From contig JAFWOB010000065.1 in assembly GCA_017510065.1 (NCBI GenBank), forward strand, positions 57,454 through 121,453: a stretch of DNA of 64,000 nucleotides. Direction: 5' to 3'. Shown in pieces: positions 1 through 64,000 of this stretch. Position 1 is the stretch's first letter. Each line of letters begins with the position of its first letter. Origin of the DNA: Parasporobacterium sp. (GTDB taxonomy: Bacteria; Bacillota; Clostridia; Lachnospirales; Lachnospiraceae). Made by a program: the position numbers and the translations under genes. The notes beneath the pieces are model-generated. The model did no database searches. It was not told the origin of the DNA and saw nothing but the letters and a program-made list of their open reading frames with translations.

Positions 1-1003
1 ATGCACCGACGTATTTTCCCGCTGCACGGAAAACAATATAGACTATACCGATGAGGATGATAAACACATCGGAGAAAATATCGAAACGCAATGCGGCACC
101 GCTGAGTACAAAGAACAGGCAGTACAGAGGCGATGTCCATTTTTCTGCCCGTTCCATCATTTCTTCTGCCACGGGACAGGCGTTGCAGAAAATTGTTCCC
201 AGCATCATACAGGTAAGCAGCGGGGAAAAACTGATGACTGCCGGACCGACTTTGATCTCCAGCATGGCAAGAGCGGTTGTGATCATAACGCCGCTGACGA
301 TAAAGATCATACGGTTTTTGTTGGAGTGGAACCATCGTTCCAGACCGGCCAGGATGAATCCGAATACAGCGCCGAGTACCAGGGACATAAAGATCGCAAT
401 GATGGGATTGATCACGATGGAGTAGATGTCAATGTCTCCGCCGAGAAGTCCCCTGGCGATTCCGGAAGCAACGGCAAAGCAGACCAGGGCAATGGCGTCG
501 TCCAATGCGACGACCGGCAGAAGGATCTCTGTCACAGCACCTTTTGCCTTAAACTGACGGACGACCAGCAAGGTGGCTGCAGGAGCTGTTGCGGAAGCAA
601 TAGCTCCCAGAATGATCGCCATCGGCATGGACATTTTGTCCGGCATGATAAAATGCAGGATGACCAGGACACCGGTCACGAATAAAACAGCAGTCAGCGC
701 TTCTGCAAGACCGATGATGACTGCCTGCCTGCCGACTTTTTTCAGCTTGGGCAGCATGAATTCAGTGCCGATGGCAAAAGCGATAAAACCAAGCGCCAGA
801 TTGGAGATCAGATCCAATCCGGAGATCGACTCATAGGAGATAAATCCGAGACCTTCGATCCCGAGCCGCCCCAGGCAGCAGGGACCGATCAGGATCCCGG
901 CGATCAGATAAGCAGTGACATCCGGCATGTTAAAGATCTTAGTGACGCGGGTTGCCAGAACCCCCGCGAACATAGCGATCGCTATGGAAATAAAGAGTGT
1001 CAT
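1..1003 (-). CDS. Cation:proton antiporter, N-terminal part (runs off window start)
   Basis: Translating the minus strand from the ATG at 1003-1001 gives an open frame of 334 codons to the window edge. The start reads MTLFISIAIAMFAGVLATRV, followed by a PDVTAYLIAGILIGP stretch and many hydrophobic helices, the pattern of Kef/NhaP-type (CPA2) sodium or potassium/proton exchangers in the inner membrane. The plus-strand frames here are shadows of this gene. It begins 27 bases after the stop of the DHHW gene (1030) on the same strand, so it is probably the last gene of the MBOAT-DHHW transcript. The C-terminal half, including any regulatory TrkA domain, lies outside the window, so the transported ion cannot be told. 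Confidence 0.85.
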   Translation of the reverse strand, partial: MTLFISIAIAMFAGVLATRVTKIFNMPDVTAYLIAGILIGPCCLGRLGIEGLGFISYESISGLDLISNLALGFIAFAIGTEFMLPKLKKVGRQAVIIGLAEALTAVLFVTGVLVILHFIMPDKMSMPMAIILGAIASATAPAATLLVVRQFKAKGAVTEILLPVVALDDAIALVCFAVASGIARGLLGGDIDIYSIVINPIIAIFMSLVLGAVFGFILAGLERWFHSNKNRMIFIVSGVMITTALAMLEIKVGPAVISFSPLLTCMMLGTIFCNACPVAEEMMERAEKWTSPLYCLFFVLSGAALRFDIFSDVFIILIGIVYIVFRAAGKYVGA

Positions 1004-1029
1004 TTATTGGTAAACCTTCTTTCTATTGC

Positions 1030-2919
1030 TCAATTTTCGTCGTCCCAGTAGGGCTCTTCATAGCCCTCTTCCTGGTAGACGTAATCTTCCTCCTGCCAAC
1101 CGTCTTCTTCCCAACCTTCTTCTTCCCAGACAGCCTCCTCATACCAGTCATCAGCCCAGTCTTCTTCGACATAACCGTCGTCTTCCCAATATTCCTCCTC
1201 ATAGCCGTCAGCAGCCCAGTCTTCTTCCCAGGTGATCTTTTCATAGACAGGCTCCAGTTCTTCTGCCGAAATGGCTACAGCAGGTTCTCCCTGGGGAACG
1301 GTGGTTTCCGGCTCAGACCTGATCTCGTCGGGTGCGGGCGGTGCGATATAGGTCTCTTCATCCAGGTCGGGATTGCTGTCAGCAGGAAGCAAAGCGTTTG
1401 GCGCAAGATCCTCGATCGGTGCGTCAAGATTGGAATAGGTAATATATTCCAGCAGTTCCGCATGGTCGCTGGTCAGGGAATCGTAGTCCTGCGCCAGGAG
1501 AAGATCCGTGATCCCGGCTTCGTTTACAAAACGGATCAGATTAAGATCAAAATGACTCTGGTCAACAACATAGATCTCTTCGAAAGAACCGGTCAGGAAC
1601 GGCACCAGGGCGTTTCCGAAGCTGTCTTTTACCAGCAGAAGTTTCCTGCCATTTGCAGTATCGGTCGTTACTTTAATAATGTAATCATCCCTTCCTAAAA
1701 ATACATGGAAGAAATCTGCGTCGGGCACATCGAAAAACAGCCCGCCGGAAAAGAGATAACGGTAATCCGGAGCATAGTAGTCTGCAGTGTATGATCCTGT
1801 CGGGATATAATAGACAAATGTTTCCGGATCATTCAGGATCTCATTGCTGCCCGTAACAGCGTAAACAGAACCGAGATAATCCTTGCGCTCTCTGATGCTG
1901 TATGTCTCCAGTCCCTCAAAGGCAACAGCAGCTGCCCTGGTAAATTCCCGGGCAGAGTAGTAAGCGGCAAGAGGAGCCCAGTGGGTATCGGTTCTTAAAA
2001 AGATCGGTTCCAGATTATGGTTGTTCAGTACTTCTATGATGTCGACCGGTGTGATCCCGCTGATCAGTTTGATGGTCAGACTCCGGTAGGCATCTTTCAT
2101 ATCTGCGCTCCTGTCCGCATAATTGGCAGGAATGTAGAACTGGACCGCTTTCGGGATCGGCATGACATAGATATTTATGGAATCGTCCAGCATCTGCCGG
2201 ATATAATTGATCGTACCGGCATATACGGATACATCTCCGCCTTCATAAAGGGACAGTGCCCGCCAGTGTCCGTCCTGCTTTACGATCAGATGACCCGCTG
2301 CCTCCAGAACGTCGGGATTGGTAATATGATAATTCCGGCTCTGAACGACGTCATAAGAGGCATCATCAGAGGATTGATCCGATGTCCGGGGGCCGGAAGA
2401 GACAGCAGTTTCTGATGTTTCCGCATGGGGAAGTACAGGCTCGGGATCTCCAGGACCAAAGAAAGAGCGAATCCCTGTACCGGCTGCCTTCAGAAACTCA
2501 TGATCGGAGGCCATGGCATTATAGCGCTCCATGATCCCGTATGTATAGCGCCCGGAAAAATAGTCGTCAAATGTCAGGGCGGGCCATTCTTTCAAAACAT
2601 TTGCCTCGGAGTCTTTCCATGAAGACGTCAGAGGCAGCAAAGCAGCTGCTGCCAACCAGATGGCAAAGAAGATCAGTACAAGTCTTGCGCAGACTGCGCT
2701 GTTTTTCGTCAGAACAGACCGCTCCTTAAGCGTTCTTCCGGAAACGTTTCGTGCAGGCGGTACAATATTGGTGATGTACACAAGCGTTTCCTCGGAAGGA
2801 GCCGCCTCTTCGGAAACCGTTGTTTCTTCAGACGGTATACCTGTCAGTTCTGATTGTTCCAGGATCCGGTTTTCCCCGTCAATATTTGATTTTTGCGGAT
2901 TCTTTGCGTGTCGGATCAT
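1030..2919 (-). CDS. DHHW-family (AlgJ/AlgX-like) membrane-anchored protein with acidic aromatic tail
   Basis: This 629-residue protein has a cytoplasmic N-terminus, one membrane helix at about residues 79-97 and an extracytoplasmic domain with the signature DTHW at residues 311-314, a variant of the DHHW motif of alginate-acetylation partners. Family members work with an MBOAT protein to acylate surface polymers. The MBOAT gene lies immediately upstream (6-base gap), and a weak AAGG SD precedes the ATG. The last ~65 residues are an unusual low-complexity tail rich in Glu, Asp, Trp and Tyr, with repeated EEDW/EEGW-like units. The partner MBOAT lacks its histidines, so the pair may not be a working O-acetyltransferase. 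Family call is firm; substrate is unknown. Confidence 0.8.
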   Translation of the reverse strand: MIRHAKNPQKSNIDGENRILEQSELTGIPSEETTVSEEAAPSEETLVYITNIVPPARNVSGRTLKERSVLTKNSAVCARLVLIFFAIWLAAAALLPLTSSWKDSEANVLKEWPALTFDDYFSGRYTYGIMERYNAMASDHEFLKAAGTGIRSFFGPGDPEPVLPHAETSETAVSSGPRTSDQSSDDASYDVVQSRNYHITNPDVLEAAGHLIVKQDGHWRALSLYEGGDVSVYAGTINYIRQMLDDSINIYVMPIPKAVQFYIPANYADRSADMKDAYRSLTIKLISGITPVDIIEVLNNHNLEPIFLRTDTHWAPLAAYYSAREFTRAAAVAFEGLETYSIRERKDYLGSVYAVTGSNEILNDPETFVYYIPTGSYTADYYAPDYRYLFSGGLFFDVPDADFFHVFLGRDDYIIKVTTDTANGRKLLLVKDSFGNALVPFLTGSFEEIYVVDQSHFDLNLIRFVNEAGITDLLLAQDYDSLTSDHAELLEYITYSNLDAPIEDLAPNALLPADSNPDLDEETYIAPPAPDEIRSEPETTVPQGEPAVAISAEELEPVYEKITWEEDWAADGYEEEYWEDDGYVEEDWADDWYEEAVWEEEGWEEDGWQEEDYVYQEEGYEEPYWDDEN

Positions 2920-2925
2920 TGTACC

Positions 2926-4314
2926 TTATAATCTCCAGTATTCCATAAAGGCATCAGGCCGTTCAGCGATCAGGAATGAACAGACCGCCAGAAGGATCAG
3001 GCAGAGGATCATCTGTACGATCCTGGCTCTGGAAGCGGTGATCGTATTCCTGCTCGTGATAAAACTCTCTGTGATCCGTTCCCGTAACGGACCGCAGAAC
3101 AAAACCGCTGCGATCAGGAGAAACAGATTTCCGCTGATGGAATTCCATGTATAGGGGTCCGTCAGGGCATTTTGTCCTGACAGGATACCAATTCCGGTGA
3201 TCTTGAGAAAGAACTGTCCCAGTCTGTTAAGATCCCTGAAATACAGGATTCCGAAACTGATGACTATGATCAGCTTGCTTAAGATAAATTTGAGCCATAC
3301 AGGCCAGGTTTTCAGCCTTTCTTCCCCAATCTTTCGCTCCAGGAGGATAAAAATGCCGCAGAATATTCCCCACAGAAGTCCGTTCCAGGAAACACCGAAC
3401 CATCCGCCGATACATGCCCAGACCAGGAAAAAAGCCGGATAACGCCACTCCTTTCTGACAGGGGAAGAAAACATATAGTCTCTGAAAAACGAGACCTGAG
3501 TCATGAACCATCTCTGCCAGAATTCGGTCACTGTCCGGCACATGAAGGGATGATCGAAATTCACCGGGTAATGAAAGCCGAATATCCGGGCAATCCCTGA
3601 GGCCATATCGGAATAGCCGCTTAACTGGTAATACAGGTAGAGACAGAAAACCAGGAGAACGTACCAGGTGCCAAGGGTCGAAAGAGCGAAAAATCCTTCT
3701 CCGAAAAAAGTTCTGACCACAGGATAAAGATTACCTGCAATCAGAACGGTTTTTGTCAGTCCGATAATGAATTTTATAATCCCTTCATATATGTCTGAAG
3801 AAGTAATGCGGCGTTTTTCCAACTCTGTTTCAAGTTCACTGTAACGAACGACCGGTCCTGCCGTTAATTGGGGGAACAAAGAAAGATACATCAGAAACAG
3901 CAGATATCGGTTCTGTGGTTTTATCGATCCGCGGCTGCAGTCAAGCAGGTAGGAAATTGCATGGAGTGTATAGATACTGATTCCGAGCGGAAATGCGTGC
4001 TCGGACATCAGTCCTGCCATAACGCTGAAATATTTGAATCCGATCAGGATCAGGATGTTGGCGGCTACAGAGAAGAACGTCAGTTTTCGTCCGAGGCTGT
4101 CCGTACGGAAACGGTCTATCTGGATCCCCATAAACCAGTTGAAGATGGAACTGAACAGAAGAAGCAGGATCCAGAACGGTTCTCCCCATATGTAAAACAG
4201 CAGAGAAAATACGAGAAGGATTACATTCCTCATGCGTACATTCTTTGCACAGAAATAAAGAAGAAGGCATATAGGTAAAAACAAATAGATAAAAAACAAA
4301 TTTGTAAAAACCAT
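2926..4314 (-). CDS. MBOAT-family acyltransferase homologue lacking both conserved histidines
   Basis: The 462-residue polytopic protein aligns along its length with AlgI/PatA-type O-acyltransferases, for example FPQLTAGPVVRYSELE at ~148-163, and resembles the intact copy at 16454-17866. In place of the family WRRWHIS it has WQRWFMT (Phe270), and in place of WHGASW it has WFGVSW (Phe306). Both codons read TTC on the minus strand. The second histidine is the catalytic one in AlgI, so this protein is either inactive, altered in chemistry, or a transport/scaffold partner for the DHHW protein downstream. AAGGA lies upstream of the ATG, and a near-consensus promoter is at 4371-4399. It is first in the MBOAT-DHHW-antiporter transcript. 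Confidence 0.85.
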   Translation of the reverse strand: MVFTNLFFIYLFLPICLLLYFCAKNVRMRNVILLVFSLLFYIWGEPFWILLLLFSSIFNWFMGIQIDRFRTDSLGRKLTFFSVAANILILIGFKYFSVMAGLMSEHAFPLGISIYTLHAISYLLDCSRGSIKPQNRYLLFLMYLSLFPQLTAGPVVRYSELETELEKRRITSSDIYEGIIKFIIGLTKTVLIAGNLYPVVRTFFGEGFFALSTLGTWYVLLVFCLYLYYQLSGYSDMASGIARIFGFHYPVNFDHPFMCRTVTEFWQRWFMTQVSFFRDYMFSSPVRKEWRYPAFFLVWACIGGWFGVSWNGLLWGIFCGIFILLERKIGEERLKTWPVWLKFILSKLIIVISFGILYFRDLNRLGQFFLKITGIGILSGQNALTDPYTWNSISGNLFLLIAAVLFCGPLRERITESFITSRNTITASRARIVQMILCLILLAVCSFLIAERPDAFMEYWRL

Positions 4315-4370
4315 TCAGCAGTCCTTTTTTCTTCCGGTCAAAACTTATCTTTTTGCAGCAAATCCTATTA

Positions 4371-4399
4371 ATTATAGTTTCTTACTGGGATTACGTCAA
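4371..4399 (-). promoter_or_regulatory. SigmaA-type promoter for the MBOAT-DHHW operon
   Basis: On the minus strand TTGACG (4399-4394), a 17-base spacer and TATAAT (4376-4371) precede the MBOAT start at 4314. Confidence 0.7.
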
Positions 4400-4437
4400 G
4401 GAAATCCCGGGCTGCGCCGTACCGGGACGTCAGGAAA

Positions 4438-4470
4438 GGGGCAGAGAACAACCGCTCTCTGCCCCTTTTT
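4438..4470. terminator. Hairpin terminator below the beta-helix gene
   Basis: GGGGCAGAGA and TCTCTGCCCC form a 10-bp stem with an 8-base loop; five T follow on the plus strand and CCTTTCC on the minus strand. It separates the secreted-protein gene (ends 4512) from the MBOAT promoter. Confidence 0.7.
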
Positions 4471-4511
4471 GGTTCAGTCCTGTTTTTCGCCTGTGCAGGA
4501 GGTTTCAGAAT

Positions 4512-6305
4512 TTACTCTGCCTGCGCGGGAACCACAACGATCTGGCCTTCCCAGCTGCCTCCTTCCGAGGTGTCAACAGCCTGCCCGTCTACGGTCACGT
4601 TGCCGTTAATGACTGCGCCGGCTTCCACGGTAAGAGAGGTCAATGTGGATTCACCGGTGACATTCCAGACGGAACCTTCTCCGATTACAAGAGAGCTGGT
4701 CATTCCTTCGCCGGTAAAATATACAGCAGGATCAAGGACCCAGCAGCAGGTGGGATCTGCTTTGCACTCTTCGGACCAGAGAGCGTCCCAGGTCTCTTTG
4801 TCCATATTGGTAAATGCGCCGGTCCAGGTGGAATGATCCAGCGTGACCAGACAGTTGCGCTGATAGTCGAAGTGTTTCACATCCCCTGCAAGATTGGAAT
4901 CGATGATGGTCATTTCGGTTCCTTTTCCGGTCATATCATTGTCTGCATGGGCATAGCGGCTCATGCCGTCAGAATTCAGTACAGTCATAAGAAGTGTATC
5001 GGAGTAGCTCTCCGCGGTAACATTGCGGAGGGTGATGTATGATCCGGTGGATTTGACCAGGAAATTGGCTCCCTTGATGAAATCCACATATTCGCCCATT
5101 GCCGGACCATAATCCTCGTACCAGTTGACCAGGTTGGCCTGCTCATCAAGCTCTTTGCTGGTAACGATCTGTGTGTCCACCAGTTCTACCACTGCATGAT
5201 AATCGCTTCCTGCACCGGAACCCATCATATCCGGAGAATGGAGCTGGAAATCGTTGCGGCCTGCTTCTACCAGGTTTCCGCCATTACGTTCTTTGTATCC
5301 TTCCGATACTTCGTAATCCTCCGGCAGATAGGCGAGAGCTTCTTCGCTGGCATCGGCACCGTTAAGCATATGGATCTCTCCGTTGTTGGAAAGGATCGCG
5401 CCGATCTCTGCACCGGAAAGTACAGAGGCGTAGAACCAGTCTACGATGGAAGTATCCGCATAGGTACCGTACCCGCCGTGAACACCTTTTCCGACGGAAT
5501 CATAGCTATAGAAAGAAAATCCTTTATTGGCAGAATCTGTGGACATGGCTGCCCAGCCTTCTGTCTCGACATAAGAACCATAGTAATATGTATGGGAACG
5601 TTTGTAGGACATATTGGCACGGGCATACCCGGAGATCCCAAGAGCTGCATTGGAAGGAGGATCTGCGATCGCAGCGGTATATCCTTCCGGATCGCCGGAA
5701 GCGCCGGTCTGGATGATACTGGAATTGATCACGACCAGGGTGCCTTCTCCTTCTGCTGCGACGGTATAGTTGCCGAGGCGTCCGCCTTTGCCGTTGGTGG
5801 TAAAGCGGCAGTTGTCCAGGGTAAGGATGCCGCCTGTTACCCCTGCGCAGTAACCGCCGGCATCATTGGCACCGACTTCTTCCGTAACGTTGGCGTTGAT
5901 CACGCTGTCGCGGATCGTGTATTCGCCTCCCGTCACCTGGAACCCATTTGTCGTAAAGGTATTGATCTCAAGATCGATGCCTTCAGCCATGGTTTCACCA
6001 ACCTCACCGGTCAGTTCATAACTGCCGGCTTCCTCGTCAACCGTGAGCCCTTCTTCGGAAATCGTGAAGATGGTAGTGGCTGCAGCCCCATCTGATCCGC
6101 CTGAACCTCCGTCGGAATCGCCGCCAGGACCGCCAGGGCCTCCTTCCGGACCGCCTTCGGACTCGCCGCCCCCGGGGCCCATGGACATGGCAGCGTCACC
6201 GTTTGATTCTCCTTCCGGTGCCGGTGCAAAACCAGCGAATGCGGTCAGGGAAAGAGTGAGGCAGAGCGTCAGGATCAATGCGATCATCTGTAATGCTTTT
6301 TTCAT
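4512..6305 (-). CDS. Secreted beta-helix-like repeat protein with Gly-rich N-terminal linker
   Basis: The 597-residue product starts with a clear signal peptide (Lys-Lys, hydrophobic core, LTAFAGF cleavage region), then a linker dense in Gly, Glu, Ser and Pro at ~30-75. The rest consists of short strands with recurrent N-G-, -T-N-G and -L-DNC- patterns, as in right-handed parallel beta-helix proteins (pectate-lyase-like or adhesin folds). No LPXTG, choline-binding or SLH anchor is visible, so it is probably released or held non-covalently. AAGGGAG lies just upstream of the ATG. It forms a single-gene unit between a hairpin at 4438-4470 and a divergent spacer. I recognise no catalytic motif; function is unknown. 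Confidence 0.75.
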   Translation of the reverse strand: MKKALQMIALILTLCLTLSLTAFAGFAPAPEGESNGDAAMSMGPGGGESEGGPEGGPGGPGGDSDGGSGGSDGAAATTIFTISEEGLTVDEEAGSYELTGEVGETMAEGIDLEINTFTTNGFQVTGGEYTIRDSVINANVTEEVGANDAGGYCAGVTGGILTLDNCRFTTNGKGGRLGNYTVAAEGEGTLVVINSSIIQTGASGDPEGYTAAIADPPSNAALGISGYARANMSYKRSHTYYYGSYVETEGWAAMSTDSANKGFSFYSYDSVGKGVHGGYGTYADTSIVDWFYASVLSGAEIGAILSNNGEIHMLNGADASEEALAYLPEDYEVSEGYKERNGGNLVEAGRNDFQLHSPDMMGSGAGSDYHAVVELVDTQIVTSKELDEQANLVNWYEDYGPAMGEYVDFIKGANFLVKSTGSYITLRNVTAESYSDTLLMTVLNSDGMSRYAHADNDMTGKGTEMTIIDSNLAGDVKHFDYQRNCLVTLDHSTWTGAFTNMDKETWDALWSEECKADPTCCWVLDPAVYFTGEGMTSSLVIGEGSVWNVTGESTLTSLTVEAGAVINGNVTVDGQAVDTSEGGSWEGQIVVVPAQAE

Positions 6306-6638
6306 TTTTTTCTCCCTTCTGTAAAGTTATATAATGTGAATTGCTGAGGCATCATGGTGCTGCCGCAGACAGCAAAAGTATAGCAGATACCAAAATCCGT
6401 GAAAAGAATTTCACGCGTTCTAAAGTTCATACAAAGGCGCAGACAGGCGCCAAGTGCCTGCTGAAAAAATCAGAATGATTATTGGTGATATTTAACAAAA
6501 AGCATGAAATGCCGGGTGGAAATTTGCAGTTTAGAAAGGAATGCTGTAGTATAAAATAAAGAAAAAAAGAGGCCATATCCATTTGCAGGAGCCCGGCATC
6601 AGGCCCCTGCATTTAAATATAGGAAAAGGAGATGTGAC
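6306..6638. other. Divergent intergenic region
   Basis: The 333 bases separate the secreted-protein gene (minus) from the thioesterase gene (plus). A candidate plus-strand promoter is TTGCAG at 6524-6529 with TAGTATAAA from 6547. GCAGG/CCTGC at 6585-6610 forms a possible leader hairpin, and AAGGAG at 6625-6630 is the thioesterase SD. I see no further gene. Confidence 0.45.
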
Positions 6639-7028
6639 ATGCTCAAAACCGGGATCAGGAACAGAAAAGAAGAGGTTGTGACAAAAAGCAACAGTGCCAA
6701 TGCAGTGGGGAGCGGTCTTCTGGAAGTTTACGCCACGCCTTCCATGATCGCACTCATGGAAGGATGTTCCCATGAAAGCGTGGCACCTTATCTGGAGGAA
6801 GGCTGCGGAACCGTCGGAATTTCCCTGGATATCCGGCATGTAGCGGCAACTCCGGTGGGGATGAAAGTATATTGTGAGAGTGAACTGACACAGGTCGACG
6901 GAAGGATCCTGACCTTTGAGGTGAAGGCCTACGATGAAAAAGGCCTGATCGGGGAAGGAACCCATGTGCGCTGTATTGTCTTTAACGAAAAGTTCCAGAA
7001 AAAAGCGGATGCCAAACTGGAAGCATAA
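6639..7028 (+). CDS. Hotdog-fold thioesterase (FlK-like family)
   Basis: The 129-residue single-domain protein matches the fluoroacetyl-CoA-thioesterase-like hotdog family: VYATPSMIALMEGCSHE, then GCGTVGISLDIRHVAATPVG, then late strands ending near HVRCIVF. The family pattern of Thr/Ser, Glu and His catalytic residues can be placed on T28, E35 or E47, and H61, without certainty. It should hydrolyse a short-chain acyl-CoA in the cytoplasm; the substrate is unknown. AAGGAG sits 8 bases before the ATG. The SseB-like gene follows after 14 bases and the exporter and NUDIX genes continue in the same direction, so these four probably form one transcript ending at 9847-9880. Confidence 0.85.
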   Translation: MLKTGIRNRKEEVVTKSNSANAVGSGLLEVYATPSMIALMEGCSHESVAPYLEEGCGTVGISLDIRHVAATPVGMKVYCESELTQVDGRILTFEVKAYDEKGLIGEGTHVRCIVFNEKFQKKADAKLEA

Positions 7029-7042
7029 GTAAAGGATGTCAT

Positions 7043-7840
7043 ATGAATTTTGCAGATACCTATTATAAAAAAACGATCATACAGAAGCTGTTCGGACCGG
7101 ATGAACTGCTGACTGTCTTTTGCGCCGGTACGAATATGCCCCTGGTTCAGTGCAGTGACGACACCGGAAACGACCGGGTCTTTGTGCTGGAAAAAGAAGA
7201 ACTGCTGAAGGATTTCTGTCTGCCGTATGCGGAGAAAAAACTTGCGGTGAGAGGGATCAAATATCCTGCAAAGGAGAAGATGAAATTCTTTGCGACAGCC
7301 GTCAGTATGAGTATCGACGAGATCATTTATGTGGATGCTTCCGGAAGTCATATCCTTCCTCTGTCGGATGTCATAAAGAAAAAAGACCTGTCTTCCCTTC
7401 CAAAGGAGAAGCGGCCGGTGGAAAACCCTGCCCTGCTCCTGTCCGGAGTTTATTTTATGCAGGAAGCTACCAGAAATGTTCCTCCACAGGAGAAAAAAGG
7501 GCTGGCGGAACTGGAGGAAGAACTATCCGCCAATATCGTGAAGGGGACTTTTATCATCCCGGCACAGCTGGATCAGGAAAAGCCGCAGGGGCAGCAGCCG
7601 GTGAAAGTACCGCTGCTCAAGACTCCTGCAGGTGATACCTTTCAGCCTGTTTTTACGGACAACCTTGAATTTGCCAAGTACAACAAGGAGGGGCAGTTTA
7701 AAGCCCTGGCTGTTCCTTTTCCCGCCCTGGAAAAGATCCTGGCAAAGGAAGCAAAGGGATTTATGCTGAATCCCGGCGGCTTTCATATTGTTATCACAAG
7801 GGAAATGCTGAAGGGACTGGCAGTCAGGTTCAGTCAGTGA
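7043..7840 (+). CDS. SseB-family protein
   Basis: The 265-residue soluble protein has a C-terminal half with the SseB pattern: TDNLEFAKYN, FPALEKILAK, then GFMLNPGGFHIVI. The N-terminal half (to ~130) is a second alpha/beta domain without a clear family. No signal peptide or membrane helix is seen. SseB-like domains occur in many Firmicutes, often in regulatory or stress settings, but no reaction is known. It lies 14 bases downstream of the thioesterase and 42 bases before the exporter start. Confidence 0.7.
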   Translation: MNFADTYYKKTIIQKLFGPDELLTVFCAGTNMPLVQCSDDTGNDRVFVLEKEELLKDFCLPYAEKKLAVRGIKYPAKEKMKFFATAVSMSIDEIIYVDASGSHILPLSDVIKKKDLSSLPKEKRPVENPALLLSGVYFMQEATRNVPPQEKKGLAELEEELSANIVKGTFIIPAQLDQEKPQGQQPVKVPLLKTPAGDTFQPVFTDNLEFAKYNKEGQFKALAVPFPALEKILAKEAKGFMLNPGGFHIVITREMLKGLAVRFSQ

Positions 7841-7882
7841 TGTTCCTTCGGATGGCCGCTGTACAGAATAAGGAGATTGAAA

Positions 7883-9217
7883 ATGCATCATAAAGAGATG
7901 GCTTATTCTAAAAATATCATGAGGGTTCCCTGGCACGACGCCGCGGTCAGTGCCAGAAACGTGCCGGCGCGGGAAGGGACACTGACGGAGAAAGCATCCC
8001 TGATCGGGCATGTGGGAATGATCATGCTGTCCTGCGGAACCACTGCCTGGAGGGTAAGAAGCGCCATGAATACCGTGGCAAGAGCCCTTGGAGTCACCTG
8101 TGTTGCGGAGATCGGCCTGATCACTCTCAATTACACATGCTTTTCCGGACCGGACGGATGCTCCCTGGCAATTTCTCTTGATACGATCGGTGTCAATACC
8201 AGCAAACTGCATAAGATCGAGCAGTACGTTTCCCAGTTCCCGGAAACCCATGCGGAAAAGGGGATCGATGAAAACCATTCCCTGCTGGATAAGATCGGCG
8301 AAACGCCGGCCAATTACAAACACTGGATGCTGGCGCTGGCAGCTGCCATGGCTTGTGCCGGATTCATGTTTAATCTGGGAGGAGGGCTGGCAGAGATCGT
8401 CTGCGTGTTTATTGCAGCGGGCTGCGGGAATCTGGCCAGGCTTATTGCCGGAAAACGAAAACTCTCCGCCATGATCGGAGTCGTGGCGGCATCTCTGACT
8501 GCCTGTGTGGTTTATGCATTGATCATGATGATCTTGAGAGCCTTGTTTCCGTCCATCACGTCTTATGGGACAGGATATATTGGTTCGGTGCTTTTCCTGG
8601 TGCCCGGTTTTCCGTTTATCACCAGCATCCTGGACTTTGGCAAGCTGGATATGCGCTCCGGCATTGAAAGACTTATGTACTCCCTGATCGTGATGGCGTT
8701 TGCCACCATGTTCTGCTGGGCAGCGGCTACGACATTCGGGCTGAATCCAAGCGTGGGCAGCGGCCTTTCCCTGGCTCCCGCAGTAAGGATCCTTCTTCGT
8801 CTTGCAGCAAGTTTTGCAGGCGTGATCGGCTTCTCCATGATCTTCAACAGCCCTATGAGGATGGCGCTGTGCGCAGCCGTGATCGGAAGCATTGCCAACA
8901 CGCTCCGTCTGGAACTGGTAGACAGGACCAGCCTGTCCGCCATCATCTGTTCTTTTATAGGGGCTTTCCTGGTGGGACTTCTCGCCTGTGTGATCGTGAA
9001 AAGGACCGGGTATCCGAGAGTGGGGATCACGATCCCTGCCGTTGTTGTATCCGTTCCGGGCCTTTTTATGTACCGCGCCATATACTATATGGGAACAGGG
9101 GAGATCAGTGAGGGATTCAAGTTCCTGATCAAGGCGGCAGCCATCGTATTTGCCATCGGATTAGGGGTATTATTTGCCCGCTATATTACCGATCCTGCAT
9201 TCAGACACAGAGGATAG
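7883..9217 (+). CDS. Threonine/serine exporter ThrE family (fused YjjP-YjjB type)
   Basis: The 444-residue protein joins the two halves that are separate in E. coli YjjP/YjjB: a soluble N-terminal part (GHVGMIMLSCGTTAWRVRSA and TCVAEIGLITLNYTC) followed by about ten membrane helices. The family exports small amino acids or, for YjjPB, succinate across the inner membrane. I place the start at ATG 7883 rather than the in-frame TTG at 7877, because AAGGAG at 7869-7874 is 8 bases from the ATG. The NUDIX gene begins two bases after its stop, implying translational coupling. Substrate is not readable from sequence. Confidence 0.85.
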   Translation: MHHKEMAYSKNIMRVPWHDAAVSARNVPAREGTLTEKASLIGHVGMIMLSCGTTAWRVRSAMNTVARALGVTCVAEIGLITLNYTCFSGPDGCSLAISLDTIGVNTSKLHKIEQYVSQFPETHAEKGIDENHSLLDKIGETPANYKHWMLALAAAMACAGFMFNLGGGLAEIVCVFIAAGCGNLARLIAGKRKLSAMIGVVAASLTACVVYALIMMILRALFPSITSYGTGYIGSVLFLVPGFPFITSILDFGKLDMRSGIERLMYSLIVMAFATMFCWAAATTFGLNPSVGSGLSLAPAVRILLRLAASFAGVIGFSMIFNSPMRMALCAAVIGSIANTLRLELVDRTSLSAIICSFIGAFLVGLLACVIVKRTGYPRVGITIPAVVVSVPGLFMYRAIYYMGTGEISEGFKFLIKAAAIVFAIGLGVLFARYITDPAFRHRG

Positions 9218-9219
9218 AG

Positions 9220-9861
9220 ATGTATTCGGTTCAGGATTTCAGAGATGTTTTCAGTAATAGACCCCCCGGTATCATGGGGGTAAAAGGCAGATTTGCCGTC
9301 ATCGTACCACTGGTCCAGATTGGTGGAGAAGCTCATTTTCTATATGAGCTCAGGTCATCTTATATTGACCGTCAGCCAGGTGAGGTATGTTTTCCCGGCG
9401 GAGAGATTGAAGAGGGCGAGACTGAACTGCAGGCTGCTGTACGGGAACTTTGGGAAGAAACAGGGATCCGTTCGGAGCATGTGGATATCATAACCGGACT
9501 GGATATCCTTCATCCTCCGTCAGATATTGTGATCTATCCCTTCCTGGCGGAGATTTCCCCGGAAGGACTGGCCGGGATGAAGCTGAGTGAGTGCGAAGTG
9601 GCGGAATGTTTCCTGGTGCCGGTTTCGTTCCTGGAAACACAGCCGTATATTTATGATCATCCGATCGATATGAAGCTGGGTCCTGATTTTCAATACAAGA
9701 AGATCGGGCTTCAGAGTCCTTCTTATAACTGGCGCAAAATGAACCACCGAATCATCAGCTGGGAATATGAAGGAAAGTATATCTGGGGACTGACTGCCCA
9801 GATTACATACAATACGTTGCAGATCCTGAAAAATGCTTCAAAAGACAGTTCCCACAAATAG
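9220..9861 (+). CDS. NUDIX hydrolase, CoA pyrophosphatase (NudL/YeaB) type
   Basis: The 213-residue protein carries the full NUDIX box from GGEIEEGETELQ to RELWEETGI (about residues 67-89), preceded by LRSSYIDRQPGEVCFPGG, which matches the UPF0035 signature of coenzyme A diphosphatases that cleave CoA to phosphopantetheine and 3',5'-ADP. It starts two bases after the exporter stop. The stop codon lies in the loop of a strong terminator hairpin (9847-9880). CoA specificity is inferred from the extra motif. Confidence 0.85.
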   Translation: MYSVQDFRDVFSNRPPGIMGVKGRFAVIVPLVQIGGEAHFLYELRSSYIDRQPGEVCFPGGEIEEGETELQAAVRELWEETGIRSEHVDIITGLDILHPPSDIVIYPFLAEISPEGLAGMKLSECEVAECFLVPVSFLETQPYIYDHPIDMKLGPDFQYKKIGLQSPSYNWRKMNHRIISWEYEGKYIWGLTAQITYNTLQILKNASKDSSHK

Positions 9862-9880
9862 CGGTGGGAACTTTTCTTTC
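9847..9880 (+). terminator. Rho-independent terminator overlapping the NUDIX stop
   Basis: AGTTCCCAC (9847-9855) pairs with GTGGGAACT (9864-9872), followed by TTTCTTTC. It ends the 6.6-9.9 kb transcript. Confidence 0.85.
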
Positions 9881-9924
9881 ACAGACGTCCTGTGAATTCT
9901 TCACAATAATTTCATAGTTAATAG

Positions 9925-9953
9925 TTGACTTTGACAGGGGTGGGTGGTAATAT
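9925..9953 (+). promoter_or_regulatory. Heat-shock operon promoter (extended -10)
   Basis: TTGACT (9925-9930), a 17-base spacer, then TG-G-TAATAT (-10 at 9948-9953). The CIRCE element starts 12 bases further on, so HrcA bound there would block initiation. Confidence 0.8.
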
Positions 9954-9964
9954 AACAACAAATG

Positions 9965-9991
9965 TTAGCACTCTGTTAACATGAGTGCTAA
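9965..9991 (+). promoter_or_regulatory. CIRCE operator (HrcA binding site)
   Basis: A perfect CIRCE: TTAGCACTC (9965-9973), nine bases, GAGTGCTAA (9983-9991). This is the known HrcA target and makes hrcA autoregulated. Confidence 0.98.
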
Positions 9992-10035
9992 CAAGAAAAG
10001 ATCCGGAATCGAAGAACGGCAGCAAGAGGTATCAT

Positions 10036-11139
10036 ATGGAGCTGGATATCAGGAAAAAGAAAATACTTCAGGCGATCATCAAGAACTATCTTGAGACCGG
10101 TGAACCCGTTGGATCCCGTACGATCTCCAAATATACGGATCTGGAACTAAGTGCAGCAACCATCCGGAATGAGATGGCCGACCTGGAGGAGATGGGATAT
10201 ATTTTCCAGCCTCATACCTCCGCCGGACGTATCCCGACTGACGCGGGATACCGGCTGTATGTGGATGACATGCTGGAGTCCCGGACGGAAGAACTGCAGA
10301 AAGAGTCGGAACGGCTGCATGCCAGATCGGAAGAACTGGAAAGGAGAGAAGAGGAACTTCTTTCCTCCGAAGGCAGTATTGACGACAGGGTCGGACATAT
10401 CGAATCTGTCCTGAAGGATGTGGTAAAGATGCTGGCGGCCAATACCAATTACACTTCCGTGGTCAGCATGCCTCAGACGGGCAGAAACCGACTGAAGTTT
10501 GTGCAGCTGACGAAGATCGATGAGGACAAACTGCTGTGTACGGTTGTTCTGGAAGGCAATATCGTGAAAAACGAGATGATCCGGATCAAAGAAGAGATCG
10601 ACCAGCAGATGCTGTTGAGACTGAATCTGCTGCTGAACAGCACTCTGAACGGCCTGACACTGCAGGAGATCAATTTCGATATGGCGGCGAGAACGGCAGA
10701 GCAGGCGGAACAATACGGGTCTCTGGTCTCCGAGATTATCAACCATATCGCGGCGACCATCGGTTCGGCAGACGGGATCGAGATCTTTACCAGCGGTGCG
10801 CGGAATATTTTCCGGTATCCGGAGCTGTCGGATTCCATGAGGGCAGGAGAATTGATCTCAACGCTGGAGGAGAAAGAACTGCTGACGGAACTCATGTCGG
10901 ACGAAGAAACAGAAGACGGGAACCGGTCAACGGGAATCCAGGTATATATCGGGCAGGAAACCTCGTTAAGCTCCATGAAGGATTGCTCCATGATCACGGC
11001 AACGTATGAATTTGAAAAGGGCGTTTACGGTAAGATCGGCATCATAGGGCCCAAACGTATGGATTACGAAAAGGTAGTAGATGCATTGAACAACGTTACG
11101 GACAGTCTGGACCGGAAATTCGGAAAAGGGAAAAAATAG
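10036..11139 (+). CDS. hrcA: Heat-inducible transcription repressor HrcA
   Basis: The 367-residue protein starts with a winged helix containing YLETGEPVGSRTISK and SAATIRNEMADLEEMG, the HrcA DNA-reading region, followed by QPHTSAGRIPTDAGYR. A Glu-rich coiled coil (~90-125) and the GAF-like and dimerisation parts follow. It represses its own operon at the CIRCE site, with GroEL as the usual folding partner in Gram-positives. I use ATG 10036; an upstream in-frame GTG at 9985 lies inside CIRCE and has no SD, while AAGAGG lies at 10024-10029. First gene of hrcA-grpE-dnaK-dnaJ. Confidence 0.96.
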   Translation: MELDIRKKKILQAIIKNYLETGEPVGSRTISKYTDLELSAATIRNEMADLEEMGYIFQPHTSAGRIPTDAGYRLYVDDMLESRTEELQKESERLHARSEELERREEELLSSEGSIDDRVGHIESVLKDVVKMLAANTNYTSVVSMPQTGRNRLKFVQLTKIDEDKLLCTVVLEGNIVKNEMIRIKEEIDQQMLLRLNLLLNSTLNGLTLQEINFDMAARTAEQAEQYGSLVSEIINHIAATIGSADGIEIFTSGARNIFRYPELSDSMRAGELISTLEEKELLTELMSDEETEDGNRSTGIQVYIGQETSLSSMKDCSMITATYEFEKGVYGKIGIIGPKRMDYEKVVDALNNVTDSLDRKFGKGKK

Positions 11140-11181
11140 CTGTAACGGCAAATATATAAAATAGAAAGGCAGGCGAGAGAC

Positions 11182-11850
11182 TTGTCAAAGAAGAAGAAAT
11201 ACAATCAGGAAGAAACGATCCGGGAAGAAAAAAATACAGCAGAGCCTGTTCCGGAAGAAGAGAAACTAGAGGAAACTGAACAGGAAGAGGAGATCCTTTC
11301 AGACGAGGAAACCGTGCAGGAAGAGCAGCCTTCTGAAGAAGAACCTGAGAAGAGCACGGAAGAAAAGGAAAAACCGGCGAAAAAGGAACGGAAGCTGAAA
11401 TGGGCAAAGCAGGATGAGCTGGAAGAGAAAGTCCGGGAGGCTACTGACCGATATGCAAGACTGTTTGCGGAATTCGACAATTTCCGGAAACGGACTGACA
11501 AGGAAAAAGCCCAGCGATATGATTTCGGCGTCAGGGACATCGTAGAAAAGATCCTTCCCGTCATCGACAATTTCGAACGCGGTCTGGCAGCAGTTCCGGA
11601 AGATAAGGCAGACGACAGTTTTGTGACCGGTATGCAGATGACCTACAAGCAGCTCATGAAGACCCTTGAAGATGCAGGCGTTAAGCCGATCGATGTAGTA
11701 GGACAGGAATTTAATCCCGATTTTCACAATGCAGTGATGCATGTGGATGATCCGGAAGTCGGAGACAATATTATCGTTGAAGAATTCCAGAAGGGTTATA
11801 TATATAAGGATCATGTTGTGAGATACAGCATGGTAAAGGTAGCAAACTGA
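11182..11850 (+). CDS. grpE: Nucleotide exchange factor GrpE
   Basis: The 222-residue protein has a long acidic low-complexity N-terminus (to ~75), the GrpE coiled coil (TDRYARLFAEFDNFRKRTDKE) and the C-terminal beta domain ending in GYIYKDHVVRYSMVKV. It drives ADP release from DnaK in the cytoplasm. The start is TTG at 11182, supported by an upstream AGGCGAG and its position 43 bases after hrcA. The acidic tail is longer than in most homologues. Confidence 0.96.
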   Translation: MSKKKKYNQEETIREEKNTAEPVPEEEKLEETEQEEEILSDEETVQEEQPSEEEPEKSTEEKEKPAKKERKLKWAKQDELEEKVREATDRYARLFAEFDNFRKRTDKEKAQRYDFGVRDIVEKILPVIDNFERGLAAVPEDKADDSFVTGMQMTYKQLMKTLEDAGVKPIDVVGQEFNPDFHNAVMHVDDPEVGDNIIVEEFQKGYIYKDHVVRYSMVKVAN

Positions 11851-11859
11851 TTAACGTAA

Positions 11860-13779
<1,920 letters not shown>

Positions 13780-13800
13780 CGCAAAACAGTAAGATAAAAC

Positions 13801-13827
13801 GCCGCCCTGCCGTTTGCGCAGGGCGGC
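13801..13827 (+). other. GC-rich hairpin between dnaK and dnaJ
   Basis: GCCGCCCTGC pairs with GCAGGGCGGC over a 7-base loop. No T-run follows, so I read it as an mRNA processing or stabilising hairpin rather than a terminator. Such intercistronic hairpins can set the dnaK:dnaJ ratio. Confidence 0.6.
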
Positions 13828-13892
13828 ACAGATATTTCAAACTCCCGAAAGGATCTGCAGAAAAGGTCCCGGGAAAACAAGAACATTCACCG

Positions 13893-13917
13893 GGTGGACT
13901 CCCTTGGGGCGTCCACC
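13893..13917 (+). other. Hairpin in the dnaJ leader
   Basis: GGTGGAC (13893-13899) and GTCCACC (13911-13917) enclose an 11-base loop, 28 bases before the dnaJ ATG. Confidence 0.45.
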
Positions 13918-13944
13918 TCGTGTCGGGTAAAGAGGAAATTACAG

Positions 13945-15072
13945 ATGGCTGATAAAAGAGATTATTATGAGGTCCTTGGAATATCCAAAACCGCTTCTCC
14001 GGAGGAGATCAAGAAGGCCTACAGACAGATGGCGAAAAAATACCATCCCGACGCTAATCCGGGCGATAAGGAAGCGGAAGCCAAGTTCAAGGAAGCCGCG
14101 GAAGCTTACGGTATCTTAAGTGATCCGGAAAAGAAGAAACTGTATGATCAGTATGGACATGCAGCTTTTGAAGCGGGCGGAGCAGGATCCGGCGGATATA
14201 ATTACCAGAATATGAATATGAACGATATATTCAGCAATTTCGGTGATATTTTTGAAGATCTTTTCGGCGGCGGATTCGGCGGTTTCGGCGGATTCGGCGG
14301 CGGAAGGACCCGCAGGAACTACAATGGCCCTCAGCAAGGCGCAAGCCTGCGTGCCAGGATCCGGATTTCTTTTGAAGAAGCTGTTTTCGGATGTACCAAA
14401 ACCCTCGATATCAATTATAAAGAAGAATGTGAACCCTGTCATGGAAGTGGTGCCAAACCAGGCACATCACCGGAGACCTGTCCGAAATGCAACGGCTCCG
14501 GACAGGTTACTGTCACCAGGCAGAGCCTGTTCGGCATGATGCGCTCCACAGAAGTCTGTCCGGACTGCCAGGGCAGGGGACAGATCATCAAGGAAAAATG
14601 TCCGGACTGTAAAGGCGCAGGATACAAACAGAAAAAGAAGAAGATCGATGTCAAGATTCCGGCCGGAATCGATGCGGGACAGAATGTCCGGATTGCCGGC
14701 ATGGGAGAACCCGGAACAAAAGGTGGCAGCAGAGGAGATCTGCTGGTGGAAGTGGTGATCCAGGGAAGTTCCGAGTTCCGGCGTGACGGGTTCAATCTCT
14801 ATTCTGAAATGGATATTACATTCCCGGAAGCTGCCCTGGGAGGACAGATCAAGGTTCATACTATAGATGGAGACGTTCTGTTCCCGATCAAGGCAGGAAC
14901 CCAGACCGGTACTACGATCAGGCTGAAGGGCAAAGGCGTTCCGTATCTGAGAGACAGCAGCAAGCGAGGGGACCAGTATACGATCCTGAATATTGTTGTT
15001 CCGAAATCAATGAACGGAAAACAGAAAAAAGCACTGGAAGAGTTTGACGAAGTGATGTATAAGAAAAAATAA
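13945..15072 (+). CDS. dnaJ: Chaperone protein DnaJ (Hsp40)
   Basis: The 375-residue protein has a complete type I DnaJ layout: J domain with the HPD motif ([11 protein letters not shown]), a Gly/Phe-rich segment, four CxxCxGxG zinc repeats ([32 protein letters not shown]) and the C-terminal client-binding domains. It delivers clients to DnaK and stimulates its ATPase. ATG 13945 is preceded by AGAGGAAA; an upstream in-frame start at 13894 lies within a leader hairpin and is not family-like. Last gene of the heat-shock operon. Confidence 0.97.
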
Positions 15073-15089
15073 AACAAAACGTTTTCACG

Positions 15090-15121
15090 CAGGGAAAGTT
15101 CTGCCAGGCAGACTTTCCCTG
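15090..15121. terminator. Hairpin after dnaJ
   Basis: CAGGGAAAGT and ACTTTCCCTG form a perfect 10-bp stem around a 12-base loop. There is no strong T-tract on either strand, so termination is likely but not certain. Confidence 0.5.
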
Positions 15122-15141
15122 ATACAGGTAATCAATATAGA

Positions 15142-15939
15142 ATGAAAAATCGTAATTCTGTCAATCCGATCTTCTCGATCATCATAATGCTGGCATCGGT
15201 CATCCTGATCGTGCTGGGCATTATTGTTTTTATTCCGTTTTTCGGAAAAACCAGCAGTACGGAAACTGTACAGCAGGGCGTGCAGTTCCTGCAGGAACAG
15301 GAACACAAGGACATCACCGGAATCGACTCGGAGCTTCGCAAACAGACTGCCCGGGAAGATACGGAAGGCATGGATCTGTGGGAAAAGCTGAATTTCTATG
15401 ATACCTATATCATGGGGGATTCCAGGTGTGAGCCCTTTTTCTGGAGCGGCCTTCAGATGGAGCACGTGTGGGCAGAGAAAAGCGCTACGATCAAGTATAT
15501 CGGAGAACATATCGAGGAGATCGCAGCGGCCCGGCCCGGCAATCTGGTGCTGTCTTTCGGCATGAACGACATGGGAATGTATGTTTATGATCCGGAGAAC
15601 TACTGGGAGACGGAAGCAGACTATGTGGAAGCCTATGATTATTACGTTAATCTGATCAGGGACGCATCTCCGGACACCAATATCTATATTAACAGCATCA
15701 TCCCTGTACTGGATGTTGCGTTGGATAGTCAGCCCAGATGGGCATATGTGGATGTGTGGAATGCAGCTCTCCAGGAATACTGCAGTGAGAATGATGTGGG
15801 GTATATTGATACGACCTTTATCACTTACATGTATGGGGATCTGTTCGATGATGACGGCGTACATTTCTATTCACAGACTGTGCTGGATTCATGGGGAGAA
15901 GCCATCCTGGAAGAAGTGGAAAACAGAGTATACAGATAA
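15142..15939 (+). CDS. SGNH/GDSL-type hydrolase, membrane-anchored
   Basis: The 265-residue protein has one N-terminal membrane helix (~10-33) and an extracytoplasmic SGNH domain: block I GDS at 92-94, a GMND block near 153, and DGVHF near the C-terminus carrying the catalytic Asp and His. Family members add or remove acyl groups on surface glycans. It is the first gene of a four-gene run (SGNH, DUF4358, MBOAT, DHHW), which strongly suggests it handles O-acyl transfer or removal outside the membrane. Confidence 0.8.
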   Translation: MKNRNSVNPIFSIIIMLASVILIVLGIIVFIPFFGKTSSTETVQQGVQFLQEQEHKDITGIDSELRKQTAREDTEGMDLWEKLNFYDTYIMGDSRCEPFFWSGLQMEHVWAEKSATIKYIGEHIEEIAAARPGNLVLSFGMNDMGMYVYDPENYWETEADYVEAYDYYVNLIRDASPDTNIYINSIIPVLDVALDSQPRWAYVDVWNAALQEYCSENDVGYIDTTFITYMYGDLFDDDGVHFYSQTVLDSWGEAILEEVENRVYR

Positions 15940-15941
15940 AA

Positions 15942-16457
15942 ATGGTAAAACGTATGACAGAAAGAACCGCGAAGCTCGGGCTTCAGATCAATGTATACAG
16001 AGTGATCCGGTATGGGCTGCTTCTTTGCCTGTTTGTTGTCGTGATCGTGCTTCTTTCCCGGAACCGGGAGAGCAAAGTACCTTTTGAAACGGTCTCGTCA
16101 GCAGTGGCAGAAAGCATTGATACGGACAACGCCATGCCGGGATCCGACCGGTTCCTGAAGAAATATTTCGGACTGAATCCGGATGATTATGACGGAGTCA
16201 TGATCTATACGCCGACGACCAATATGCATGCCAATGAGGTCCTTCTGATCCGTCTGAAGGACACGAGGCAGGCAGATTCTGTTTCCGCAGCCATTCAGGA
16301 ACGTATCGAATCACAGAGAGGGATCTTTCAGGGCTATGCTCCTGAAGAAGTAGGGCTGCTTGATAATGCCGTCCTGGATGTGCAGGGCAATTATATCCTG
16401 TATGTCGTAGACGACAATGCAGCTGCAGTAGATGAGGTGTTCAGGAGCAGTTTATGA
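15942..16457 (+). CDS. DUF4358-like membrane-anchored protein
   Basis: From ATG 15942 (three bases after the SGNH stop) the product is 171 residues: a membrane helix at about 19-38 and a compact extracytoplasmic domain with FLKKYFGLNPDDYDGVMIY and NEVLLIRLKD, the pattern of DUF4358. ATG 15954 is an equally possible start. No catalytic residues are evident. Its stop overlaps the MBOAT start by four bases (ATGA), so it is translationally coupled; an accessory role in surface polymer acylation is inferred from context only. Confidence 0.7.
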   Translation: MVKRMTERTAKLGLQINVYRVIRYGLLLCLFVVVIVLLSRNRESKVPFETVSSAVAESIDTDNAMPGSDRFLKKYFGLNPDDYDGVMIYTPTTNMHANEVLLIRLKDTRQADSVSAAIQERIESQRGIFQGYAPEEVGLLDNAVLDVQGNYILYVVDDNAAAVDEVFRSSL

Positions 16458-17866
16458 TATTCAGCAGTCTTTTATTTATCTTTATATTTCTGCCGGTCAC
16501 ATTGCTGATCTATTACATCAGTCCATGGAAGATCAAGAATTTCGTGCTCCTCATCATGAGCCTGATCTTTTATGCATGGGGGGAACCGGTTTATATCTTC
16601 CTGATGATGTTCTCCATTGTGTTCAATTATTTTTCCGCCCGGCAGATGGGAGTCCACCGGCAGCTCAGGCAGCAGCATCATCTGAAGATCTGTTTTGTTG
16701 TCACGGTGGCAGTAAATCTGGCAATCCTTGGATTTTTCAAGTATTATGGGTTCCTGATCCAGAATATCAACGGGATATTCGGCAGCAGCATTAAAGCGGC
16801 GCAGATCGCCCTGCCGATCGGAATTTCCTTTTATACTTTTCAGACATTGTCATATATCATCGATGTTTACTGGGGAAATGTGAAAGTCCAGAAAAACATC
16901 ATCGATTTCGGCGCATACATTACCATGTTTCCCCAGCTGATCGCCGGCCCGATCGTTCGCTACAAGGATATTGCCGCACAGCTGAAGCACCGGACAATTA
17001 CTTTTGCAGGAGTTTCCGACGGAGTGTCATGGTTTATCCGTGGTCTGGGAAAAAAGGTCCTGCTGGCCAACAATATCGGTATGCTGTATGACACGGTGTT
17101 CGCAATCGCCGCGTCCGACCGGGCTGCTCTTACCACCTGGCTGGGGATCATCGCCTATACGTTCCAGATCTATTTTGATTTTTCCGGGTATTCCGATATG
17201 GCAATCGGACTCGGGAAAATGCTTGGCTTTGAGTTTGTAAAGAACTTTGACTATCCCTATATTTCCGGCAGTGCCACGGAATTCTGGAGAAGATGGCATA
17301 TTTCCCTTAGTACCTGGTTCAGGGAGTATGTCTATATCCCCATGGGAGGCAACCGGGTTGCGGCTCCCAGGCATATCCTCAATATTCTGGTGGTGTGGCT
17401 TCTGACAGGCCTCTGGCACGGCGCTTCCTGGGCGTTCGTTCTGTGGGGGCTGTTCTGGGCAGTTCTTCTTCTCCTGGAAAAATACATTTATGGCAGATTC
17501 CTGGAAAGGCTTCCTGCTGCGATCCGGCATATTTATACGATCTTTGCCTTTATCTTCGGATGGCTGATCTTTACATCATCTTCGGTGGCCGGATTCGGAT
17601 CGAACCTGTCCTCCATGTTCGGCGGGCTTGGAAACGCTTTTGCAGACGCAGGAACCGGATATTTCTTCCGGACCAATCTGATCCTTCTGCTGATCTGTGG
17701 ATTCTGCAGCACACCGGTGGTATGGAAAGTGTTCCGGAAATCTGCCAGAAGCGGACAGCTTCTGCCGCGTGTGATCACGGCCCTTTGTTATCTGGTGATC
17801 TTTGCCGCTTCGGTGGCGAGCCTTGTAAATGCCAGCTACAATCCATTTTTATACTTCCGGTTTTAG
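16454..17866 (+). CDS. MBOAT-family O-acyltransferase (AlgI/PatA/DltB-like)
   Basis: The 470-residue polytopic protein has all family hallmarks: FPQLIAGPIVRYKDI, SGYSDMAIGLGKMLGF, FWRRWHISLSTWFREYVYIP (His282) and GLWHGASW with the catalytic-type His322. Such proteins pass an acyl group, usually acetyl from acetyl-CoA, across the membrane to a periplasmic or cell-surface partner. With the SGNH, DUF4358 and DHHW genes it forms a complete acylation cassette. It is the intact counterpart of the histidine-less protein at 2926-4314. Confidence 0.92.
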   Translation: MIFSSLLFIFIFLPVTLLIYYISPWKIKNFVLLIMSLIFYAWGEPVYIFLMMFSIVFNYFSARQMGVHRQLRQQHHLKICFVVTVAVNLAILGFFKYYGFLIQNINGIFGSSIKAAQIALPIGISFYTFQTLSYIIDVYWGNVKVQKNIIDFGAYITMFPQLIAGPIVRYKDIAAQLKHRTITFAGVSDGVSWFIRGLGKKVLLANNIGMLYDTVFAIAASDRAALTTWLGIIAYTFQIYFDFSGYSDMAIGLGKMLGFEFVKNFDYPYISGSATEFWRRWHISLSTWFREYVYIPMGGNRVAAPRHILNILVVWLLTGLWHGASWAFVLWGLFWAVLLLLEKYIYGRFLERLPAAIRHIYTIFAFIFGWLIFTSSSVAGFGSNLSSMFGGLGNAFADAGTGYFFRTNLILLLICGFCSTPVVWKVFRKSARSGQLLPRVITALCYLVIFAASVASLVNASYNPFLYFRF

Positions 17867-17893
17867 TTTACAGATAAAAAAGAGATACGATCT

Positions 17894-19075
17894 ATGAATA
17901 ATCAAAACGAACGAGGATATACAGGAAAAAAGAAAAATCCGGACAGCCACAGAAAGGTTTCGGCGTTTAATGCTGTTATCTTTTTCGGCCTGATCATCAT
18001 TGCGGATATCTTCCTGCTGTTCAGTCACAGCAAGCCTTTTTCCGAAAATGAGAACCGGATGCTGCAGCAGGCACCTGCTCTTACCGGGACATCCCTGACA
18101 TCGGGTAAATTTATGAAGCAGTTTGAGAATTTTACTGCGGATCAGTTCTTTTACCGGGACGGCTGGATCTATTCCAAACTGAAAATGGACAAGCTGCTGG
18201 GCAGGAAGATGTCAAACGGGGTATATCTGGGAGGACAGGGATATCTGATCGAGGATACCGCTGTTCCAAATGACAGCAGCGTCGAAAGAAATATCAGTGC
18301 GATCAACCATTTCTCTGTCAGTCATCCCACGATCCGAAAGGTCATGACGATCGTTCCGAATTCATCGGAAGTAAACCAGTCTCTTGTCCCGGCTGGGGCG
18401 CCGATCAGGGACCAGAGCGAAGACATCAGACAGATCAGGGACAGCCTGGGGATTGATATCCAGTTTGTGGATCTTATCGATACGCTGATCAGTCACAACA
18501 GTGAGCAGCTGTATTACAAGAGCGATCATCACTGGACCAGCCTGGGAGCAAAGTATGCATTTGAAACAATCGCAGAAGCCCTTCAGATCAATCCTGACAG
18601 GCAGTTCACGGCTATGACTGTAGCTGATGATTTCTCGGGAACCATGGCTGCCACTTCCGGAGATTTCGGTGCGTCGGATACGGTGGAAATCTATGTGGCG
18701 GACCCGGAAGTTAAGTATTATGTAGAATATTCCGGAGACCCGGTAAAATACAGTTCCATCTACGCCAGCAGCGCACTGGAGCAGAAGAACAAATATGAAG
18801 TCTTCTTCGGCGGGAATTATCCGAAGATCACCATTACGGCGCTGAATGATACAGGCAGAAATCTTCTGATCCTGAAAGATTCTTATGCCAACTGCTTTAT
18901 CCAGTTCCTGCTGCCGTATTTCGACAGGATCGTCATTGTAGATCCCCGTTATTACAGCGATGATCTTGAGGAAGAGATCACCTCTTCGGAGATCACGGAT
19001 CTGCTGCTTCTTTATAATGAAAACACCTTTGTGGAGGATAATTCCCTGGCCGGCGTCCTGGACCAGGAAGCCTGA
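17894..19075 (+). CDS. DHHW-family protein (AlgJ/AlgX-like), partner of the MBOAT
   Basis: The 393-residue protein has a cytoplasmic N-terminus, one membrane helix at about 25-43, and an extracytoplasmic SGNH-related domain with canonical DHHW at 211-214 (YYKSDHHWTSLGAKYAFE) and a later LILKDSYANCF block. In alginate and peptidoglycan acetylation such proteins receive the acyl group from the MBOAT and place it on the polymer. It starts 27 bases after the MBOAT gene and ends the cassette. Unlike the copy at 1030-2919 it has no acidic aromatic tail. Confidence 0.85.
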   Translation: MNNQNERGYTGKKKNPDSHRKVSAFNAVIFFGLIIIADIFLLFSHSKPFSENENRMLQQAPALTGTSLTSGKFMKQFENFTADQFFYRDGWIYSKLKMDKLLGRKMSNGVYLGGQGYLIEDTAVPNDSSVERNISAINHFSVSHPTIRKVMTIVPNSSEVNQSLVPAGAPIRDQSEDIRQIRDSLGIDIQFVDLIDTLISHNSEQLYYKSDHHWTSLGAKYAFETIAEALQINPDRQFTAMTVADDFSGTMAATSGDFGASDTVEIYVADPEVKYYVEYSGDPVKYSSIYASSALEQKNKYEVFFGGNYPKITITALNDTGRNLLILKDSYANCFIQFLLPYFDRIVIVDPRYYSDDLEEEITSSEITDLLLLYNENTFVEDNSLAGVLDQEA

Positions 19076-19476
19076 CGACCTAAACTAAGTCCCGGTGTTC
19101 TTGTTTCAGCCCTTTTTTATATCTGAGAACACTGGGAGTTCTCAAACTGGGAGTTTTCCATATTTGAGACTACAAAGTGTTCTTGTATGGCCGATTTTCA
19201 AAATTAAAGAACAGAGCAAGTATTCTCAAATCCCGTGGTTGCTCCAAAAAAGAATAAAAAGTGTTCTCTTTTGAGCATTTTCCGGAATTCAAGAATACAT
19301 GCCCCGTTCTCAAATATGAAAAAAGGCTGAAAAAAGTACACTTCGTATTCTCATATAGAAAAAAAGCTGAAATAGAGAACACCGGGTGTTCTCAAAATCA
19401 AAAATAGCCGCAAAAAAGAACACCGCAGTGTTCTCAGGACAAACAAACAGCCAGATTGAGGATAGAGAAGATAGGA
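19076..19476. repeat. Periodic palindromic array, nine units of 41-43 bp
   Basis: The spacer between convergent gene ends holds TTCTC/TTCTT words starting at 19098, 19139, 19180, 19223, 19264, 19307, 19348, 19389 and 19431, spaced 41, 41, 43, 41, 43, 41, 41 and 42. Several words sit in palindromes, for example GAGAACACCGGGTGTTCTC at 19375-19393 and GAACAC-CGCA-GTGTTC at 19418-19433. Between words is A-rich sequence with CTGAAA-like pieces. There is no conserved long repeat, unique spacer or cas gene. No open frame of note. Confidence 0.8.
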
Positions 19477-19506
19477 AAGGGGCTGTCGCATTTGCGGCAG
19501 CCCCTT
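19477..19506. terminator. Bidirectional terminator at the end of the redox cluster
   Basis: AAGGGGCTG (19477-19485) pairs with CAGCCCCTT (19498-19506), with further pairing of CGCA/TGCG inside. It lies 33 bases beyond the stop of the minus-strand NuoF-like gene. Confidence 0.7.
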
Positions 19507-19538
19507 GAAAAGTGTATTCCTGTATAAAACTACACAGA

Positions 19539-20645
19539 TCAGAACTTGCCGACCTTGGTGAGTTTCTTCGGCAGCTTCGGCAGCTTGCCTTCCCATTTCA
19601 CGATGGCTTCTTCATCGCAGGAATCCACACATTCGCCGCAGTGTTCGCACATCTGCTGATCGATCATATGGATGAATTTCTTCTTGCCTTCGATTGCTGT
19701 ATAATCACATGCATCCACACAGTCACCGCATCCGGTACATTTGTCCGGAAGGATGATATAGGTTGCGCCTGCCTGGAAGCACACGCCTGCCGGACAGGAT
19801 TTTTTCTTTATGTGGGCATCGAACTCATCAGCGAACAGTTCAAGAGCGCTCAGCAATGTGTTCGGCCAGTTCTGTCCGTATGGGCAGTAGGAACCGATCT
19901 TGATGAGCGGGGCAATGTCTTTGAGCAGATCGATGTCGCCGGCTTTGCTCTTGCCGACAGGCATGTCGTCCATGATGCTCTTTACCTGGTACGTGCCGTC
20001 ACGGCACAGAACGCATTTGTTGCAGCTGTTCATCCAGGTTTTGTTCATTAGGTCAGCGGTTGTGACGACCATACATGCCTCAGGACCATAGATCGTAACG
20101 GAACCGGACAGGATGTCGTCGCCGGTGGTATATTCTCCCAGTTTGGCCGGAAGAATGAACTGACCTTTCAGACCGCCCAGAAGGATTGCTTTGGCGCCGG
20201 CTGCATCAACAACTTCGCTCAGCTTTGTTCCGTAAGGAACAGCCTTGACTTCTGCTTTATCACCTTTATTAATGGTTACAAATTTCTTCTTTTCCGGAGC
20301 AGCGAGATTGTAGGCAACTTCCGGAGTAAGGACATAAACTGCCTTGCCTTCGTATTCGGCAACATAATCGTCCTGAATCATCGGACGGGGCAGATTGCCT
20401 TTCAGCTGCTGAACGATGGCATAGGGGTTGTCCATGACAGGGGAAGCCTGTCCGAATGCTTCTTTTTCCAGGCCGTAGCTCTTGCTGCCTTCCACCAGGA
20501 AATACATGATATCGGAGGCTCCGATCATGTCGGCATACTTCTTAACGCCGGCTTTTACTGTGTCGAGTTCATTGTCTAACAGATAGGCGGAGCTAAGTGA
20601 ATACGGATCATTTGCAGCACAGCTGCATACTAATAATTTTTCCAT
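19539..20645 (-). CDS. NuoF-like iron-sulfur protein with C-terminal 2x[4Fe-4S] ferredoxin domain
   Basis: The 368-residue protein resembles the C-terminal part of NADH dehydrogenase/hydrogenase flavoprotein subunits: a beta-grasp segment (~100-200), then CNKCVLCRDGTYQ (N3-type [4Fe-4S] site), and two ferredoxin motifs, CTGCGDCVDACDY and CEHCGECVDSCDE. The full NAD- and FMN-binding Rossmann part is not obvious in the first 100 residues, so it may be an electron-transfer module only. Its start codon shares one base with the upstream NuoG/GltD-like stop, so both are co-translated. Probable role: passing electrons between NAD(P)H chemistry and the flavoprotein. Confidence 0.75.
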   Translation of the reverse strand: MEKLLVCSCAANDPYSLSSAYLLDNELDTVKAGVKKYADMIGASDIMYFLVEGSKSYGLEKEAFGQASPVMDNPYAIVQQLKGNLPRPMIQDDYVAEYEGKAVYVLTPEVAYNLAAPEKKKFVTINKGDKAEVKAVPYGTKLSEVVDAAGAKAILLGGLKGQFILPAKLGEYTTGDDILSGSVTIYGPEACMVVTTADLMNKTWMNSCNKCVLCRDGTYQVKSIMDDMPVGKSKAGDIDLLKDIAPLIKIGSYCPYGQNWPNTLLSALELFADEFDAHIKKKSCPAGVCFQAGATYIILPDKCTGCGDCVDACDYTAIEGKKKFIHMIDQQMCEHCGECVDSCDEEAIVKWEGKLPKLPKKLTKVGKF

Positions 20646-22786
20646 TATGCGTTTACCTCCTCACCTTCTGCACCTGCATAGTCATTCCAGAACTTCGGAC
20701 CGGCGATCTGCAGTCTCAGATCACACTGCAGACATCTGCTGGCTTCGCATGTACCCTGTTCACAGGTGAAGCCTGTGGATACAGGAGCAAAGTCTTCCTT
20801 GCGTTCTTCTGCCGGACGGATATCCATTTCATGACGCTCGATCGAAGCAAAATTATCAATGGTACCGATAAACGGATCCGCTGTACGCTCTACCAGCTGT
20901 TCGTCGATCACGCCATCGCCGCCCAGATACTGATCCATCAGGGAAGCAACGTCACGGCCGCCTGCGATGGCATCGATCAGGAATCTGGTTCCAGTAATCA
21001 CGTCGCCTGCTGCGAAAACACCCTCAACAGAGGTGGTGTATTCACTCTTGCCGGTCTTCGGATCGATCGGATAGCCGAACCGGTTCAGTTCCAGTCCGAA
21101 TTCGTCGGTAAGACCTGTTACCTGTCCTGCAGCAAATACGATGCTGTCGCAGGGGATAATATAGGTGCTGTCCGGGATTGCGTCTTCAACCAGGGCACGG
21201 GTTTCCGGATGGAAGTAGAAACTGTTGATCTTGTGTACCTGAAGACCTGTTACCCGGCCATTTTCACCGATGATCGCTTCATTGGAGTGAGAATCAAAGA
21301 GATTTGCGCCTTCTTCCAATGCGGTGTCACGCTCATCCGGGGATGCCTGGGAAGCATCTTTCTCGAGACATACAACGTTGACAGTCTTCTTCATACGGAG
21401 CAGGGTACCTGCCGCATCAAAAGCAACGTTGCCGCCGCCGATGATACATACAGTCTGTCCAAGGTCGATCTCCTGATTGAGCCTTTGTGCCTGGAGAAGT
21501 TCCAGAGCAGAGTAGGTCTGAGGCAGGTTGTCCTTGTTGAGGTAGCCGAGTTTCTTGCCGATAGAGGTACCGATGGCTACCAGTACAGCGTCATAATCCT
21601 TCTTGAGTTCTGCAGCGTTTTTGATCGGGGAATTGCAGACGATCTTCACGCCGGAATCCTCAATGACCTTTACTTCATCCAGGACCGCCTGGGTCGGGAT
21701 ACGGTATTCCGGCATACCGGAAGTCATATGTCCGCCCGGGATCTTCTTGGATTCGAATACGGTTACGTCATGGCCTTTCTTGTTCAGATAATAGCCGGCT
21801 GTAAGACCGCAGGCACCGCCGCCGATCACAGCGACTTTCTTGCCGGTTCTCGGAGCAACCTTCAGATAGTTGTCCAACCAGATCTTATCTTCATCATGTT
21901 CTGCAGCAAATCTCTTCAGGTTCCTGATGGACAGGGAGCTGTTCAGATGTTTATGCTTGCAGTTGTTCTCACAGCGGTTGTTGCAGACAAGGCCGAGTGC
22001 GTGCGGGAACGGTACCTTTTCACGGATGATACCGACAGATTTCGAATAATCTCCCTCGTAGATCGCACGGATGTATTCCGGAATGCTGATATGTGCAGGA
22101 CATTCAGCACTGCAGGGGATAAGAGCCTGCTCACGCGGAATATCGTCACGGAATACGTCCACCTTGTCACGGATGGAACCGGTCGGGCAGACCTCTACGC
22201 AGGCTCCGCAGAAACGGCAGTCTGCATCTGCCAGGGAATCGCCGTCGATCACGACACGCATTCTTCCGTCGACCTTTGCAAATTTAAGGGCACCGACACC
22301 TCTTAATTCGCCGCAGGCACGTACACAGCGTCCGCACAGGATGCAGCGGTACATTTCATGCAGCATCAGAGGATTGGTCTCGTCGGCCGTTACACGGAGC
22401 TTCAGCTCTCTTAACGCACGTCCGGTATCGCCGACATACTGGGAAATGGAAGCCAGGAGGCATCTGCCGTATTTCGGGCAGCCTGTACACTCTGACGGAT
22501 GTGTCTTGAACATAAAGTCACAGGACAGCTTCCTGATCTTTTCTGCTAATTCATCTTTGGTGGTGATCACCATACCTTCCTGGACTTTGGTGGAGCAGGA
22601 GGTAATTACCCCATCAACGCCTTCCTGCTTGACAACGCAGAGGCGGCAGCCGCCGTTCGGATGGAGATTTTCGTGGTAGCACAGATGCGGGATATAGATT
22701 CCGTTGTCCAGGGCAGCCTCAAGGACTGTTTTGGATGCATCTGCCACGATCTGACGGCCATCGATCATTAATTTTACTTCAGCCAT
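20645..22786 (-). CDS. Multidomain FAD/Fe-S oxidoreductase (NuoG-like N-terminus fused to GltD-like NAD(P)H domain)
   Basis: The 713-residue protein has, in order: a [2Fe-2S] ferredoxin domain (C36, C47, C50, C64), a His-Cys3 site (H96, C100, C103, C109), two [4Fe-4S] motifs (CILCGRCVRAC, CRFCGACVEVC), and a glutamate-synthase-beta-like FAD/NAD(P)H domain from ~220, with GKKVAVIGGGACGLTAGYYL and a second nucleotide site near VCIIGGGNVAFDAAG. The C-terminus carries a CEQGTCEASRCLQCD cluster motif. It should take electrons from NAD(P)H. One-base overlap with the NuoF-like gene. A hairpin at 22844-22879 separates it from the flavoprotein gene upstream. Confidence 0.85.
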   Translation of the reverse strand: MAEVKLMIDGRQIVADASKTVLEAALDNGIYIPHLCYHENLHPNGGCRLCVVKQEGVDGVITSCSTKVQEGMVITTKDELAEKIRKLSCDFMFKTHPSECTGCPKYGRCLLASISQYVGDTGRALRELKLRVTADETNPLMLHEMYRCILCGRCVRACGELRGVGALKFAKVDGRMRVVIDGDSLADADCRFCGACVEVCPTGSIRDKVDVFRDDIPREQALIPCSAECPAHISIPEYIRAIYEGDYSKSVGIIREKVPFPHALGLVCNNRCENNCKHKHLNSSLSIRNLKRFAAEHDEDKIWLDNYLKVAPRTGKKVAVIGGGACGLTAGYYLNKKGHDVTVFESKKIPGGHMTSGMPEYRIPTQAVLDEVKVIEDSGVKIVCNSPIKNAAELKKDYDAVLVAIGTSIGKKLGYLNKDNLPQTYSALELLQAQRLNQEIDLGQTVCIIGGGNVAFDAAGTLLRMKKTVNVVCLEKDASQASPDERDTALEEGANLFDSHSNEAIIGENGRVTGLQVHKINSFYFHPETRALVEDAIPDSTYIIPCDSIVFAAGQVTGLTDEFGLELNRFGYPIDPKTGKSEYTTSVEGVFAAGDVITGTRFLIDAIAGGRDVASLMDQYLGGDGVIDEQLVERTADPFIGTIDNFASIERHEMDIRPAEERKEDFAPVSTGFTCEQGTCEASRCLQCDLRLQIAGPKFWNDYAGAEGEEVNA

Positions 22787-22843
22787 TTTTTCCCTCTCAT
22801 GGATTGTTGATAATCCTTAGTCTGAAAGTATATAAGTTACAAG

Positions 22844-22879
22844 AAAAGTCTGTGCATGGACTGCCATGCACAGACTTTT
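22844..22879. terminator. Perfect 16-bp hairpin inside the redox cluster
   Basis: AAAAGTCTGTGCATGG and its exact complement enclose a 4-base loop, with T-runs on both strands. It sits between the flavoprotein stop (22892) and the next gene start (22786), so it should reduce expression of the two downstream genes relative to the flavoprotein. Confidence 0.75.
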
Positions 22880-22891
22880 CATTCGGACAGA

Positions 22892-24358
22892 TCAGTCTTC
22901 GTCTAATTCATCAACGTATTCAGCCGCAGCTTCACCGGCGAAACGTCCGGTGTTGACACAGTAGCCCATGGTGTTGCCCGGGAGCAGGAACATGTAGGAG
23001 TCGCCGTAGATCGTACAGGTATCGGTTCCGCATGCGAAGAATCCCGGAATTGCATTCCAGTCATTATCCAGAACCTGGCACTTGTCATCGATCTTGATGC
23101 CGCCCAGTGTACCGTATCCTGACGGATGGAAGATACCTGCATAGAACGGAGCCTTCTCGATCGGTTTCATGAACTTGCTCGGTTTGTAGAACAGAGTATC
23201 CTGGCTCTCGCACATATCATTGTATTCCTCAACAGTCTCCAGGAAGGTATCCACATCTTCGATGCCCAGCTTCTCAGCCAGTTCTTCCAGAGTGTCAGCC
23301 TTGACAACGTCCGGGTTGTTCGGATCCGCAATGATATCATCGCAGGCCTGCTCAAAGTCATCGATGTTATCTACATGGTGAACGAAGTTTACAACATCAA
23401 GGCCTTTCTTTTTGTAGCCGTTGACAATCTTCTGGTCAAGGATGGAGAAACCTACGGCACCCTTCTGAATCTGGATGGCGTTGCCGGTGAATGTGGTGTT
23501 CTGCATCATTTCCTCATTGATGAAGCGGCGTCCCTGAACATTGACCATCAGGTTCGGCTGCATGAAGGTGACCGGAACACTCTGCGGACCAAAGTCTGAG
23601 AACGGAAGGATGTAGATCTTCTCAACGGTCATCTCTGTGGTAGCAGCGCCGGCTGCGATCGCCATCTTGATACCCTCGCCCTTAAGGCCCGGGATAACGA
23701 TGTTGAACAGATCCTTGCCGTAGGTGTAGCCCATGCGCTCTTTCATGTATTCCGGTGAATCTCCTGCACCGCCGGTACCGACGATAACAGCCTTGCAGTC
23801 TACATGGATCTCTTCGCCGTCTTTGTCGACAGCGTCCACGCCGCAGATCTTGCCTTCTTCATCTCTTAAGATCTTCTTGGCCGGAGTCTCGTAATAGACT
23901 TCTACACCGTTTTCCTGTGCCTTGGTCAGCATAGCCTTGTTCATGATGGCGCCGCCGTTACGTCCGATACCGCCGTTAACAGCTACGATATGCCAGGTTG
24001 CTTCTGACTTCGGGAAATATTTGTAAGCACCTGCAAATTCCACGCCCAGGTCTTCCAGCCATTCGATCGTTCCTGCGGAAGCTTCGAAATATCTCTTGAC
24101 CATGTTAGCGTCAACTCTCCAGTGGGTATACTCCATGAACATCTTGAATGCTCTTTCCACATCGATGTCAACCATCTGGTCCTGCTGATGTCTGGTTCCA
24201 ATACCTAAAGGCCCCATACCCATATTGGCTGCGCCGCCGGAAACATTCTGCTTTTCAAAAGCAATAACTTTCATTCCGGCTTCAGAAGCTTCCACGCAAG
24301 CTGCAAGGCCGGACGGACCTGTTCCGATGACGACAACATCTGCCTGTAAATTTTTCAT
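22892..24358 (-). CDS. FAD-dependent oxidoreductase, fumarate reductase/KstD flavoprotein superfamily
   Basis: The 488-residue protein opens with the FAD-binding GTGPSGLAACVEASEAGMKV and has AVNGGIGRNGGAIM, an IVGTGGAGDSPEY segment and a C-terminal HPSGYGTLGGIKID block typical of FAD_binding_2 reductases (fumarate, urocanate and other enoate reductases). There is no signal peptide, cytochrome or FMN-attachment domain, so it is cytoplasmic. The two Fe-S/NAD(P)H genes downstream suggest an NADH-driven reductase for an anaerobic electron acceptor. The substrate is unknown. A consensus promoter (24467-24495) and GAGGAGG precede the gene. Confidence 0.8.
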   Translation of the reverse strand: MKNLQADVVVIGTGPSGLAACVEASEAGMKVIAFEKQNVSGGAANMGMGPLGIGTRHQQDQMVDIDVERAFKMFMEYTHWRVDANMVKRYFEASAGTIEWLEDLGVEFAGAYKYFPKSEATWHIVAVNGGIGRNGGAIMNKAMLTKAQENGVEVYYETPAKKILRDEEGKICGVDAVDKDGEEIHVDCKAVIVGTGGAGDSPEYMKERMGYTYGKDLFNIVIPGLKGEGIKMAIAAGAATTEMTVEKIYILPFSDFGPQSVPVTFMQPNLMVNVQGRRFINEEMMQNTTFTGNAIQIQKGAVGFSILDQKIVNGYKKKGLDVVNFVHHVDNIDDFEQACDDIIADPNNPDVVKADTLEELAEKLGIEDVDTFLETVEEYNDMCESQDTLFYKPSKFMKPIEKAPFYAGIFHPSGYGTLGGIKIDDKCQVLDNDWNAIPGFFACGTDTCTIYGDSYMFLLPGNTMGYCVNTGRFAGEAAAEYVDELDED

Positions 24359-24466
24359 ACCGATAAATCCTCCTCATTATTTAAAAACTAGTGATCATGC
24401 GTTTACGTATTACGCACGATCTGAAACATCTGTGCATCTCATGATAACGCATATATTAACAAAAAT

Positions 24467-24495
24467 ATTATATTAGTAAAGATAACGTATGTCAA
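24467..24495 (-). promoter_or_regulatory. Consensus sigmaA promoter of the redox cluster
   Basis: On the minus strand TTGACA (24495-24490), 17 bases, TATAAT (24472-24467): a perfect match, giving a leader of about 100 bases before the ATG at 24358. This predicts high expression. Confidence 0.85.
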
Positions 24496-24509
24496 ACAGG
24501 ATTGTTCAG

Positions 24510-24538
24510 TTGAAGCTTGAAAAAATAAGGAGTATTCT
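24510..24538 (+). promoter_or_regulatory. Probable prmA promoter
   Basis: TTGAAG (24510-24515), 17 bases, TATTCT (24533-24538), divergent from the redox promoter. Confidence 0.5.
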
Positions 24539-24579
24539 GTAGCATATTAACCAAATTACGATCAGGAGTTTTACATTAT

Positions 24580-25614
24580 ATGCTGTGGAATAAATATACG
24601 ATCAGGACAACAACAAAAGATTCGGAAATGGTATGTGCCGTGCTGATGGATTACGGGATCACAGACGTGGAGATCCAGAATAATATCCAGCTGACGGACG
24701 AGGAACTGAACCGGATGTACGCGGATTTTGTCAAGGAACTTCCGGAGGATGACGGAAGCGCCTTCGTCAGTTTTTATCTGGATGAGAATGGATTTATCCC
24801 GGAAGGCGTAGGAACCGGAGATTCTCCTTCTTCTGCCAATGAAGCAGATGGATTCCTGGGAACACAGGTTGATCCCGCGAAAGTCATGGAAGGGCTGGAA
24901 GAAGCAGCGCAGCTGTTCGGGATCGAACCCGTGACGATGGAAGTCAGCCGGGTGGATACCCAGGACTGGAACAATAAATGGAAAGAATATTTCAAACCTT
25001 TCTGCGTCGGCGGGATTGCGATTACGCCGACCTGGGAAGAGATTCCGGATGATATGAAGGCAGATGCGGTCATCAGGATCGATCCGGGAATGGCGTTCGG
25101 CACCGGAATCCATGAAACAACCAGATTATGCCTTCAGGCACTTCAGACTTATATAAAGCCGGGAGATAAAGTGCTGGATCTGGGCACCGGCTCCGGGATC
25201 CTCGGCATAGCAGCCCTGAAACTGGGAGCGGCAAGCGTTACGGCCATCGATATCGATGAGCAGGCAGTCCGGGTAGCGCAGGAGAATTTTGATCTGAACT
25301 GTGCTGAGCTTTGCCGGGATGGGGCAGAGTATCACCTGAAAACAGCCAATATCCTGGAAGACAAGGCTCTGCAGGAAGAGCTTTCCAAAGGAGCTTATGA
25401 TATCGTCCTGGCCAATATCCTGGCAGAAGTGATCGTACCGCTGTCCGGGATCGTCCACCGCTTTTTAAAACCGGGCGGGATCTTTCTGGCGTCCGGGATC
25501 ATCGATTATAAGGAAGAAGAAGTCAGAAACGCACTGGTTTCCAATCCTGATCTGCGTCTTCTTGACATTAAAGCAGACGGAGACTGGAGAGGTACTGCGG
25601 CACAAAAGATCTGA
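24580..25614 (+). CDS. prmA: Ribosomal protein L11 methyltransferase PrmA
   Basis: The 344-residue protein has a PrmA N-terminal domain and a SAM-dependent methyltransferase core: IDPGMAFGTGIHETTRLCL, then VLDLGTGSGILGIAALKLGA (motif I) and DIVLANILAEVIVPL (motif IV). It methylates ribosomal protein L11. It is ~30 residues longer than typical because of an insert near 60-90. The cysteine desulfurase gene follows after 23 bases; in many relatives rsmE lies between them, and it is missing here. Confidence 0.93.
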   Translation: MLWNKYTIRTTTKDSEMVCAVLMDYGITDVEIQNNIQLTDEELNRMYADFVKELPEDDGSAFVSFYLDENGFIPEGVGTGDSPSSANEADGFLGTQVDPAKVMEGLEEAAQLFGIEPVTMEVSRVDTQDWNNKWKEYFKPFCVGGIAITPTWEEIPDDMKADAVIRIDPGMAFGTGIHETTRLCLQALQTYIKPGDKVLDLGTGSGILGIAALKLGAASVTAIDIDEQAVRVAQENFDLNCAELCRDGAEYHLKTANILEDKALQEELSKGAYDIVLANILAEVIVPLSGIVHRFLKPGGIFLASGIIDYKEEEVRNALVSNPDLRLLDIKADGDWRGTAAQKI

Positions 25615-25637
25615 CAGAATAAACAGGAGTATTTGAT

Positions 25638-26870
25638 TTGGACGTATATTTTGATAATTCAGCGACGACACAGGTCGACGACAAAGTTATAGAGATCATG
25701 GAGCAGGTCATGCGGACTGATTACGGAAATCCGTCTTCCAAACACAGGAAAGGCGTCACTTCCGAACAGTATCTGAAAGATGCCGCCGGTATCCTGGGAA
25801 AGATCCTGAAAGTGCAGGATAAGGAGATTATCTTTACTTCCGGAGGCACCGAATCCAATAATATGGCTCTGATCGGAGCGGCCATGGCAAACCGGCGGAA
25901 AGGAAAGCATATCATTTCCACCTGTTTTGAGCATCCATCCGTACTCGAGCCCCTGAAATATCTGGAGCAGTTCGTCTGTCCGGACGGGGAACATTTTGAG
26001 ATCCAGTATCTGCCGGTGGATCACGACGGTCATATCTCGCTGGAAGAGCTGAAGAGGTCCATCAGGCCGGATACGATCCTGGTTACGACCATGTTTGTCA
26101 ACAATGAGATCGGCGCCGTGCAGGATGTGGCAGCTATCGGAAAAATGATCAAATCAGTCAACCCTTCCTGTCTGTATCATGTGGATGCAATCCAGGCTTT
26201 TGCAAAATATCCGATCTTTCCAGGAAAAATGAACATTGATCTGCTGAGTGTTTCAGGCCATAAGTTTCATGGTCCGAAGGGCGTCGGTTTTCTGTATAAA
26301 AATGAAAAAGTCAGACTGAATCCCCTGATCCTGGGGGGCGGTCAGCAAAAGGGCATGCGAAGCGGCACGGACAATGTTCCCGGTATTGCCGGACTGGGGG
26401 AAGCGGCAAAAAACGCCTATCAGGATCTGTCTGCCAATGTACAGCATCTGACAGGATTGAAAGACCGCCTGATCGACGGGCTGTCCGCCTATGCGAAAGA
26501 AGTAGAAGCAGCTCCGGACAGTGCCGGTAATCCAAAGAGCCGCGCCGAAGGCTGCCATATCAGGGTGAACAGCCATAAAGGAGCATTAAGTGCGCCGCAT
26601 ATCGTAAGCGCGACCTTCTATCCCGTAAAGAGCGAAGTGATGCTCCATGCGCTGGAGGAAAAAGGGATCTGTGTATCTTCCGGCTCTGCCTGCTCCTCCA
26701 ACAAACCGGGCCTTTCCGGAACGTTGCAGTCCATCGGTCTTTCCGCAAAAGAAGCGGACTGTACTGTCCGCTTCAGTTTTTCAAAGTATAATACGGCAGA
26801 AGAAGTGGATTATACCCTGGAAAAGGTCAGGGAAACCTATGGAGTACTCCGGAGGTTTACTTCGCATTAA
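25638..26870 (+). CDS. Cysteine desulfurase (NifS/IscS-like)
   Basis: The 410-residue PLP enzyme shows DNSATTQ at the N-terminus, FTSGGTESNN, the PLP-lysine region VSGHKFHGPKGVG and the catalytic-cysteine loop SSGSACSSN. It releases sulfur from cysteine for thiolation or Fe-S assembly; the nearby thiI gene (28084) suggests it feeds tRNA 4-thiouridine synthesis. The start is TTG at 25638 with AGGAG at 25625-25629. An opposing regulator gene overlaps its last 14 bases. Confidence 0.9.
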   Translation: MDVYFDNSATTQVDDKVIEIMEQVMRTDYGNPSSKHRKGVTSEQYLKDAAGILGKILKVQDKEIIFTSGGTESNNMALIGAAMANRRKGKHIISTCFEHPSVLEPLKYLEQFVCPDGEHFEIQYLPVDHDGHISLEELKRSIRPDTILVTTMFVNNEIGAVQDVAAIGKMIKSVNPSCLYHVDAIQAFAKYPIFPGKMNIDLLSVSGHKFHGPKGVGFLYKNEKVRLNPLILGGGQQKGMRSGTDNVPGIAGLGEAAKNAYQDLSANVQHLTGLKDRLIDGLSAYAKEVEAAPDSAGNPKSRAEGCHIRVNSHKGALSAPHIVSATFYPVKSEVMLHALEEKGICVSSGSACSSNKPGLSGTLQSIGLSAKEADCTVRFSFSKYNTAEEVDYTLEKVRETYGVLRRFTSH

Positions 26871-27879
26871 GTCTTCTGATCCAGTTCCGTACGCTGTCTG
26901 CTGTTTCGCCGGATACCGTATCCCATTCCTCTTTTAATACGGTCAGTTCCTCTTCCAGCACCTTGACTGCCAGATCGTTATCACCGGTGATCTCATAGAT
27001 ATGGGCAATGGAATCATATCCATCCACATATCTCGGAGCCTTTTGGATACTGACGGCGTTTCTGTAATACGCTATCGCATCCTGATACAGGCCTTCCATT
27101 GCCATGACATCTCCCATACACAGATGCACCTGCCATTCATCGCCGTATGAGCGTTCCATTTCTTTCCAGATCTCGTGGGCCTTGTCTTTTTCACCGGAAT
27201 GCCATTTTATCAGGCCTTTGTACAGGGGGACTCGATAAGTGTCATTTATGGCGGCCAGTTTTTCAGCATATTCTTCAGCTTCCTTCATACGATGATCGTC
27301 GATCAGATTGTCCAGCAGCCACAGATGACCTTTCCAACTGTCCGGGTGTGCCTGAAGATACTCTTTCAGTCTATTGATCAGCCTGTTGTGGTTTCTGGCG
27401 CACCAGTCAGGTGTATATCCTTCCATGGCTTCGTTCAGTTCACAGAAAGCATCCTTTTCCCCGGCTTCCAGCTGAAGGGATTCCCAGGCAAATTCAGCAG
27501 CTTTTCTGTGCGCTTCCCGGGCAATATGATTGTACATATCCGCCAGCAAGGCATAACAGTCGGAAGGGCGATAGCCGTTTTCTGCTTTTTCCAGAAGCCA
27601 TCTTTCGGCTTTGCTTTGTTTCTCCGCTCCTATGTCTCTTTCGTCCCAGAGCATATTCTGTATCCTGTCAAATTCTTTGTCGTCATCCATCGAAAACAGT
27701 TCGTCTATCGTCACGCCAAAGTAAACTGCGATCTCCGGAAGGATCTGAATGTCCGGCAATGCCTGTCCGGTCTCCCATTTGCTTACCGCCTGGGAACTGA
27801 CGCTTAGAATACCGGCCAGAGTTTCCTGCGTGATCCCTTTCTGCATCCGGAAATCTTTGATCTTCTTTCCGATTTCCAT
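26857..27879 (-). CDS. XRE-family regulator with C-terminal TPR-like helical repeats
   Basis: The 340-residue protein has an N-terminal helix-turn-helix (KKIKDFRMQKGITQETLAGI, then SSQAVSKWETGQALPD) followed by ~270 residues of paired helices with TPR-like spacing (LYQDAIAYYRNAVSIQ). Such proteins often sense a peptide or metabolite, but no ligand can be named. It points against its neighbours and overlaps the cysteine desulfurase 3' end by 14 bases, splitting that gene from thiI, so it looks like a later insertion. Confidence 0.8.
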   Translation of the reverse strand: MEIGKKIKDFRMQKGITQETLAGILSVSSQAVSKWETGQALPDIQILPEIAVYFGVTIDELFSMDDDKEFDRIQNMLWDERDIGAEKQSKAERWLLEKAENGYRPSDCYALLADMYNHIAREAHRKAAEFAWESLQLEAGEKDAFCELNEAMEGYTPDWCARNHNRLINRLKEYLQAHPDSWKGHLWLLDNLIDDHRMKEAEEYAEKLAAINDTYRVPLYKGLIKWHSGEKDKAHEIWKEMERSYGDEWQVHLCMGDVMAMEGLYQDAIAYYRNAVSIQKAPRYVDGYDSIAHIYEITGDNDLAVKVLEEELTVLKEEWDTVSGETADSVRNWIRRLNAK

Positions 27880-28017
27880 TTTATTTGCACCTCTTTTCTC
27901 TGATCTTTTTCCTTAACAGCTGTCTGAACGGAGTTTAACAGAAAACCGGCTGCGTGCAAAGCGAGGCTTATTCGGATCAAAACAACTGGTGGTTGAGCTG
28001 CAAACGCATTTAAGGGA

Positions 28018-28046
28018 TTGAGAAAAAAGCGGCTAAGATTTAATAT
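28018..28046 (+). promoter_or_regulatory. Probable thiI promoter
   Basis: TTGAGA (28018-28023), 17 bases, TAATAT (28041-28046), 38 bases before the thiI ATG. Confidence 0.55.
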
Positions 28047-28083
28047 ATAATGCAGAAAACAGGAATTACGGAGGAAACAGCAG

Positions 28084-29271
28084 ATGACAGAAAAGTTGCT
28101 GATCAAATATTCGGAGATCGGTGTAAAAGGAAATAACCGGTATATCTTTGAGGATATGCTGGTACGCAATATTAAAAGTGCTTTAAAGGAAATGACACAT
28201 CCCTGCGAGGTGCGAAAAGCCGACGGCAGGATCTATATCTCCTATGAGGAAGAGGATTATGAAGAGGCTATAGATGCCCTGACCAAAGTCTTCGGGATCG
28301 CATGGATCTGTCCGGTGACACAGCTGAAGCCGGTTCCGTTTGAGGAATTGAAGACGCAGGTGATCGAATTCATACGCCGGACTTATTTTGCAGACGGGGA
28401 GGAAAAAGCATTTTCCTTCAAGGTCAACTGCCGAAGGGCAGAGAAAAGCTATCCTCTGAATTCCATGGAAGTCAATATCCTGATCGGGGAGGCATTGCTG
28501 GATGCGTTTCCGTCACTGCATGTGGATGTGCACGATCCGGAAGTTATGCTGAATATTGAGATCCGTCCGAAGGATATCAATATTTATTCCATTGCGATCG
28601 AAGGACTCAGCGGCATGCCGGTGGGCTCTTCCGGGAAAGCGATGCTGCTTCTGTCCGGCGGGATCGACAGTCCCGTGGCGGGGTATCTGGTATCCAAACG
28701 GGGCGTCAGCCTGGATGCTGTGTATTTCCATGCACCTCCGTATACTTCCGAACGTGCGAAACAGAAAGTGGTGGATCTGGCGAAGATCATTTCCCGGTAT
28801 TCCGGACCGATCAAGCTGCATGTGGTGAACTTTACCGATATCCAGATGAAGATCTACGAACTGTGTCCGCATGATGAACTGACCATTATCATGCGCCGGT
28901 ATATGATGAAGATCGCCCAGGAACTGGCGGAAAAAGAAGGTTCTTTAGGGCTCGTGACAGGAGAGAGCATTGGCCAGGTTGCCAGTCAGACCATGCAGAG
29001 CATGCTGGTAACCAATGAAGTCTGCCATATGCCGGTTTACAGGCCTTTGTGCGCCTTTGACAAACTGGATATCGTGGCCATCTCCGAGAAGATCGGAGCT
29101 TATGAGACATCCATCCTGCCATACGAAGACTGCTGCACGATCTTTGTGGCAAAACACCCGGTCACAAAGCCGAAACTTGACCGCATTGTAAGGTCCGAGC
29201 GCAAGCTGGAAGGCGTGATCGAAGAATTGTACAGGGAAGCGCTTGATACCGTTGAGGTCATAGAGATCTGA
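28084..29271 (+). CDS. thiI: tRNA 4-thiouridine synthetase ThiI
   Basis: The 395-residue protein has the ferredoxin-like/THUMP N-terminus (KYSEIGVKGNNRYIFE) and an ATP-PPase domain with LSGGIDSPVAGYLVSKRG, plus SLGLVTGESIGQVASQT later. It lacks the C-terminal rhodanese domain of E. coli ThiI, as usual for Firmicutes, so sulfur should come directly from a cysteine desulfurase such as the neighbour at 25638. A GGAGG-type SD precedes ATG 28084. The mtaB gene starts one base after its stop. Confidence 0.95.
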   Translation: MTEKLLIKYSEIGVKGNNRYIFEDMLVRNIKSALKEMTHPCEVRKADGRIYISYEEEDYEEAIDALTKVFGIAWICPVTQLKPVPFEELKTQVIEFIRRTYFADGEEKAFSFKVNCRRAEKSYPLNSMEVNILIGEALLDAFPSLHVDVHDPEVMLNIEIRPKDINIYSIAIEGLSGMPVGSSGKAMLLLSGGIDSPVAGYLVSKRGVSLDAVYFHAPPYTSERAKQKVVDLAKIISRYSGPIKLHVVNFTDIQMKIYELCPHDELTIIMRRYMMKIAQELAEKEGSLGLVTGESIGQVASQTMQSMLVTNEVCHMPVYRPLCAFDKLDIVAISEKIGAYETSILPYEDCCTIFVAKHPVTKPKLDRIVRSERKLEGVIEELYREALDTVEVIEI

Positions 29272-29272
29272 C

Positions 29273-30583
29273 ATGAAAGTTTCTTTTCATACATTAGGAT
29301 GCAAAACAAATGCATATGAAACCCAGGCGATCAGGGAACAGTTTCTGACTGCCGGTTATGAGCTCGGGGAGTTTTCGGAACCCTGCGATGTGTATGTGAT
29401 CAACACCTGTGCCGTGACGGCGGAAGCTGCAAGGAAATCCCGTCAGATGACCGGAAGATGCAAGCGGAAGAACCCTCAGGCACTGGTGGTGGTGACCGGC
29501 TGTTACGCCCAGGAAGCCGGAGAGGAGCTGCTTAGGGAAACCATGGCTGACCTTGTGGTGGGAAACAGTGAAAAAAACCGGATCCTGCCTCTTGTACAGG
29601 ACCTGGCAAAAGGCTGTACTGTTGTGAAGGATCTGTCAGGGTGCAGAGAATATGAGAAGCAGAGCATCACCCTGGGACAGGAAGACCATGTCAGGGCTTA
29701 TGTGAAGATCCAGGACGGATGCGACCGGTTCTGTTCCTACTGCCTGATCCCCTTTCTGCGGGGAAGATCCAGAAGCCGGGACAGGGAAGACATTTTGCAG
29801 GAAGTCAGAGATCTGGCGGCTTCCGGTTGTCAGGAGATCGTTCTGACCGGCATTGATATCAGCAGCTTTCGAACAGGTGGGGAAAAAGGAGAGGATCTTG
29901 TCTGTCTGTTGGAGAAACTGGACCGGATCTCCGGGGTCGAACGGATCCGGCTGGGCTCCCTGGAAGAAGGGATCATCTCAAAGCCTTTTCTGGAAAGGCT
30001 TGTTTCTGTCGCTTCCTTCTGTCCCCAGTTTCATTTGTCTCTGCAAAGCGGCAGCAATACTGTTCTGAAGAGGATGAACAGGCACTATACTGCCCAGGAG
30101 TTTTATCAGGCGGTGGAGATGATCAGGGAGCGTTTTCCGAATGCCGGGATCACCACCGATATCATTACGGGCTTTCCGGGAGAAACGGAAGAGGAGTTTG
30201 AAGAGACCATGGCGTTTGCCCGGAAAACCGGGTTTTCCAGGCTTCATGTTTTTCCGTATTCCAGAAGGGAAGGAACCAGGGCGGATCAAATGCCGGGCCA
30301 GCTGACGAGGGCGGTCAGGGAGGAACGGGCTGCGCGGCTGATCCGTTTGGGAGAGCAGCTGCGGGAACAGTATGAGTGCCGTCTGATCGGAAAGACCTGC
30401 CATATCCTGGCAGAGGAATGCGTTCGCACAGAGAACGGACTGTTTCTTGCCGGTTATACGCCTGAGTATGTAAGGATATTGCTGCCGGTGCGAACGCAGC
30501 CTGAAAAACAGGAGACTTTGTTGAACCGGATCATACCGGTCGTTCCGAAGGTCTTTCAGGACGGGTGCCTGATTGCTGAGTAA
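29273..30583 (+). CDS. mtaB: tRNA t6A37 methylthiotransferase MtaB
   Basis: The 436-residue radical SAM enzyme has an N-terminal UPF0004 domain (FHTLGCKTNAYETQAI, VINTCAVTAEA, VTGCYAQ), a radical SAM motif C-SYC in GCDRFCSYCLIPFLRGRSRS, and a C-terminal TRAM-like region. The short KTNAYE motif with GCKTN identifies MtaB rather than MiaB/RimO. It adds a methylthio group to t6A37 in tRNAs reading ANN codons. Coupled to thiI; both modify tRNA. Confidence 0.92.
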   Translation: MKVSFHTLGCKTNAYETQAIREQFLTAGYELGEFSEPCDVYVINTCAVTAEAARKSRQMTGRCKRKNPQALVVVTGCYAQEAGEELLRETMADLVVGNSEKNRILPLVQDLAKGCTVVKDLSGCREYEKQSITLGQEDHVRAYVKIQDGCDRFCSYCLIPFLRGRSRSRDREDILQEVRDLAASGCQEIVLTGIDISSFRTGGEKGEDLVCLLEKLDRISGVERIRLGSLEEGIISKPFLERLVSVASFCPQFHLSLQSGSNTVLKRMNRHYTAQEFYQAVEMIRERFPNAGITTDIITGFPGETEEEFEETMAFARKTGFSRLHVFPYSRREGTRADQMPGQLTRAVREERAARLIRLGEQLREQYECRLIGKTCHILAEECVRTENGLFLAGYTPEYVRILLPVRTQPEKQETLLNRIIPVVPKVFQDGCLIAE

Positions 30584-30708
30584 CGCTGATTGTTTGCGGC
30601 GACCCCGGCGGATGACAGGATCAAATGCTGATTTTGAGAATATCCGACTATTTCTAACTGCAGAAAACAACCGACCAGGATGGATCGGAACTTGAAGAAC
30701 AAGAAGGC

Positions 30709-30737
30709 TTGCAACTACGCGGATTTTAAGGTAAAAT
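30709..30737 (+). promoter_or_regulatory. Promoter placing a start near the ireB ATG
   Basis: TTGCAA (30709-30714), 17 bases, TAAAAT (30732-30737). The expected transcription start (~30744) coincides with the ireB ATG, and no SD lies before it. Confidence 0.5.
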
Positions 30738-30743
30738 CACGTC

Positions 30744-31010
30744 ATGGCCAATAATAATTTACAATTCACACAACATTATAGTATTCCGAAGGAAGAGCTT
30801 CTCACGACCGAGAAGATCTTTGCCCGTGTTTACGCTGCACTGGCAGAGAAAGGGTATGACCCTGTCAATCAGATCGTAGGCTACATTATGTCGGGAGACC
30901 CTACCTACATCACCAGTCACAATAACGCCAGGGGTATTATTGCCAAGGTGGAAAGAGACGAGCTTATTGAGGAAGCTGTCAGATTCTATATCGATAACAA
31001 GCTGAAATAG
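30744..31010 (+). CDS. ireB: IreB-family regulatory phosphoprotein (UPF0297)
   Basis: The 88-residue protein keeps the family core [36 protein letters not shown] and length. In Enterococcus, IreB is phosphorylated by the PASTA kinase IreK and tunes cephalosporin tolerance. The ireB-ruvX-DUF1292 order is the conserved Firmicutes arrangement. The first ~18 residues ([13 protein letters not shown]) diverge from the usual DET-F-F start. No SD precedes the ATG, and a promoter ends six bases upstream, so the mRNA may be leaderless. Confidence 0.92.
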
Positions 31011-31019
31011 GTGACTCTC

Positions 31020-31463
31020 ATGAGGATCATGGGTCTTGATTACGGGGCTAAGACCGTCGGGGTGGCGCTCAGCGACCCTCTCGGATTTACGGCCTGGCCT
31101 TTGGAAACAATAACCAGAGAATCTGAAAAGAAACTTCGCAGAACGCTAGCCCGTCTGGAGGAAATTGTCCGGGAATACCAGGTGGGCAGTATCATTTTGG
31201 GCTATCCTCTCAATATGGATGGCTCAGTCGGTGAACGCGCCTGTAAATCACTGGAATTCAAGATAAAACTGGAGAATAGGCTTAAGATTCCTGTCATTAT
31301 GCAGGATGAAAGGCTTACAACTGTTGCTGCGGATGAGGTCCTGGAAGAAATGAAAGTACCGCGGTCGGAGCGCAAACAATATATCGATAAGATCGCTGCT
31401 GCGTATATCTTGGAAGATTATATGTCATCGATACAGGAGAATAACAATGGAAAAGGAAGGTAA
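31020..31463 (+). CDS. ruvX: Holliday junction resolvase-like RuvX/YqgF
   Basis: The 147-residue RNase H-fold nuclease has MGLDYGAKTVGVALSDPLG, IILGYPLNMDGSVGERA and DERLTTVAADEVLEEM. In bacteria it trims the 5' end of pre-16S rRNA. I prefer ATG 31020, because AGGTG overlapping the ireB stop is well placed; a GTG at 31011 directly after the ireB stop is the alternative. The DUF1292 gene overlaps its end by 17 bases. Confidence 0.93.
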   Translation: MRIMGLDYGAKTVGVALSDPLGFTAWPLETITRESEKKLRRTLARLEEIVREYQVGSIILGYPLNMDGSVGERACKSLEFKIKLENRLKIPVIMQDERLTTVAADEVLEEMKVPRSERKQYIDKIAAAYILEDYMSSIQENNNGKGR

Positions 31464-31719
31464 GATCATCTTTAAGGATGAGAATGGACAGGAAGATGTG
31501 TTTTATATCATAGAGGAGACAACCCTCCGCAATATTCATTATATCATGGTGACGGATACGCCGGATGGAGAAGAGGAGGCAGATGCTTATATTCTGAAGG
31601 ATGTCTCCGATCCGGAATCGGAAGAGGCCATTTATGAATTTGTGGAAGATGACAGGGAACTGGAAGCGCTTGCGGATATTTTCGCGGAGCTTCTGGAAGA
31701 TGTCGACATCGAACAGTAA
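31447..31719 (+). CDS. DUF1292-family protein (UPF0473, YrzB-like)
   Basis: The 90-residue acidic protein matches the small Firmicutes family that always sits with ireB and ruvX: KIIFKDENGQEDVFYIIEET, then ADAYILKDV and a Glu/Asp-rich end. Function is unknown. It overlaps ruvX by 17 bases and is followed 26 bases later by the RNase J gene. Confidence 0.88.
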   Translation: MEKEGKIIFKDENGQEDVFYIIEETTLRNIHYIMVTDTPDGEEEADAYILKDVSDPESEEAIYEFVEDDRELEALADIFAELLEDVDIEQ

Positions 31720-31745
31720 CACATCGTTCGTAAGAAATAATACAT

Positions 31746-33428
31746 ATGACAGAAAGAAAGAAAAAAACACAGACACTTTCCGATAAAGTGAAGATCATTC
31801 CATTGGGCGGGATGGATTATATCGGAATGAATATGACCGCCATTGAATATGAGGATTCCATCATTGTGGTGGACTGCGGCATGGCGTTTGCTGATGATTC
31901 TCTTCTGGGGATCGATCTGATCATCCCGGATATCTCATATTTGAAACAGAACAAGCAGAAAGTAAAAGGATATTATATTACCCACGGACATGAAGATCAT
32001 ATCGGTGCGGTTCCCTATATCCTGCGGGAAGTCAATGCTCCTGTTTATGGAACAAAGCTTTCCATTGCCCTGATCCAGAAGAAGCTGGCAGAGCACGGGA
32101 TGGAAACACTGGTAAAAACCAAAGTCGTGACTTACGGGGAAAAGCTGAAAGCCGGTAAATTCAGTATCGAATTCATCAGGACCAATCACAGTATCTCGGA
32201 CGCAGCGGCGCTGGCGATTACCTGTCCTGCCGGAACCATCGTGCAGACGGGTGATTTTAAGGTAGACTACACGCCGGTGTATGGAGACGCCATCGATCTG
32301 TGGAGACTGGCAGAACTCGGGAAGAAGGGAATCCTGGCAGTGATGTGCGATTCCACCAATGCCCTGAGGCCTGGTTATACCATGTCAGAAAAGACCGTGG
32401 GCGAGACCTTTGACATGCTTTTCGCCAAACACAGCCGCAACAGGATCATCGTGGCTACCTTTGCCTCCAATGTGGACAGGGTGCAGCAGGTCATCAACAC
32501 GGCATACAAGAACAAGCGAAAGGTGATCCTGGAGGGCCGGTCCATGGTCAATGTCATTGAGACGGCACAGGAACTGGGCTATATTTCCGTTCCGGAGAAT
32601 ACGCTGATCTCCATCGACGAGATGAAGAATTACCCGGACAATAAACTGACCATCATTACAACAGGCAGCCAGGGAGAGCCCATGGCAGCGTTATCAAGGA
32701 TGGCATACAAGAACCATAAGAAGATCGAGATCCGAAAGGATGATATTATCATCTTTTCCTCTTCACCAATCCCGGGCAACGAAAAAGCGGTCTCCAATGT
32801 CATGAATGAGCTGGCGCAGATGGGTGCAAAGGTTATTTTCCAGCAGACCCATGTATCCGGACATGCCTGCCAGGAAGAGATCAAACTGATCTATTCCCTG
32901 TTAAAGCCGAAATATGTGATCCCGGCTCATGGAGAATTCAGACACAGGGCAGCAAACCGCCAGATCGCGCTGGATATGGGATATGACAGCAAGCACGTCA
33001 TTATGGCAGAAACCGGGGACGTGATCGAACTGTCGGAACAGGCAGCCAAAAAGGTCGGAACTGTTCAGGCCGGAGGTATCTATGTGGACAATTCCGGTGT
33101 GGAAGACGTGGGACGTACAGTGATCCAGGACAGGAAAGATCTGTCGGAAAGAGGCGTCCTGATCGTTTCTGTCTGCATTGACAAAGAGAACAATCTCATC
33201 GTATCCGGGCCGGAGGTATTTACCAGAGGCTGGGTCTATGATGGCGACCTGGATATAATCCTTGATGAAATAAAGAAAATCATCTATAATAACCTGATAA
33301 ATTATCTGGAAAAGAATCATTACAACAGAGGCAAAGCCAAAATGGTGATCGGGGATTCGGTCCGCAAGTATACCCGGGTCCAGGACAGAAAAGGCCCGAT
33401 GGTTCTGCCTTTTATTTTGGAAGTTTGA
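31746..33428 (+). CDS. rnj: Ribonuclease J
   Basis: The 560-residue metallo-beta-lactamase RNase has YYITHGHEDHIGAVPYILRE (metal ligands), the beta-CASP region (SSPIPGNEKAV, HVSGHACQEE) and the PAHGEFRH motif, then the C-terminal domain. It acts as 5'-3' exonuclease and endonuclease in mRNA turnover. Its position behind ireB-ruvX-DUF1292 is seen in many Lachnospiraceae. Start ATG 31746 directly precedes MTERKKKTQ. Confidence 0.95.
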   Translation: MTERKKKTQTLSDKVKIIPLGGMDYIGMNMTAIEYEDSIIVVDCGMAFADDSLLGIDLIIPDISYLKQNKQKVKGYYITHGHEDHIGAVPYILREVNAPVYGTKLSIALIQKKLAEHGMETLVKTKVVTYGEKLKAGKFSIEFIRTNHSISDAAALAITCPAGTIVQTGDFKVDYTPVYGDAIDLWRLAELGKKGILAVMCDSTNALRPGYTMSEKTVGETFDMLFAKHSRNRIIVATFASNVDRVQQVINTAYKNKRKVILEGRSMVNVIETAQELGYISVPENTLISIDEMKNYPDNKLTIITTGSQGEPMAALSRMAYKNHKKIEIRKDDIIIFSSSPIPGNEKAVSNVMNELAQMGAKVIFQQTHVSGHACQEEIKLIYSLLKPKYVIPAHGEFRHRAANRQIALDMGYDSKHVIMAETGDVIELSEQAAKKVGTVQAGGIYVDNSGVEDVGRTVIQDRKDLSERGVLIVSVCIDKENNLIVSGPEVFTRGWVYDGDLDIILDEIKKIIYNNLINYLEKNHYNRGKAKMVIGDSVRKYTRVQDRKGPMVLPFILEV

Positions 33429-33490
33429 CCTGATGTGCCTGGCAGATACAAATATTTTCTGCCGGCATGACAGTAAGGTTGGGAACGTAT

Positions 33491-34870
33491 ATGGAAGAAA
33501 CCAGAAAGCGAACAGACAGAAAGAGCCAGAACGGCAAAAAAGCATCCAGGGTCGTGGATATGAGCTGGGCTGCAAAATACCTGGATGACGACTGGGAGAA
33601 CAAATATTCTGCCGAAGGTGCCGTCGATACACAGGTGGCCATGCCGCCCGGTGAAAAGAAAGACCGGGAGGCGGGCGACGAGGAAGAATGTATCGTAAAT
33701 GATCTGTCTGATACGCAGTTATTCAGGACTGCCTTCAGAGAACCGCTGCCTGCAGATCCGGAGGATCCGCAAGAGCAGGAGGCGATAAAAGAGCAGGGAA
33801 AACAAGATGGTCCGGGGGACCCGGAAGAAGACGACATCAGGATCAGGGATGCGGTGACGGAAGAGACGATCACATCCCTGGAAGAGATGCAGGCTGTCAG
33901 GGATGCGGCAGGTCTGGCTCAGATGGAGACAGATAACCCGGAAGAAGATGTTGTAAGAATACGTGATGCGGTCACCGACAAAACGGTTGTATCCGTATCG
34001 GAAGCCAAAGCTGTCAGAACGGTCCTGTTCCATATGGGTATGGATGAAGACCTGGATGAACTTTCCGGGATCAGGGATGCCAGAAACAGCATTCTCAGGC
34101 AGGAACCTGCCGGACAAGAAGAAAAGGCTGCACAAAAGACGCCGGAAACTGCCGCACCGAAAGTAAAGGCAGAGGAACCTGCACTTGTCCCGGGGAAAAC
34201 GATCGTTGCCTCCAAAACCGCTGATTCAGTCAGAAAAGCAGCCTCCCGCATCGAGGAGGATGGACCGCCGGTCCAAAGCGCTGCGCAGATGATCGAGGTG
34301 GATCCGGAAGAGTTTATCACCGATGTGGAGGAATCCCGCCCTGCCAGGAAAGAACGTTCCGAATCGCGAAGGCACCGGAGTACCGAGGCGCCAAGCAGGG
34401 CTTCTGAGAGAAAGACCCGGGAACGGCCGGATGCATATGATCCTGATCTCCGTCCGGAACGCAGGCGGGACAGCAGACATGAACGGGAGCGGGAGTATGA
34501 TCGGGACCGCGGCAGCAGGTATTATTATGGGTATATGCCGTCGAAGAGCCCGCTGAGGTTTATTCCCCTGGTGCTGGTAATCGCCTTGTGCGTGTTCGGA
34601 TTTATCGCTGCCAGGGAGATCTGCCATGATGTTCCCATCAATTCCAGCGATTATTCAAAGATGAAATATACAGTCACGGAAGGCCTGACGGATGAGCAGC
34701 TGGCGCAGGATTTGGCAGGTATGGGGATCATAGACAACCAGCTGATCTTCCGGATCAGATGCCGGTTCTATGATGCCGATTATGTAGAGGGGACCTATGA
34801 ATTGAGTCCGTGCTACAGCACAGAAAAGATCATCAATATTCTGTCCGGGTATACTTACGGCAGTGACTGA
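33491..34870 (+). CDS. Membrane protein with MltG N-domain-like end but no transglycosylase domain
   Basis: The protein (about 459 residues from ATG 33491; an upstream ATG lies at 33467) has a ~355-residue cytoplasmic part that is acidic, then Arg-rich. It contains two ~40-residue repeats, each with an IRIRDAVT or VRIRDAVT core. One membrane helix (~365-385) follows, then a short outer domain, YTVTEGLTDEQLAQDLAGMG to a final TYELSPCYSTEKIINILSG. That outer part resembles the LysM-like module preceding the catalytic YceG/MltG domain, which is absent. Position before the O-methyltransferase and U32 genes is where relatives carry mltG-like genes. Role unknown; perhaps cell-wall linked. Confidence 0.65.
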   Translation: MEETRKRTDRKSQNGKKASRVVDMSWAAKYLDDDWENKYSAEGAVDTQVAMPPGEKKDREAGDEEECIVNDLSDTQLFRTAFREPLPADPEDPQEQEAIKEQGKQDGPGDPEEDDIRIRDAVTEETITSLEEMQAVRDAAGLAQMETDNPEEDVVRIRDAVTDKTVVSVSEAKAVRTVLFHMGMDEDLDELSGIRDARNSILRQEPAGQEEKAAQKTPETAAPKVKAEEPALVPGKTIVASKTADSVRKAASRIEEDGPPVQSAAQMIEVDPEEFITDVEESRPARKERSESRRHRSTEAPSRASERKTRERPDAYDPDLRPERRRDSRHEREREYDRDRGSRYYYGYMPSKSPLRFIPLVLVIALCVFGFIAAREICHDVPINSSDYSKMKYTVTEGLTDEQLAQDLAGMGIIDNQLIFRIRCRFYDADYVEGTYELSPCYSTEKIINILSGYTYGSD

Positions 34871-34910
34871 TCCATAGCGGACGTATCAGTTCCGCAGATT
34901 GTAAAAATAC

Positions 34911-34953
34911 AGGATTGCACAGGCGTCAGCCGCCATGCAATCCTTATATTATT
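34911..34953 (+). terminator. Strong terminator hairpin
   Basis: AGGATTGCA (34911-34919) pairs with TGCAATCCT (34936-34944), with an inner GGCG/CGCC stem, followed by TATATTATT. It ends the RNase J transcript. Confidence 0.75.
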
Positions 34954-34959
34954 ATTAAA

Positions 34960-35595
34960 ATGATCATTGATCCGAACATTACAACGTATATCTATTCCAT
35001 TGAACCGGATGGGGATCCCGGGCTGGAAGCGCTGAGAATCTATGCGGAAGAGAAAAACGTTCCGGTAATCCGCAGGGAAATGGAGCCGTTTATGCGGGTA
35101 CTCCTTCAAACCGTCCGACCCGGAAGGATCCTGGAGATCGGAACAGGGATAGGTTATTCCGCTCTTTTCATGGACAGCTGTCTGGAGCATCCGGAGATTG
35201 TGACCATAGAAAACTATGAGCCGCGGCTTCAGGAAGCTGAAAAGATCCTGGAAGGACATACCAATATCAAACTGGTGAAAGAAGACGCGGCAAATGCGTT
35301 GAAGGAACTGGAAGGTCCCTTCGACTTTATTTTTTTGGATGCGGCGAAGGCACAGTATATGGCCATGCTTTCCGATATCAGGCGGCTTCTTCCAAAAGGC
35401 GGTATACTGTTGGCGGACAATGTGCTCCAGGATGGGGAACTGATCCGATCCAGGTATCTGACGCCCAGACGGCAGAGAACCATTCATGAAAGGATGCGGG
35501 AATTCATCTGGGAAATGAAGCATTCACCGGATTTTGAGACCAGCCTGGTTACCCTGGGGGACGGTATTATTTTGAGCATTAAGAAAGGAATCTGA
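34960..35595 (+). CDS. O-methyltransferase (YrrM-like)
   Basis: From ATG 34960 the product is 211 residues: a class I SAM methyltransferase of the catechol-OMT-like family with ILEIGTGIGYSALFM (motif I), VTIENYEP and DFIFLDAAKAQYMAML. YrrM in Bacillus modifies tRNA wobble uridine (TrmR), and the U32 neighbour fits that theme. An upstream in-frame start at 34915 lies inside the terminator hairpin and is rejected. No good SD precedes 34960. The U32 gene follows 8 bases after the stop. Confidence 0.85.
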   Translation: MIIDPNITTYIYSIEPDGDPGLEALRIYAEEKNVPVIRREMEPFMRVLLQTVRPGRILEIGTGIGYSALFMDSCLEHPEIVTIENYEPRLQEAEKILEGHTNIKLVKEDAANALKELEGPFDFIFLDAAKAQYMAMLSDIRRLLPKGGILLADNVLQDGELIRSRYLTPRRQRTIHERMREFIWEMKHSPDFETSLVTLGDGIILSIKKGI

Positions 35596-35603
35596 TCCAG
35601 ATA

Positions 35604-36857
35604 ATGAGAGAACATATCAAACCGGAACTTCTGATGCCTGCCGGCTCGCTTCCTGTATTGAAAGTGGCAGTGGCATACGGCGCAGATGCTGTCTATATTG
35701 GAGGAGAAGCCTTTTCTCTGCGTGCCAATGCCCATAATTTTTCCTTTGAAGAAATGAAGGAAGGGATCGCTTTTGCGCATGAGAGAAATGTCAAAGTCTA
35801 TGTAACAGCCAATATCTTTGCTCACAACAGGGATCTGGAAGAAGCGGAAGTGTATTTTCGGGAACTGAAGGAACTGAAGCCGGATGCGCTGATCATTTCC
35901 GACCCGGGAATCTTCCTCCTGGCAAAACAGATCCTTCCGGAAGTGGAGATCCATATCAGTACTCAGGCCAATAATACCAATTACGGAACCTATCGGTTCT
36001 GGCATGATCTGGGAGCCAAAAGGGTTGTCAGCGCAAGGGAAATGAGTCTTGCGCAGATCCGGGAATTGAGGGATAAGATCCCCGAAGACATGGAGATCGA
36101 AACGTTTGTTCACGGTGCCATGTGTATCTCCTATTCCGGCAGGTGCCTTTTGTCTGCCTTTATGACAGGACGAAGCGCCAATAAAGGAGACTGTACGCAT
36201 CCCTGCCGGTGGAAATATGCCGTCATGGAAGAAACAAGACCGGGAGAGTATCTGCCGGTGGAAGAAAACGACAGGGGAACGTTCCTGTTCAATTCCCGGG
36301 ATCTTTGCATGATCGAACATGTTCCGGAACTGATAGAGGCGGGAATCGACAGCTTCAAGGTGGAAGGGCGCATGAAGAGCGCTCTGTATGTTGCGGCTGT
36401 CGGGCGGACTTACCGGATGGCGATCGATGATTACTGCGAAGATCCGCAGCGATACCGGGAACGGCTTCCCTTTTACAGGGCGGAGATCGCCAAATGCACA
36501 TACAGGGAGTATACGACAGCGTTTTTCTTCGGAAAACCGGATGAGACATCCCAGATCTATGATGCCTCCACTTATGTGAAGGAGTGGACATATCTTGGAA
36601 TGGCCGATGAAGAAAAACAGTATCACAGTCCGGATGGAAGGACCTATTACATGTTGGAACAGAAAAACAAATTCTGTGTCGGTGATACGGTGGAGGTCAT
36701 GAAGCCGGACGGAAGGAATATTACGGCAGAAGTCCTCGACATGCTGGACGAGGAGCATCACCCCATTTCCTCCTGTCCTCATCCCAGACAGCTGTTCTAT
36801 GTCGACCTGGGGACAGACTTGGAAACCTACGATATCATCCGGGCAAACCGGTCATAA
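35604..36857 (+). CDS. U32-family peptidase/hydroxylase-like protein
   Basis: The 417-residue protein has the U32 hallmarks ELLMPAGSLPVLKVAVAYGA near the start, and the signature FVHGAMCISYSGRCLLS followed by GDCTHPCRWKY, whose cysteines bind an Fe-S cluster in studied members. Relatives (TrhP/RlhA) hydroxylate tRNA wobble uridine or 23S rRNA; together with the YrrM-like methyltransferase this suggests 5-(carboxy)methoxyuridine formation in tRNA. No protease activity need be assumed. Confidence 0.88.
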   Translation: MREHIKPELLMPAGSLPVLKVAVAYGADAVYIGGEAFSLRANAHNFSFEEMKEGIAFAHERNVKVYVTANIFAHNRDLEEAEVYFRELKELKPDALIISDPGIFLLAKQILPEVEIHISTQANNTNYGTYRFWHDLGAKRVVSAREMSLAQIRELRDKIPEDMEIETFVHGAMCISYSGRCLLSAFMTGRSANKGDCTHPCRWKYAVMEETRPGEYLPVEENDRGTFLFNSRDLCMIEHVPELIEAGIDSFKVEGRMKSALYVAAVGRTYRMAIDDYCEDPQRYRERLPFYRAEIAKCTYREYTTAFFFGKPDETSQIYDASTYVKEWTYLGMADEEKQYHSPDGRTYYMLEQKNKFCVGDTVEVMKPDGRNITAEVLDMLDEEHHPISSCPHPRQLFYVDLGTDLETYDIIRANRS

Positions 36858-36882
36858 TGAATAAGGGAAAGGTTGCATCATC

Positions 36883-37671
36883 ATGATCCGTTTAGATTGT
36901 CAGTTTCAGTCCATCCTTTTAAGGACGCAGGTAAATGTCAAAGTGTTTCTCCCCAACCCGGAGGATTTTATGCATCCGGTAACGGATTTCAGAAAACGAT
37001 ATACATTTACTCCTTTCAAAACACTGTTTCTCCTGCACGGCATGATGGACAGCGGGGAACAGTGGGTGGAAAATACCAGTATTACCAGGATTGCCCAGGA
37101 AGCCGGGATTGCGCTGGTCATTCCCAGCTGCGGCAATAATTTTTATGTCAATACGATCTACGGTGCTCCTTATTCGGATTTTATCAGCGAAGAGCTGGTA
37201 GGATTTGTCCGGGCGCTTTTTCCTTTGTCTGACAGACGGGAAGACAATTATATATGGGGGATCAGCATGGGAGGATATGGCGCTTTGCGGCAGGGTTTTA
37301 TCCATCCGGAAATGTTTTCCAAAGTCGTTGCCATGTCCCCGACTTCCGATATTGAGTTTACCGCCCGTTTTGCCTATGCAATGGGAGTCGATCCGGAATA
37401 TGTCATCGGTTCCTGGAAAGTGCTTGCAGGTTCGGAACTGGATCTTCACACGATGGCGGAACATGCGGCAAAGGAAGGAAAGGATATTCCGAATATGCTG
37501 ATGATCATCGCAGACGAGGATCATATGGTACGGGATAACACCCGGTTCCGGGACTGTCTGGATCAATGCGGTTTTCGCAATGAATTCCGGACTTATCCGG
37601 GTGATCATACCTGGGATTTCTGGGACCGTCATGTGGAAGAATGTGTCCGCTGGCTGATGGAAGAAAAGTAA
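36883..37671 (+). CDS. Alpha/beta-hydrolase esterase (EstA/esterase D-like)
   Basis: The 262-residue protein has LFLLHGMMDSGEQW near the oxyanion hole, nucleophile elbow GISMGG (Ser ~129), an acidic residue near DEDHMVRDN and a C-terminal GDHTWDFWDRH histidine. This is the tributyrin esterase/S-formylglutathione hydrolase group. No signal peptide, so probably cytoplasmic deacylation of small esters. It lies 25 bases after the U32 gene and 13 before the CPBP gene. Confidence 0.82.
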   Translation: MIRLDCQFQSILLRTQVNVKVFLPNPEDFMHPVTDFRKRYTFTPFKTLFLLHGMMDSGEQWVENTSITRIAQEAGIALVIPSCGNNFYVNTIYGAPYSDFISEELVGFVRALFPLSDRREDNYIWGISMGGYGALRQGFIHPEMFSKVVAMSPTSDIEFTARFAYAMGVDPEYVIGSWKVLAGSELDLHTMAEHAAKEGKDIPNMLMIIADEDHMVRDNTRFRDCLDQCGFRNEFRTYPGDHTWDFWDRHVEECVRWLMEEK

Positions 37672-37684
37672 GGAGCTTTATGAC

Positions 37685-38485
37685 ATGAACCGACAAGACA
37701 GTACGATTTATAAAGTGTTTATGATCCTGTATCCGCTGGCTCTGTATTTCCTGATGGATGTACTGATCGTCTGGGCTGCCGAATACCTGGTGTCTGCTTT
37801 TGCGGCAGTACAGCCGGAATCCTTTCTGGCACACAATACACAGGCCATTGCGGCAGTCGTTTTTCTGGTGATCACGATCCCTGTATTTTACAGGATCTAT
37901 AAGAAGGATTATGTGGATGCATCGGAATGGATTTATTCGAAACCGGGGTACTTTGCGCTGCTGGCCCTGATCGGAATTCTGGCTTCCCATGGTCTCAGCG
38001 CACTGGTCACTCTGATGGGAGTGGACAGCCTTGCCGGCAACTATTCCGAGATCGAAGAGGCGGTCTTTGCCGCCAGCCCTGTCCTGGTCATTCTTCAGAC
38101 AGTAGTCCTGGCACCTTTATCGGAGGAACTGTTATTCCGTGGGCTCCTGTATAACCGTCTGCGGCGTTACCTGAATGGGTTCTGGCTGCCTGCCCTCATC
38201 AGTTCTGCGATTTTCGGGCTTTATCACTTCAATCTGGCGCAGGGAATCTTTGCATTCCTGTTCGGGCTGCTTTTGTGTGCAGCGTATGATAAGATCCGGA
38301 ATCTGTGGGCCTGTATTGCACTCCATGTGGGAGGAAACCTGGTCTCGGTGATCCTTAGCTACGTCGGATTTACCTACCCGGAAGTATGGATCTGCATCAT
38401 CGCTATGGCAGCTTCGCTTGCTGCAGCATGGGCGATGTATCATTTCCTGATCCGGCCTTTGCGGGAAAAAACAAAAAACATTTGA
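37685..38485 (+). CDS. CPBP-family intramembrane metalloprotease
   Basis: The 266-residue protein has eight or so membrane helices and the three CPBP motifs: EELLFRGLLYNRLR, FGLYHFN and HVGGNL. Homologues cleave CAAX-type tails in eukaryotes and act in bacteriocin immunity or signalling in bacteria. It lies between a cytoplasmic esterase and a secreted SH3 protein, with short gaps. Substrate unknown. Confidence 0.88.
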   Translation: MNRQDSTIYKVFMILYPLALYFLMDVLIVWAAEYLVSAFAAVQPESFLAHNTQAIAAVVFLVITIPVFYRIYKKDYVDASEWIYSKPGYFALLALIGILASHGLSALVTLMGVDSLAGNYSEIEEAVFAASPVLVILQTVVLAPLSEELLFRGLLYNRLRRYLNGFWLPALISSAIFGLYHFNLAQGIFAFLFGLLLCAAYDKIRNLWACIALHVGGNLVSVILSYVGFTYPEVWICIIAMAASLAAAWAMYHFLIRPLREKTKNI

Positions 38486-38501
38486 CACAAGGAGAACAGC
38501 T

Positions 38502-39404
38502 ATGAAAAAACTGATTGCAGCATGTGTTTCGGCATTTCTTCTCGGTATGATGCTTTTTCTGCCGCTGTCTGCTGAAACGGCTTATGCGGGCGCTATAACG
38601 GGAGAAGGCTATTATCATGCTCCTATGTTTTATGTTCAGGTGAACGGACAGGAAGGAAGCATTCATTTTCGTGCCGGGGCAGGGACAGACAGCATGGTCA
38701 TGACGGATCTTTATAATGGGACGATCCTTTTCATCACGGATATTACTTACAATCCCTATGACGGGTTTTTCTGGGGGTATACCTCCTATGGCGCTTACAG
38801 CGGCTGGGTATCCCTCCGACAGACCCAGGTCCTGATCGGGAACGGATACCAGGCTCCGGATTTTTATGTCATAGTCAGCGCGCAGGGCGGTTCCCTGAAT
38901 TTCCGGACAGGCCCGGGACTGAACTATGGTGCCTGGTATGAGATCCCGAACGGGCAGATCCTGCATATCACCAATCTGTCCTACAATCCCTACGATGGGT
39001 TTTTCTGGGGATGCACTTCCTATGGCGCGTACACCGGCTGGGTATCTCTGAGACAGACCTTGATCCTGAGGGAATACGACAGCTTTTATAATAATACTGT
39101 CTTTTATGAAACACCGGGACAGCCGATCACGTTCAGCGTTTCCGGAGACTATGTCACAGGCAGTTATTACCAGAGCAGCGGGATCACATTGTATGCGGTA
39201 GGGGATGAACTGAATGTACGGTCGGCGCCGACTTACAATTCTCCTCTTGTCGTTACCGTATCTCATGATCTGCCAATGACTTATTACGGGGAGAATGGGT
39301 ATGGTTTCGGTTCTGACGGAGTTCTTCATGTGTGGTACCGGGTCTATCTGCCCAACGGGGCGTCCGGATATGTCAGGAGCGATCTGACCCATCGGTATTA
39401 TTAA
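38502..39404 (+). CDS. Secreted protein with three SH3b domains
   Basis: The 300-residue product has a signal peptide (cleavage near AETAYAG) and three bacterial SH3 domains at about 40-112, 118-185 and 225-300. The first two share NPYDGFFWGYTSYGAYSGWV-type sequence, each with INFRAG/LNFRTGPG starts. Such domains bind cell-wall peptides. There is no attached enzyme domain and no sorting signal. Strong SD (AAGGAG) at 38490. Last gene before the hairpin at 39434-39457. Confidence 0.85.
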   Translation: MKKLIAACVSAFLLGMMLFLPLSAETAYAGAITGEGYYHAPMFYVQVNGQEGSIHFRAGAGTDSMVMTDLYNGTILFITDITYNPYDGFFWGYTSYGAYSGWVSLRQTQVLIGNGYQAPDFYVIVSAQGGSLNFRTGPGLNYGAWYEIPNGQILHITNLSYNPYDGFFWGCTSYGAYTGWVSLRQTLILREYDSFYNNTVFYETPGQPITFSVSGDYVTGSYYQSSGITLYAVGDELNVRSAPTYNSPLVVTVSHDLPMTYYGENGYGFGSDGVLHVWYRVYLPNGASGYVRSDLTHRYY

Positions 39405-39433
39405 TGGGATCAGGGATCCGTTAGCGTTGTTTA

Positions 39434-39457
39434 AAAAGTATTCACAGCAATACTTTT
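39434..39457. terminator. AT-rich hairpin terminator
   Basis: AAAAGTATT-CACAGC-AATACTTTT, a 9-bp stem with T/A flanks on both strands, lying just before the cupin promoter. Confidence 0.6.
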
Positions 39458-39459
39458 AA

Positions 39460-39488
39460 TTGCATATTTCGCTTATCTATGCTACACT
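39460..39488 (+). promoter_or_regulatory. Promoter of the cupin-ACP-pta unit
   Basis: TTGCAT (39460-39465), 17 bases, TACACT (39483-39488), about 55 bases before the cupin ATG. Confidence 0.5.
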
Positions 39489-39542
39489 CGAAAGCGGATT
39501 AAACTCTGTTTGATAACAATTGATGTATAGGAGGTTTTAGTT

Positions 39543-39893
39543 ATGGCACTTTACAAAGTAACCAAAGCAGAAGATGCTTTCCAGTATTTCCCGGCAGGAC
39601 ATTTTGATGTTAGATGCACACGTCTTCATACAGCTGATGATCTTGAAGGCGGCAAGCTGACCCTTGGTCTTTCTCATTTCCTGCCCCAGGGCGGCGCTGA
39701 GATGGCAGAAGCTACACTGGAGATGTGCTACTACATTCAGGCTGGTGAGATGACTGTTTCTGTCGGCAATGACAATACTGAGTATGTTCTTCATGCAGGC
39801 GATTCCATTCGTTTCATGCCCGGCACACTGAGAGCACCCAAGAATACAGGTATCCATGTAGCTGAGATGCTTGTTATGATGTTAATGAAATAA
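39543..39893 (+). CDS. Small cupin-fold protein
   Basis: The 116-residue protein is a single cupin barrel: LEMCYYIQAGEMTVSVG and YVLHAGDSIRFMPGTLRAP fit cupin strands, but the canonical His residues of motif 1 are mostly absent, so metal binding is doubtful. A clear GGAGGT SD precedes ATG 39543. It is followed by an acyl carrier protein and a phosphotransacetylase, an unusual trio whose joint function is unknown. Confidence 0.75.
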   Translation: MALYKVTKAEDAFQYFPAGHFDVRCTRLHTADDLEGGKLTLGLSHFLPQGGAEMAEATLEMCYYIQAGEMTVSVGNDNTEYVLHAGDSIRFMPGTLRAPKNTGIHVAEMLVMMLMK

Positions 39894-39920
39894 ACAGCTG
39901 TTTTACGAAAGGAAAAAAGT

Positions 39921-40169
39921 ATGGAATTCAGAGAGCAGGTTATTCAGATTCTTGTAGAAAAGGCAGCAAAGATGTTTGGTCTTGATCCCTCCACACTGGG
40001 ACCGGAGACAAGATTCAAAGAGGATCTTGGCTGCAAGTCAGCTAATATCGTACAGTTCACCACTTCTTTAGAGGATGAATTCGATGTTGAAGTTCCTTAC
40101 ATGGAGTTCAACAGAAAAGCTACTTTTGCAGATGCAGCAGAATACATTGCTGAGCTTTGCGACGAATAA
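39921..40169 (+). CDS. Acyl carrier protein-like
   Basis: The 82-residue acidic protein has the ACP fold and KEDLGCKSANIVQFTTSLED, where the Ser in CKS sits at the phosphopantetheine site, although the usual DSL is changed to KSA. It stands apart from any fatty-acid synthesis gene and lies between a cupin and pta, so it may carry a special acyl group rather than serve bulk lipid synthesis. Whether it is pantetheinylated cannot be seen. Confidence 0.8.
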   Translation: MEFREQVIQILVEKAAKMFGLDPSTLGPETRFKEDLGCKSANIVQFTTSLEDEFDVEVPYMEFNRKATFADAAEYIAELCDE

Positions 40170-40206
40170 TTCAGCGAACTATCGATGATGCAGTAACTGC
40201 AGATAA

Positions 40207-40235
40207 CAGCCTGGCGGACAATATCTGCCAGGCTG
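40207..40235 (+). other. Hairpin between ACP and pta
   Basis: CAGCCTGGC (40207-40215) pairs with GCCAGGCTG (40227-40235), followed by TTTGT. Probably a partial terminator lowering pta relative to ACP. Confidence 0.55.
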
Positions 40236-40262
40236 TTTGTAAGATTAAAGGAGAGTATGATT

Positions 40263-41264
40263 ATGGATTTAATGGCAAAAATTTATGAGCAGGCAAAGGC
40301 TAATCCGCAGACTGTTGCATTTCCGGAAGCAGATGATCCGAAGATGATGCAGGCGGTCGGAGAAGCGGTGAACGGCGGATACTGCAAGGCGCTTCTTGTA
40401 GGTGATCCGGAAGCGATCCGTGCGGCAGCCCAGGAAGCAGGCGTTGATATCTCCGGCATGGAGATCTTTGACAATGCAGATGCAGATAAGAAGAATGAAT
40501 TCTTCGAAAAATATATCGCAGAATATTCAGACGCTCTTTCAATCAAAGCGCTCAACAGAAAGAGCAAAGACCCGATGTATACCGCTATGGTCATGCAGTG
40601 CATCGGTCTTGCAGATGTAACATTTGCAGGTCTTACCCATACCACCGGTGATGTGATCCTCGCTGCGACGACTATCATCGGACTGAAAGAGGGCATCGAT
40701 ACACCTTCTTCCACAGGCCTCTTTATCATTCCGGGATTCGACGGATCCGAAGGTCAGTACCTGCTGTTCGGCGACAGCGCCGTCTGCACAAAGCCTGATC
40801 CGGCAGAAAGAGCATCCATTGCCATCGCTTCCTGCGATACCGTTCGGGAGCTGTTCGGCTGGGAGCCGAGATGCGCAATGCTTTCCTTCTCTACAGACGG
40901 AAGTATGGAGCATGAGATGGTGGATGATGTCAGAGAATCCGTCAGGATCGCCAATGAGCGTCGTCCGGACCTTGCAATCGACGGCGAATTCCAGCTGGAT
41001 GCTGCCATTGACCCGAAGGTAGCAGCCAAGAAAGTCAAGAGAGAATCCAGAGTAGCCGGCAAGGCCAATATCATCATCTGGCCGGATATCAATGTCGGCA
41101 ACATCGGCGTGAAGCTGGTCCAGTTCTTTGCTCATGCAGATGCTCCGGGACCATTCATTCAGGGCTTCCGCAAGATTGCATCTGACTGCTCACGTTCCGC
41201 ACCGGTTTCCGAACTGGTCGGCAACATCGTTATGTGCTGCGTCAGAGCTGCAAACAGCAAATAA
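40263..41264 (+). CDS. pta: Phosphate acetyltransferase
   Basis: The 333-residue protein is a single-domain Pta/EutD: VAFPEADDPKMMQA at the start, THTTGDVILAA, DGEFQLDAAIDPKVAAKKV, and a C-terminal VAGKANIIIWPDINVGNIG. It interconverts acetyl-CoA and acetyl-phosphate. Usual partner ackA is absent. The final NDLSRG motif reads SDCSRS here. I use ATG 40263 (AGGAG nine bases upstream); ATG 40257 is the close alternative. Link to the adjacent ACP suggests acyl-phosphate chemistry on a carrier, which is inference. Confidence 0.87.
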   Translation: MDLMAKIYEQAKANPQTVAFPEADDPKMMQAVGEAVNGGYCKALLVGDPEAIRAAAQEAGVDISGMEIFDNADADKKNEFFEKYIAEYSDALSIKALNRKSKDPMYTAMVMQCIGLADVTFAGLTHTTGDVILAATTIIGLKEGIDTPSSTGLFIIPGFDGSEGQYLLFGDSAVCTKPDPAERASIAIASCDTVRELFGWEPRCAMLSFSTDGSMEHEMVDDVRESVRIANERRPDLAIDGEFQLDAAIDPKVAAKKVKRESRVAGKANIIIWPDINVGNIGVKLVQFFAHADAPGPFIQGFRKIASDCSRSAPVSELVGNIVMCCVRAANSK

Positions 41265-41296
41265 TACCGGATCAAATCTGGTACCGATAATTAAGG

Positions 41297-41361
41297 CCGG
41301 GGGATCACCTGATCAGAAAGTTCAGATTTCATATTCACTTTCTGATCAGGTGATCCCCCGG
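41297..41361. terminator. Very long perfect hairpin (25-bp arms) after pta
   Basis: Arms 41297-41321 and 41337-41361 are exact inverted repeats (starting CCGGGGGATCACC) around a 15-base loop, followed by TCTTTCTG. It ends the pta transcript and is longer than normal terminators. Confidence 0.75.
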
Positions 41362-41419
41362 TCTTTCTGTCGCTGCAGATATATTTGTCTGTCAGCACCG
41401 GATTGCATAGCAGATACAA

Positions 41420-41640
41420 GATTTCTGAATAAATGTCCTGAAAAAAGGGGTTGTTTTAGAAAAAAACAAGATTTCTAAAAATGACAGCTATTTTAAGGGT
41501 GTTTTTTAGAAAATCGCAGCTGATTGAAGGAAGAAAAGGGTATTTTCTAAAAAAAGCCTGAAAAAAGGCATCTGATTTTAGAAATTGTGTTTTTTTCTAA
41601 AATCAGGGGCTTTTTCAGCGGAAGATTTTAGAAAATGCGG
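41420..41640. repeat. Intergenic array of TTTTAGAAA/TTTCTAAAA words in two 120-122 bp modules
   Basis: Words occur at 41422 (variant), 41454, 41472, 41504, 41543, 41576, 41594 and 41626, in mixed orientation. The first four and last four have nearly equal internal spacing, so the block is a 120-122 bp duplication. CTGATTTTAGAAA (41572-41584) pairs with its exact complement at 41594-41606. No gene is seen in the 500-base spacer. Confidence 0.7.
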
Positions 41641-41666
41641 TTTTATGATGCTGTTCTGCCGTTATC

Positions 41667-41695
41667 TTGACAAATACATACTGCATTGTTACAGT
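41667..41695 (+). promoter_or_regulatory. Promoter for the cytidylate-kinase-like gene
   Basis: TTGACA (41667-41672), 17 bases with a TGT just before TACAGT (41690-41695; extended -10). Confidence 0.5.
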
Positions 41696-41781
41696 GGAAA
41701 CAGCTCTAAAGATTTATGGCTTTAAGGAATTGTTTGTCCTATGGCCACCCGGCTGGAATTGTATTAATAGGAGGTATTAGT

Positions 41782-42420
41782 ATGGTCATTACTATCGGAG
41801 GAAAATACGGATGCGGGGGTAGACCCATCTCAAAAAAACTGGCAGAAATACTGGGGTATCGTTTATGCGACGATGAGATTATTACGGAGGCTGTGAAAAA
41901 CAGCGAATTTGATATGAAGGAGGAGACCTTCCGTTATTTTGACGAAGGTCAGGGCAAAGCATCCATGTCAGAGATAGAAATACTCAGCAATGCCCAGCGT
42001 AACTACATGAATGCAGCGGAAGATCTCTCTTTTGACGTGATCCCTTTGGATCGTGCTATGGATGAAATTCAAGGCACAATTCTGAATCGTCTGGCTGACG
42101 AAGGAAACTGCATTCTGCTGGGCCGCTGTGCCGACTACTATCTGGCCGGCCGGGAGGATGTCCTCAGTATCCTGGTAATAGAGGATGAGGAAAACTGTGT
42201 CAAGAACATCATGGAGGCTTATCCGGAGCTGAGTGAGAAAGAGGCAGGTAAGCTCATCAAAAAGACAAACCGCCGGAGGGAGGATTATTATTCGTTCTTC
42301 ACTTGCAAACGTTGGTGTGATCCGGAGAATTACGCAATCACCATTAACTGTTCTTTGCTTGGAGGCGCGGACAAAGCAGCTGAATTCCTGGCAGGAGCTA
42401 TAAAGGCGCTGGAGAAATAA
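41782..42420 (+). CDS. Cytidylate kinase-like family protein
   Basis: The 212-residue protein has the P-loop ITIGGKYGCGGRPISKKLAE and later NCILLGRCADYYLAG, as in the cytidylate-kinase-like family (PF13189) of Clostridia. These are not the true Cmk, which is normally fused or near rpsA, and the substrate is unknown. ATG 41782 follows AGGAGG at 41770; upstream in-frame codons from 41716 lack an SD. A terminator at 42451-42488 follows. Confidence 0.82.
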   Translation: MVITIGGKYGCGGRPISKKLAEILGYRLCDDEIITEAVKNSEFDMKEETFRYFDEGQGKASMSEIEILSNAQRNYMNAAEDLSFDVIPLDRAMDEIQGTILNRLADEGNCILLGRCADYYLAGREDVLSILVIEDEENCVKNIMEAYPELSEKEAGKLIKKTNRRREDYYSFFTCKRWCDPENYAITINCSLLGGADKAAEFLAGAIKALEK

Positions 42421-42450
42421 TAAAGAAACAGCCTCGTTCTGAGAGAAAAG

Positions 42451-42488
42451 AAAATCCTCTAAAATCATGATTGATTTTAGAGGATTTT
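42451..42488. terminator. Bidirectional terminator between the kinase gene and tRNA-Met
   Basis: AAAATCCTCTAAAATC and its exact complement enclose ATGATT, with T-runs on both sides. The arm shares the CTAAAATC word with the upstream array. Confidence 0.85.
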
Positions 42489-42493
42489 TGCAG

Positions 42494-42567
42494 TAGCGAG
42501 AGGGGGATTTGAACCCTCGACACCGCGGGTATGAACCGCGTGCTCTAGCCAACTGAGCTATCTCGCC
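42494..42567 (-). tRNA. tRNA-Met (CAT anticodon)
   Basis: The minus strand folds into a full cloverleaf: acceptor GGCGAGA/TCTCGCT, D-arm GCTCAGTTGGCTAGAGC, anticodon arm CGCGG-TTCATAC-CCGCG, and T-arm GAGGG-TTCAAAT-CCCCC (one mismatch possible). The 74 bases end with discriminator A and CCA is not encoded. Initiator features are absent; elongator Met is favoured, lysidine-type Ile2 cannot be excluded. Confidence 0.92.
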
Positions 42568-42603
42568 AAATATATTCGGCATACATTTTCCGCATGCCAA
42601 CAA

Positions 42604-42632
42604 AGTATATAAAATTTTATTTCTGATGTCAA
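42604..42632 (-). promoter_or_regulatory. tRNA-Met promoter
   Basis: On the minus strand TTGACA (42632-42627), 17 bases, TATACT (42609-42604). Confidence 0.75.
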
Positions 42633-42773
42633 CCGGAAAATAAAGTATTTTGACAGGTCTGTGCCTTTCTGTCTTTAAAAAACTGAAAAGGTGTGTATAA
42701 TGGTTAGAGTGCAGCTGACAGCAGTTACAAAGAAAACTTCCGGAAAAGACTGCAGAAATGGAAAGGGAAAACT

Positions 42774-43241
42774 ATGAGGATCGGGCAGGGATATGATGTT
42801 CACAGACTGGCAGAAGGAAGAGATCTGATTCTGGGCGGAGTCAAGATCCCTTACGAGAAGGGGCTGGACGGGCATTCCGATGCGGACGTGCTGGTACACG
42901 CCATTATGGACGCTATGCTGGGAGCGGCAGCCCTGGGAGATATCGGACTTTTATTTCCGGATACGGATGAGAACTATAAAGGGGCGGACAGCCTCTTACT
43001 TCTGAAGAAAGTAAACGAGCGTGTACGGGAAGCCGGTTATGAGATCGTGAATATCGATGCCACCGTGATAGCCCAGGCTCCGAAGCTGCGGCCTTATATA
43101 GATGAAATGCGGGAAAACATCAGCAGGACACTCGGTATTGCCATGGATACCGTCAGCATCAAGGCAACTACGGAAGAAAAGCTTGGCTTTACCGGACGAA
43201 AAGAAGGTATTGCGGCACAGGCAGTCTTGCTGATACAATAA
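42774..43241 (+). CDS. ispF: 2-C-methyl-D-erythritol 2,4-cyclodiphosphate synthase
   Basis: The 155-residue enzyme has the family start [12 protein letters not shown] with the zinc-binding Asp and His, then [18 protein letters not shown] and a C-terminal [17 protein letters not shown]. It catalyses the fifth step of the MEP isoprenoid pathway. AAGGG lies before the ATG, and a TATAAT at 42696-42701 may be its -10. cysS follows after 41 bases, a common pairing in Clostridia. Confidence 0.96.
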
Positions 43242-43282
43242 TATTTTAAATTCAAAAAACCATATAATAAAGAGGTAAGAAG

Positions 43283-44689
43283 ATGAGGATCTACAACACA
43301 CTGAATGCGCGGAAAGAAGAACTGGTTCCTATTCAGGAAGGAAAGATCGGGATGTATGTATGCGGACCTACCGTATACAACCTGATCCATATCGGCAATG
43401 CCAGACCGATGATCGTGTTCGATACGTTCCGTCGGTATCTGGAATATAAAGGTTATGACGTGACCTATGTCTCCAATTTTACGGACGTAGATGACAAGAT
43501 CATAAAAAGATCCGTGGAAGAAGGGATCAGCGCTCAGGAAGTGGCGGAAAAATACATTGAAGAATGCAGGAAAGATATGGCATCCCTCAATATCCGTCCT
43601 GCTACGGTAGCGCCGCAGGCAACCCTGGAGATCCCTGGTATGCTGGAGATGATCAAAACCCTGATCGAAAAAGGCTACGCCTATGAGAAAAACGGTACCG
43701 TCTATTACCGGACCAGAAAGTTCCGGGATTACGGAAAACTGTCTAATAAAAACCTGGACGACATGCAGAGCGGTCACCGGGATATCAAGGTCACCGGAGA
43801 GGATGAAAAAGAGGATCCGGCTGATTTCGTGCTGTGGAAACCGAAGAAAGAAGGAGAACCATCCTGGCCGAGTCCCTGGTCTGACGGACGTCCCGGCTGG
43901 CATATCGAGTGCTCTGTTATGGCCAAGAGATATCTGGGAGATACCATCGACATCCATGCAGGCGGTGAAGACCTGATCTTCCCGCATCATGAAAATGAGA
44001 TCGCCCAGTCAGAGGCGGCAAACGGTGTGCCGTTCTCCCATTACTGGATGCACAATGCTTTCCTGAATATCGACGGCAGCAAAATGAGTAAATCCGCCGG
44101 TAATTTCTTTACGGTCAGGGATATCATTGCAAAATATGATCCTCAGGTCCTTCGGTTCTTTATGCTGTCTGCCCACTACAGAAGTCCGCTGAATTTCTCG
44201 GATACTCTGATGGATGCTGCAAAGTCCGGACTTGAGAGAATCAAAAATGCCGCTGCCAATCTGGACTACATCCTGGCCAATCCGGGACAGCGTCCGCAGG
44301 AATTCCTGCCGGAGGAGGACAGTCAGTTTGCGGCACCTTATATCGAAAAATTCGAAAGCGCCATGGACGATGACTGCAATACGGCAGATGCCATCGCGGC
44401 AGTCTTTGAACTGGTAAGGACCATCAACAGTCTGGTAAAGGACACCAGCTCCGTTGCGTTTGTGAAAACGGCACGGGAAAAACTGGGCATTCTCTGCGAC
44501 GTGCTTGGGATCATTCTGGAAGAGCCGAAGGATGAGTTGGAAGCAGAGATCGAAGAACTGATCGCGGAACGTCAGGCAGCCAGGAAAGCAAAGAACTTCC
44601 AACGGGCAGACGAGATCCGCAGCCAGCTGGATGAAATGGGGATCGTGCTGGAGGATACAAGAGAGGGCGTTAAGTGGCACAGGAAATAA
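43283..44689 (+). CDS. cysS: Cysteinyl-tRNA synthetase
   Basis: The 468-residue class I synthetase has CGPTVYNLIHIGNARP (HIGH-type), the zinc residues near GWHIECSVMAK, and KMSKSAGNFF (KMSKS). It charges tRNA-Cys. AAGAGG precedes ATG 43283. It overlaps the mrnC start by 16 bases, giving the conserved cysS-mrnC-rlmB run. Confidence 0.97.
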   Translation: MRIYNTLNARKEELVPIQEGKIGMYVCGPTVYNLIHIGNARPMIVFDTFRRYLEYKGYDVTYVSNFTDVDDKIIKRSVEEGISAQEVAEKYIEECRKDMASLNIRPATVAPQATLEIPGMLEMIKTLIEKGYAYEKNGTVYYRTRKFRDYGKLSNKNLDDMQSGHRDIKVTGEDEKEDPADFVLWKPKKEGEPSWPSPWSDGRPGWHIECSVMAKRYLGDTIDIHAGGEDLIFPHHENEIAQSEAANGVPFSHYWMHNAFLNIDGSKMSKSAGNFFTVRDIIAKYDPQVLRFFMLSAHYRSPLNFSDTLMDAAKSGLERIKNAAANLDYILANPGQRPQEFLPEEDSQFAAPYIEKFESAMDDDCNTADAIAAVFELVRTINSLVKDTSSVAFVKTAREKLGILCDVLGIILEEPKDELEAEIEELIAERQAARKAKNFQRADEIRSQLDEMGIVLEDTREGVKWHRK

Positions 44690-45084
44690 AAAGAGGCAGA
44701 GACGCATCGTCGCAGGCACTGGCATTTCTGGGGGACTCTGTGTTTGAGATCTGTATCAGACAGAGGATCGTCCGGGAGTGTGAAGGCAATGCAGAGGAAC
44801 TGAATAAAAGATCCAAAGCCTTTACGAATGCCAGAACGCAGGCACGGATCGCAGATTTTGTGAAGGATGTCCTGACGGAAGAGGAGCTGGCGGTGTATAA
44901 AAGAGGCCGCAACCTCAAATCCCTTACAGCTCCGAAAAGCTGCAGCATCAGTGAATACCGGCGGGCAACAGGGCTGGAAGCCCTGATGGGCTATCTGTTT
45001 CTGGAAGGACGACAGGACAGGATCGAAGAGCTGATCGAAACTGCAGCTGGAAAGATTACACAGAATGAAACTGATGAATCATAA
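44674..45084 (+). CDS. mrnC: Mini-ribonuclease 3
   Basis: The 136-residue protein is an RNase III catalytic domain without dsRNA-binding domain: ALAFLGDSVFEICIRQRIV at the start and GLEALMGYLFLEGRQDR at the end, containing the acidic catalytic residues. MrnC matures 23S rRNA in Bacillus. Start is GTG 44674 within the cysS end, and its own end overlaps rlmB by 20 bases. Confidence 0.93.
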   Translation: MAQEIKRGRDASSQALAFLGDSVFEICIRQRIVRECEGNAEELNKRSKAFTNARTQARIADFVKDVLTEEELAVYKRGRNLKSLTAPKSCSISEYRRATGLEALMGYLFLEGRQDRIEELIETAAGKITQNETDES

Positions 45085-45892
45085 GCAGGAAGAACCAGGA
45101 AAATATAAAAAGACAGAATATAGAAGCAGGGACAGAAAACCGGCGGAGGAACGCCGGCATAACGAGCTGATGGCGGAAGGCCGCAATGCAGTACTGGAAG
45201 CGTTAAAGACCAATGAAAATGCCGACAAACTCTATGTCCAGGAAGGGCTGGGAGAAGGCCCGGTGAGCCAGATCGTTTCCGAAGCTAAGAAGAGAAATGT
45301 TCTGACGGTCTATGTCCCCAAGGATAAACTGGACCAGATGTCCGAGACCGGAAAACATCAGGGCGTGATCCTGAACCTTGCCGCTATTCCCTATGCGGAA
45401 GTGGATGACATCCTGGACAGGGCGGCACAGAAAGGGGAGAAACCATTTGTGTTTGTGCTGGATGGGATTGAAGATCCCCATAATCTGGGGGCGATCATCC
45501 GAAGTGCCAATCTGGCCGGTGCACACGGAGTTATCATCCCGAGGCACAGGGCGGCTTCTGTCAACGCAACTGTGGCGAAAGCCTCTGCCGGAGCTGTGTA
45601 TCATACTCTGATCGCCAAGGTGACCAATCTGGCACAGACCATTGATTACCTGAAGGAAAAAGGAATCTGGTTTGTCTGCGCCGATATGGACGGAGAGGAA
45701 ATGTACCGCCTGAATCTGACCGGAGCCATCGGTCTGGTGATTGGCAATGAAGGAAGCGGCGTGAGTCGCCTGATCAAAGAAAAATGCGATTTTATCGCTT
45801 CCATTCCCATGAAAGGGGATATTGATTCTCTCAACGCATCTGTAGCTGCCGGCATCCTGGCCTGGGAAATCCTGCGGCAGAACAGGACCTGA
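45065..45892 (+). CDS. rlmB: 23S rRNA (Gm2251) 2'-O-methyltransferase RlmB / TrmH family
   Basis: The 275-residue SpoU methyltransferase has an N-terminal substrate domain (MAEGRNAVLEAL) and the knotted SAM domain with VLDGIEDPHNLGAIIRSANL, VIGNEGSGVSRLIKEKCD and IPMKGDIDSLNASVAAGI. It starts inside mrnC (20-base overlap), so the two rRNA enzymes are co-translated. A lysine-rich extension precedes the conserved part. Confidence 0.93.
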   Translation: MKLMNHKQEEPGKYKKTEYRSRDRKPAEERRHNELMAEGRNAVLEALKTNENADKLYVQEGLGEGPVSQIVSEAKKRNVLTVYVPKDKLDQMSETGKHQGVILNLAAIPYAEVDDILDRAAQKGEKPFVFVLDGIEDPHNLGAIIRSANLAGAHGVIIPRHRAASVNATVAKASAGAVYHTLIAKVTNLAQTIDYLKEKGIWFVCADMDGEEMYRLNLTGAIGLVIGNEGSGVSRLIKEKCDFIASIPMKGDIDSLNASVAAGILAWEILRQNRT

Positions 45893-45894
45893 CG

Positions 45895-46512
45895 ATGAAA
45901 CACTCTGCCTGGAATACAATCAAAGAGCTTCTGTATATGTACTGGACGATGTTCCAGATCGGCATCTGCACCTTCGGCGGCGGATATGCCATGGTTTCGA
46001 TCCTTGAGCGGGAACTGGCGGAGAAAAGAAAATGGATCAGTTCTTCCGAACTTCTGGATTATATTGCGATCGGGCAGATCACTCCCGGCGTGATCGCCGT
46101 GAATATGGCAACCTTTGTGGGGCGGAAGAAAAAAGGAATCCCGGGAAGCATCGCCTGTACCCTGGGCGTGATCACTCCGTCGATCATCATCATTACGATC
46201 ATTGCAGCATTTCTGACTAATTTCCAGAATAATGAATATGTACAGCATGCACTGGCAGGGATTCGTGTCTGCGTCGGGGCTTTGATCCTGAACGCAGTGA
46301 TCGGGTTTATCAAAAAGACAGTGATCGATCTTCTGTCTCTGGTGATCTTTCTCTGCGTGTTTATCCTGGCGGTCTTTACCAGGATCGAAACGGTCTGGTT
46401 TATTGCGGGGATCATCGTGATCAGCGTGATCGCAACGCTGATCCTGGGAGAGAAATTCTATCAGCCTGCAAAGAAGAAGGATCCTGACAGTAAAAAGGAG
46501 GCGGGAAATTGA
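45895..46512 (+). CDS. Chromate transporter-family protein, first half
   Basis: The 205-residue membrane protein has the CHR pattern FQIGICTFGGGYAMVSILERE and YIAIGQITPGVIAVNMATFVG. In Clostridia CHR proteins occur as short pairs that act together; their true substrate is often not chromate. It starts two bases after rlmB and overlaps its partner by four bases. Confidence 0.9.
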   Translation: MKHSAWNTIKELLYMYWTMFQIGICTFGGGYAMVSILERELAEKRKWISSSELLDYIAIGQITPGVIAVNMATFVGRKKKGIPGSIACTLGVITPSIIIITIIAAFLTNFQNNEYVQHALAGIRVCVGALILNAVIGFIKKTVIDLLSLVIFLCVFILAVFTRIETVWFIAGIIVISVIATLILGEKFYQPAKKKDPDSKKEAGN

Positions 46513-47090
46513 ACCTCCTGATCATGTGTCTGGAATTTATGAAAACCGGTTTGTTCGCAGTAGGCGGCGGCCTGGCAACCATCCCCTTCCTGTATGAGAT
46601 GGCAGTTCGTTACCCCTGGTTTACCAGCCAGGATGTCCTGACCTATATTGCCATTGCTGAGTCCACACCGGGTCCCATCGGGATCAATATGGCAACCTAC
46701 GCCGGGTATACTTCGTTTGGCTGGTTCGGAGGGATCCTTGCTACTTTGTCACTGGCGCTGCCCAGTTTTGTGGTGATTCTGATCGTTGCCGGGATGCTGG
46801 ACAAATTCCGTACCAACCGGTTTGTCCTGGGTGGTTTTAAGATGCTCCGTCCGGCCAGTACAGGCCTGATCGCTGCAGCCGGATTCAACGTGATCCTGAC
46901 GGTGTTTTTTGGCGTGGAGAAGATCACTTTCTCTATGCTGGGAAGGATCGGAGAGATCTTTACCCAGGTGAATTGGCTGGCAATGATTATGTTTGCGGTA
47001 CTTTTCGCAGCGATGAGATATTTCAGGAAGATCCATCCGATCTTCTTTATCCTGGCCTCTGCCGGGCTGGGAATCTTATTGAAACTGTAA
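46509..47090 (+). CDS. Chromate transporter-family protein, second half
   Basis: The 193-residue membrane protein has GLFAVGGGLATIPFLYEMAV and YIAIAESTPGPIGINMATYAG, the opposite-topology partner of the preceding CHR protein. ATG 46509 lies inside the upstream stop region with GGAGGCGGG as SD. The pair probably forms one anion transporter. Confidence 0.9.
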   Translation: MNLLIMCLEFMKTGLFAVGGGLATIPFLYEMAVRYPWFTSQDVLTYIAIAESTPGPIGINMATYAGYTSFGWFGGILATLSLALPSFVVILIVAGMLDKFRTNRFVLGGFKMLRPASTGLIAAAGFNVILTVFFGVEKITFSMLGRIGEIFTQVNWLAMIMFAVLFAAMRYFRKIHPIFFILASAGLGILLKL

Positions 47091-47127
47091 AAGTGCTGTC
47101 GGCAGAAGCCGGAAAGGGGGGGCAGAA

Positions 47128-47331
47128 TTGTACGGATTTGACGATCGTCAGCTGGAAGAAGAAGCTTTACGGGAAGTGGAGATGGAAGAAGCCGAGCGCA
47201 TGGTGAGGAACGGTGCCAGTATGCGGCAGATCAGGCGAAAACAGTTTTTTACTCTGCAGCCGAGCGATATTTATAAAATGTATCGTAAATTCGGCATGGA
47301 CCCTTCGGAACAGCAGGACGATATGTGGTAA
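47128..47331 (+). CDS. Small charged protein, unknown function
   Basis: The 67-residue protein starts at TTG 47128 after a run of G residues (AAAGGGGGGG) that can serve as SD. It is rich in Glu, Arg and Met, predicted helical, with VRNGASMRQIRRKQ resembling a short DNA- or RNA-binding turn. No family is recognised. It lies 37 bases after the transporter pair and is followed by tRNA-Gly. Confidence 0.55.
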   Translation: MYGFDDRQLEEEALREVEMEEAERMVRNGASMRQIRRKQFFTLQPSDIYKMYRKFGMDPSEQQDDMW

Positions 47332-47339
47332 AAAACCAT

Positions 47340-47368
47340 TTGTAAATTTTATCGAATAAGTGTAAAAT
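47340..47368 (+). promoter_or_regulatory. tRNA-Gly promoter
   Basis: TTGTAA (47340-47345), 17 bases, TAAAAT (47363-47368), 18 bases before the tRNA. Confidence 0.65.
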
Positions 47369-47386
47369 ATAGCAGACCGATCATAA

Positions 47387-47457
47387 GCGGGTGTAGTTCA
47401 TCGGTAGAACGCGAGCTTCCCAAGCTTGAGAGGCGGGTTCGATTCCCGTCATCCGCT
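47387..47457 (+). tRNA. tRNA-Gly (CCC anticodon)
   Basis: 71 bases fold with acceptor GCGGGTG/CATCCGC, D-arm GTTCATCGGTAGAAC, anticodon arm CGAGC-TTCCCAA-GCTTG, T-arm GCGGG-TTCGATT-CCCGT. CCA is not encoded. Confidence 0.93.
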
Positions 47458-47476
47458 TCTTTTTTATGCCACGAAA

Positions 47477-47504
47477 AAGGCCTGCCGGATTTCCGGCAGG
47501 CCTT
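47477..47504. terminator. Terminator between tRNA-Gly and the symporter gene
   Basis: AAGGCCTGCCGGA-TT-TCCGGCAGGCCTT, a perfect 13-bp stem usable from both sides; it follows the tRNA T-run (47458-47465) and the minus-strand symporter stop. Confidence 0.75.
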
Positions 47505-47539
47505 AGTTATGCTGTAAGATCGCAGCAATAACAAACGAT

Positions 47540-48961
47540 TCACTGTTTCTTCGCAGACAAAACGCCTGCTTTGGCATTCTTGATGACCGGGATCTCGGTC
47601 ATATCTTTGTCGTTCAGATGAATGCCTTTGTATTTCTTGGTCTCCCGGGCTATTACGTTACTCAGCAGAAGGACTGCGATGATATTGGGGATCGCCATCA
47701 GACCATTCAGCAGGTCGGCAATATTCCAGATCAGGTTCAGCTCCACGATGGATCCGACAAAGACGCCGATGACCCACAGGATCTTGTAGACCCATTTTAC
47801 CCGCTCACCGAACAGGTAGATGGCGCAGCGCTCACCGTAGTAGTACCATCCGAGGATCGTAGAGAAGGCAAATGTAACAAGGCCAACGATCAGGATGGGA
47901 AGGCCGATATAGGGGATCATGCCGAAGGCATGGCTGGTCAGTTCCGCACCATTGCCTGACAGTCCGTCGATCTGAGGATATTTAATGATACAGGATACCA
48001 GGACAAGACCTGTCATCAGACAGATGATAACGGTGTCCCAGAAGGTACCGGTCATGGAGACCAGAGCCTGACGCTTTGAGTTCCTGGTCTGGGCTGCAGC
48101 TGCCACCAACGGGGCAGAACCCATACCGGATTCATTGGAAAAAAGTCCTCTGGCAAATCCGTAGCGGCATGCCATCATGACAGTGCTTCCGATAAATCCA
48201 CCTCCCAGAGCGCGGGCAGTAAAAGCAGAAGTTAAGATCGTGGAAACAGCCTGTCCCAGAACGTCCCGGTTCATGATCAGGATCACAAGGCATCCAAGAA
48301 AATAAAAAACAGCCATAAAGGGAACCAGGATTGTGGAAACCCGGGTAATGATCTGAATACCGCCGATGATCACCAGTCCGACGAGGATCGTCAGGATTAC
48401 TGCAATGATCCACGGAGAAATGCTGATATTCTGGGTAATATTAGCCGTAACCGCATTGGCCTGGACGGTACATCCGATGCCGAAAGCACAGACTGCAGCC
48501 AGGAAAGCAAATACGATGCCAAGCCATTTCATCTTAAGGCCTCGCTCCAGGGCGTACATGGCACCGCCGATCATGGAGCCATCCTCGCTCTTGACACGAT
48601 ATTTGACGGCGATCAATGTCTCGGAATACTTGGTGGCAATACCGAAGATACCGGTCAGCCACATCCACAGGACGGCACCGGGCCCGCCCATGGCGATCGC
48701 AGTTCCGACACCGATGATATTGCCGGTACCGATCGTGGAAGACAGTGCAGTGGTGAGTGCTCCGAACTGGGAAACATCTCCCGCAGCATCTTTGTCCCTG
48801 GTAACAGACAGTTTGATCGCTTTAAACGTATGCTTCTGGATAAAACCTGTACGGATGGTCATGAAGATATGCGTTCCGAACAGAAGGATGATCAAAGGCC
48901 ATCCCCAGAGAAAACTGTCAACAACATCAATGATATGCGCAAACACTTTATTCCCTCCCAA
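47540..48961 (-). CDS. Alanine/glycine:cation symporter (AGCS family)
   Basis: The 473-residue polytopic protein has the AGCS motifs GTGNIIGVGTAIAMGGPGAV, SNESGMGSAPLVAAAAQT and GWYYYGERCAIYLFG. It takes up alanine or glycine with sodium or protons. It is a single-gene unit facing trpB, with AAGGGAGGG upstream of ATG 48961. Substrate preference cannot be read. Confidence 0.92.
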   Translation of the reverse strand: MGGNKVFAHIIDVVDSFLWGWPLIILLFGTHIFMTIRTGFIQKHTFKAIKLSVTRDKDAAGDVSQFGALTTALSSTIGTGNIIGVGTAIAMGGPGAVLWMWLTGIFGIATKYSETLIAVKYRVKSEDGSMIGGAMYALERGLKMKWLGIVFAFLAAVCAFGIGCTVQANAVTANITQNISISPWIIAVILTILVGLVIIGGIQIITRVSTILVPFMAVFYFLGCLVILIMNRDVLGQAVSTILTSAFTARALGGGFIGSTVMMACRYGFARGLFSNESGMGSAPLVAAAAQTRNSKRQALVSMTGTFWDTVIICLMTGLVLVSCIIKYPQIDGLSGNGAELTSHAFGMIPYIGLPILIVGLVTFAFSTILGWYYYGERCAIYLFGERVKWVYKILWVIGVFVGSIVELNLIWNIADLLNGLMAIPNIIAVLLLSNVIARETKKYKGIHLNDKDMTEIPVIKNAKAGVLSAKKQ

Positions 48962-49055
48962 ATAAAAAAATATTGTGACAATTTTAGATGATTTTATGCG
49001 TTAATGCAATATAGTAAGATAAAAATACGAATGATTCGGACCATTCTTTTTGTGG

Positions 49056-49092
49056 TTGATGAAAAACCTGCACAGTGTTAAAATCGTGCAGG
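49056..49092 (+). promoter_or_regulatory. trpB promoter with overlapping palindromic operator
   Basis: TTGATG (49056-49061), 17 bases, TAAAAT (49079-49084). CCTGCAC (49067-49073) and GTGCAGG (49086-49092) form an inverted repeat across the -10, well placed for a repressor. Confidence 0.55.
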
Positions 49093-49120
49093 ACTTTGAT
49101 CCGGACAGAAAGGAATCGAG

Positions 49121-50362
49121 ATGAATAAATACAGGGATTTTGACAATTATCTGAAGGAGTATCCGTCTCAGGACGGTTATTTTGGGAAATACGGCGGAAA
49201 CTATCTGGAGGATCCGGAGCTGATCAAGGCATTTAATGAATATGCGGAAGCATATCATACGATTGCCCAGTCAGCCCAGTTCATTTCTGAACTGAGGCGT
49301 ATCCGGAAGGATTTTCAAGGGAGGCCGACGCCGGTTTACCATTGTCAGAATCTTTCCAACCTTCTGGGAAGGCTGCAGATCTATCTGAAGAGGGAGGATC
49401 TGAACCACACTGGTGCTCATAAGCTGAATCACTGTATGGGAGAAGGACTCCTGGCAAAATACATGGGCAAGAAAAAACTGATCGCCGAAACAGGAGCCGG
49501 ACAGCACGGAGTCGCGCTGGCAACGGCAGCCGCTTATTTCGGACTCGAATGCGACATCTATATGGGGGAAGTGGATATTGCCAAACAAGCACCGAACGTG
49601 ACCAGGATGAAGCTGCTCGGCGCCAATGTGATCCCGGTCAGCTTTGGGCTGAAAACCCTGAAGGAAGCGGTCGATGCAGCTTTTATGGCATATTCCAGAG
49701 AGTATAAAGATGCGGTGTACTGCATTGGTACTGCTGCAGGGCCACATCCGTTCCCGCTGATGGTAAGGGACTTCCAGTACTGTATCGGAGAAGAGGCCAG
49801 GGAGCAGTTCCTTGCCCAGACCGGCCATCTTCCGGATCAGGTAGCCGCATGCGTAGGCGGCGGCTCGAATTCCATCGGCATGTTTACCCCGTTCCTGGCG
49901 GATCCCGTGGAGCTGATCGGTGTGGAGCCTCTGGGCCGCGGCCCGAAACTGGGCGATCATGCAGCTTCCATCACTTACGGACAGGAAGGTGTCATGCACG
50001 GGTTCAACAGCATTATGCTGGCGGATGAAAACGGAGAGCCTGCACCTGTATATTCCAATGCCAGCGGTCTGGACTATCCGGCTGCAGGGCCGGAGCATGC
50101 GCTATTGCATGATCTGGAACGAGTTCATTATACGACGATCGGGGATGAGGATGCGATCGAAGCGCTGTTCCTCCTGTCAAGACATGAAGGTATCATACCG
50201 GCGATTGAAAGCTCTCATGCGCTGGCTTACGCGATCAGGGTAGCAAGAACAGGGATCACCGGCTCCATTCTGGTCAATCTCTCCGGACGGGGTGATAAAG
50301 ACCTGGATTATGTAGTGGAACATTATGGTTATGGTCCCGAATTTCTGGCGAAACGAAAATAG
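49121..50362 (+). CDS. trpB: Tryptophan synthase beta chain
   Basis: The 413-residue PLP enzyme has [13 protein letters not shown], the PLP-lysine motif [29 protein letters not shown] and the phosphate-binding [12 protein letters not shown]. It condenses indole and serine to tryptophan. The residues after the lysine (HCMGEGLL) differ from the usual NALGQ-type sequence. No trpA or other trp gene is nearby, so it may work with a distant TrpA or act as an indole-scavenging enzyme. AAAGG precedes the ATG; terminator at 50381-50423. Confidence 0.92.
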
Positions 50363-50380
50363 ATAACAGACAGAAAAAAA

Positions 50381-50423
50381 CCTGCATGAAAGTGAATCAG
50401 AGAACTTTCATGCAGGTTTTTTT
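50381..50423. terminator. Terminator between trpB and the small minus-strand gene
   Basis: CCTGCATGAAAGT (50381-50393) pairs with ACTTTCATGCAGG (50404-50416); seven T follow on plus, seven A-complement T on minus. Confidence 0.9.
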
Positions 50424-50438
50424 GGTTACACAGGAATC

Positions 50439-50633
50439 TTAGTATCTTCCGAGGAATTCTTCCTGGATTCCGTCGGGATCCCATTCTGTCTGACCTTCCA
50501 ACAAAGTTGCTTTAGCTTTTGCAAAGACCTGGGTAGCACATTCTTTTACCCAGTCTTCCAGGTCGCCTGAAGCGTTAATCTGATCGATCGCAGCCTGAAG
50601 TTTGTCAACTTTCTCCTTTAATTCTTCTGCCAT
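50439..50633 (-). CDS. Small acidic helical protein, unknown function
   Basis: The 64-residue protein starts MAEELKEKVDKLQAAIDQIN, predicted as two helices with coiled-coil character, and ends EEFLGRY. AAAGGGGGC lies upstream of the ATG and an upstream AT-rich promoter region is plausible. It has its own terminator. No family recognised; kept because of its SD, low-bias amphipathic sequence and isolated terminator-bounded position. Confidence 0.6.
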   Translation of the reverse strand: MAEELKEKVDKLQAAIDQINASGDLEDWVKECATQVFAKAKATLLEGQTEWDPDGIQEEFLGRY

Positions 50634-50772
50634 AACTGTTATGCCCCCTTTTGGTATTTTAATAGCGTATGGTAAGATGAATAACCAAATGCATTATATC
50701 ATAAAAAAATAATTAGGTGTATCATAGAAACAAAAAAATATAGTGATCTGAAAAAAACATCGGAGGGGGTAC

Positions 50773-51402
50773 ATGAACAGGAATATTATCAAACGAAATG
50801 AACTGTTGGCGCAGAAAGTGATCAAAGGCCTGGAATCCCGCAATATGACGGGTTATTATGCTGCATCCAGGGAAGAGGCAAAGGAACTGGCTCTTTCCCT
50901 GATCCCGGAGGGGAGCACGGTGTCCATGGGAGGCGCCATGAGTGCTCATGAGATCGGGTTGGTACAGGCTCTGAAAGAAGGCAATTACAGCTTTATTGAC
51001 CGGGATGAATATGAGGATAAACGAAAAGCCATGCTGCTGGCCTATGATGCGGATGTGTTTCTTTCCAGTACCAATGCGATGACGGAAGACGGAGTCCTTG
51101 TCAATATCGACGGAAACTCCAACCGGGTGTCAGCCATTGCGCAGGGTCCCAGGAAAGTTCTGTTTATTGTGGGAATGAACAAGGTGTGCAGTGATGTGGA
51201 CGGCGCCATGAAGAGGGCACGCAATGTTGCTGCTCCTACAAATGCGCAGCGGTTTGGCATTTCCACGCCCTGTGCGAAGACCGGGTCTTGCATGAACTGC
51301 AAATCACCGGAAACGATCTGCTGCCAGTTTCTGATCACCCGGTATTCCCGTCATAAAGACAGGATCCATGTAATCCTGGTCAATGACATGCTGGGATTTT
51401 AA
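50773..51402 (+). CDS. LUD-domain protein (LutC/YkgG-like lactate utilisation family)
   Basis: The 209-residue protein has GGAMSAHEIGLVQAL, DVFLSSTNAMTEDGVLVNID and VVGMNKV-type blocks of the LUD domain, plus a C-terminal CAKTGSCMNCKSPETICC cysteine cluster. Such stand-alone Clostridial LUD proteins are common and have no proven reaction. GGAGGGGG precedes ATG 50773. It lies three bases before a radical SAM gene, implying linked function. Confidence 0.85.
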   Translation: MNRNIIKRNELLAQKVIKGLESRNMTGYYAASREEAKELALSLIPEGSTVSMGGAMSAHEIGLVQALKEGNYSFIDRDEYEDKRKAMLLAYDADVFLSSTNAMTEDGVLVNIDGNSNRVSAIAQGPRKVLFIVGMNKVCSDVDGAMKRARNVAAPTNAQRFGISTPCAKTGSCMNCKSPETICCQFLITRYSRHKDRIHVILVNDMLGF

Positions 51403-51404
51403 AC

Positions 51405-52472
51405 ATGCCGGAGACATGTATGGGAACGGAAAACGGATCGTTGCTGCGGCATTATAAAAACTGTGCGCTGTGTCCCAGAAACTGCGGGATCGACAGGAAC
51501 GTCCGGCAGGGTCCTTGCGGCTGTGGAAGTGCGCTGAAAGCGGCTAGAGCAGGGCTTCATTACTATGAAGAACCCTTTTTGTCCGGAACAAACGGAAGCG
51601 GAACCGTGTTCTTTTCAGGCTGCTCTTTAGGCTGTATTTACTGCCAGAACAGCCCGATCTCCCGGGACGGATTTGGCTTGGAAATCAATGAGGAGCGGCT
51701 TGCGCAGATCTTTCTGGAACAGCAGCAAAGAGGCGCGCATAATATTAATCTGGTGACGGGGACACATTTTACTCCTTCCATTGCAAAGGCGCTTCGGGAT
51801 GCCAAAGCCAGAGGGCTGACTTTGCCGGTGGTCTGGAACAGTTCCGGCTATGAAAAGCCGGAGACCTTGCAAATGCTGGAGGGGCTGGTGGATATCTTTC
51901 TGCCGGATTTTAAAACGACGTCTTCCGGGCTGGGACAGCGTTACATGAAAGCGCCGGACTACCCGGAATGGGCTAAGAAAGCACTTGAAAGTATGGTACG
52001 GATGACCGGTGAGGCGAAGTTTGCGCCTCTGGAGCAGATTGCCGCGGATCCATCGGATGCTGCTTATGACGGAGAGGGAGTCCTGATGACCCGGGGAGTG
52101 GTTGTCAGGCATCTTGTGATACCAGGGCAGCTGGAGGATTCCAAAGCAGTTCTTCGGTATCTGTACGAGACCTACGGGGACCGGATCTGGATCTCATTGA
52201 TGAGTCAGTATACCCCGATAGGCGTTTTTGCAGAAGAAGAACCTCTTGCCTCGGCTGTCACACAGCGCCAGGATACTAAAATGGACGGGAAAGAAATGCG
52301 GCGGAACTATCCGGAGTTATGCCGCCCGGTCAGCTATAAGGAGTATGACGAGGCGGTTGATTACGCTATCTCGCTGGGGATCGAGAACTGTATGATCCAG
52401 GAAGATGAAACAGCCTCAGACAGCTTTATTCCGGCTTTTGATGGGGAAGGGATCCTGCCTGGAATGCAATGA
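51405..52472 (+). CDS. Radical SAM protein, PflA-like (COG1313 group)
   Basis: The 355-residue protein has an N-terminal cysteine motif (CALCPRNCGIDR, GPCGCG) and the radical SAM CxxxCxxC in FFSGCSLGCIYCQNSPISRD. It resembles uncharacterised pyruvate formate-lyase activase-like proteins. The start could also be 51417. It is coupled to the LUD gene upstream. Its last codons form the start of the repeated word array at 52465. Confidence 0.85.
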   Translation: MPETCMGTENGSLLRHYKNCALCPRNCGIDRNVRQGPCGCGSALKAARAGLHYYEEPFLSGTNGSGTVFFSGCSLGCIYCQNSPISRDGFGLEINEERLAQIFLEQQQRGAHNINLVTGTHFTPSIAKALRDAKARGLTLPVVWNSSGYEKPETLQMLEGLVDIFLPDFKTTSSGLGQRYMKAPDYPEWAKKALESMVRMTGEAKFAPLEQIAADPSDAAYDGEGVLMTRGVVVRHLVIPGQLEDSKAVLRYLYETYGDRIWISLMSQYTPIGVFAEEEPLASAVTQRQDTKMDGKEMRRNYPELCRPVSYKEYDEAVDYAISLGIENCMIQEDETASDSFIPAFDGEGILPGMQ

Positions 52473-52625
52473 TTTTTCGGCTATGCACGATTTCGTAAAA
52501 CCCCGTGCAACGATTTTTCGGCTATGCGCGATTTTATTACCAAATACAGGCAGAAAACCATTCACAGCCGTAAAAAAATTGCATCTTTCTGCCAAAAATC
52601 ATTCACAACCGAAAAATCGTTGCAT
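52465..52625. repeat. Intergenic array, 41-bp pitch, two direct and two inverted units
   Basis: GATTTTTCGGCTATGC occurs at 52471 and 52512 (41 apart). The inverted form (TTCACARCCG then A-run) occurs at 52561 and 52602 (also 41 apart); TGCAACGATTTTTCG is matched exactly in reverse at 52609-52623. The layout is A-A-A'-A'. No gene lies between the radical SAM stop and the tRNA. Confidence 0.7.
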
Positions 52626-52667
52626 ATCTGTACTTAACAAAAGTCTTTTATAATAAAAAAACAAGTA

Positions 52668-52696
52668 TTTACAATAAAAAAGGTTTGTTGTATAAT
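52668..52696 (+). promoter_or_regulatory. tRNA-Leu promoter
   Basis: TTTACA (52668-52673), 17 bases, TATAAT (52691-52696). Confidence 0.75.
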
Positions 52697-52733
52697 ACGA
52701 CTCGCTGAGCATAAAAGCTTGGCCATATAAGGA

Positions 52734-52817
52734 GCGGAAGTGTCGGAACTGGCAGACGAGCAAGACTAAGGATCTTGTGCGAGCAATCGCGTGTGGGTTC
52801 AAGTCCCATCTTCCGCA
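52734..52817 (+). tRNA. tRNA-Leu (AAG anticodon), integration target
   Basis: 84 bases with acceptor GCGGAAG/CTTCCGC, a long variable arm, and anticodon loop CTAAGGA (anticodon AAG). Its last 21 bases plus one more are repeated exactly at 61206-61227, so it serves as the attachment site of the following element. The tRNA itself is intact; its original terminator appears to be the hairpin at 61230. Confidence 0.93.
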
Positions 52818-52818
52818 T
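52797..52818 (+). other. attL: tRNA 3' end core
   Basis: 22 bases beginning GTTCAAGTCCCATC, identical to 61206-61227. An imperfect inverted repeat (TCGATCATATAT / ATATATGATTCGA) follows at 52820-52855 and may be a recombinase arm site. Confidence 0.85.
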
Positions 52819-52876
52819 TCGATCATATATTACGGCTAGATATATGATTCGAGCTTTTAGCATGAAATTCATGAAA

Positions 52877-52900
52877 ATACCACTGGGCGACCAGTGGTAT
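52877..52900 (-). terminator. Terminator for the minus-strand regulator
   Basis: ATACCACTGG-GCGA-CCAGTGGTAT, a perfect 10-bp stem, followed on the minus strand by TTTC, 15 bases past the stop at 52915. Confidence 0.8.
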
Positions 52901-52914
52901 CTCTCCGTTTATGA

Positions 52915-53364
52915 TTATTTTCTGTATTCTTCTATCTTCAGAAGATCCGTCATATAATCAAAAATTTTTTTTATTCCGGTCTCATTCAGATCCCCGATCT
53001 TTTCCTTTATCGCGCTGAGTGCCATCCCTGCATCGTCCTTGGTGTCTGCCACCGGCAGGTCATATAGGTTCTCAGCCCCTGCCAGCATCTCCATGGGCGA
53101 AGTATGGAAGAACTCACTGATGCTGAGCAGGTCCTGTACGGTCAGGTACGGGCATTTCTTGAATCTCCTGGTGACTTCAGCTGGATCCTCATCATCTTTG
53201 AGGTTCGCGAGCAGCTCGATGTTGGAACCCCAGACATTCGCGGCGACTGTTTCTTCATTCTTCCCGCAGGCGATCGCCACTTTCCGCCTGGTGGCTCCAT
53301 ACTGCTTCCGGAGAGTGTAGAGATTGTTGCACAAGAGCTTCTTTGTTTCCAGTTCCCTATCCAT
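52915..53364 (-). CDS. Probable divergent XRE-like regulator of the element
   Basis: The 149-residue protein starts with a helix-turn-helix-like segment (LYTLRKQYGATRRKVAIACG, then EETVAANVWGS) and a second part with TVQDLLSISEFFHTSPMEML, the end pattern of XRE domains. It is the only minus-strand gene of the element and faces the 53637 gene across a 272-base spacer, the usual layout of a phage- or ICE-type repressor. AAAGGAAAG precedes ATG 53364. Assignment as repressor is inference. Confidence 0.6.
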   Translation of the reverse strand: MDRELETKKLLCNNLYTLRKQYGATRRKVAIACGKNEETVAANVWGSNIELLANLKDDEDPAEVTRRFKKCPYLTVQDLLSISEFFHTSPMEMLAGAENLYDLPVADTKDDAGMALSAIKEKIGDLNETGIKKIFDYMTDLLKIEEYRK

Positions 53365-53561
53365 CTGATCTTCTTTCCTTTCTGGTGTTTTTTCCGCTTA
53401 GTGGACTCAAAATACGCTTTTTAGCATTCTATCATAAAAAAATTTTTCAGTCGACATAAAAATTACTATAAACACTATAATTTTAAAGAAAAACAGATAA
53501 AAAACGAAAAAATAATCATCCTGTTTATTCTTTATTATTAATTGACGAGTGTCCGGTACCA

Positions 53562-53591
53562 TTGACGGGGATTTATATGACATGCTAATAT
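53562..53591 (+). promoter_or_regulatory. Candidate rightward promoter of the element
   Basis: TTGACG (53562-53567), 18 bases, TAATAT (53586-53591). A second ATTGACG lies 20 bases upstream (53541), a possible direct-repeat operator. Confidence 0.45.
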
Positions 53592-53636
53592 GCGGTTCAT
53601 CAAGAAGAAAACAGTGCTCCGGAAGGGATACAGAAG

Positions 53637-54377
53637 ATGGAACGGGAAGCATTTATCAATGACCTGATAAAGAAAAAGGGGTGTCTGAAGCAGTCCCTGG
53701 CGGCTGCGATCGGCCAGTCCAAGCAGTCTTTCTCGGCAAAACTGTCCGGCACGAACAGGTTCTTCCGGGAAGAAGTGGAGATACTGGCAAAGATCCTCGG
53801 CGATGAGGTGTTTGAGGCATTCCCGGAATACCGGGACCGCAGATATGACATCTGTTCCGGGCTCAGGATGGTCCGCGTGGCATTCCTGAGGCAGAGCATG
53901 GAAGAACTTGCAGCTTCCCTTGGGATCACCAAGCAGGCATGGCAGAAGTATGAAACGGACAGGATCCCCCCGGCTTCCTATATCGCAGACCTGGCGGTCC
54001 ATTACCATATCCCCTGCAGCGTCCTCCTGAACGTGGATGAGGAGAGCTGGAAACACTGTACCGGGGAAAACCTCGTCCTGAAAAAACTGGAAGAAGATCC
54101 CTACTACCTGGAGTATGCAAAGAGCGGAATGCCTTACGGACTGCATGAGGACAAGAAGCTTGCTCTCAGGTGGGTCTCCTGCCTGATCAACGACCTTGAT
54201 CACTACGGCCTGCAGGAACTGCTGGAATGCATCCTTGAGGTCTACCGGAAAAACCATACGTTCATGCAGTCGCGCGTCTATAAGAGGCTGACAGAAACAT
54301 CAGAGCAGAAGATGGTCAGCAAACCCCGTATGGCACATCTTCTAAAAGAGGAAGAGAATAACGGGCTACAGGAGTAA
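53637..54377 (+). CDS. Regulator with two tandem XRE-type domains
   Basis: The 246-residue protein contains two helix-turn-helix modules: residues ~8-55 (LKQSLAAAIGQSKQSFSAKL) and ~76-125 (MEELAASLGITKQAWQKYET). The remainder is helical. Two DNA-reading heads in one chain could bind adjacent half-sites, for example the iteron-like repeats of the element. It is followed after six bases by the SAF-like membrane protein gene, suggesting one transcript through 56221. Confidence 0.7.
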   Translation: MEREAFINDLIKKKGCLKQSLAAAIGQSKQSFSAKLSGTNRFFREEVEILAKILGDEVFEAFPEYRDRRYDICSGLRMVRVAFLRQSMEELAASLGITKQAWQKYETDRIPPASYIADLAVHYHIPCSVLLNVDEESWKHCTGENLVLKKLEEDPYYLEYAKSGMPYGLHEDKKLALRWVSCLINDLDHYGLQELLECILEVYRKNHTFMQSRVYKRLTETSEQKMVSKPRMAHLLKEEENNGLQE

Positions 54378-54383
54378 ACAAGT

Positions 54384-55412
54384 ATGGAAGAACTGATAAA
54401 AGGCCGAACCGTGATCGCGAAAAAGGGCGTCAGCGATAAAAAAACCGGGATCGTGACAGAAGTCGAGATCCTCTATGGAGGGGAAGAGACCGGATACATG
54501 AGGACCATGGACGGGGAGATCAAAAGGATCCCTGTCCCGGAACAGTACAAGGAGATCCTTCAGGAATACAGGGACAGACTTAGAAAAGAAGAAGCGGCCG
54601 ACCAGATCATGTATGAAGGGGAGGAGGGTACTGATTATGATGTATCGGACAGCCCGGCAATGACTGGAGAAGAACAGGAAACAGGAAGGCAGGAACTAGT
54701 AAAATCATCTTCAGGTGAACTGGCGGTGCGGAAGAAAGAAAAAAGCCTGAAGCACAGCAGAGGAAAGCTCCTGATCCCTGTCATCATCCTGGGGACTGTC
54801 GTCCTGGCCACGTTAGGGCTGCTGCTGGCACAGCTGCTGACCAAGAACAGCCGGGAAGCCCAGCTGCCGGAGGAGACTGTCAGCATCGCCCTGCTGAAAC
54901 ATGACATCCGCGTGGGGGACACCATAACGGCAGCTGAATTTGAACATTCCTTTGTCTCCAGGGAAACTTTCGACATGCTCGGAAGGACCATGTACATCGG
55001 GCCTGACGGCATCAGCAGGGAAGGGACCGTGATGCTGTGGGACGATGTCGGAAAGTACGAGAACTGCATCGCACTGCGTTCCATCGAAGCGGGAAGTGTC
55101 GCCATGGCGGATGATTATTCCCTTTCCAGGAGCAGCCTGACCGGCCAGACGACCCTGCGCCTCGTGGCCGTCATCACTTCAGGCAGGCAGGAGGAGGATG
55201 AGATCGTCTGCGAACTTGGAAGGTATGTGCTGGAAACAGGAACGCTGTCTGATATCCTGAACGCGCAGAACATCAGCGTGCTTGACAAAGCGTCAGGACC
55301 GGAAGGGACTTTGGAAGGCCAGGTTTATGAAGACGTGCCGGAGGAGGTCCTGACGGATACAACAGAAGGAGCGCCGGATCTCTCCGGACAGCCGGAAGAA
55401 ACTGACGGATGA
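54384..55412 (+). CDS. Single-pass membrane protein with SAF-like outer domain
   Basis: The 342-residue protein has a cytoplasmic N-terminal part (a small beta domain with GRTVIAKKGVSDKKTGIV, then acidic linker), one membrane helix at 129-152, and an outer domain from ~165 with IALLKHDIRVGDTITAAEFE, the SAF/CpaB-like beta-clip pattern. A disordered acidic tail follows. SAF domains occur in pilus assembly and sugar-binding proteins, but no pilus genes are present. It overlaps the next gene by four bases (ATGA). Confidence 0.55.
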   Translation: MEELIKGRTVIAKKGVSDKKTGIVTEVEILYGGEETGYMRTMDGEIKRIPVPEQYKEILQEYRDRLRKEEAADQIMYEGEEGTDYDVSDSPAMTGEEQETGRQELVKSSSGELAVRKKEKSLKHSRGKLLIPVIILGTVVLATLGLLLAQLLTKNSREAQLPEETVSIALLKHDIRVGDTITAAEFEHSFVSRETFDMLGRTMYIGPDGISREGTVMLWDDVGKYENCIALRSIEAGSVAMADDYSLSRSSLTGQTTLRLVAVITSGRQEEDEIVCELGRYVLETGTLSDILNAQNISVLDKASGPEGTLEGQVYEDVPEEVLTDTTEGAPDLSGQPEETDG

Positions 55413-55879
55413 CAGGACGAAAGGAAACAGCGTTTGCATATGCAAAGGGAAAGCTCTTTGTCAAGCTGGCCGGATTGTTCCTGTGCTGTATCGCAGCGCT
55501 GGTCGTGATGGCTGCCATCAGGGAGGACATGGGACTGGTCCTGTTCCCCGCCGTGGTCTCTCTGATCCCTGCAGGACTCGCCGTGTACTATGCAGTCCTG
55601 TTCAGGCAGGAAAAGATCTCAGGGACGGTCTGCAGCGTAGTGGAGAAGAAAAAGGATATGGTGGGAGGTTTGCTATCCGGCCTTTCCCTGAACCGCTGCC
55701 GTTATTATCTGGAATTTGAAAACGAGAAAGGAGAAAAAAACGTATTCCATATATCGAGGGGAGGACTGTTCAGTTCCCTGACAGTCGGGCAGAGCTGCCT
55801 GGTACTCCATAAGAACTGCCGGGAACTGTCGTCAGACAATTTCATCGAGTGCGTTGCCGTGGACACAGAGGATGCTTAA
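55409..55879 (+). CDS. Two-helix membrane protein with DUF3592-like domain
   Basis: The 156-residue protein has membrane helices at ~17-36 and 41-61 and a soluble beta domain after ~65 (GTVCSVVEKKKD, RYYLEFENEKGEK, LTVGQSCLVLHK), resembling DUF3592-type proteins. It starts inside the upstream stop, so the two membrane proteins are co-translated and probably interact. Function unknown. Confidence 0.6.
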   Translation: MTGRKETAFAYAKGKLFVKLAGLFLCCIAALVVMAAIREDMGLVLFPAVVSLIPAGLAVYYAVLFRQEKISGTVCSVVEKKKDMVGGLLSGLSLNRCRYYLEFENEKGEKNVFHISRGGLFSSLTVGQSCLVLHKNCRELSSDNFIECVAVDTEDA

Positions 55880-55933
55880 TAGCCGGAGCGGAACCTGTGG
55901 GCGGAGCAAATAAAAACAAAAAGGAGAGAAAAA

Positions 55934-56221
55934 ATGAATTTCATGGTACAAAAAAGCGGTGAACTAAAAACGTTCATCAACAACAACTATGGCCAGATCT
56001 GTGGTCTGGTCAATTATCTGATCAGCTGGCATGGCCCCTGGGAGAAAGAGGACATGCTGGTTGAGTCTGTGGAGGATGCCGTACTGAAGGCAACCAACAT
56101 CATTCTGCTTCTCAGGACCGGGACAGCCGGATTCATTTGCAGTGATATGACAGAGGAAGAAGTGCGCGACCTGATCATCTCCGAAGTGCATTATGTCGAA
56201 GATGACGAGGAGGAAGAATAG
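55934..56221 (+). CDS. Small acidic protein, unknown function
   Basis: The 95-residue protein has no recognised family; it is helical in the first part (ELKTFINNNYGQICGLVNYL) and ends in an Asp/Glu run. AAGGAG precedes ATG 55934. It is the last gene before the terminator at 56236 and the origin region. Confidence 0.6.
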   Translation: MNFMVQKSGELKTFINNNYGQICGLVNYLISWHGPWEKEDMLVESVEDAVLKATNIILLLRTGTAGFICSDMTEEEVRDLIISEVHYVEDDEEEE

Positions 56222-56235
56222 CAGAATAAAAATGG

Positions 56236-56276
56236 ACCATACAGAAGAAAAAACACCTCTGTATGGTTCGGTTCTT
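56236..56276 (+). terminator. Terminator before the origin
   Basis: ACCATACAGA (56236-56245) pairs with TCTGTATGGT (56258-56267), then TCGGTTCTTTTTCCC. It isolates the origin from upstream transcription. Confidence 0.8.
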
Positions 56277-56289
56277 TTTCCCTTTTCCC

Positions 56290-56678
56290 TTATTCCTTAT
56301 ATAAATAACATTATTAATACATTATTAAAAAACTTATTAGCGCGCGTGCGTGCGCGCGCGATATTTAGGAAGAAAAATTTGAAAATGAGTTTTCCGTATA
56401 CTAGAAAAAATGGACACATATACTAGAAATTCTGGACATTTATACTAGAAATCGTGGACATTTGAAAAAAACGTATACTAGAAATTCTGGACATTTTTCG
56501 GGGAAAAATCTGAAGCGCGTATACTAGAAATTCTGGAAATTCCGGGAGGGAATGGCAGGAACACCATATACTAGAAATCCTGGACAGATCATTTCTGCCT
56601 TTTCCTCCAATCTGCAGAACAGAAATGCCTTATCTGCGGGCTTTATTAAAGTCTGCATACTAGAAATCACGGACACTT
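56290..56678 (+). repeat. Candidate replication origin: AT-rich block, alternating GC tract, seven iterons
   Basis: An AT-rich stretch (56296-56339) is followed by 21 bases of strict purine-pyrimidine alternation (56340-56360). Iterons of consensus ATACTAGAAATTCTGGACA start at 56398, 56420, 56442, 56475, 56521 (GGAAA variant), 56568 and 56657; the first gaps are 22, 22 and 33, whole helical turns. The last copy ends four bases before the rep ATG. This is the classical theta-plasmid layout with autoregulating iterons. Confidence 0.85.
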
Positions 56679-57623
56679 ATGAAACGAGAAGAAGACCTGT
56701 TCAGCCAGGATGATTATTTTGAGAATTCAAAGGAAAAAGAAGCAGCCGACCGGAATAACACCCTTGTGAACAAGATGGTTGCGATCGGGAAGCCGTTTTT
56801 CCGGAGCGAGTTCATGCCGTCACCGGATCAGTCCGGCAGCATGCTGTCACTGCGGATCACGGATATGAAACTGCTGTATATGGCCCTTACGGAGATAAAG
56901 TGGTCGCAGGCAGGGAATAAATTTGATGTCCGGCTGCGGAAAAGCGATATCTGTGACGTGCTGGATATCCCGAAGGACCACAGGGCTGCGAACCGCATCA
57001 GGAATGCATATGACCACCTTGCCAGGATGTCGTACCTCAAGATGGATATCAATGACCGGAAAGACTACAAAAACGGTTTCCTGGTTTTCGGTAGCGACAG
57101 CGAAGAACGTGGCGAGATCATCAATGTGCATCTGAACGGGGTGCAGTTCGGTACTTTGTTTGAAAACCTTACCGGGAACAAGGATTTCTTCGTTATGTGG
57201 GTGAATGACATTTACCGCTTTACCAGTATCTACAGCTACCTTCTTTATGAAGACCTGAGGATCCACTCCGACTCGAGGAGGAAGAACAGCCGGATCTACA
57301 CGGACGAAGAGCTGAAAAGGGTGTTACGGATCCCTACTTCCGGGAAAGGCTCCTATATGCATATGCTGAAGGGGAAACCCCATTTTAACCGGAACCTGTT
57401 TGAAAAATACATCCTGGAACCGGTAACGCAGGAAATCGCTGACTGCAGGATGGTCTGCCTCTCTCCGGTGGGAAGGAAAAGGCAGGATGGGGACAGGATC
57501 CTGCCGCAGAAGGATAATCTGGTCTTTTATCGGAAAGTGAAACAGAACGGAAAGATTGCAGGCTATGAATTCCAATACAGCATTAAGACAGGAAGGACAA
57601 AAATGTTGCCAGACGAAGAATAA
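56679..57623 (+). CDS. Replication initiator protein (Rep_3/RepB superfamily)
   Basis: The 314-residue protein has two winged-helix regions typical of Rep_3 initiators: SLRITDMKLLYMALTEIKW with later IRNAYDHLARMSYLKM, and RFTSIYSYLLYEDLRIHSDS with the FEKYILEPVTQEIADC end. It should bind the seven upstream iterons and open the AT-rich block. The ATG has no SD and lies four bases from the last iteron, so binding of Rep could block its own translation or transcription. This makes the element a replicon. Confidence 0.85.
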   Translation: MKREEDLFSQDDYFENSKEKEAADRNNTLVNKMVAIGKPFFRSEFMPSPDQSGSMLSLRITDMKLLYMALTEIKWSQAGNKFDVRLRKSDICDVLDIPKDHRAANRIRNAYDHLARMSYLKMDINDRKDYKNGFLVFGSDSEERGEIINVHLNGVQFGTLFENLTGNKDFFVMWVNDIYRFTSIYSYLLYEDLRIHSDSRRKNSRIYTDEELKRVLRIPTSGKGSYMHMLKGKPHFNRNLFEKYILEPVTQEIADCRMVCLSPVGRKRQDGDRILPQKDNLVFYRKVKQNGKIAGYEFQYSIKTGRTKMLPDEE

Positions 57624-57649
57624 AAACACGGATGACAAGGAGGGAAACA

Positions 57650-58045
57650 ATGAGTGAGAATTATTGCAAAGTAAAAGGGGATACCATACTGGTCAAGGAT
57701 TTCCGCAAGATGGAATATGTGAATGAAGATGATATCAGACTTCTGGAACTGATCATTGATAAGATTGACTGGGAAGCAAAAGATCCTTTCCATATGACCC
57801 TGCAGATGATGGAACTCTGTGACCTGCTGAATGTTGGCTTAGATGCGCCGCATCGGGCTATGGCAGCCCTTGAACACCTATTCGGCGTTGCCTTTTTTGA
57901 AGTAAGGGAACCATCTGGAAATGTGCATGGCGGGATGCTCGTCCCAAACTGGAACTGGAATAAAGAGTATACAGAAGTGTATCTTCACCTAAATGCTGAT
58001 CTGTTGGGGGCTATGTTCAAGCTGTGGTCCTTGAGAACGGCATGA
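57650..58045 (+). CDS. Truncated Rep-like paralogue (first winged helix only)
   Basis: From ATG 57650 (AAGGAGG upstream) the 131-residue product aligns with residues ~60-165 of the adjacent Rep: DIRLLELIIDKIDWEA against DMKLLYMALTEIKW, MALEHLFGVAFFEVRE against the DHLARMSYLKMD region, and LHLNADLLGAMF against VHLNGVQFGTLF. It stops before the second domain. Such fragments can act as inhibitors of iteron replication by forming mixed dimers. That role is inference. Confidence 0.65.
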   Translation: MSENYCKVKGDTILVKDFRKMEYVNEDDIRLLELIIDKIDWEAKDPFHMTLQMMELCDLLNVGLDAPHRAMAALEHLFGVAFFEVREPSGNVHGGMLVPNWNWNKEYTEVYLHLNADLLGAMFKLWSLRTA

Positions 58046-58122
58046 CCTTACAAGAAGAAAACCGATAAAAACAGGAAGAACTGCAGGAGCATTGTAAAGA
58101 AACTTTAAATTGAGATAAATAA

Positions 58123-58244
58123 TAGTTTAATATTAAACTAAAAATAGAGAATAATAAAGTTGACACTTGCCTTCCAAAAGTTTATTATCTTTAATATCGA
58201 AACAAAATAGTTTATATATAAACCAAAATATATCGATATTAAAG
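58123..58244 (+). promoter_or_regulatory. AbiE promoter with nested palindromes
   Basis: TTGACA (58160-58165), 17 bases, TATTAT (58183-58188). Three palindromic blocks surround it: TAGTTTAATATTAAACTA (58123-58140), GTTTATATATAAAC (58210-58223), and CTTTAATATCGA (58189-58200) matched in reverse at 58233-58244. AbiEi antitoxins are known to repress their own promoter through inverted repeats, which these resemble. Confidence 0.7.
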
Positions 58245-58263
58245 AAAACTGAGAGGCAAAAGA

Positions 58264-59031
58264 ATGGATCTATACTATGAGGTATTAAAAAGGCCGGTTT
58301 TTACAATCAACGATATCTGTGGCTTTTACAACAATATCGAAAGTGCAAGGAGTGCAGTAAAACGGCTTCTGAGTAAGGGAAGGATAATACATATCAGGAA
58401 TAACCTTTATACAGCGATTAGCGGAGAAACAGGAGCTCCGGTTGCGAACCGGTTCCAGATAGCAAGCGCTGTCACGGACACTTCCTATGTAACCCATCAT
58501 ACCGCGATGGAATATTATGGGATAACAGACCAGGTATTCTACGATGTATATGTCGGATCAGAGACAGCCTTTCAAAGCTTTGTGTTTGATGGATATACAT
58601 ACCGTTATGTAAAATGCAGGTTCCCTGAGGGGATAGAGGAAATAGGATACAGCGGGGGAGTCCGCGTTACAGACAGGGAGCGGACCGTCCTTGACAGTAT
58701 CAAAGACATGGATAAGATTGCCGGAGCAGAGGAGGTTATTGATAATCTCGGCGCAATGAAACTTGTAAAAGAGGACAGGATCATACAGTATCTTGCGCTC
58801 TATAACAATCAGTTTCTTTACCAAAAGACCGGTTATATCCTGTCACGGATACAGAATAAGCTTGGCCTTTCAGATTCCTTTTTTGAACTGTGCAGGGATA
58901 AGTCGGGGAAGAGTACACGGTACCTGTCCAGCGACCATAAAAACGGAGTATATGATTCAGAGTGGAAACTGGTAATACCGGAGATATTGTTCCAATCTAA
59001 GAATGGGGGAGTAACAGATGCCAACATATAA
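58264..59031 (+). CDS. abiEi: AbiEi-type antitoxin/transcriptional regulator
   Basis: The 255-residue protein has an N-terminal winged-helix (ARSAVKRLLSKGRIIHIRNNLY), the AbiEi core (ATDTSYVTHHTAMEYYG-like VTDTSYVTHHTAMEYYGI) and a VRVTDRERTVLDSIKDMDK segment. AbiEi neutralises AbiEii and autoregulates. Its stop overlaps the toxin gene by 14 bases. GAGAGGCAAA precedes the ATG. Confidence 0.9.
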   Translation: MDLYYEVLKRPVFTINDICGFYNNIESARSAVKRLLSKGRIIHIRNNLYTAISGETGAPVANRFQIASAVTDTSYVTHHTAMEYYGITDQVFYDVYVGSETAFQSFVFDGYTYRYVKCRFPEGIEEIGYSGGVRVTDRERTVLDSIKDMDKIAGAEEVIDNLGAMKLVKEDRIIQYLALYNNQFLYQKTGYILSRIQNKLGLSDSFFELCRDKSGKSTRYLSSDHKNGVYDSEWKLVIPEILFQSKNGGVTDANI

Positions 59032-59977
59032 CAAAGCAAATCTCGCCATGGCGGCTTCTCAATATGGATTCCAGAGGGATACGTTTGAAAAGGTCCTGCG
59101 TTTAAAGAAGGTTCTCGAATACTGTCAGGAAAAAAAGCTGCTGAAGGAGCATCTTGTCCTGAAAGGCGGTACAGCCATCAACCTGACTGTTTTTGATCTT
59201 CCAAGGCTTTCTGTTGATATTGATATGGATTATATCCCGAATGACAGCCGGGACGAAATGCTGGCTGTGAGGGAAGAAATCTCAAAAACAATAAAGGACT
59301 ATATGGAAAGTGAGGGCTATCTTCTGACAGACCGTTCCCGATTCAGCCACAGCCTGGATTCTTTCATCTTCCGATATCAAAATGCGGGCGGCAACAGGGA
59401 TGTTTTGAAGATTGAACTGAATTATTCTTTACGTGCACATGTGCTTGATCCGGTGTACAGGGAAATCATAACAGATATGTTTGGCGGGCAGCCTCTTCTA
59501 TACATGGTCGACCCGATCGAAATCTTTGCGGCGAAGGCCAATGCATTGATCAGCAGGGCAGCCGCAAGGGATCTGTATGATTTCAATAATCTCATCCTTA
59601 ATGGGAAGTTTGAAGAGAAATCTGAACGTGATCTGCTCAGAAAGACGATCATCTTTTATGCGACGATCTCCTCAAAAACGTTAAACCGCTTTTTTGAAAC
59701 TGATGCGATTGATAACCTGACGATCACAAAGATCCGCCGCGACCTGTTCCCGGTTCTCAGAAACCAGGAGATACGGGCGCATTTTGACCTTGATCTGTAT
59801 AAAAACAGAGCAAAAGAATACCTGAAGGAGCTGATGACAGTATCACAGGGGGAATCAGATTATTTGGAGTGCTTCATGCGGGGAGAATACCGTCCGGATC
59901 TGCTCTTTGATGACAGGACAATAGTAGAACGGATCGCGAAGCATCCGATGGCTATCTGGAAATGTAACAATATGTAA
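59018..59977 (+). CDS. abiEii: AbiEii/AbiGii toxin, nucleotidyltransferase fold
   Basis: The 319-residue protein has the NTase motif KGGTA at 49-53 and D67/D69 (SVDIDMD), followed by KIELNYS and AAKANALISRAAARDLYD. AbiEii toxins transfer nucleotides, commonly to tRNA acceptor stems, and stop growth during phage infection. All core residues look intact, so the pair is likely active and both stabilises and defends the element. 14-base overlap with abiEi. Confidence 0.92.
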   Translation: MPTYNKANLAMAASQYGFQRDTFEKVLRLKKVLEYCQEKKLLKEHLVLKGGTAINLTVFDLPRLSVDIDMDYIPNDSRDEMLAVREEISKTIKDYMESEGYLLTDRSRFSHSLDSFIFRYQNAGGNRDVLKIELNYSLRAHVLDPVYREIITDMFGGQPLLYMVDPIEIFAAKANALISRAAARDLYDFNNLILNGKFEEKSERDLLRKTIIFYATISSKTLNRFFETDAIDNLTITKIRRDLFPVLRNQEIRAHFDLDLYKNRAKEYLKELMTVSQGESDYLECFMRGEYRPDLLFDDRTIVERIAKHPMAIWKCNNM

Positions 59978-59995
59978 ATCAGGCGGGAGTACACT

Positions 59996-60424
59996 ATGGA
60001 TAAAGCGGAGAGATGTAAAGTGCTGACAAGTTCATATAACAGCGGACAGTTGATCAAAATCGGAAAGCAGATCAAAGGCAGGAGAAAAGAGCTCCGGATG
60101 AGCAGCCAACAGCTGGCTGATCAGCTTGGAATCTCCAAAAGGCAGGTCTTCCGGATCGAGAACGGATCCTCCGATGCGAATATAAGGACCGTCCTTAAAA
60201 TTGCAGATGCCCTGAACTGCAATCCTTCCTATCTCCTGTGTGATGATACCAGAATGACACCGGAAGAAATGATCAGGTCTGCGATCATGAGGGCGGATGT
60301 AAAAGAACTGATCCATCTGTATAACACATATTCGGAAATCACGCGGTTGATCGGAGACCATCTGACCAACCTGATGAAACACCAGAATAGTAAGCAGGTA
60401 AGTAATCATGATGATTGTGACTGA
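59996..60424 (+). CDS. XRE-family transcriptional regulator
   Basis: The 142-residue protein has a clear helix-turn-helix: IKGRRKELRMSSQQLADQL, then GISKRQVFRIENGSSDANIR and ALNCNPSYLLC. A C-terminal helical part follows. It starts 18 bases after the toxin gene and overlaps the next gene by 17 bases. Probably regulates the 3' part of the element. Confidence 0.8.
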   Translation: MDKAERCKVLTSSYNSGQLIKIGKQIKGRRKELRMSSQQLADQLGISKRQVFRIENGSSDANIRTVLKIADALNCNPSYLLCDDTRMTPEEMIRSAIMRADVKELIHLYNTYSEITRLIGDHLTNLMKHQNSKQVSNHDDCD

Positions 60425-60662
60425 TTCAAATAATATTGTCTTTTCCGAAGGGATCATAGAAATCTACAAGGACAAATACAGGTATGGAACCTATTGCCTG
60501 AAGGCAACCGTTTACGGAGGAGGTACACGGAACCTGCTCACCAATCTTTCCAGAAAGGATGCAGACCTCGCGGAGAAAGCAATTGTTGAAGCGTTTGCCC
60601 AGGGAAAGCCTGTGATGAATTTTTCCAAGGATTTACAGGAAGCCCTTTCTAATGAAGGATAG
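60408..60662 (+). CDS. Small protein, unknown function
   Basis: The 84-residue product (start ATG 60408 or 60411) contains IIEIYKDKYRYGTYCLKATV and a helical end. No family recognised. It overlaps the XRE gene by 17 bases, consistent with translational coupling, which supports it as real. Confidence 0.55.
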   Translation: MMIVTDSNNIVFSEGIIEIYKDKYRYGTYCLKATVYGGGTRNLLTNLSRKDADLAEKAIVEAFAQGKPVMNFSKDLQEALSNEG

Positions 60663-60685
60663 AACATTATTGTACCGTCATAACT

Positions 60686-60994
60686 ATGTGGGCATCACTC
60701 GTTAGTAAAAAAGACTATGTCGATTTTTTCAGAGATAATACTTTTACATTTACCGGAAAGCTGAACCTGATGGACAGGGCAGAGGCATTCCGATTTGTAA
60801 AACTTTGTGGGGGAGGCTGTTCAAAGAATCTGACGAAACGCACGAATGTTCTGGTCGTTGGCAGCTTCCGTCATAAAGAGTGTTATCGGAACAAATATCA
60901 TGCTGCACTAAAATACAACGAACAGGGACAGAATATAAAAATCATTAGTGAAGATTTATTCTACCAGATGTTATTAATGTTTTTTCTGGTATGA
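60686..60994 (+). CDS. Small BRCT-domain protein
   Basis: The 102-residue protein is essentially one BRCT domain: TFTFTGKLNLMDRAEAFRFV, then CGGGCSKNLTKRTNVLVVGS. Bacterial BRCT domains occur in DNA ligase and in phage/plasmid proteins that recognise DNA ends or phosphorylated partners. The reading frame ends just after a T6 run; one base shift there would add a zinc-ribbon tail (next entry). Confidence 0.75.
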   Translation: MWASLVSKKDYVDFFRDNTFTFTGKLNLMDRAEAFRFVKLCGGGCSKNLTKRTNVLVVGSFRHKECYRNKYHAALKYNEQGQNIKIISEDLFYQMLLMFFLV

Positions 60995-61109
60995 AAGGTG
61001 TGAACATGAATGGGTAACAGCCATTTGGCCAAGTGGATCGGAAGTAGTAGAGTGCAGCAAATGTGGAGTCACGCTCTCCATGTGGTTATATAACGGATAT
61101 ACGGAATAA
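60979..61109 (+). pseudogene. Zinc-ribbon tail in shifted frame after the BRCT gene
   Basis: In the +1 frame after the T6 run (60980-60985), codons read FWYERCEHEW, then VECSKCGVTL and stop at 61107-61109: two CxxxH/CxxC-type pairs of a small zinc ribbon. No ATG, GTG or TTG start lies in this frame. It is either the true C-terminus of the BRCT protein separated by a one-base insertion, or reached by programmed frameshifting. Confidence 0.45.
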
Positions 61110-61205
61110 AGATTTGGCAGATACAGGATGATAACAAAAAAGGTTCCCTGGGTGGTTGATGCCACGAAACCTCCTTACTTTTCAAGTATTGTTGATTTTC
61201 CAACT

Positions 61206-61227
61206 GTTCAAGTCCCATCTTCCGCAT
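61206..61227 (+). other. attR: copy of the tRNA-Leu 3' end
   Basis: 22 bases identical to 52797-52818; the sequence upstream shows no tRNA body, so this is only the attachment core. Confidence 0.85.
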
Positions 61228-61229
61228 AA

Positions 61230-61260
61230 AAAAGGATTCTTCGTAAGGAGAATCCTTTTT
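61230..61260 (+). terminator. Probable original tRNA-Leu terminator
   Basis: AAAAGGATTCT (61230-61240) pairs with AGAATCCTTTT (61249-61259), then T-rich sequence. It lies three bases past attR, where the tRNA terminator would be before integration. Confidence 0.75.
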
Positions 61261-61287
61261 CTTTTGCTGAAAGGTCTTTTCGAGCGA

Positions 61288-61315
61288 GCAAGATTTTTAA
61301 CCGCAAAAATCTTGC
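61288..61315. other. Perfect hairpin
   Basis: GCAAGATTTTT-AACCGC-AAAAATCTTGC, an 11-bp stem 29 bases past the DUF6273 stop; may help end that minus-strand gene. Confidence 0.45.
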
Positions 61316-61343
61316 AAAGTGAGGGGATTTGGGATTTGAGGAT

Positions 61344-62084
61344 TCAGGATTGCAGATTGACCCATAAAGCAGGCCGGACAGTACCTATGCCGACAACTAC
61401 AAAGTAGCCAAGGGTATTGATGATGCCTCCTTTGAGGACACGTGCCGCGCGGTAACTATAGTAGCCGGGGGAGCGCAGCCACCACCAGCAGGTGCTTTCG
61501 CTATTTACTTTATTTGAGTTAGATTGAATAACTCCCCGGGATATGGCATATGCGGTGGGTACACATATTCTGGATTCGGTCGTACTCAAATATTGCTTCG
61601 CCTCCCGGATACTCAACAGGAAGACCTGGTCCTTCGTATCGTTACCTGGATCTGTGTCGTAAACCGGATTTTCATCTGCGCTGACAGTTACTGTTGGAAT
61701 AATGCTTATCTCGTCTTCCGTAAACGCTGTATTCAAAAATGTACTGTTCAACCAAGCCCGGAGAGAACAGGTTTCCCAGGTCACGTCAATGTGTTCTTCA
61801 TTGTACGGCTGGCAGTCCAGGGCATATCGGCTTAATAACAGCGCCTTACCCTCCTGTATGTCCAGCACCTCCCATTCAATGGGTTCCTGGCCATTGTCCA
61901 GATTGTTGTCCTGTTCATAACTGCCGAAGGTTACATAATCGCCGATTTCTGCATTTTGGAACACATACCAGCCGTTTCCAGTTTGGGAAACATTCTCTCC
62001 TTCCGACCTGCCCGCAACCATAACAGGTACACTGACAAGGATACAAATAAGTAAAGCCATAATGATAAATATTTCCTTTTTCAT
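61344..62084 (-). CDS. Secreted DUF6273-family protein
   Basis: From ATG 62084 (AGGAGG upstream) the 246-residue product has a signal peptide (MKKEIFIIMALLICILVSVP, cleavage near VMVAG) and a DUF6273 domain: IGDYVTFGSYEQD, PIEWEVLDIQEGKALLLSRY, SLRAWLNSTFLNTAFT and a final WWWLRSPGYYS block. This Clostridial domain is related to FGE/lectin-like folds but its role is unknown. The frame could extend 12 codons upstream, but that part lacks an SD. Single-gene unit just outside attR. Confidence 0.85.
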   Translation of the reverse strand: MKKEIFIIMALLICILVSVPVMVAGRSEGENVSQTGNGWYVFQNAEIGDYVTFGSYEQDNNLDNGQEPIEWEVLDIQEGKALLLSRYALDCQPYNEEHIDVTWETCSLRAWLNSTFLNTAFTEDEISIIPTVTVSADENPVYDTDPGNDTKDQVFLLSIREAKQYLSTTESRICVPTAYAISRGVIQSNSNKVNSESTCWWWLRSPGYYSYRAARVLKGGIINTLGYFVVVGIGTVRPALWVNLQS

Positions 62085-62218
62085 ATTCTGTCCTCCTGAA
62101 CGGAAAAACCATATTGCCATGGTGGTATTCTAATCCAGATCAATTACACTGTAAATATAACACGTACCGTTTTCTACTAGGTAAAAGAATTGTCTCATTT
62201 GGAGGTTCTTTTTGTTAA

Positions 62219-62400
62219 CAGATATGGTTAATGTCCCGTTGAGAAGGTGAGACTTAAATTGGGACATGATTCATGTCCCAATCTGGTGGTCAGCCTTTAA
62301 AAGGGACATGATTTATGTCCTAATCTGGCGGTCTACCTTTAAAAGGGACATGATTTATGTCCTGATTCGGTGTTCTGCTTCAAAAAGGGACAAAATTCAT
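62219..62400. repeat. 42-bp tandem array, about four units
   Basis: Units start at 62261, 62303, 62345 and 62387, exactly 42 bases apart, each opening with GGGACATGATTTATGTCC-type palindromes and ending in TTTAAAA. A degenerate earlier copy precedes 62261. The last unit is cut at the IS110 fragment. No gene lies in the region. Confidence 0.85.
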
Positions 62401-62543
62401 GGGTTGATCAGACAGACTGGAAGATCTGCTTCCTGAAAGGCTTTCAGGAGTGGATAATGATAATGGCTGGTGGGCTCCATAAGGATGGTTGGATGTTCGG
62501 ACGTCCTTTTGATGTAATCGACCAGTGCCTGTAGCTCATCAGC
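62397..62543 (-). pseudogene. IS110-family transposase fragment
   Basis: Forty-eight codons on the minus strand read LQALVDYIKRT, TILMEPTSHYHYPLL and LPVCLINP, matching the N-terminal RuvC-like region of IS110 transposases (E-x-T-x-H-Y). The frame stops directly after the NP motif, inside the 42-bp array, and upstream sequence is unrelated. A remnant, not an active element. Confidence 0.65.
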
Positions 62544-62546
62544 GAC

Positions 62547-62783
62547 ATGGTGGACATCACCGGAACAGACCGCACGATCCTCAGCGGAATCCATGCATTC
62601 TATGAGCCTGAGGAACTTGTCGGAAAGACATGTATCGCCATCACAAACCTTCCCCCTAGAAAGATGATGGGCATCGATTCGTGCGGCATGCTGCTGAGTG
62701 CAGTACATGAGGAAGAGGGCGAGGAAAAACTGAACCTCCTGATGGTGGATCCGCATATCCCTGCAGGTGCAAAACTGTATTAA
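62547..62783 (+). pseudogene. Fragment of a tRNA-binding (MetRS C-terminal/CsaA-type) domain
   Basis: The 78-codon frame reads VDITGTDRTILSGIHAFYEP, ELVGKTCIAITNLPPRKMMG and IDSCGMLLSAV, the last two-thirds of the OB-fold tRNA-binding domain found at the end of methionyl-tRNA synthetase. The domain's first strands are missing and no SD precedes the ATG, so it is a truncated copy abutting the IS110 remnant. A translated orphan domain cannot be ruled out. Confidence 0.6.
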
Positions 62784-62935
62784 GCCTTTGACACCAGACA
62801 CCCAAAAGTGTGCCAATTGACACCATTGTGACACCAGCGGAAAAATGTCAAGTCTGTAAACAGTCATAAACGTACACTGAAAATCATAGATAATCATATG
62901 CCTGAGCCCATAGAGAAATCTGTGGGCTCTTATGA

Positions 62936-62941
62936 TATAAT
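62936..62941 (+). promoter_or_regulatory. Candidate -10 of the GNAT gene
   Basis: TATAAT at 62936-62941, just after a small AGCCCA/TGGGCT hairpin (62905-62928); no clear -35. Confidence 0.35.
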
Positions 62942-62963
62942 TCAACTCGACAAATCGGGATCT

Positions 62964-63848
62964 ATGGAGAAAACAGAAATGATATTCGAAATGATACCTT
63001 GCTCAGAAGACGATAGGGAGTTTATCGAAGAACAGACGAACAATGCTTTCAACGCAATTGCGCAACCTGAAGAAGTCGCAGAGGAAGAATTTGTTTATAT
63101 AGTCACCGATGATAGCGGGAACCTCCTTGGCGGATGCATTCTGTCTGTAGACGATCTGAGGACGGCATCGATCTATGACCTGTGGGTGGAAAAAGCGTTT
63201 CGCAGACAGGGAATGGCCTCTGCACTCATCCGGGAGGCTGAGCGTGAAGCAAGGGAATGCGGCTGCTATCTCGCAATGGTCGGAACCTTTGACTGGCAAG
63301 CAAAAACATTCTACGACAAACATGGTTATATGCTCAACGACACGATGACAGACGTGCCGAAGGGGCATGAGCACTATATGCTTACAAAACGGCTCGACCG
63401 CACGACCGAGGAATATATTCTCGCTAACACCGGCGAATATGAGATCAGGCGCGGTGCCGAAAAGGACGCAGAAATCCTTTCCGGCAAATTGCGCGGATAT
63501 GACAGCACCATTGCGCCTCGCGAGCATGAATACATCCTTCTGAGTAGAAAAATAGTGGACGAAAATGGAAGGATCATTGCCGGATTTGTTGGTGGTGTTG
63601 ATGGCTGGAATGGCACAGATATAGATGCGATCTGGGTGGAAGAAATGTACCGTAATCAAGGGATCGGCTCTCAGCTCCTTGCCGAGTTAGAGCGGGAGGT
63701 AAAGGAAAACGGTGCTGACGTTATGTTTATCGAAGCATTTGACTGGAATGTGGGATTTTTCAAAAAGAACGGCTATGAAAGAATAACCGGTATGCTTGAT
63801 GATTATCCGAAAGGGCACGTCATGTATTGCATGCAGAAATCTCTTTGA
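62964..63848 (+). CDS. Protein with two tandem GNAT acetyltransferase domains
   Basis: From ATG 62964 the 294-residue protein has two GNAT copies: residues ~1-143, with FRRQGMASALIREAERE, and ~152-294, with YRNQGIGSQLLAELERE, the acetyl-CoA loops (RxxGxA/G). Each domain ends in a GHEHYML/GHVMYCM strand, so the gene arose by internal duplication. The acceptor is unknown; related clostridial proteins are annotated only as GNAT. Starts at 62898 or 62979 are possible. Confidence 0.85.
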   Translation: MEKTEMIFEMIPCSEDDREFIEEQTNNAFNAIAQPEEVAEEEFVYIVTDDSGNLLGGCILSVDDLRTASIYDLWVEKAFRRQGMASALIREAEREARECGCYLAMVGTFDWQAKTFYDKHGYMLNDTMTDVPKGHEHYMLTKRLDRTTEEYILANTGEYEIRRGAEKDAEILSGKLRGYDSTIAPREHEYILLSRKIVDENGRIIAGFVGGVDGWNGTDIDAIWVEEMYRNQGIGSQLLAELEREVKENGADVMFIEAFDWNVGFFKKNGYERITGMLDDYPKGHVMYCMQKSL

Positions 63849-63885
63849 TATAGACTTAAGCAAATTCGGATTTGGTGAGGTAAAG

Positions 63886-64000
63886 ATGGTAATAATACTA
63901 ACAGGCGCATCCCATGTCGGAAAAACTGTTCTGGCACAACGGATGCTTGAGAAATATAAATATCCTTATTATTCAATTGACCATTTGAAGATGGGGCTTA
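63886..64000 (+). CDS. P-loop nucleotide kinase-like protein, N-terminal part (runs off window end)
   Basis: ATG 63886, preceded by GGTGAGG, opens a frame of 38 codons to the window edge. It reads VIILTGASHVGKTVLAQRML, a Walker A motif (GASHVGKT), then YYSIDHLKMG, as in small adenylate-kinase-like P-loop proteins. The rest is outside the window, so substrate and function are unknown. Confidence 0.75.
   Translation, partial: MVIILTGASHVGKTVLAQRMLEKYKYPYYSIDHLKMGL

What the first reader, a model, noticed from the sequence alone, without database searches (positions are those of the whole stretch)
52797..61227. tRNA-Leu-integrated plasmid-like element without an integrase
A 22-base direct repeat of the tRNA-Leu 3' end brackets 8.4 kb that carries an iteron/Rep_3 replicon and an AbiE pair, with all regulators outside normal host functions. 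Reading every frame, I find no integrase, excisionase, relaxase or phage structural gene. A replicating satellite that uses a tRNA site but lacks its own recombinase would be an unusual mobile class, moved in trans by a helper or relying on homologous recombination at the tRNA.
Basis: partly seen in the sequence, partly recalled or inferred. Interest (0 to 1): 0.8.

Follow-up and report, generated by a model that had tools for sequence, protein, structure and literature searches.

The report
Integrase-less tRNA-Leu plasmid-like island
An 8.4-kb plasmid-like piece of DNA sits precisely in a bacterial tRNA gene although it carries no enzyme for inserting itself, most likely because it lost that enzyme, which makes it a fairly ordinary stranded mobile element.

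Summary
An exact 22-bp copy of the tRNA-Leu(AAG) 3' end lies at 61206-61227, 8,409 bp from the copy in the gene (52797-52818); the window has no other site within 3 mismatches and shuffles give none. The insertion is real: what follows the far copy is homologous to what directly follows the tRNA in congener G001 (0 of 2,000 mononucleotide shuffles score as high), while the element's left end is not. The interval encodes an iteron replicon with a modest Rep_3 match, an AbiE pair and regulators, and no detectable tyrosine integrase. The 22-mer is an ordinary tyrosine-integrase core: 4 of 8 viral contigs with it (two of the four near-identical) have an integrase beside it, and G013 has a truncated integrase at this tRNA. 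No helper is visible: no third exact core in the own assembly. Integrated elements that keep att sites but lost recombinase and transfer genes are a described, common class (cis-mobilizable elements, CIMEs). Best reading: a CIME-like, probably decayed integrative plasmid; movement in trans is possible but untested.

The parts
52734..52817 (+). tRNA-Leu(AAG), intact; insertion target
   Evidence: ARAGORN; Rfam tRNA 49.2 bits
52797..52818 (+). tRNA-side copy of the 22-bp core
61206..61227 (+). far copy of the 22-bp core, 22/22 identical
61228..61314 (+). displaced native downstream flank of the tRNA, beginning with a terminator-like hairpin; homologous to the DNA directly after tRNA-Leu in G001
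52915..53364 (-). 149-aa ORF, no Pfam or NCBIfam match, one PHROG match at E 0.088 only (looks like a regulator by eye)
53637..54377 (+). 246-aa helix-turn-helix protein (HTH_31, E 3.4e-7)
54384..55412 (+). 342-aa protein, weak CpaB-like match (E 0.0066, far below cut-off)
55409..55879 (+). 156-aa ORF, probably membrane protein (by eye), no family over cut-off
55934..56221 (+). 95-aa ORF, no family
56394..56678 (+). 7 iterons directly before rep
   Evidence: family D1
56679..57623 (+). probable Rep_3 replication initiator, 314 aa
   Evidence: Rep3_N 26.2 bits (cut-off 22.4), Rep3_C 16.7 bits (cut-off 21.1); not listed in genome-wide PF01051 searches
57632..58045 (+). 137-aa ORF with only a weak Rep3_N-like stretch, possibly a shortened second initiator
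   Evidence: E 0.0012, below cut-off
58185..58248 (.). inverted repeat before abiEi, possible operator (inference)
   Evidence: I2, 78% complementary
58264..59031 (+). AbiEi antitoxin
59018..59977 (+). AbiEii nucleotidyltransferase toxin
59996..60424 (+). helix-turn-helix regulator
60408..60662 (+). 84-aa ORF, no Pfam or PHROG family
60686..60994 (+). stand-alone BRCT domain protein, like parts of phage exonucleases and ligases

Best explanation
This is an integrative plasmid-type element (iteron replicon with a probable Rep_3 initiator, and an AbiE toxin-antitoxin pair) that was placed in the 3' end of tRNA-Leu(AAG) by a tyrosine integrase, restoring the tRNA and leaving a 22-bp core at each end. 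The integrase is not aboard now, most likely because the gene was lost after or during integration (decay), so the element is CIME-like: stuck, or able to leave only if an integrase of the same specificity enters the cell or another element integrates beside it. Shown: ends, target, displaced flank, gene content, no detectable integrase. Inferred: that a tyrosine integrase did it, that the gene was lost rather than never present, that Rep would replicate the excised circle, and that AbiE helps keep the element.
For: Exact cores with no chance expectation. The far flank is the tRNA's native downstream DNA: with the core excluded it scores 41 against G001, mononucleotide-shuffle maximum 19, 0 of 2,000; the element's left end scores 8, with 1,699 of 2,000 shuffles as good. 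The 22-mer is used by integrases: 4 of 8 viral contigs that hold it have an integrase match next to it (L073, L076, L078, L080); L073 and L076 are 98.7% identical over 3.3 kb, so this is 3 independent cases among 7. In congener G013 a truncated integrase frame (121 aa) lies within 0.25 kb downstream of the same tRNA. In G001 a second core copy lies about 0.6 kb after the tRNA with no integrase match between. Elsewhere in the genus, G008 has a lone core of this type that differs from the end of its own tRNA-Leu(AAG), and G002 has a Rep_3 gene about 2.7 kb from an integrase beside tRNA-Leu(TAG). CIMEs are defined as decayed ICEs or IMEs that kept att sites, and 215 were reported beside 88 ICEs and 66 IMEs at one tRNA-Lys gene in 303 genomes (PMC7563491, passages).
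Against: No intact relative with an integrase was found, so loss is not demonstrated: Rep has only weak relatives (G153 E 4.8e-9, G507 E 5.8e-4), and none in plasmids, phages, IMG/VR or GTDB contig scans (the contig scans reach close relatives only). There is no integrase remnant at either end. Of 28 Rep_3 loci of the sampled family and genus, only 4 have an integrase-profile match in the 4.7-19.9 kb held, so absence near Rep_3 is usual and not by itself a sign of loss. The Rep_3 assignment itself is modest.
Confidence: 0.62

Rival explanations
1. A true satellite: the element normally has no integrase and is excised and inserted in trans by an integrase of a co-resident phage or integrative element of the same specificity, replicating as a circle in between.
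For: Both cores are perfect although the far one is outside a tRNA and so presumably unconstrained; main genes are open; the core is one that integrases on viral contigs use.
Against: No third exact core copy in the own genome, so no co-resident element of the same core is visible; no family of related integrase-less elements was found.
Confidence: 0.17
2. Accretion product: an integrase-bearing element once lay between tRNA and this segment (or the segment is the far part of a larger island) and left by itself, leaving the integrase-less part behind.
For: Tandem CIME structures are described (PMC7563491, PMC5704250, passages); the site holds leftovers in G001 and G013.
Against: Only two cores remain in the window and no third is seen with up to 3 mismatches.
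Confidence: 0.12
3. A free plasmid recombined into the chromosome by homology over the 22 bp.
For: The element has a plasmid-type replicon.
Against: 22 bp is short for homologous recombination (general knowledge), and the duplication falls on the tRNA 3' end that integrase-bearing viral contigs use.
Confidence: 0.04
4. The far repeat is not an att site but the 3' arm of a tRNA-tail-copying hairpin that follows many tRNA genes in this genus.
For: Such hairpins carry a 19-20 nt copy of the tRNA 3' end.
Against: At tRNA-Leu those copies read GGAAGTCC, the window copy reads GTTCAAGTCC; no exact inverted arm lies at 60901-61400; the model finds none in the window at E 0.1; and the displaced flank needs an insertion.
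Confidence: 0.02

Closest known systems
CIMEs (cis-mobilizable elements), e.g. in Streptococcus
   Same: Bounded by att-type repeats at a gene or tRNA 3' end; no recombination or transfer genes; sizes of 1.2-13 kb reported for classical CIMEs (PMC7563491, passages)
   Different: Descent from an ICE or IME is not shown here; it stands alone next to the tRNA and keeps a plasmid-type replicon
ssrA genomic islands without integration module in Dehalococcoides (15 reported, PMC3146451, passages)
   Same: Island bounded by a 20-bp repeat of an RNA gene's 3' end, no integrase
   Different: There, islands with full module sit in tandem at the same gene; the integrase there is a serine recombinase; reductase genes as cargo
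IMEs with a Rep_3 initiator (SGI1, BcenGI2, as listed in PMC5704250, passages)
   Same: Integrated element with theta-type Rep_3 initiator
   Different: As IMEs they encode their own integration and mobilization functions
Helper-dependent 'hitcher' elements, incl. integron cassette arrays without integrase (CALINs) (PMC11389934, passages)
   Same: Depends on a recombinase encoded elsewhere, if mobile at all
   Different: Different recombination system; dependence is not shown here
AbiE-carrying record MT836237.1 (L171)
   Same: AbiEi and AbiEii 41% and 45% identical
   Different: Has a relaxase-like ORF (by eye); none of the other 10 window proteins matched it; unannotated 11.7-kb scaffold

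Membership tests
CIME | Flanked by att sites (direct repeats incl. end of target gene) | tested here: met
CIME | No recombination genes | tested here: met
   tyrosine recombinases; others only by family scans of the 12 main ORFs (and 10 of 12 in 51)
CIME | No conjugation or mobilization genes | tested here: met
   no relaxase or T4SS family over cut-off in the ORFs scanned; one far-below-cut-off MobT match of an HTH part (E 0.041); an oriT alone cannot be excluded
CIME | Derives from an ICE or IME by deletion | tested here: inconclusive
   no intact relative found
CIME | Moves by accretion with an incoming element | not testable with these tools
   needs a culture
Rep_3 iteron replicon | Rep_3 initiator with iterons beside it | tested here: met
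   Rep3_N over its cut-off, Rep3_C below; 7 iterons; genome-wide PF01051 searches did not list it
Rep_3 iteron replicon | Replicates autonomously | not testable with these tools
   no DnaA box (consensus recalled) with up to 1 mismatch at 55901-56800
AbiE type IV toxin-antitoxin | Overlapping AbiEi and AbiEii genes | tested here: met
Integrase-less satellite moved in trans | Co-resident helper with the same core | tested here: not met
   no third exact core in the own assembly; assembly is 90% complete

The most novel reading that the evidence does not exclude
A lineage of replicating tRNA-integrated plasmids that as a rule carry no recombinase, borrow the phage-type integrase that shares their 22-bp tRNA-Leu core, and secure themselves with AbiE between visits of a helper.
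Probability: 0.12. Interest if true: 0.68.

Novelty: new member of a known kind. Interest (0 to 1): 0.3.

Why it matters
It is a cleanly bounded example, with the displaced flank as proof, of an integrated replicon without recombinase, and its 22-bp core points to the integrases that could move it. If it does move in trans, it would be a simple model of a replicating hitch-hiker; if not, it is one more decayed island.

Tried and rejected
Relatives: Rep in 98 relatives (only itself), 397 family genomes (G153 besides itself) and 344 order genomes (G507 besides itself), and in GTDB contigs, IMG/VR, plasmids and phages (none; the contig scans see close relatives only); the 342-aa protein (none; one weak match, G195 E 4.7e-4); the 246-aa regulator (none); AbiEii (none, 149 plasmid records, all under 60% identity, one record). 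A motif (GTATTNTTGA) seemed shared by the far ends in the window, G001 and G008, but a family-wide scan found only the window in 397 genomes, and a viral scan nothing (of the genus, sampled only G000 and G006), so I do not rely on it. G153, the source of the nearest Rep relative, has a remote integrase-profile match (E 2.2e-5) within 1 kb of its Rep ORF; it may be a plasmid resolution gene (guess), so it says little. The first integrase profile had 4 seeds and was replaced by one from 33 segments. Own-genome integrases were looked at as helpers: C107 and C149 are related contigs (86% identical over 3.8 kb) whose integrase is cut by the contig end, C103 is a 3-kb contig, C53 is near tRNA-Cys, C47 is a fragment near tRNA-Leu(CAG); none has the core within 2 mismatches. 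A solved-structure search for Rep gave nothing. Papers: 6 searches; four papers seen as passages only. I make no claim that anything is absent from print.
Full report
What was claimed and what is there. Both copies are exact (52797-52818 and 61206-61227), and 100 shuffled windows give no match even at 3 mismatches. The tRNA, with anticodon AAG, is intact. The window is part of contig C14 of an unnamed 3.47-Mb, 242-contig assembly of 90% completeness.

Is it an insertion? Yes. In congener G001 the tRNA is followed directly by a terminator-like hairpin and a second hairpin that match the window's DNA after the far copy, not the DNA after its tRNA. With the core left out, the window's right flank scores 41 against G001 (mononucleotide shuffles: mean 9.1, maximum 19, 0 of 2,000 as good), and the element's left end scores 8 (1,699 of 2,000 shuffles as good). 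Joining the two flanks restores the G001 order. So the native downstream region was pushed 8,409 bp away. G001 is not a pristine site: it has another core copy about 0.6 kb further on, without an integrase match between.

What it carries. Left to right: a 149-aa ORF, an HTH protein, three ORFs without solid family, 7 iterons, a probable Rep_3 initiator, a shorter Rep3_N-like ORF, AbiEi and AbiEii, an HTH regulator, an 84-aa ORF and a stand-alone BRCT protein. The Rep_3 match is modest: the N-terminal domain is over its cut-off, the C-terminal one is not, the genome-wide searches with PF01051 did not list the own genome, and no solved structure matches by sequence; the iterons directly before the gene support the assignment. 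No integrase: the Pfam family gives 6 matches in the own genome, none on this contig, and an integrase profile made from 33 congener and own segments finds nothing at E 1e-3 in the window and at best E 0.53 in the interval with filters off. No DnaA box with up to one mismatch was seen at 55901-56800. GC content does not set the interval apart.

Who could have put it there. The core is an ordinary target of tyrosine integrases. Eight IMG/VR contigs hold the exact 22-mer, two of them within an intact tRNA-Leu(AAG). Four of the 8 have an integrase-profile match beside the core in the DNA held (L073, L076, L078, L080); L073 and L076 are near-duplicates, which makes 3 of 7. In congener G013 a truncated integrase frame lies within 0.25 kb of the same tRNA. 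G008 holds a lone core of this type, near a decayed integrase and a tRNA-Ser, although its own tRNA-Leu(AAG) ends differently. In G002 a Rep_3 gene lies about 2.7 kb from an integrase beside tRNA-Leu(TAG). Rep_3 elements with an integrase therefore appear to exist in the genus, and this tRNA collects integrative leftovers.

Is a helper present? In the own assembly no third exact core was found; the only other place within 2 mismatches is inside tRNA-Leu(CAA). No element of the same specificity is therefore visible, with the limit of a 90% complete assembly.

How it most likely works. A tyrosine integrase inserted a circular, plasmid-type element at the tRNA 3' end. The integrase gene is gone, and the element now rides in the chromosome, perhaps held by AbiE. 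It could leave if a matching integrase arrives. Loss is preferred to a never-had-it satellite because att-bounded islands without integrase are common in the literature (PMC7563491, PMC3146451, PMC5704250; passages), because the same tRNA shows leftovers in G001 and G013, and because no family of such satellites turned up. Against it, no ancestor with an integrase and no remnant was found. Of 28 Rep_3 loci of the sampled family and genus (all that searches listed), only 4 had an integrase match in the 4.7-19.9 kb held (L068, L138, L151, L152; L068 weak, L151 about 9 kb from its Rep), so lack of an integrase near Rep_3 is usual; 25 of the 28 show no tRNA in the DNA held and may be free plasmids.

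Verdict. Observation confirmed, insertion demonstrated, interpretation as an unusual class not supported. It works like a CIME; membership is not fully shown, since descent from an ICE or IME stayed open and mobilization was not testable.

Noticed in passing
L013, L015, L016, L017, L018, L022, L025, L030, L034, L067 (downstream of tRNA genes in congeners; not in the window): Hairpin RNAs of about 92 nt follow tRNA terminators and copy the cognate tRNA: the closing stem is the T-arm region in inverted and direct orientation, and in the clear cases the tail repeats the tRNA 3' end, changing with the tRNA (Leu-AAG, Leu-TAG, Leu-CAA, Ser). A covariance model built from 6 gave 12 matches, those 6 included, in 10 of 48 sources at E 0.1; 16 of 26 pairs change on both sides, covariation 0.375 against 0.159 shuffled with 0 of 500 shuffles as high, though 34 of 500 reach the number of pair types, and the alignment was fitted to the structure. 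No convincing Rfam match in 4 sources tried. Some are in tandem (L022, L025). Could be a new structured RNA or mini-element.
   Followed up: partly
tRNA-Leu(AAG) loci of the genus (L012-L022, L024): Hairpin units and integrative leftovers look mutually exclusive at this tRNA: G000, G001 and G013 have an insertion or leftovers and no hairpin match, while G002, G004, G005, G007, G009 and G011 have the hairpin. G006 keeps only an arm, G008 has neither, G010's contig ends at the tRNA; G003 and G012 gave no good match to this tRNA.
   Followed up: partly
L060 11029-11723 (G001:C64): A 0.6-kb stretch after tRNA-Leu bounded by the same 22-mer, with a 92-aa ORF and no integrase match; like a very small CIME.
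   Followed up: partly
L138 4859-10977 (G002:C79): Element beside tRNA-Leu(TAG) with integrase, a helicase-like ORF (by eye), Rep_3 and a regulator; the integrase lies on the 5' side of the tRNA.
   Followed up: no
L065 and L066 (G000:C107, C149): Two related contigs (86% identical over 3.8 kb) with a ParB-like protein, a PemK-like protein, a multi-HTH protein and an integrase cut by the contig end (names by eye): perhaps two copies of one element.
   Followed up: partly
window 60981-61106: Open stretch with CxxC-like cysteines after the BRCT gene, without a usual start codon, possibly a remnant of a zinc-ribbon protein.
   Followed up: no
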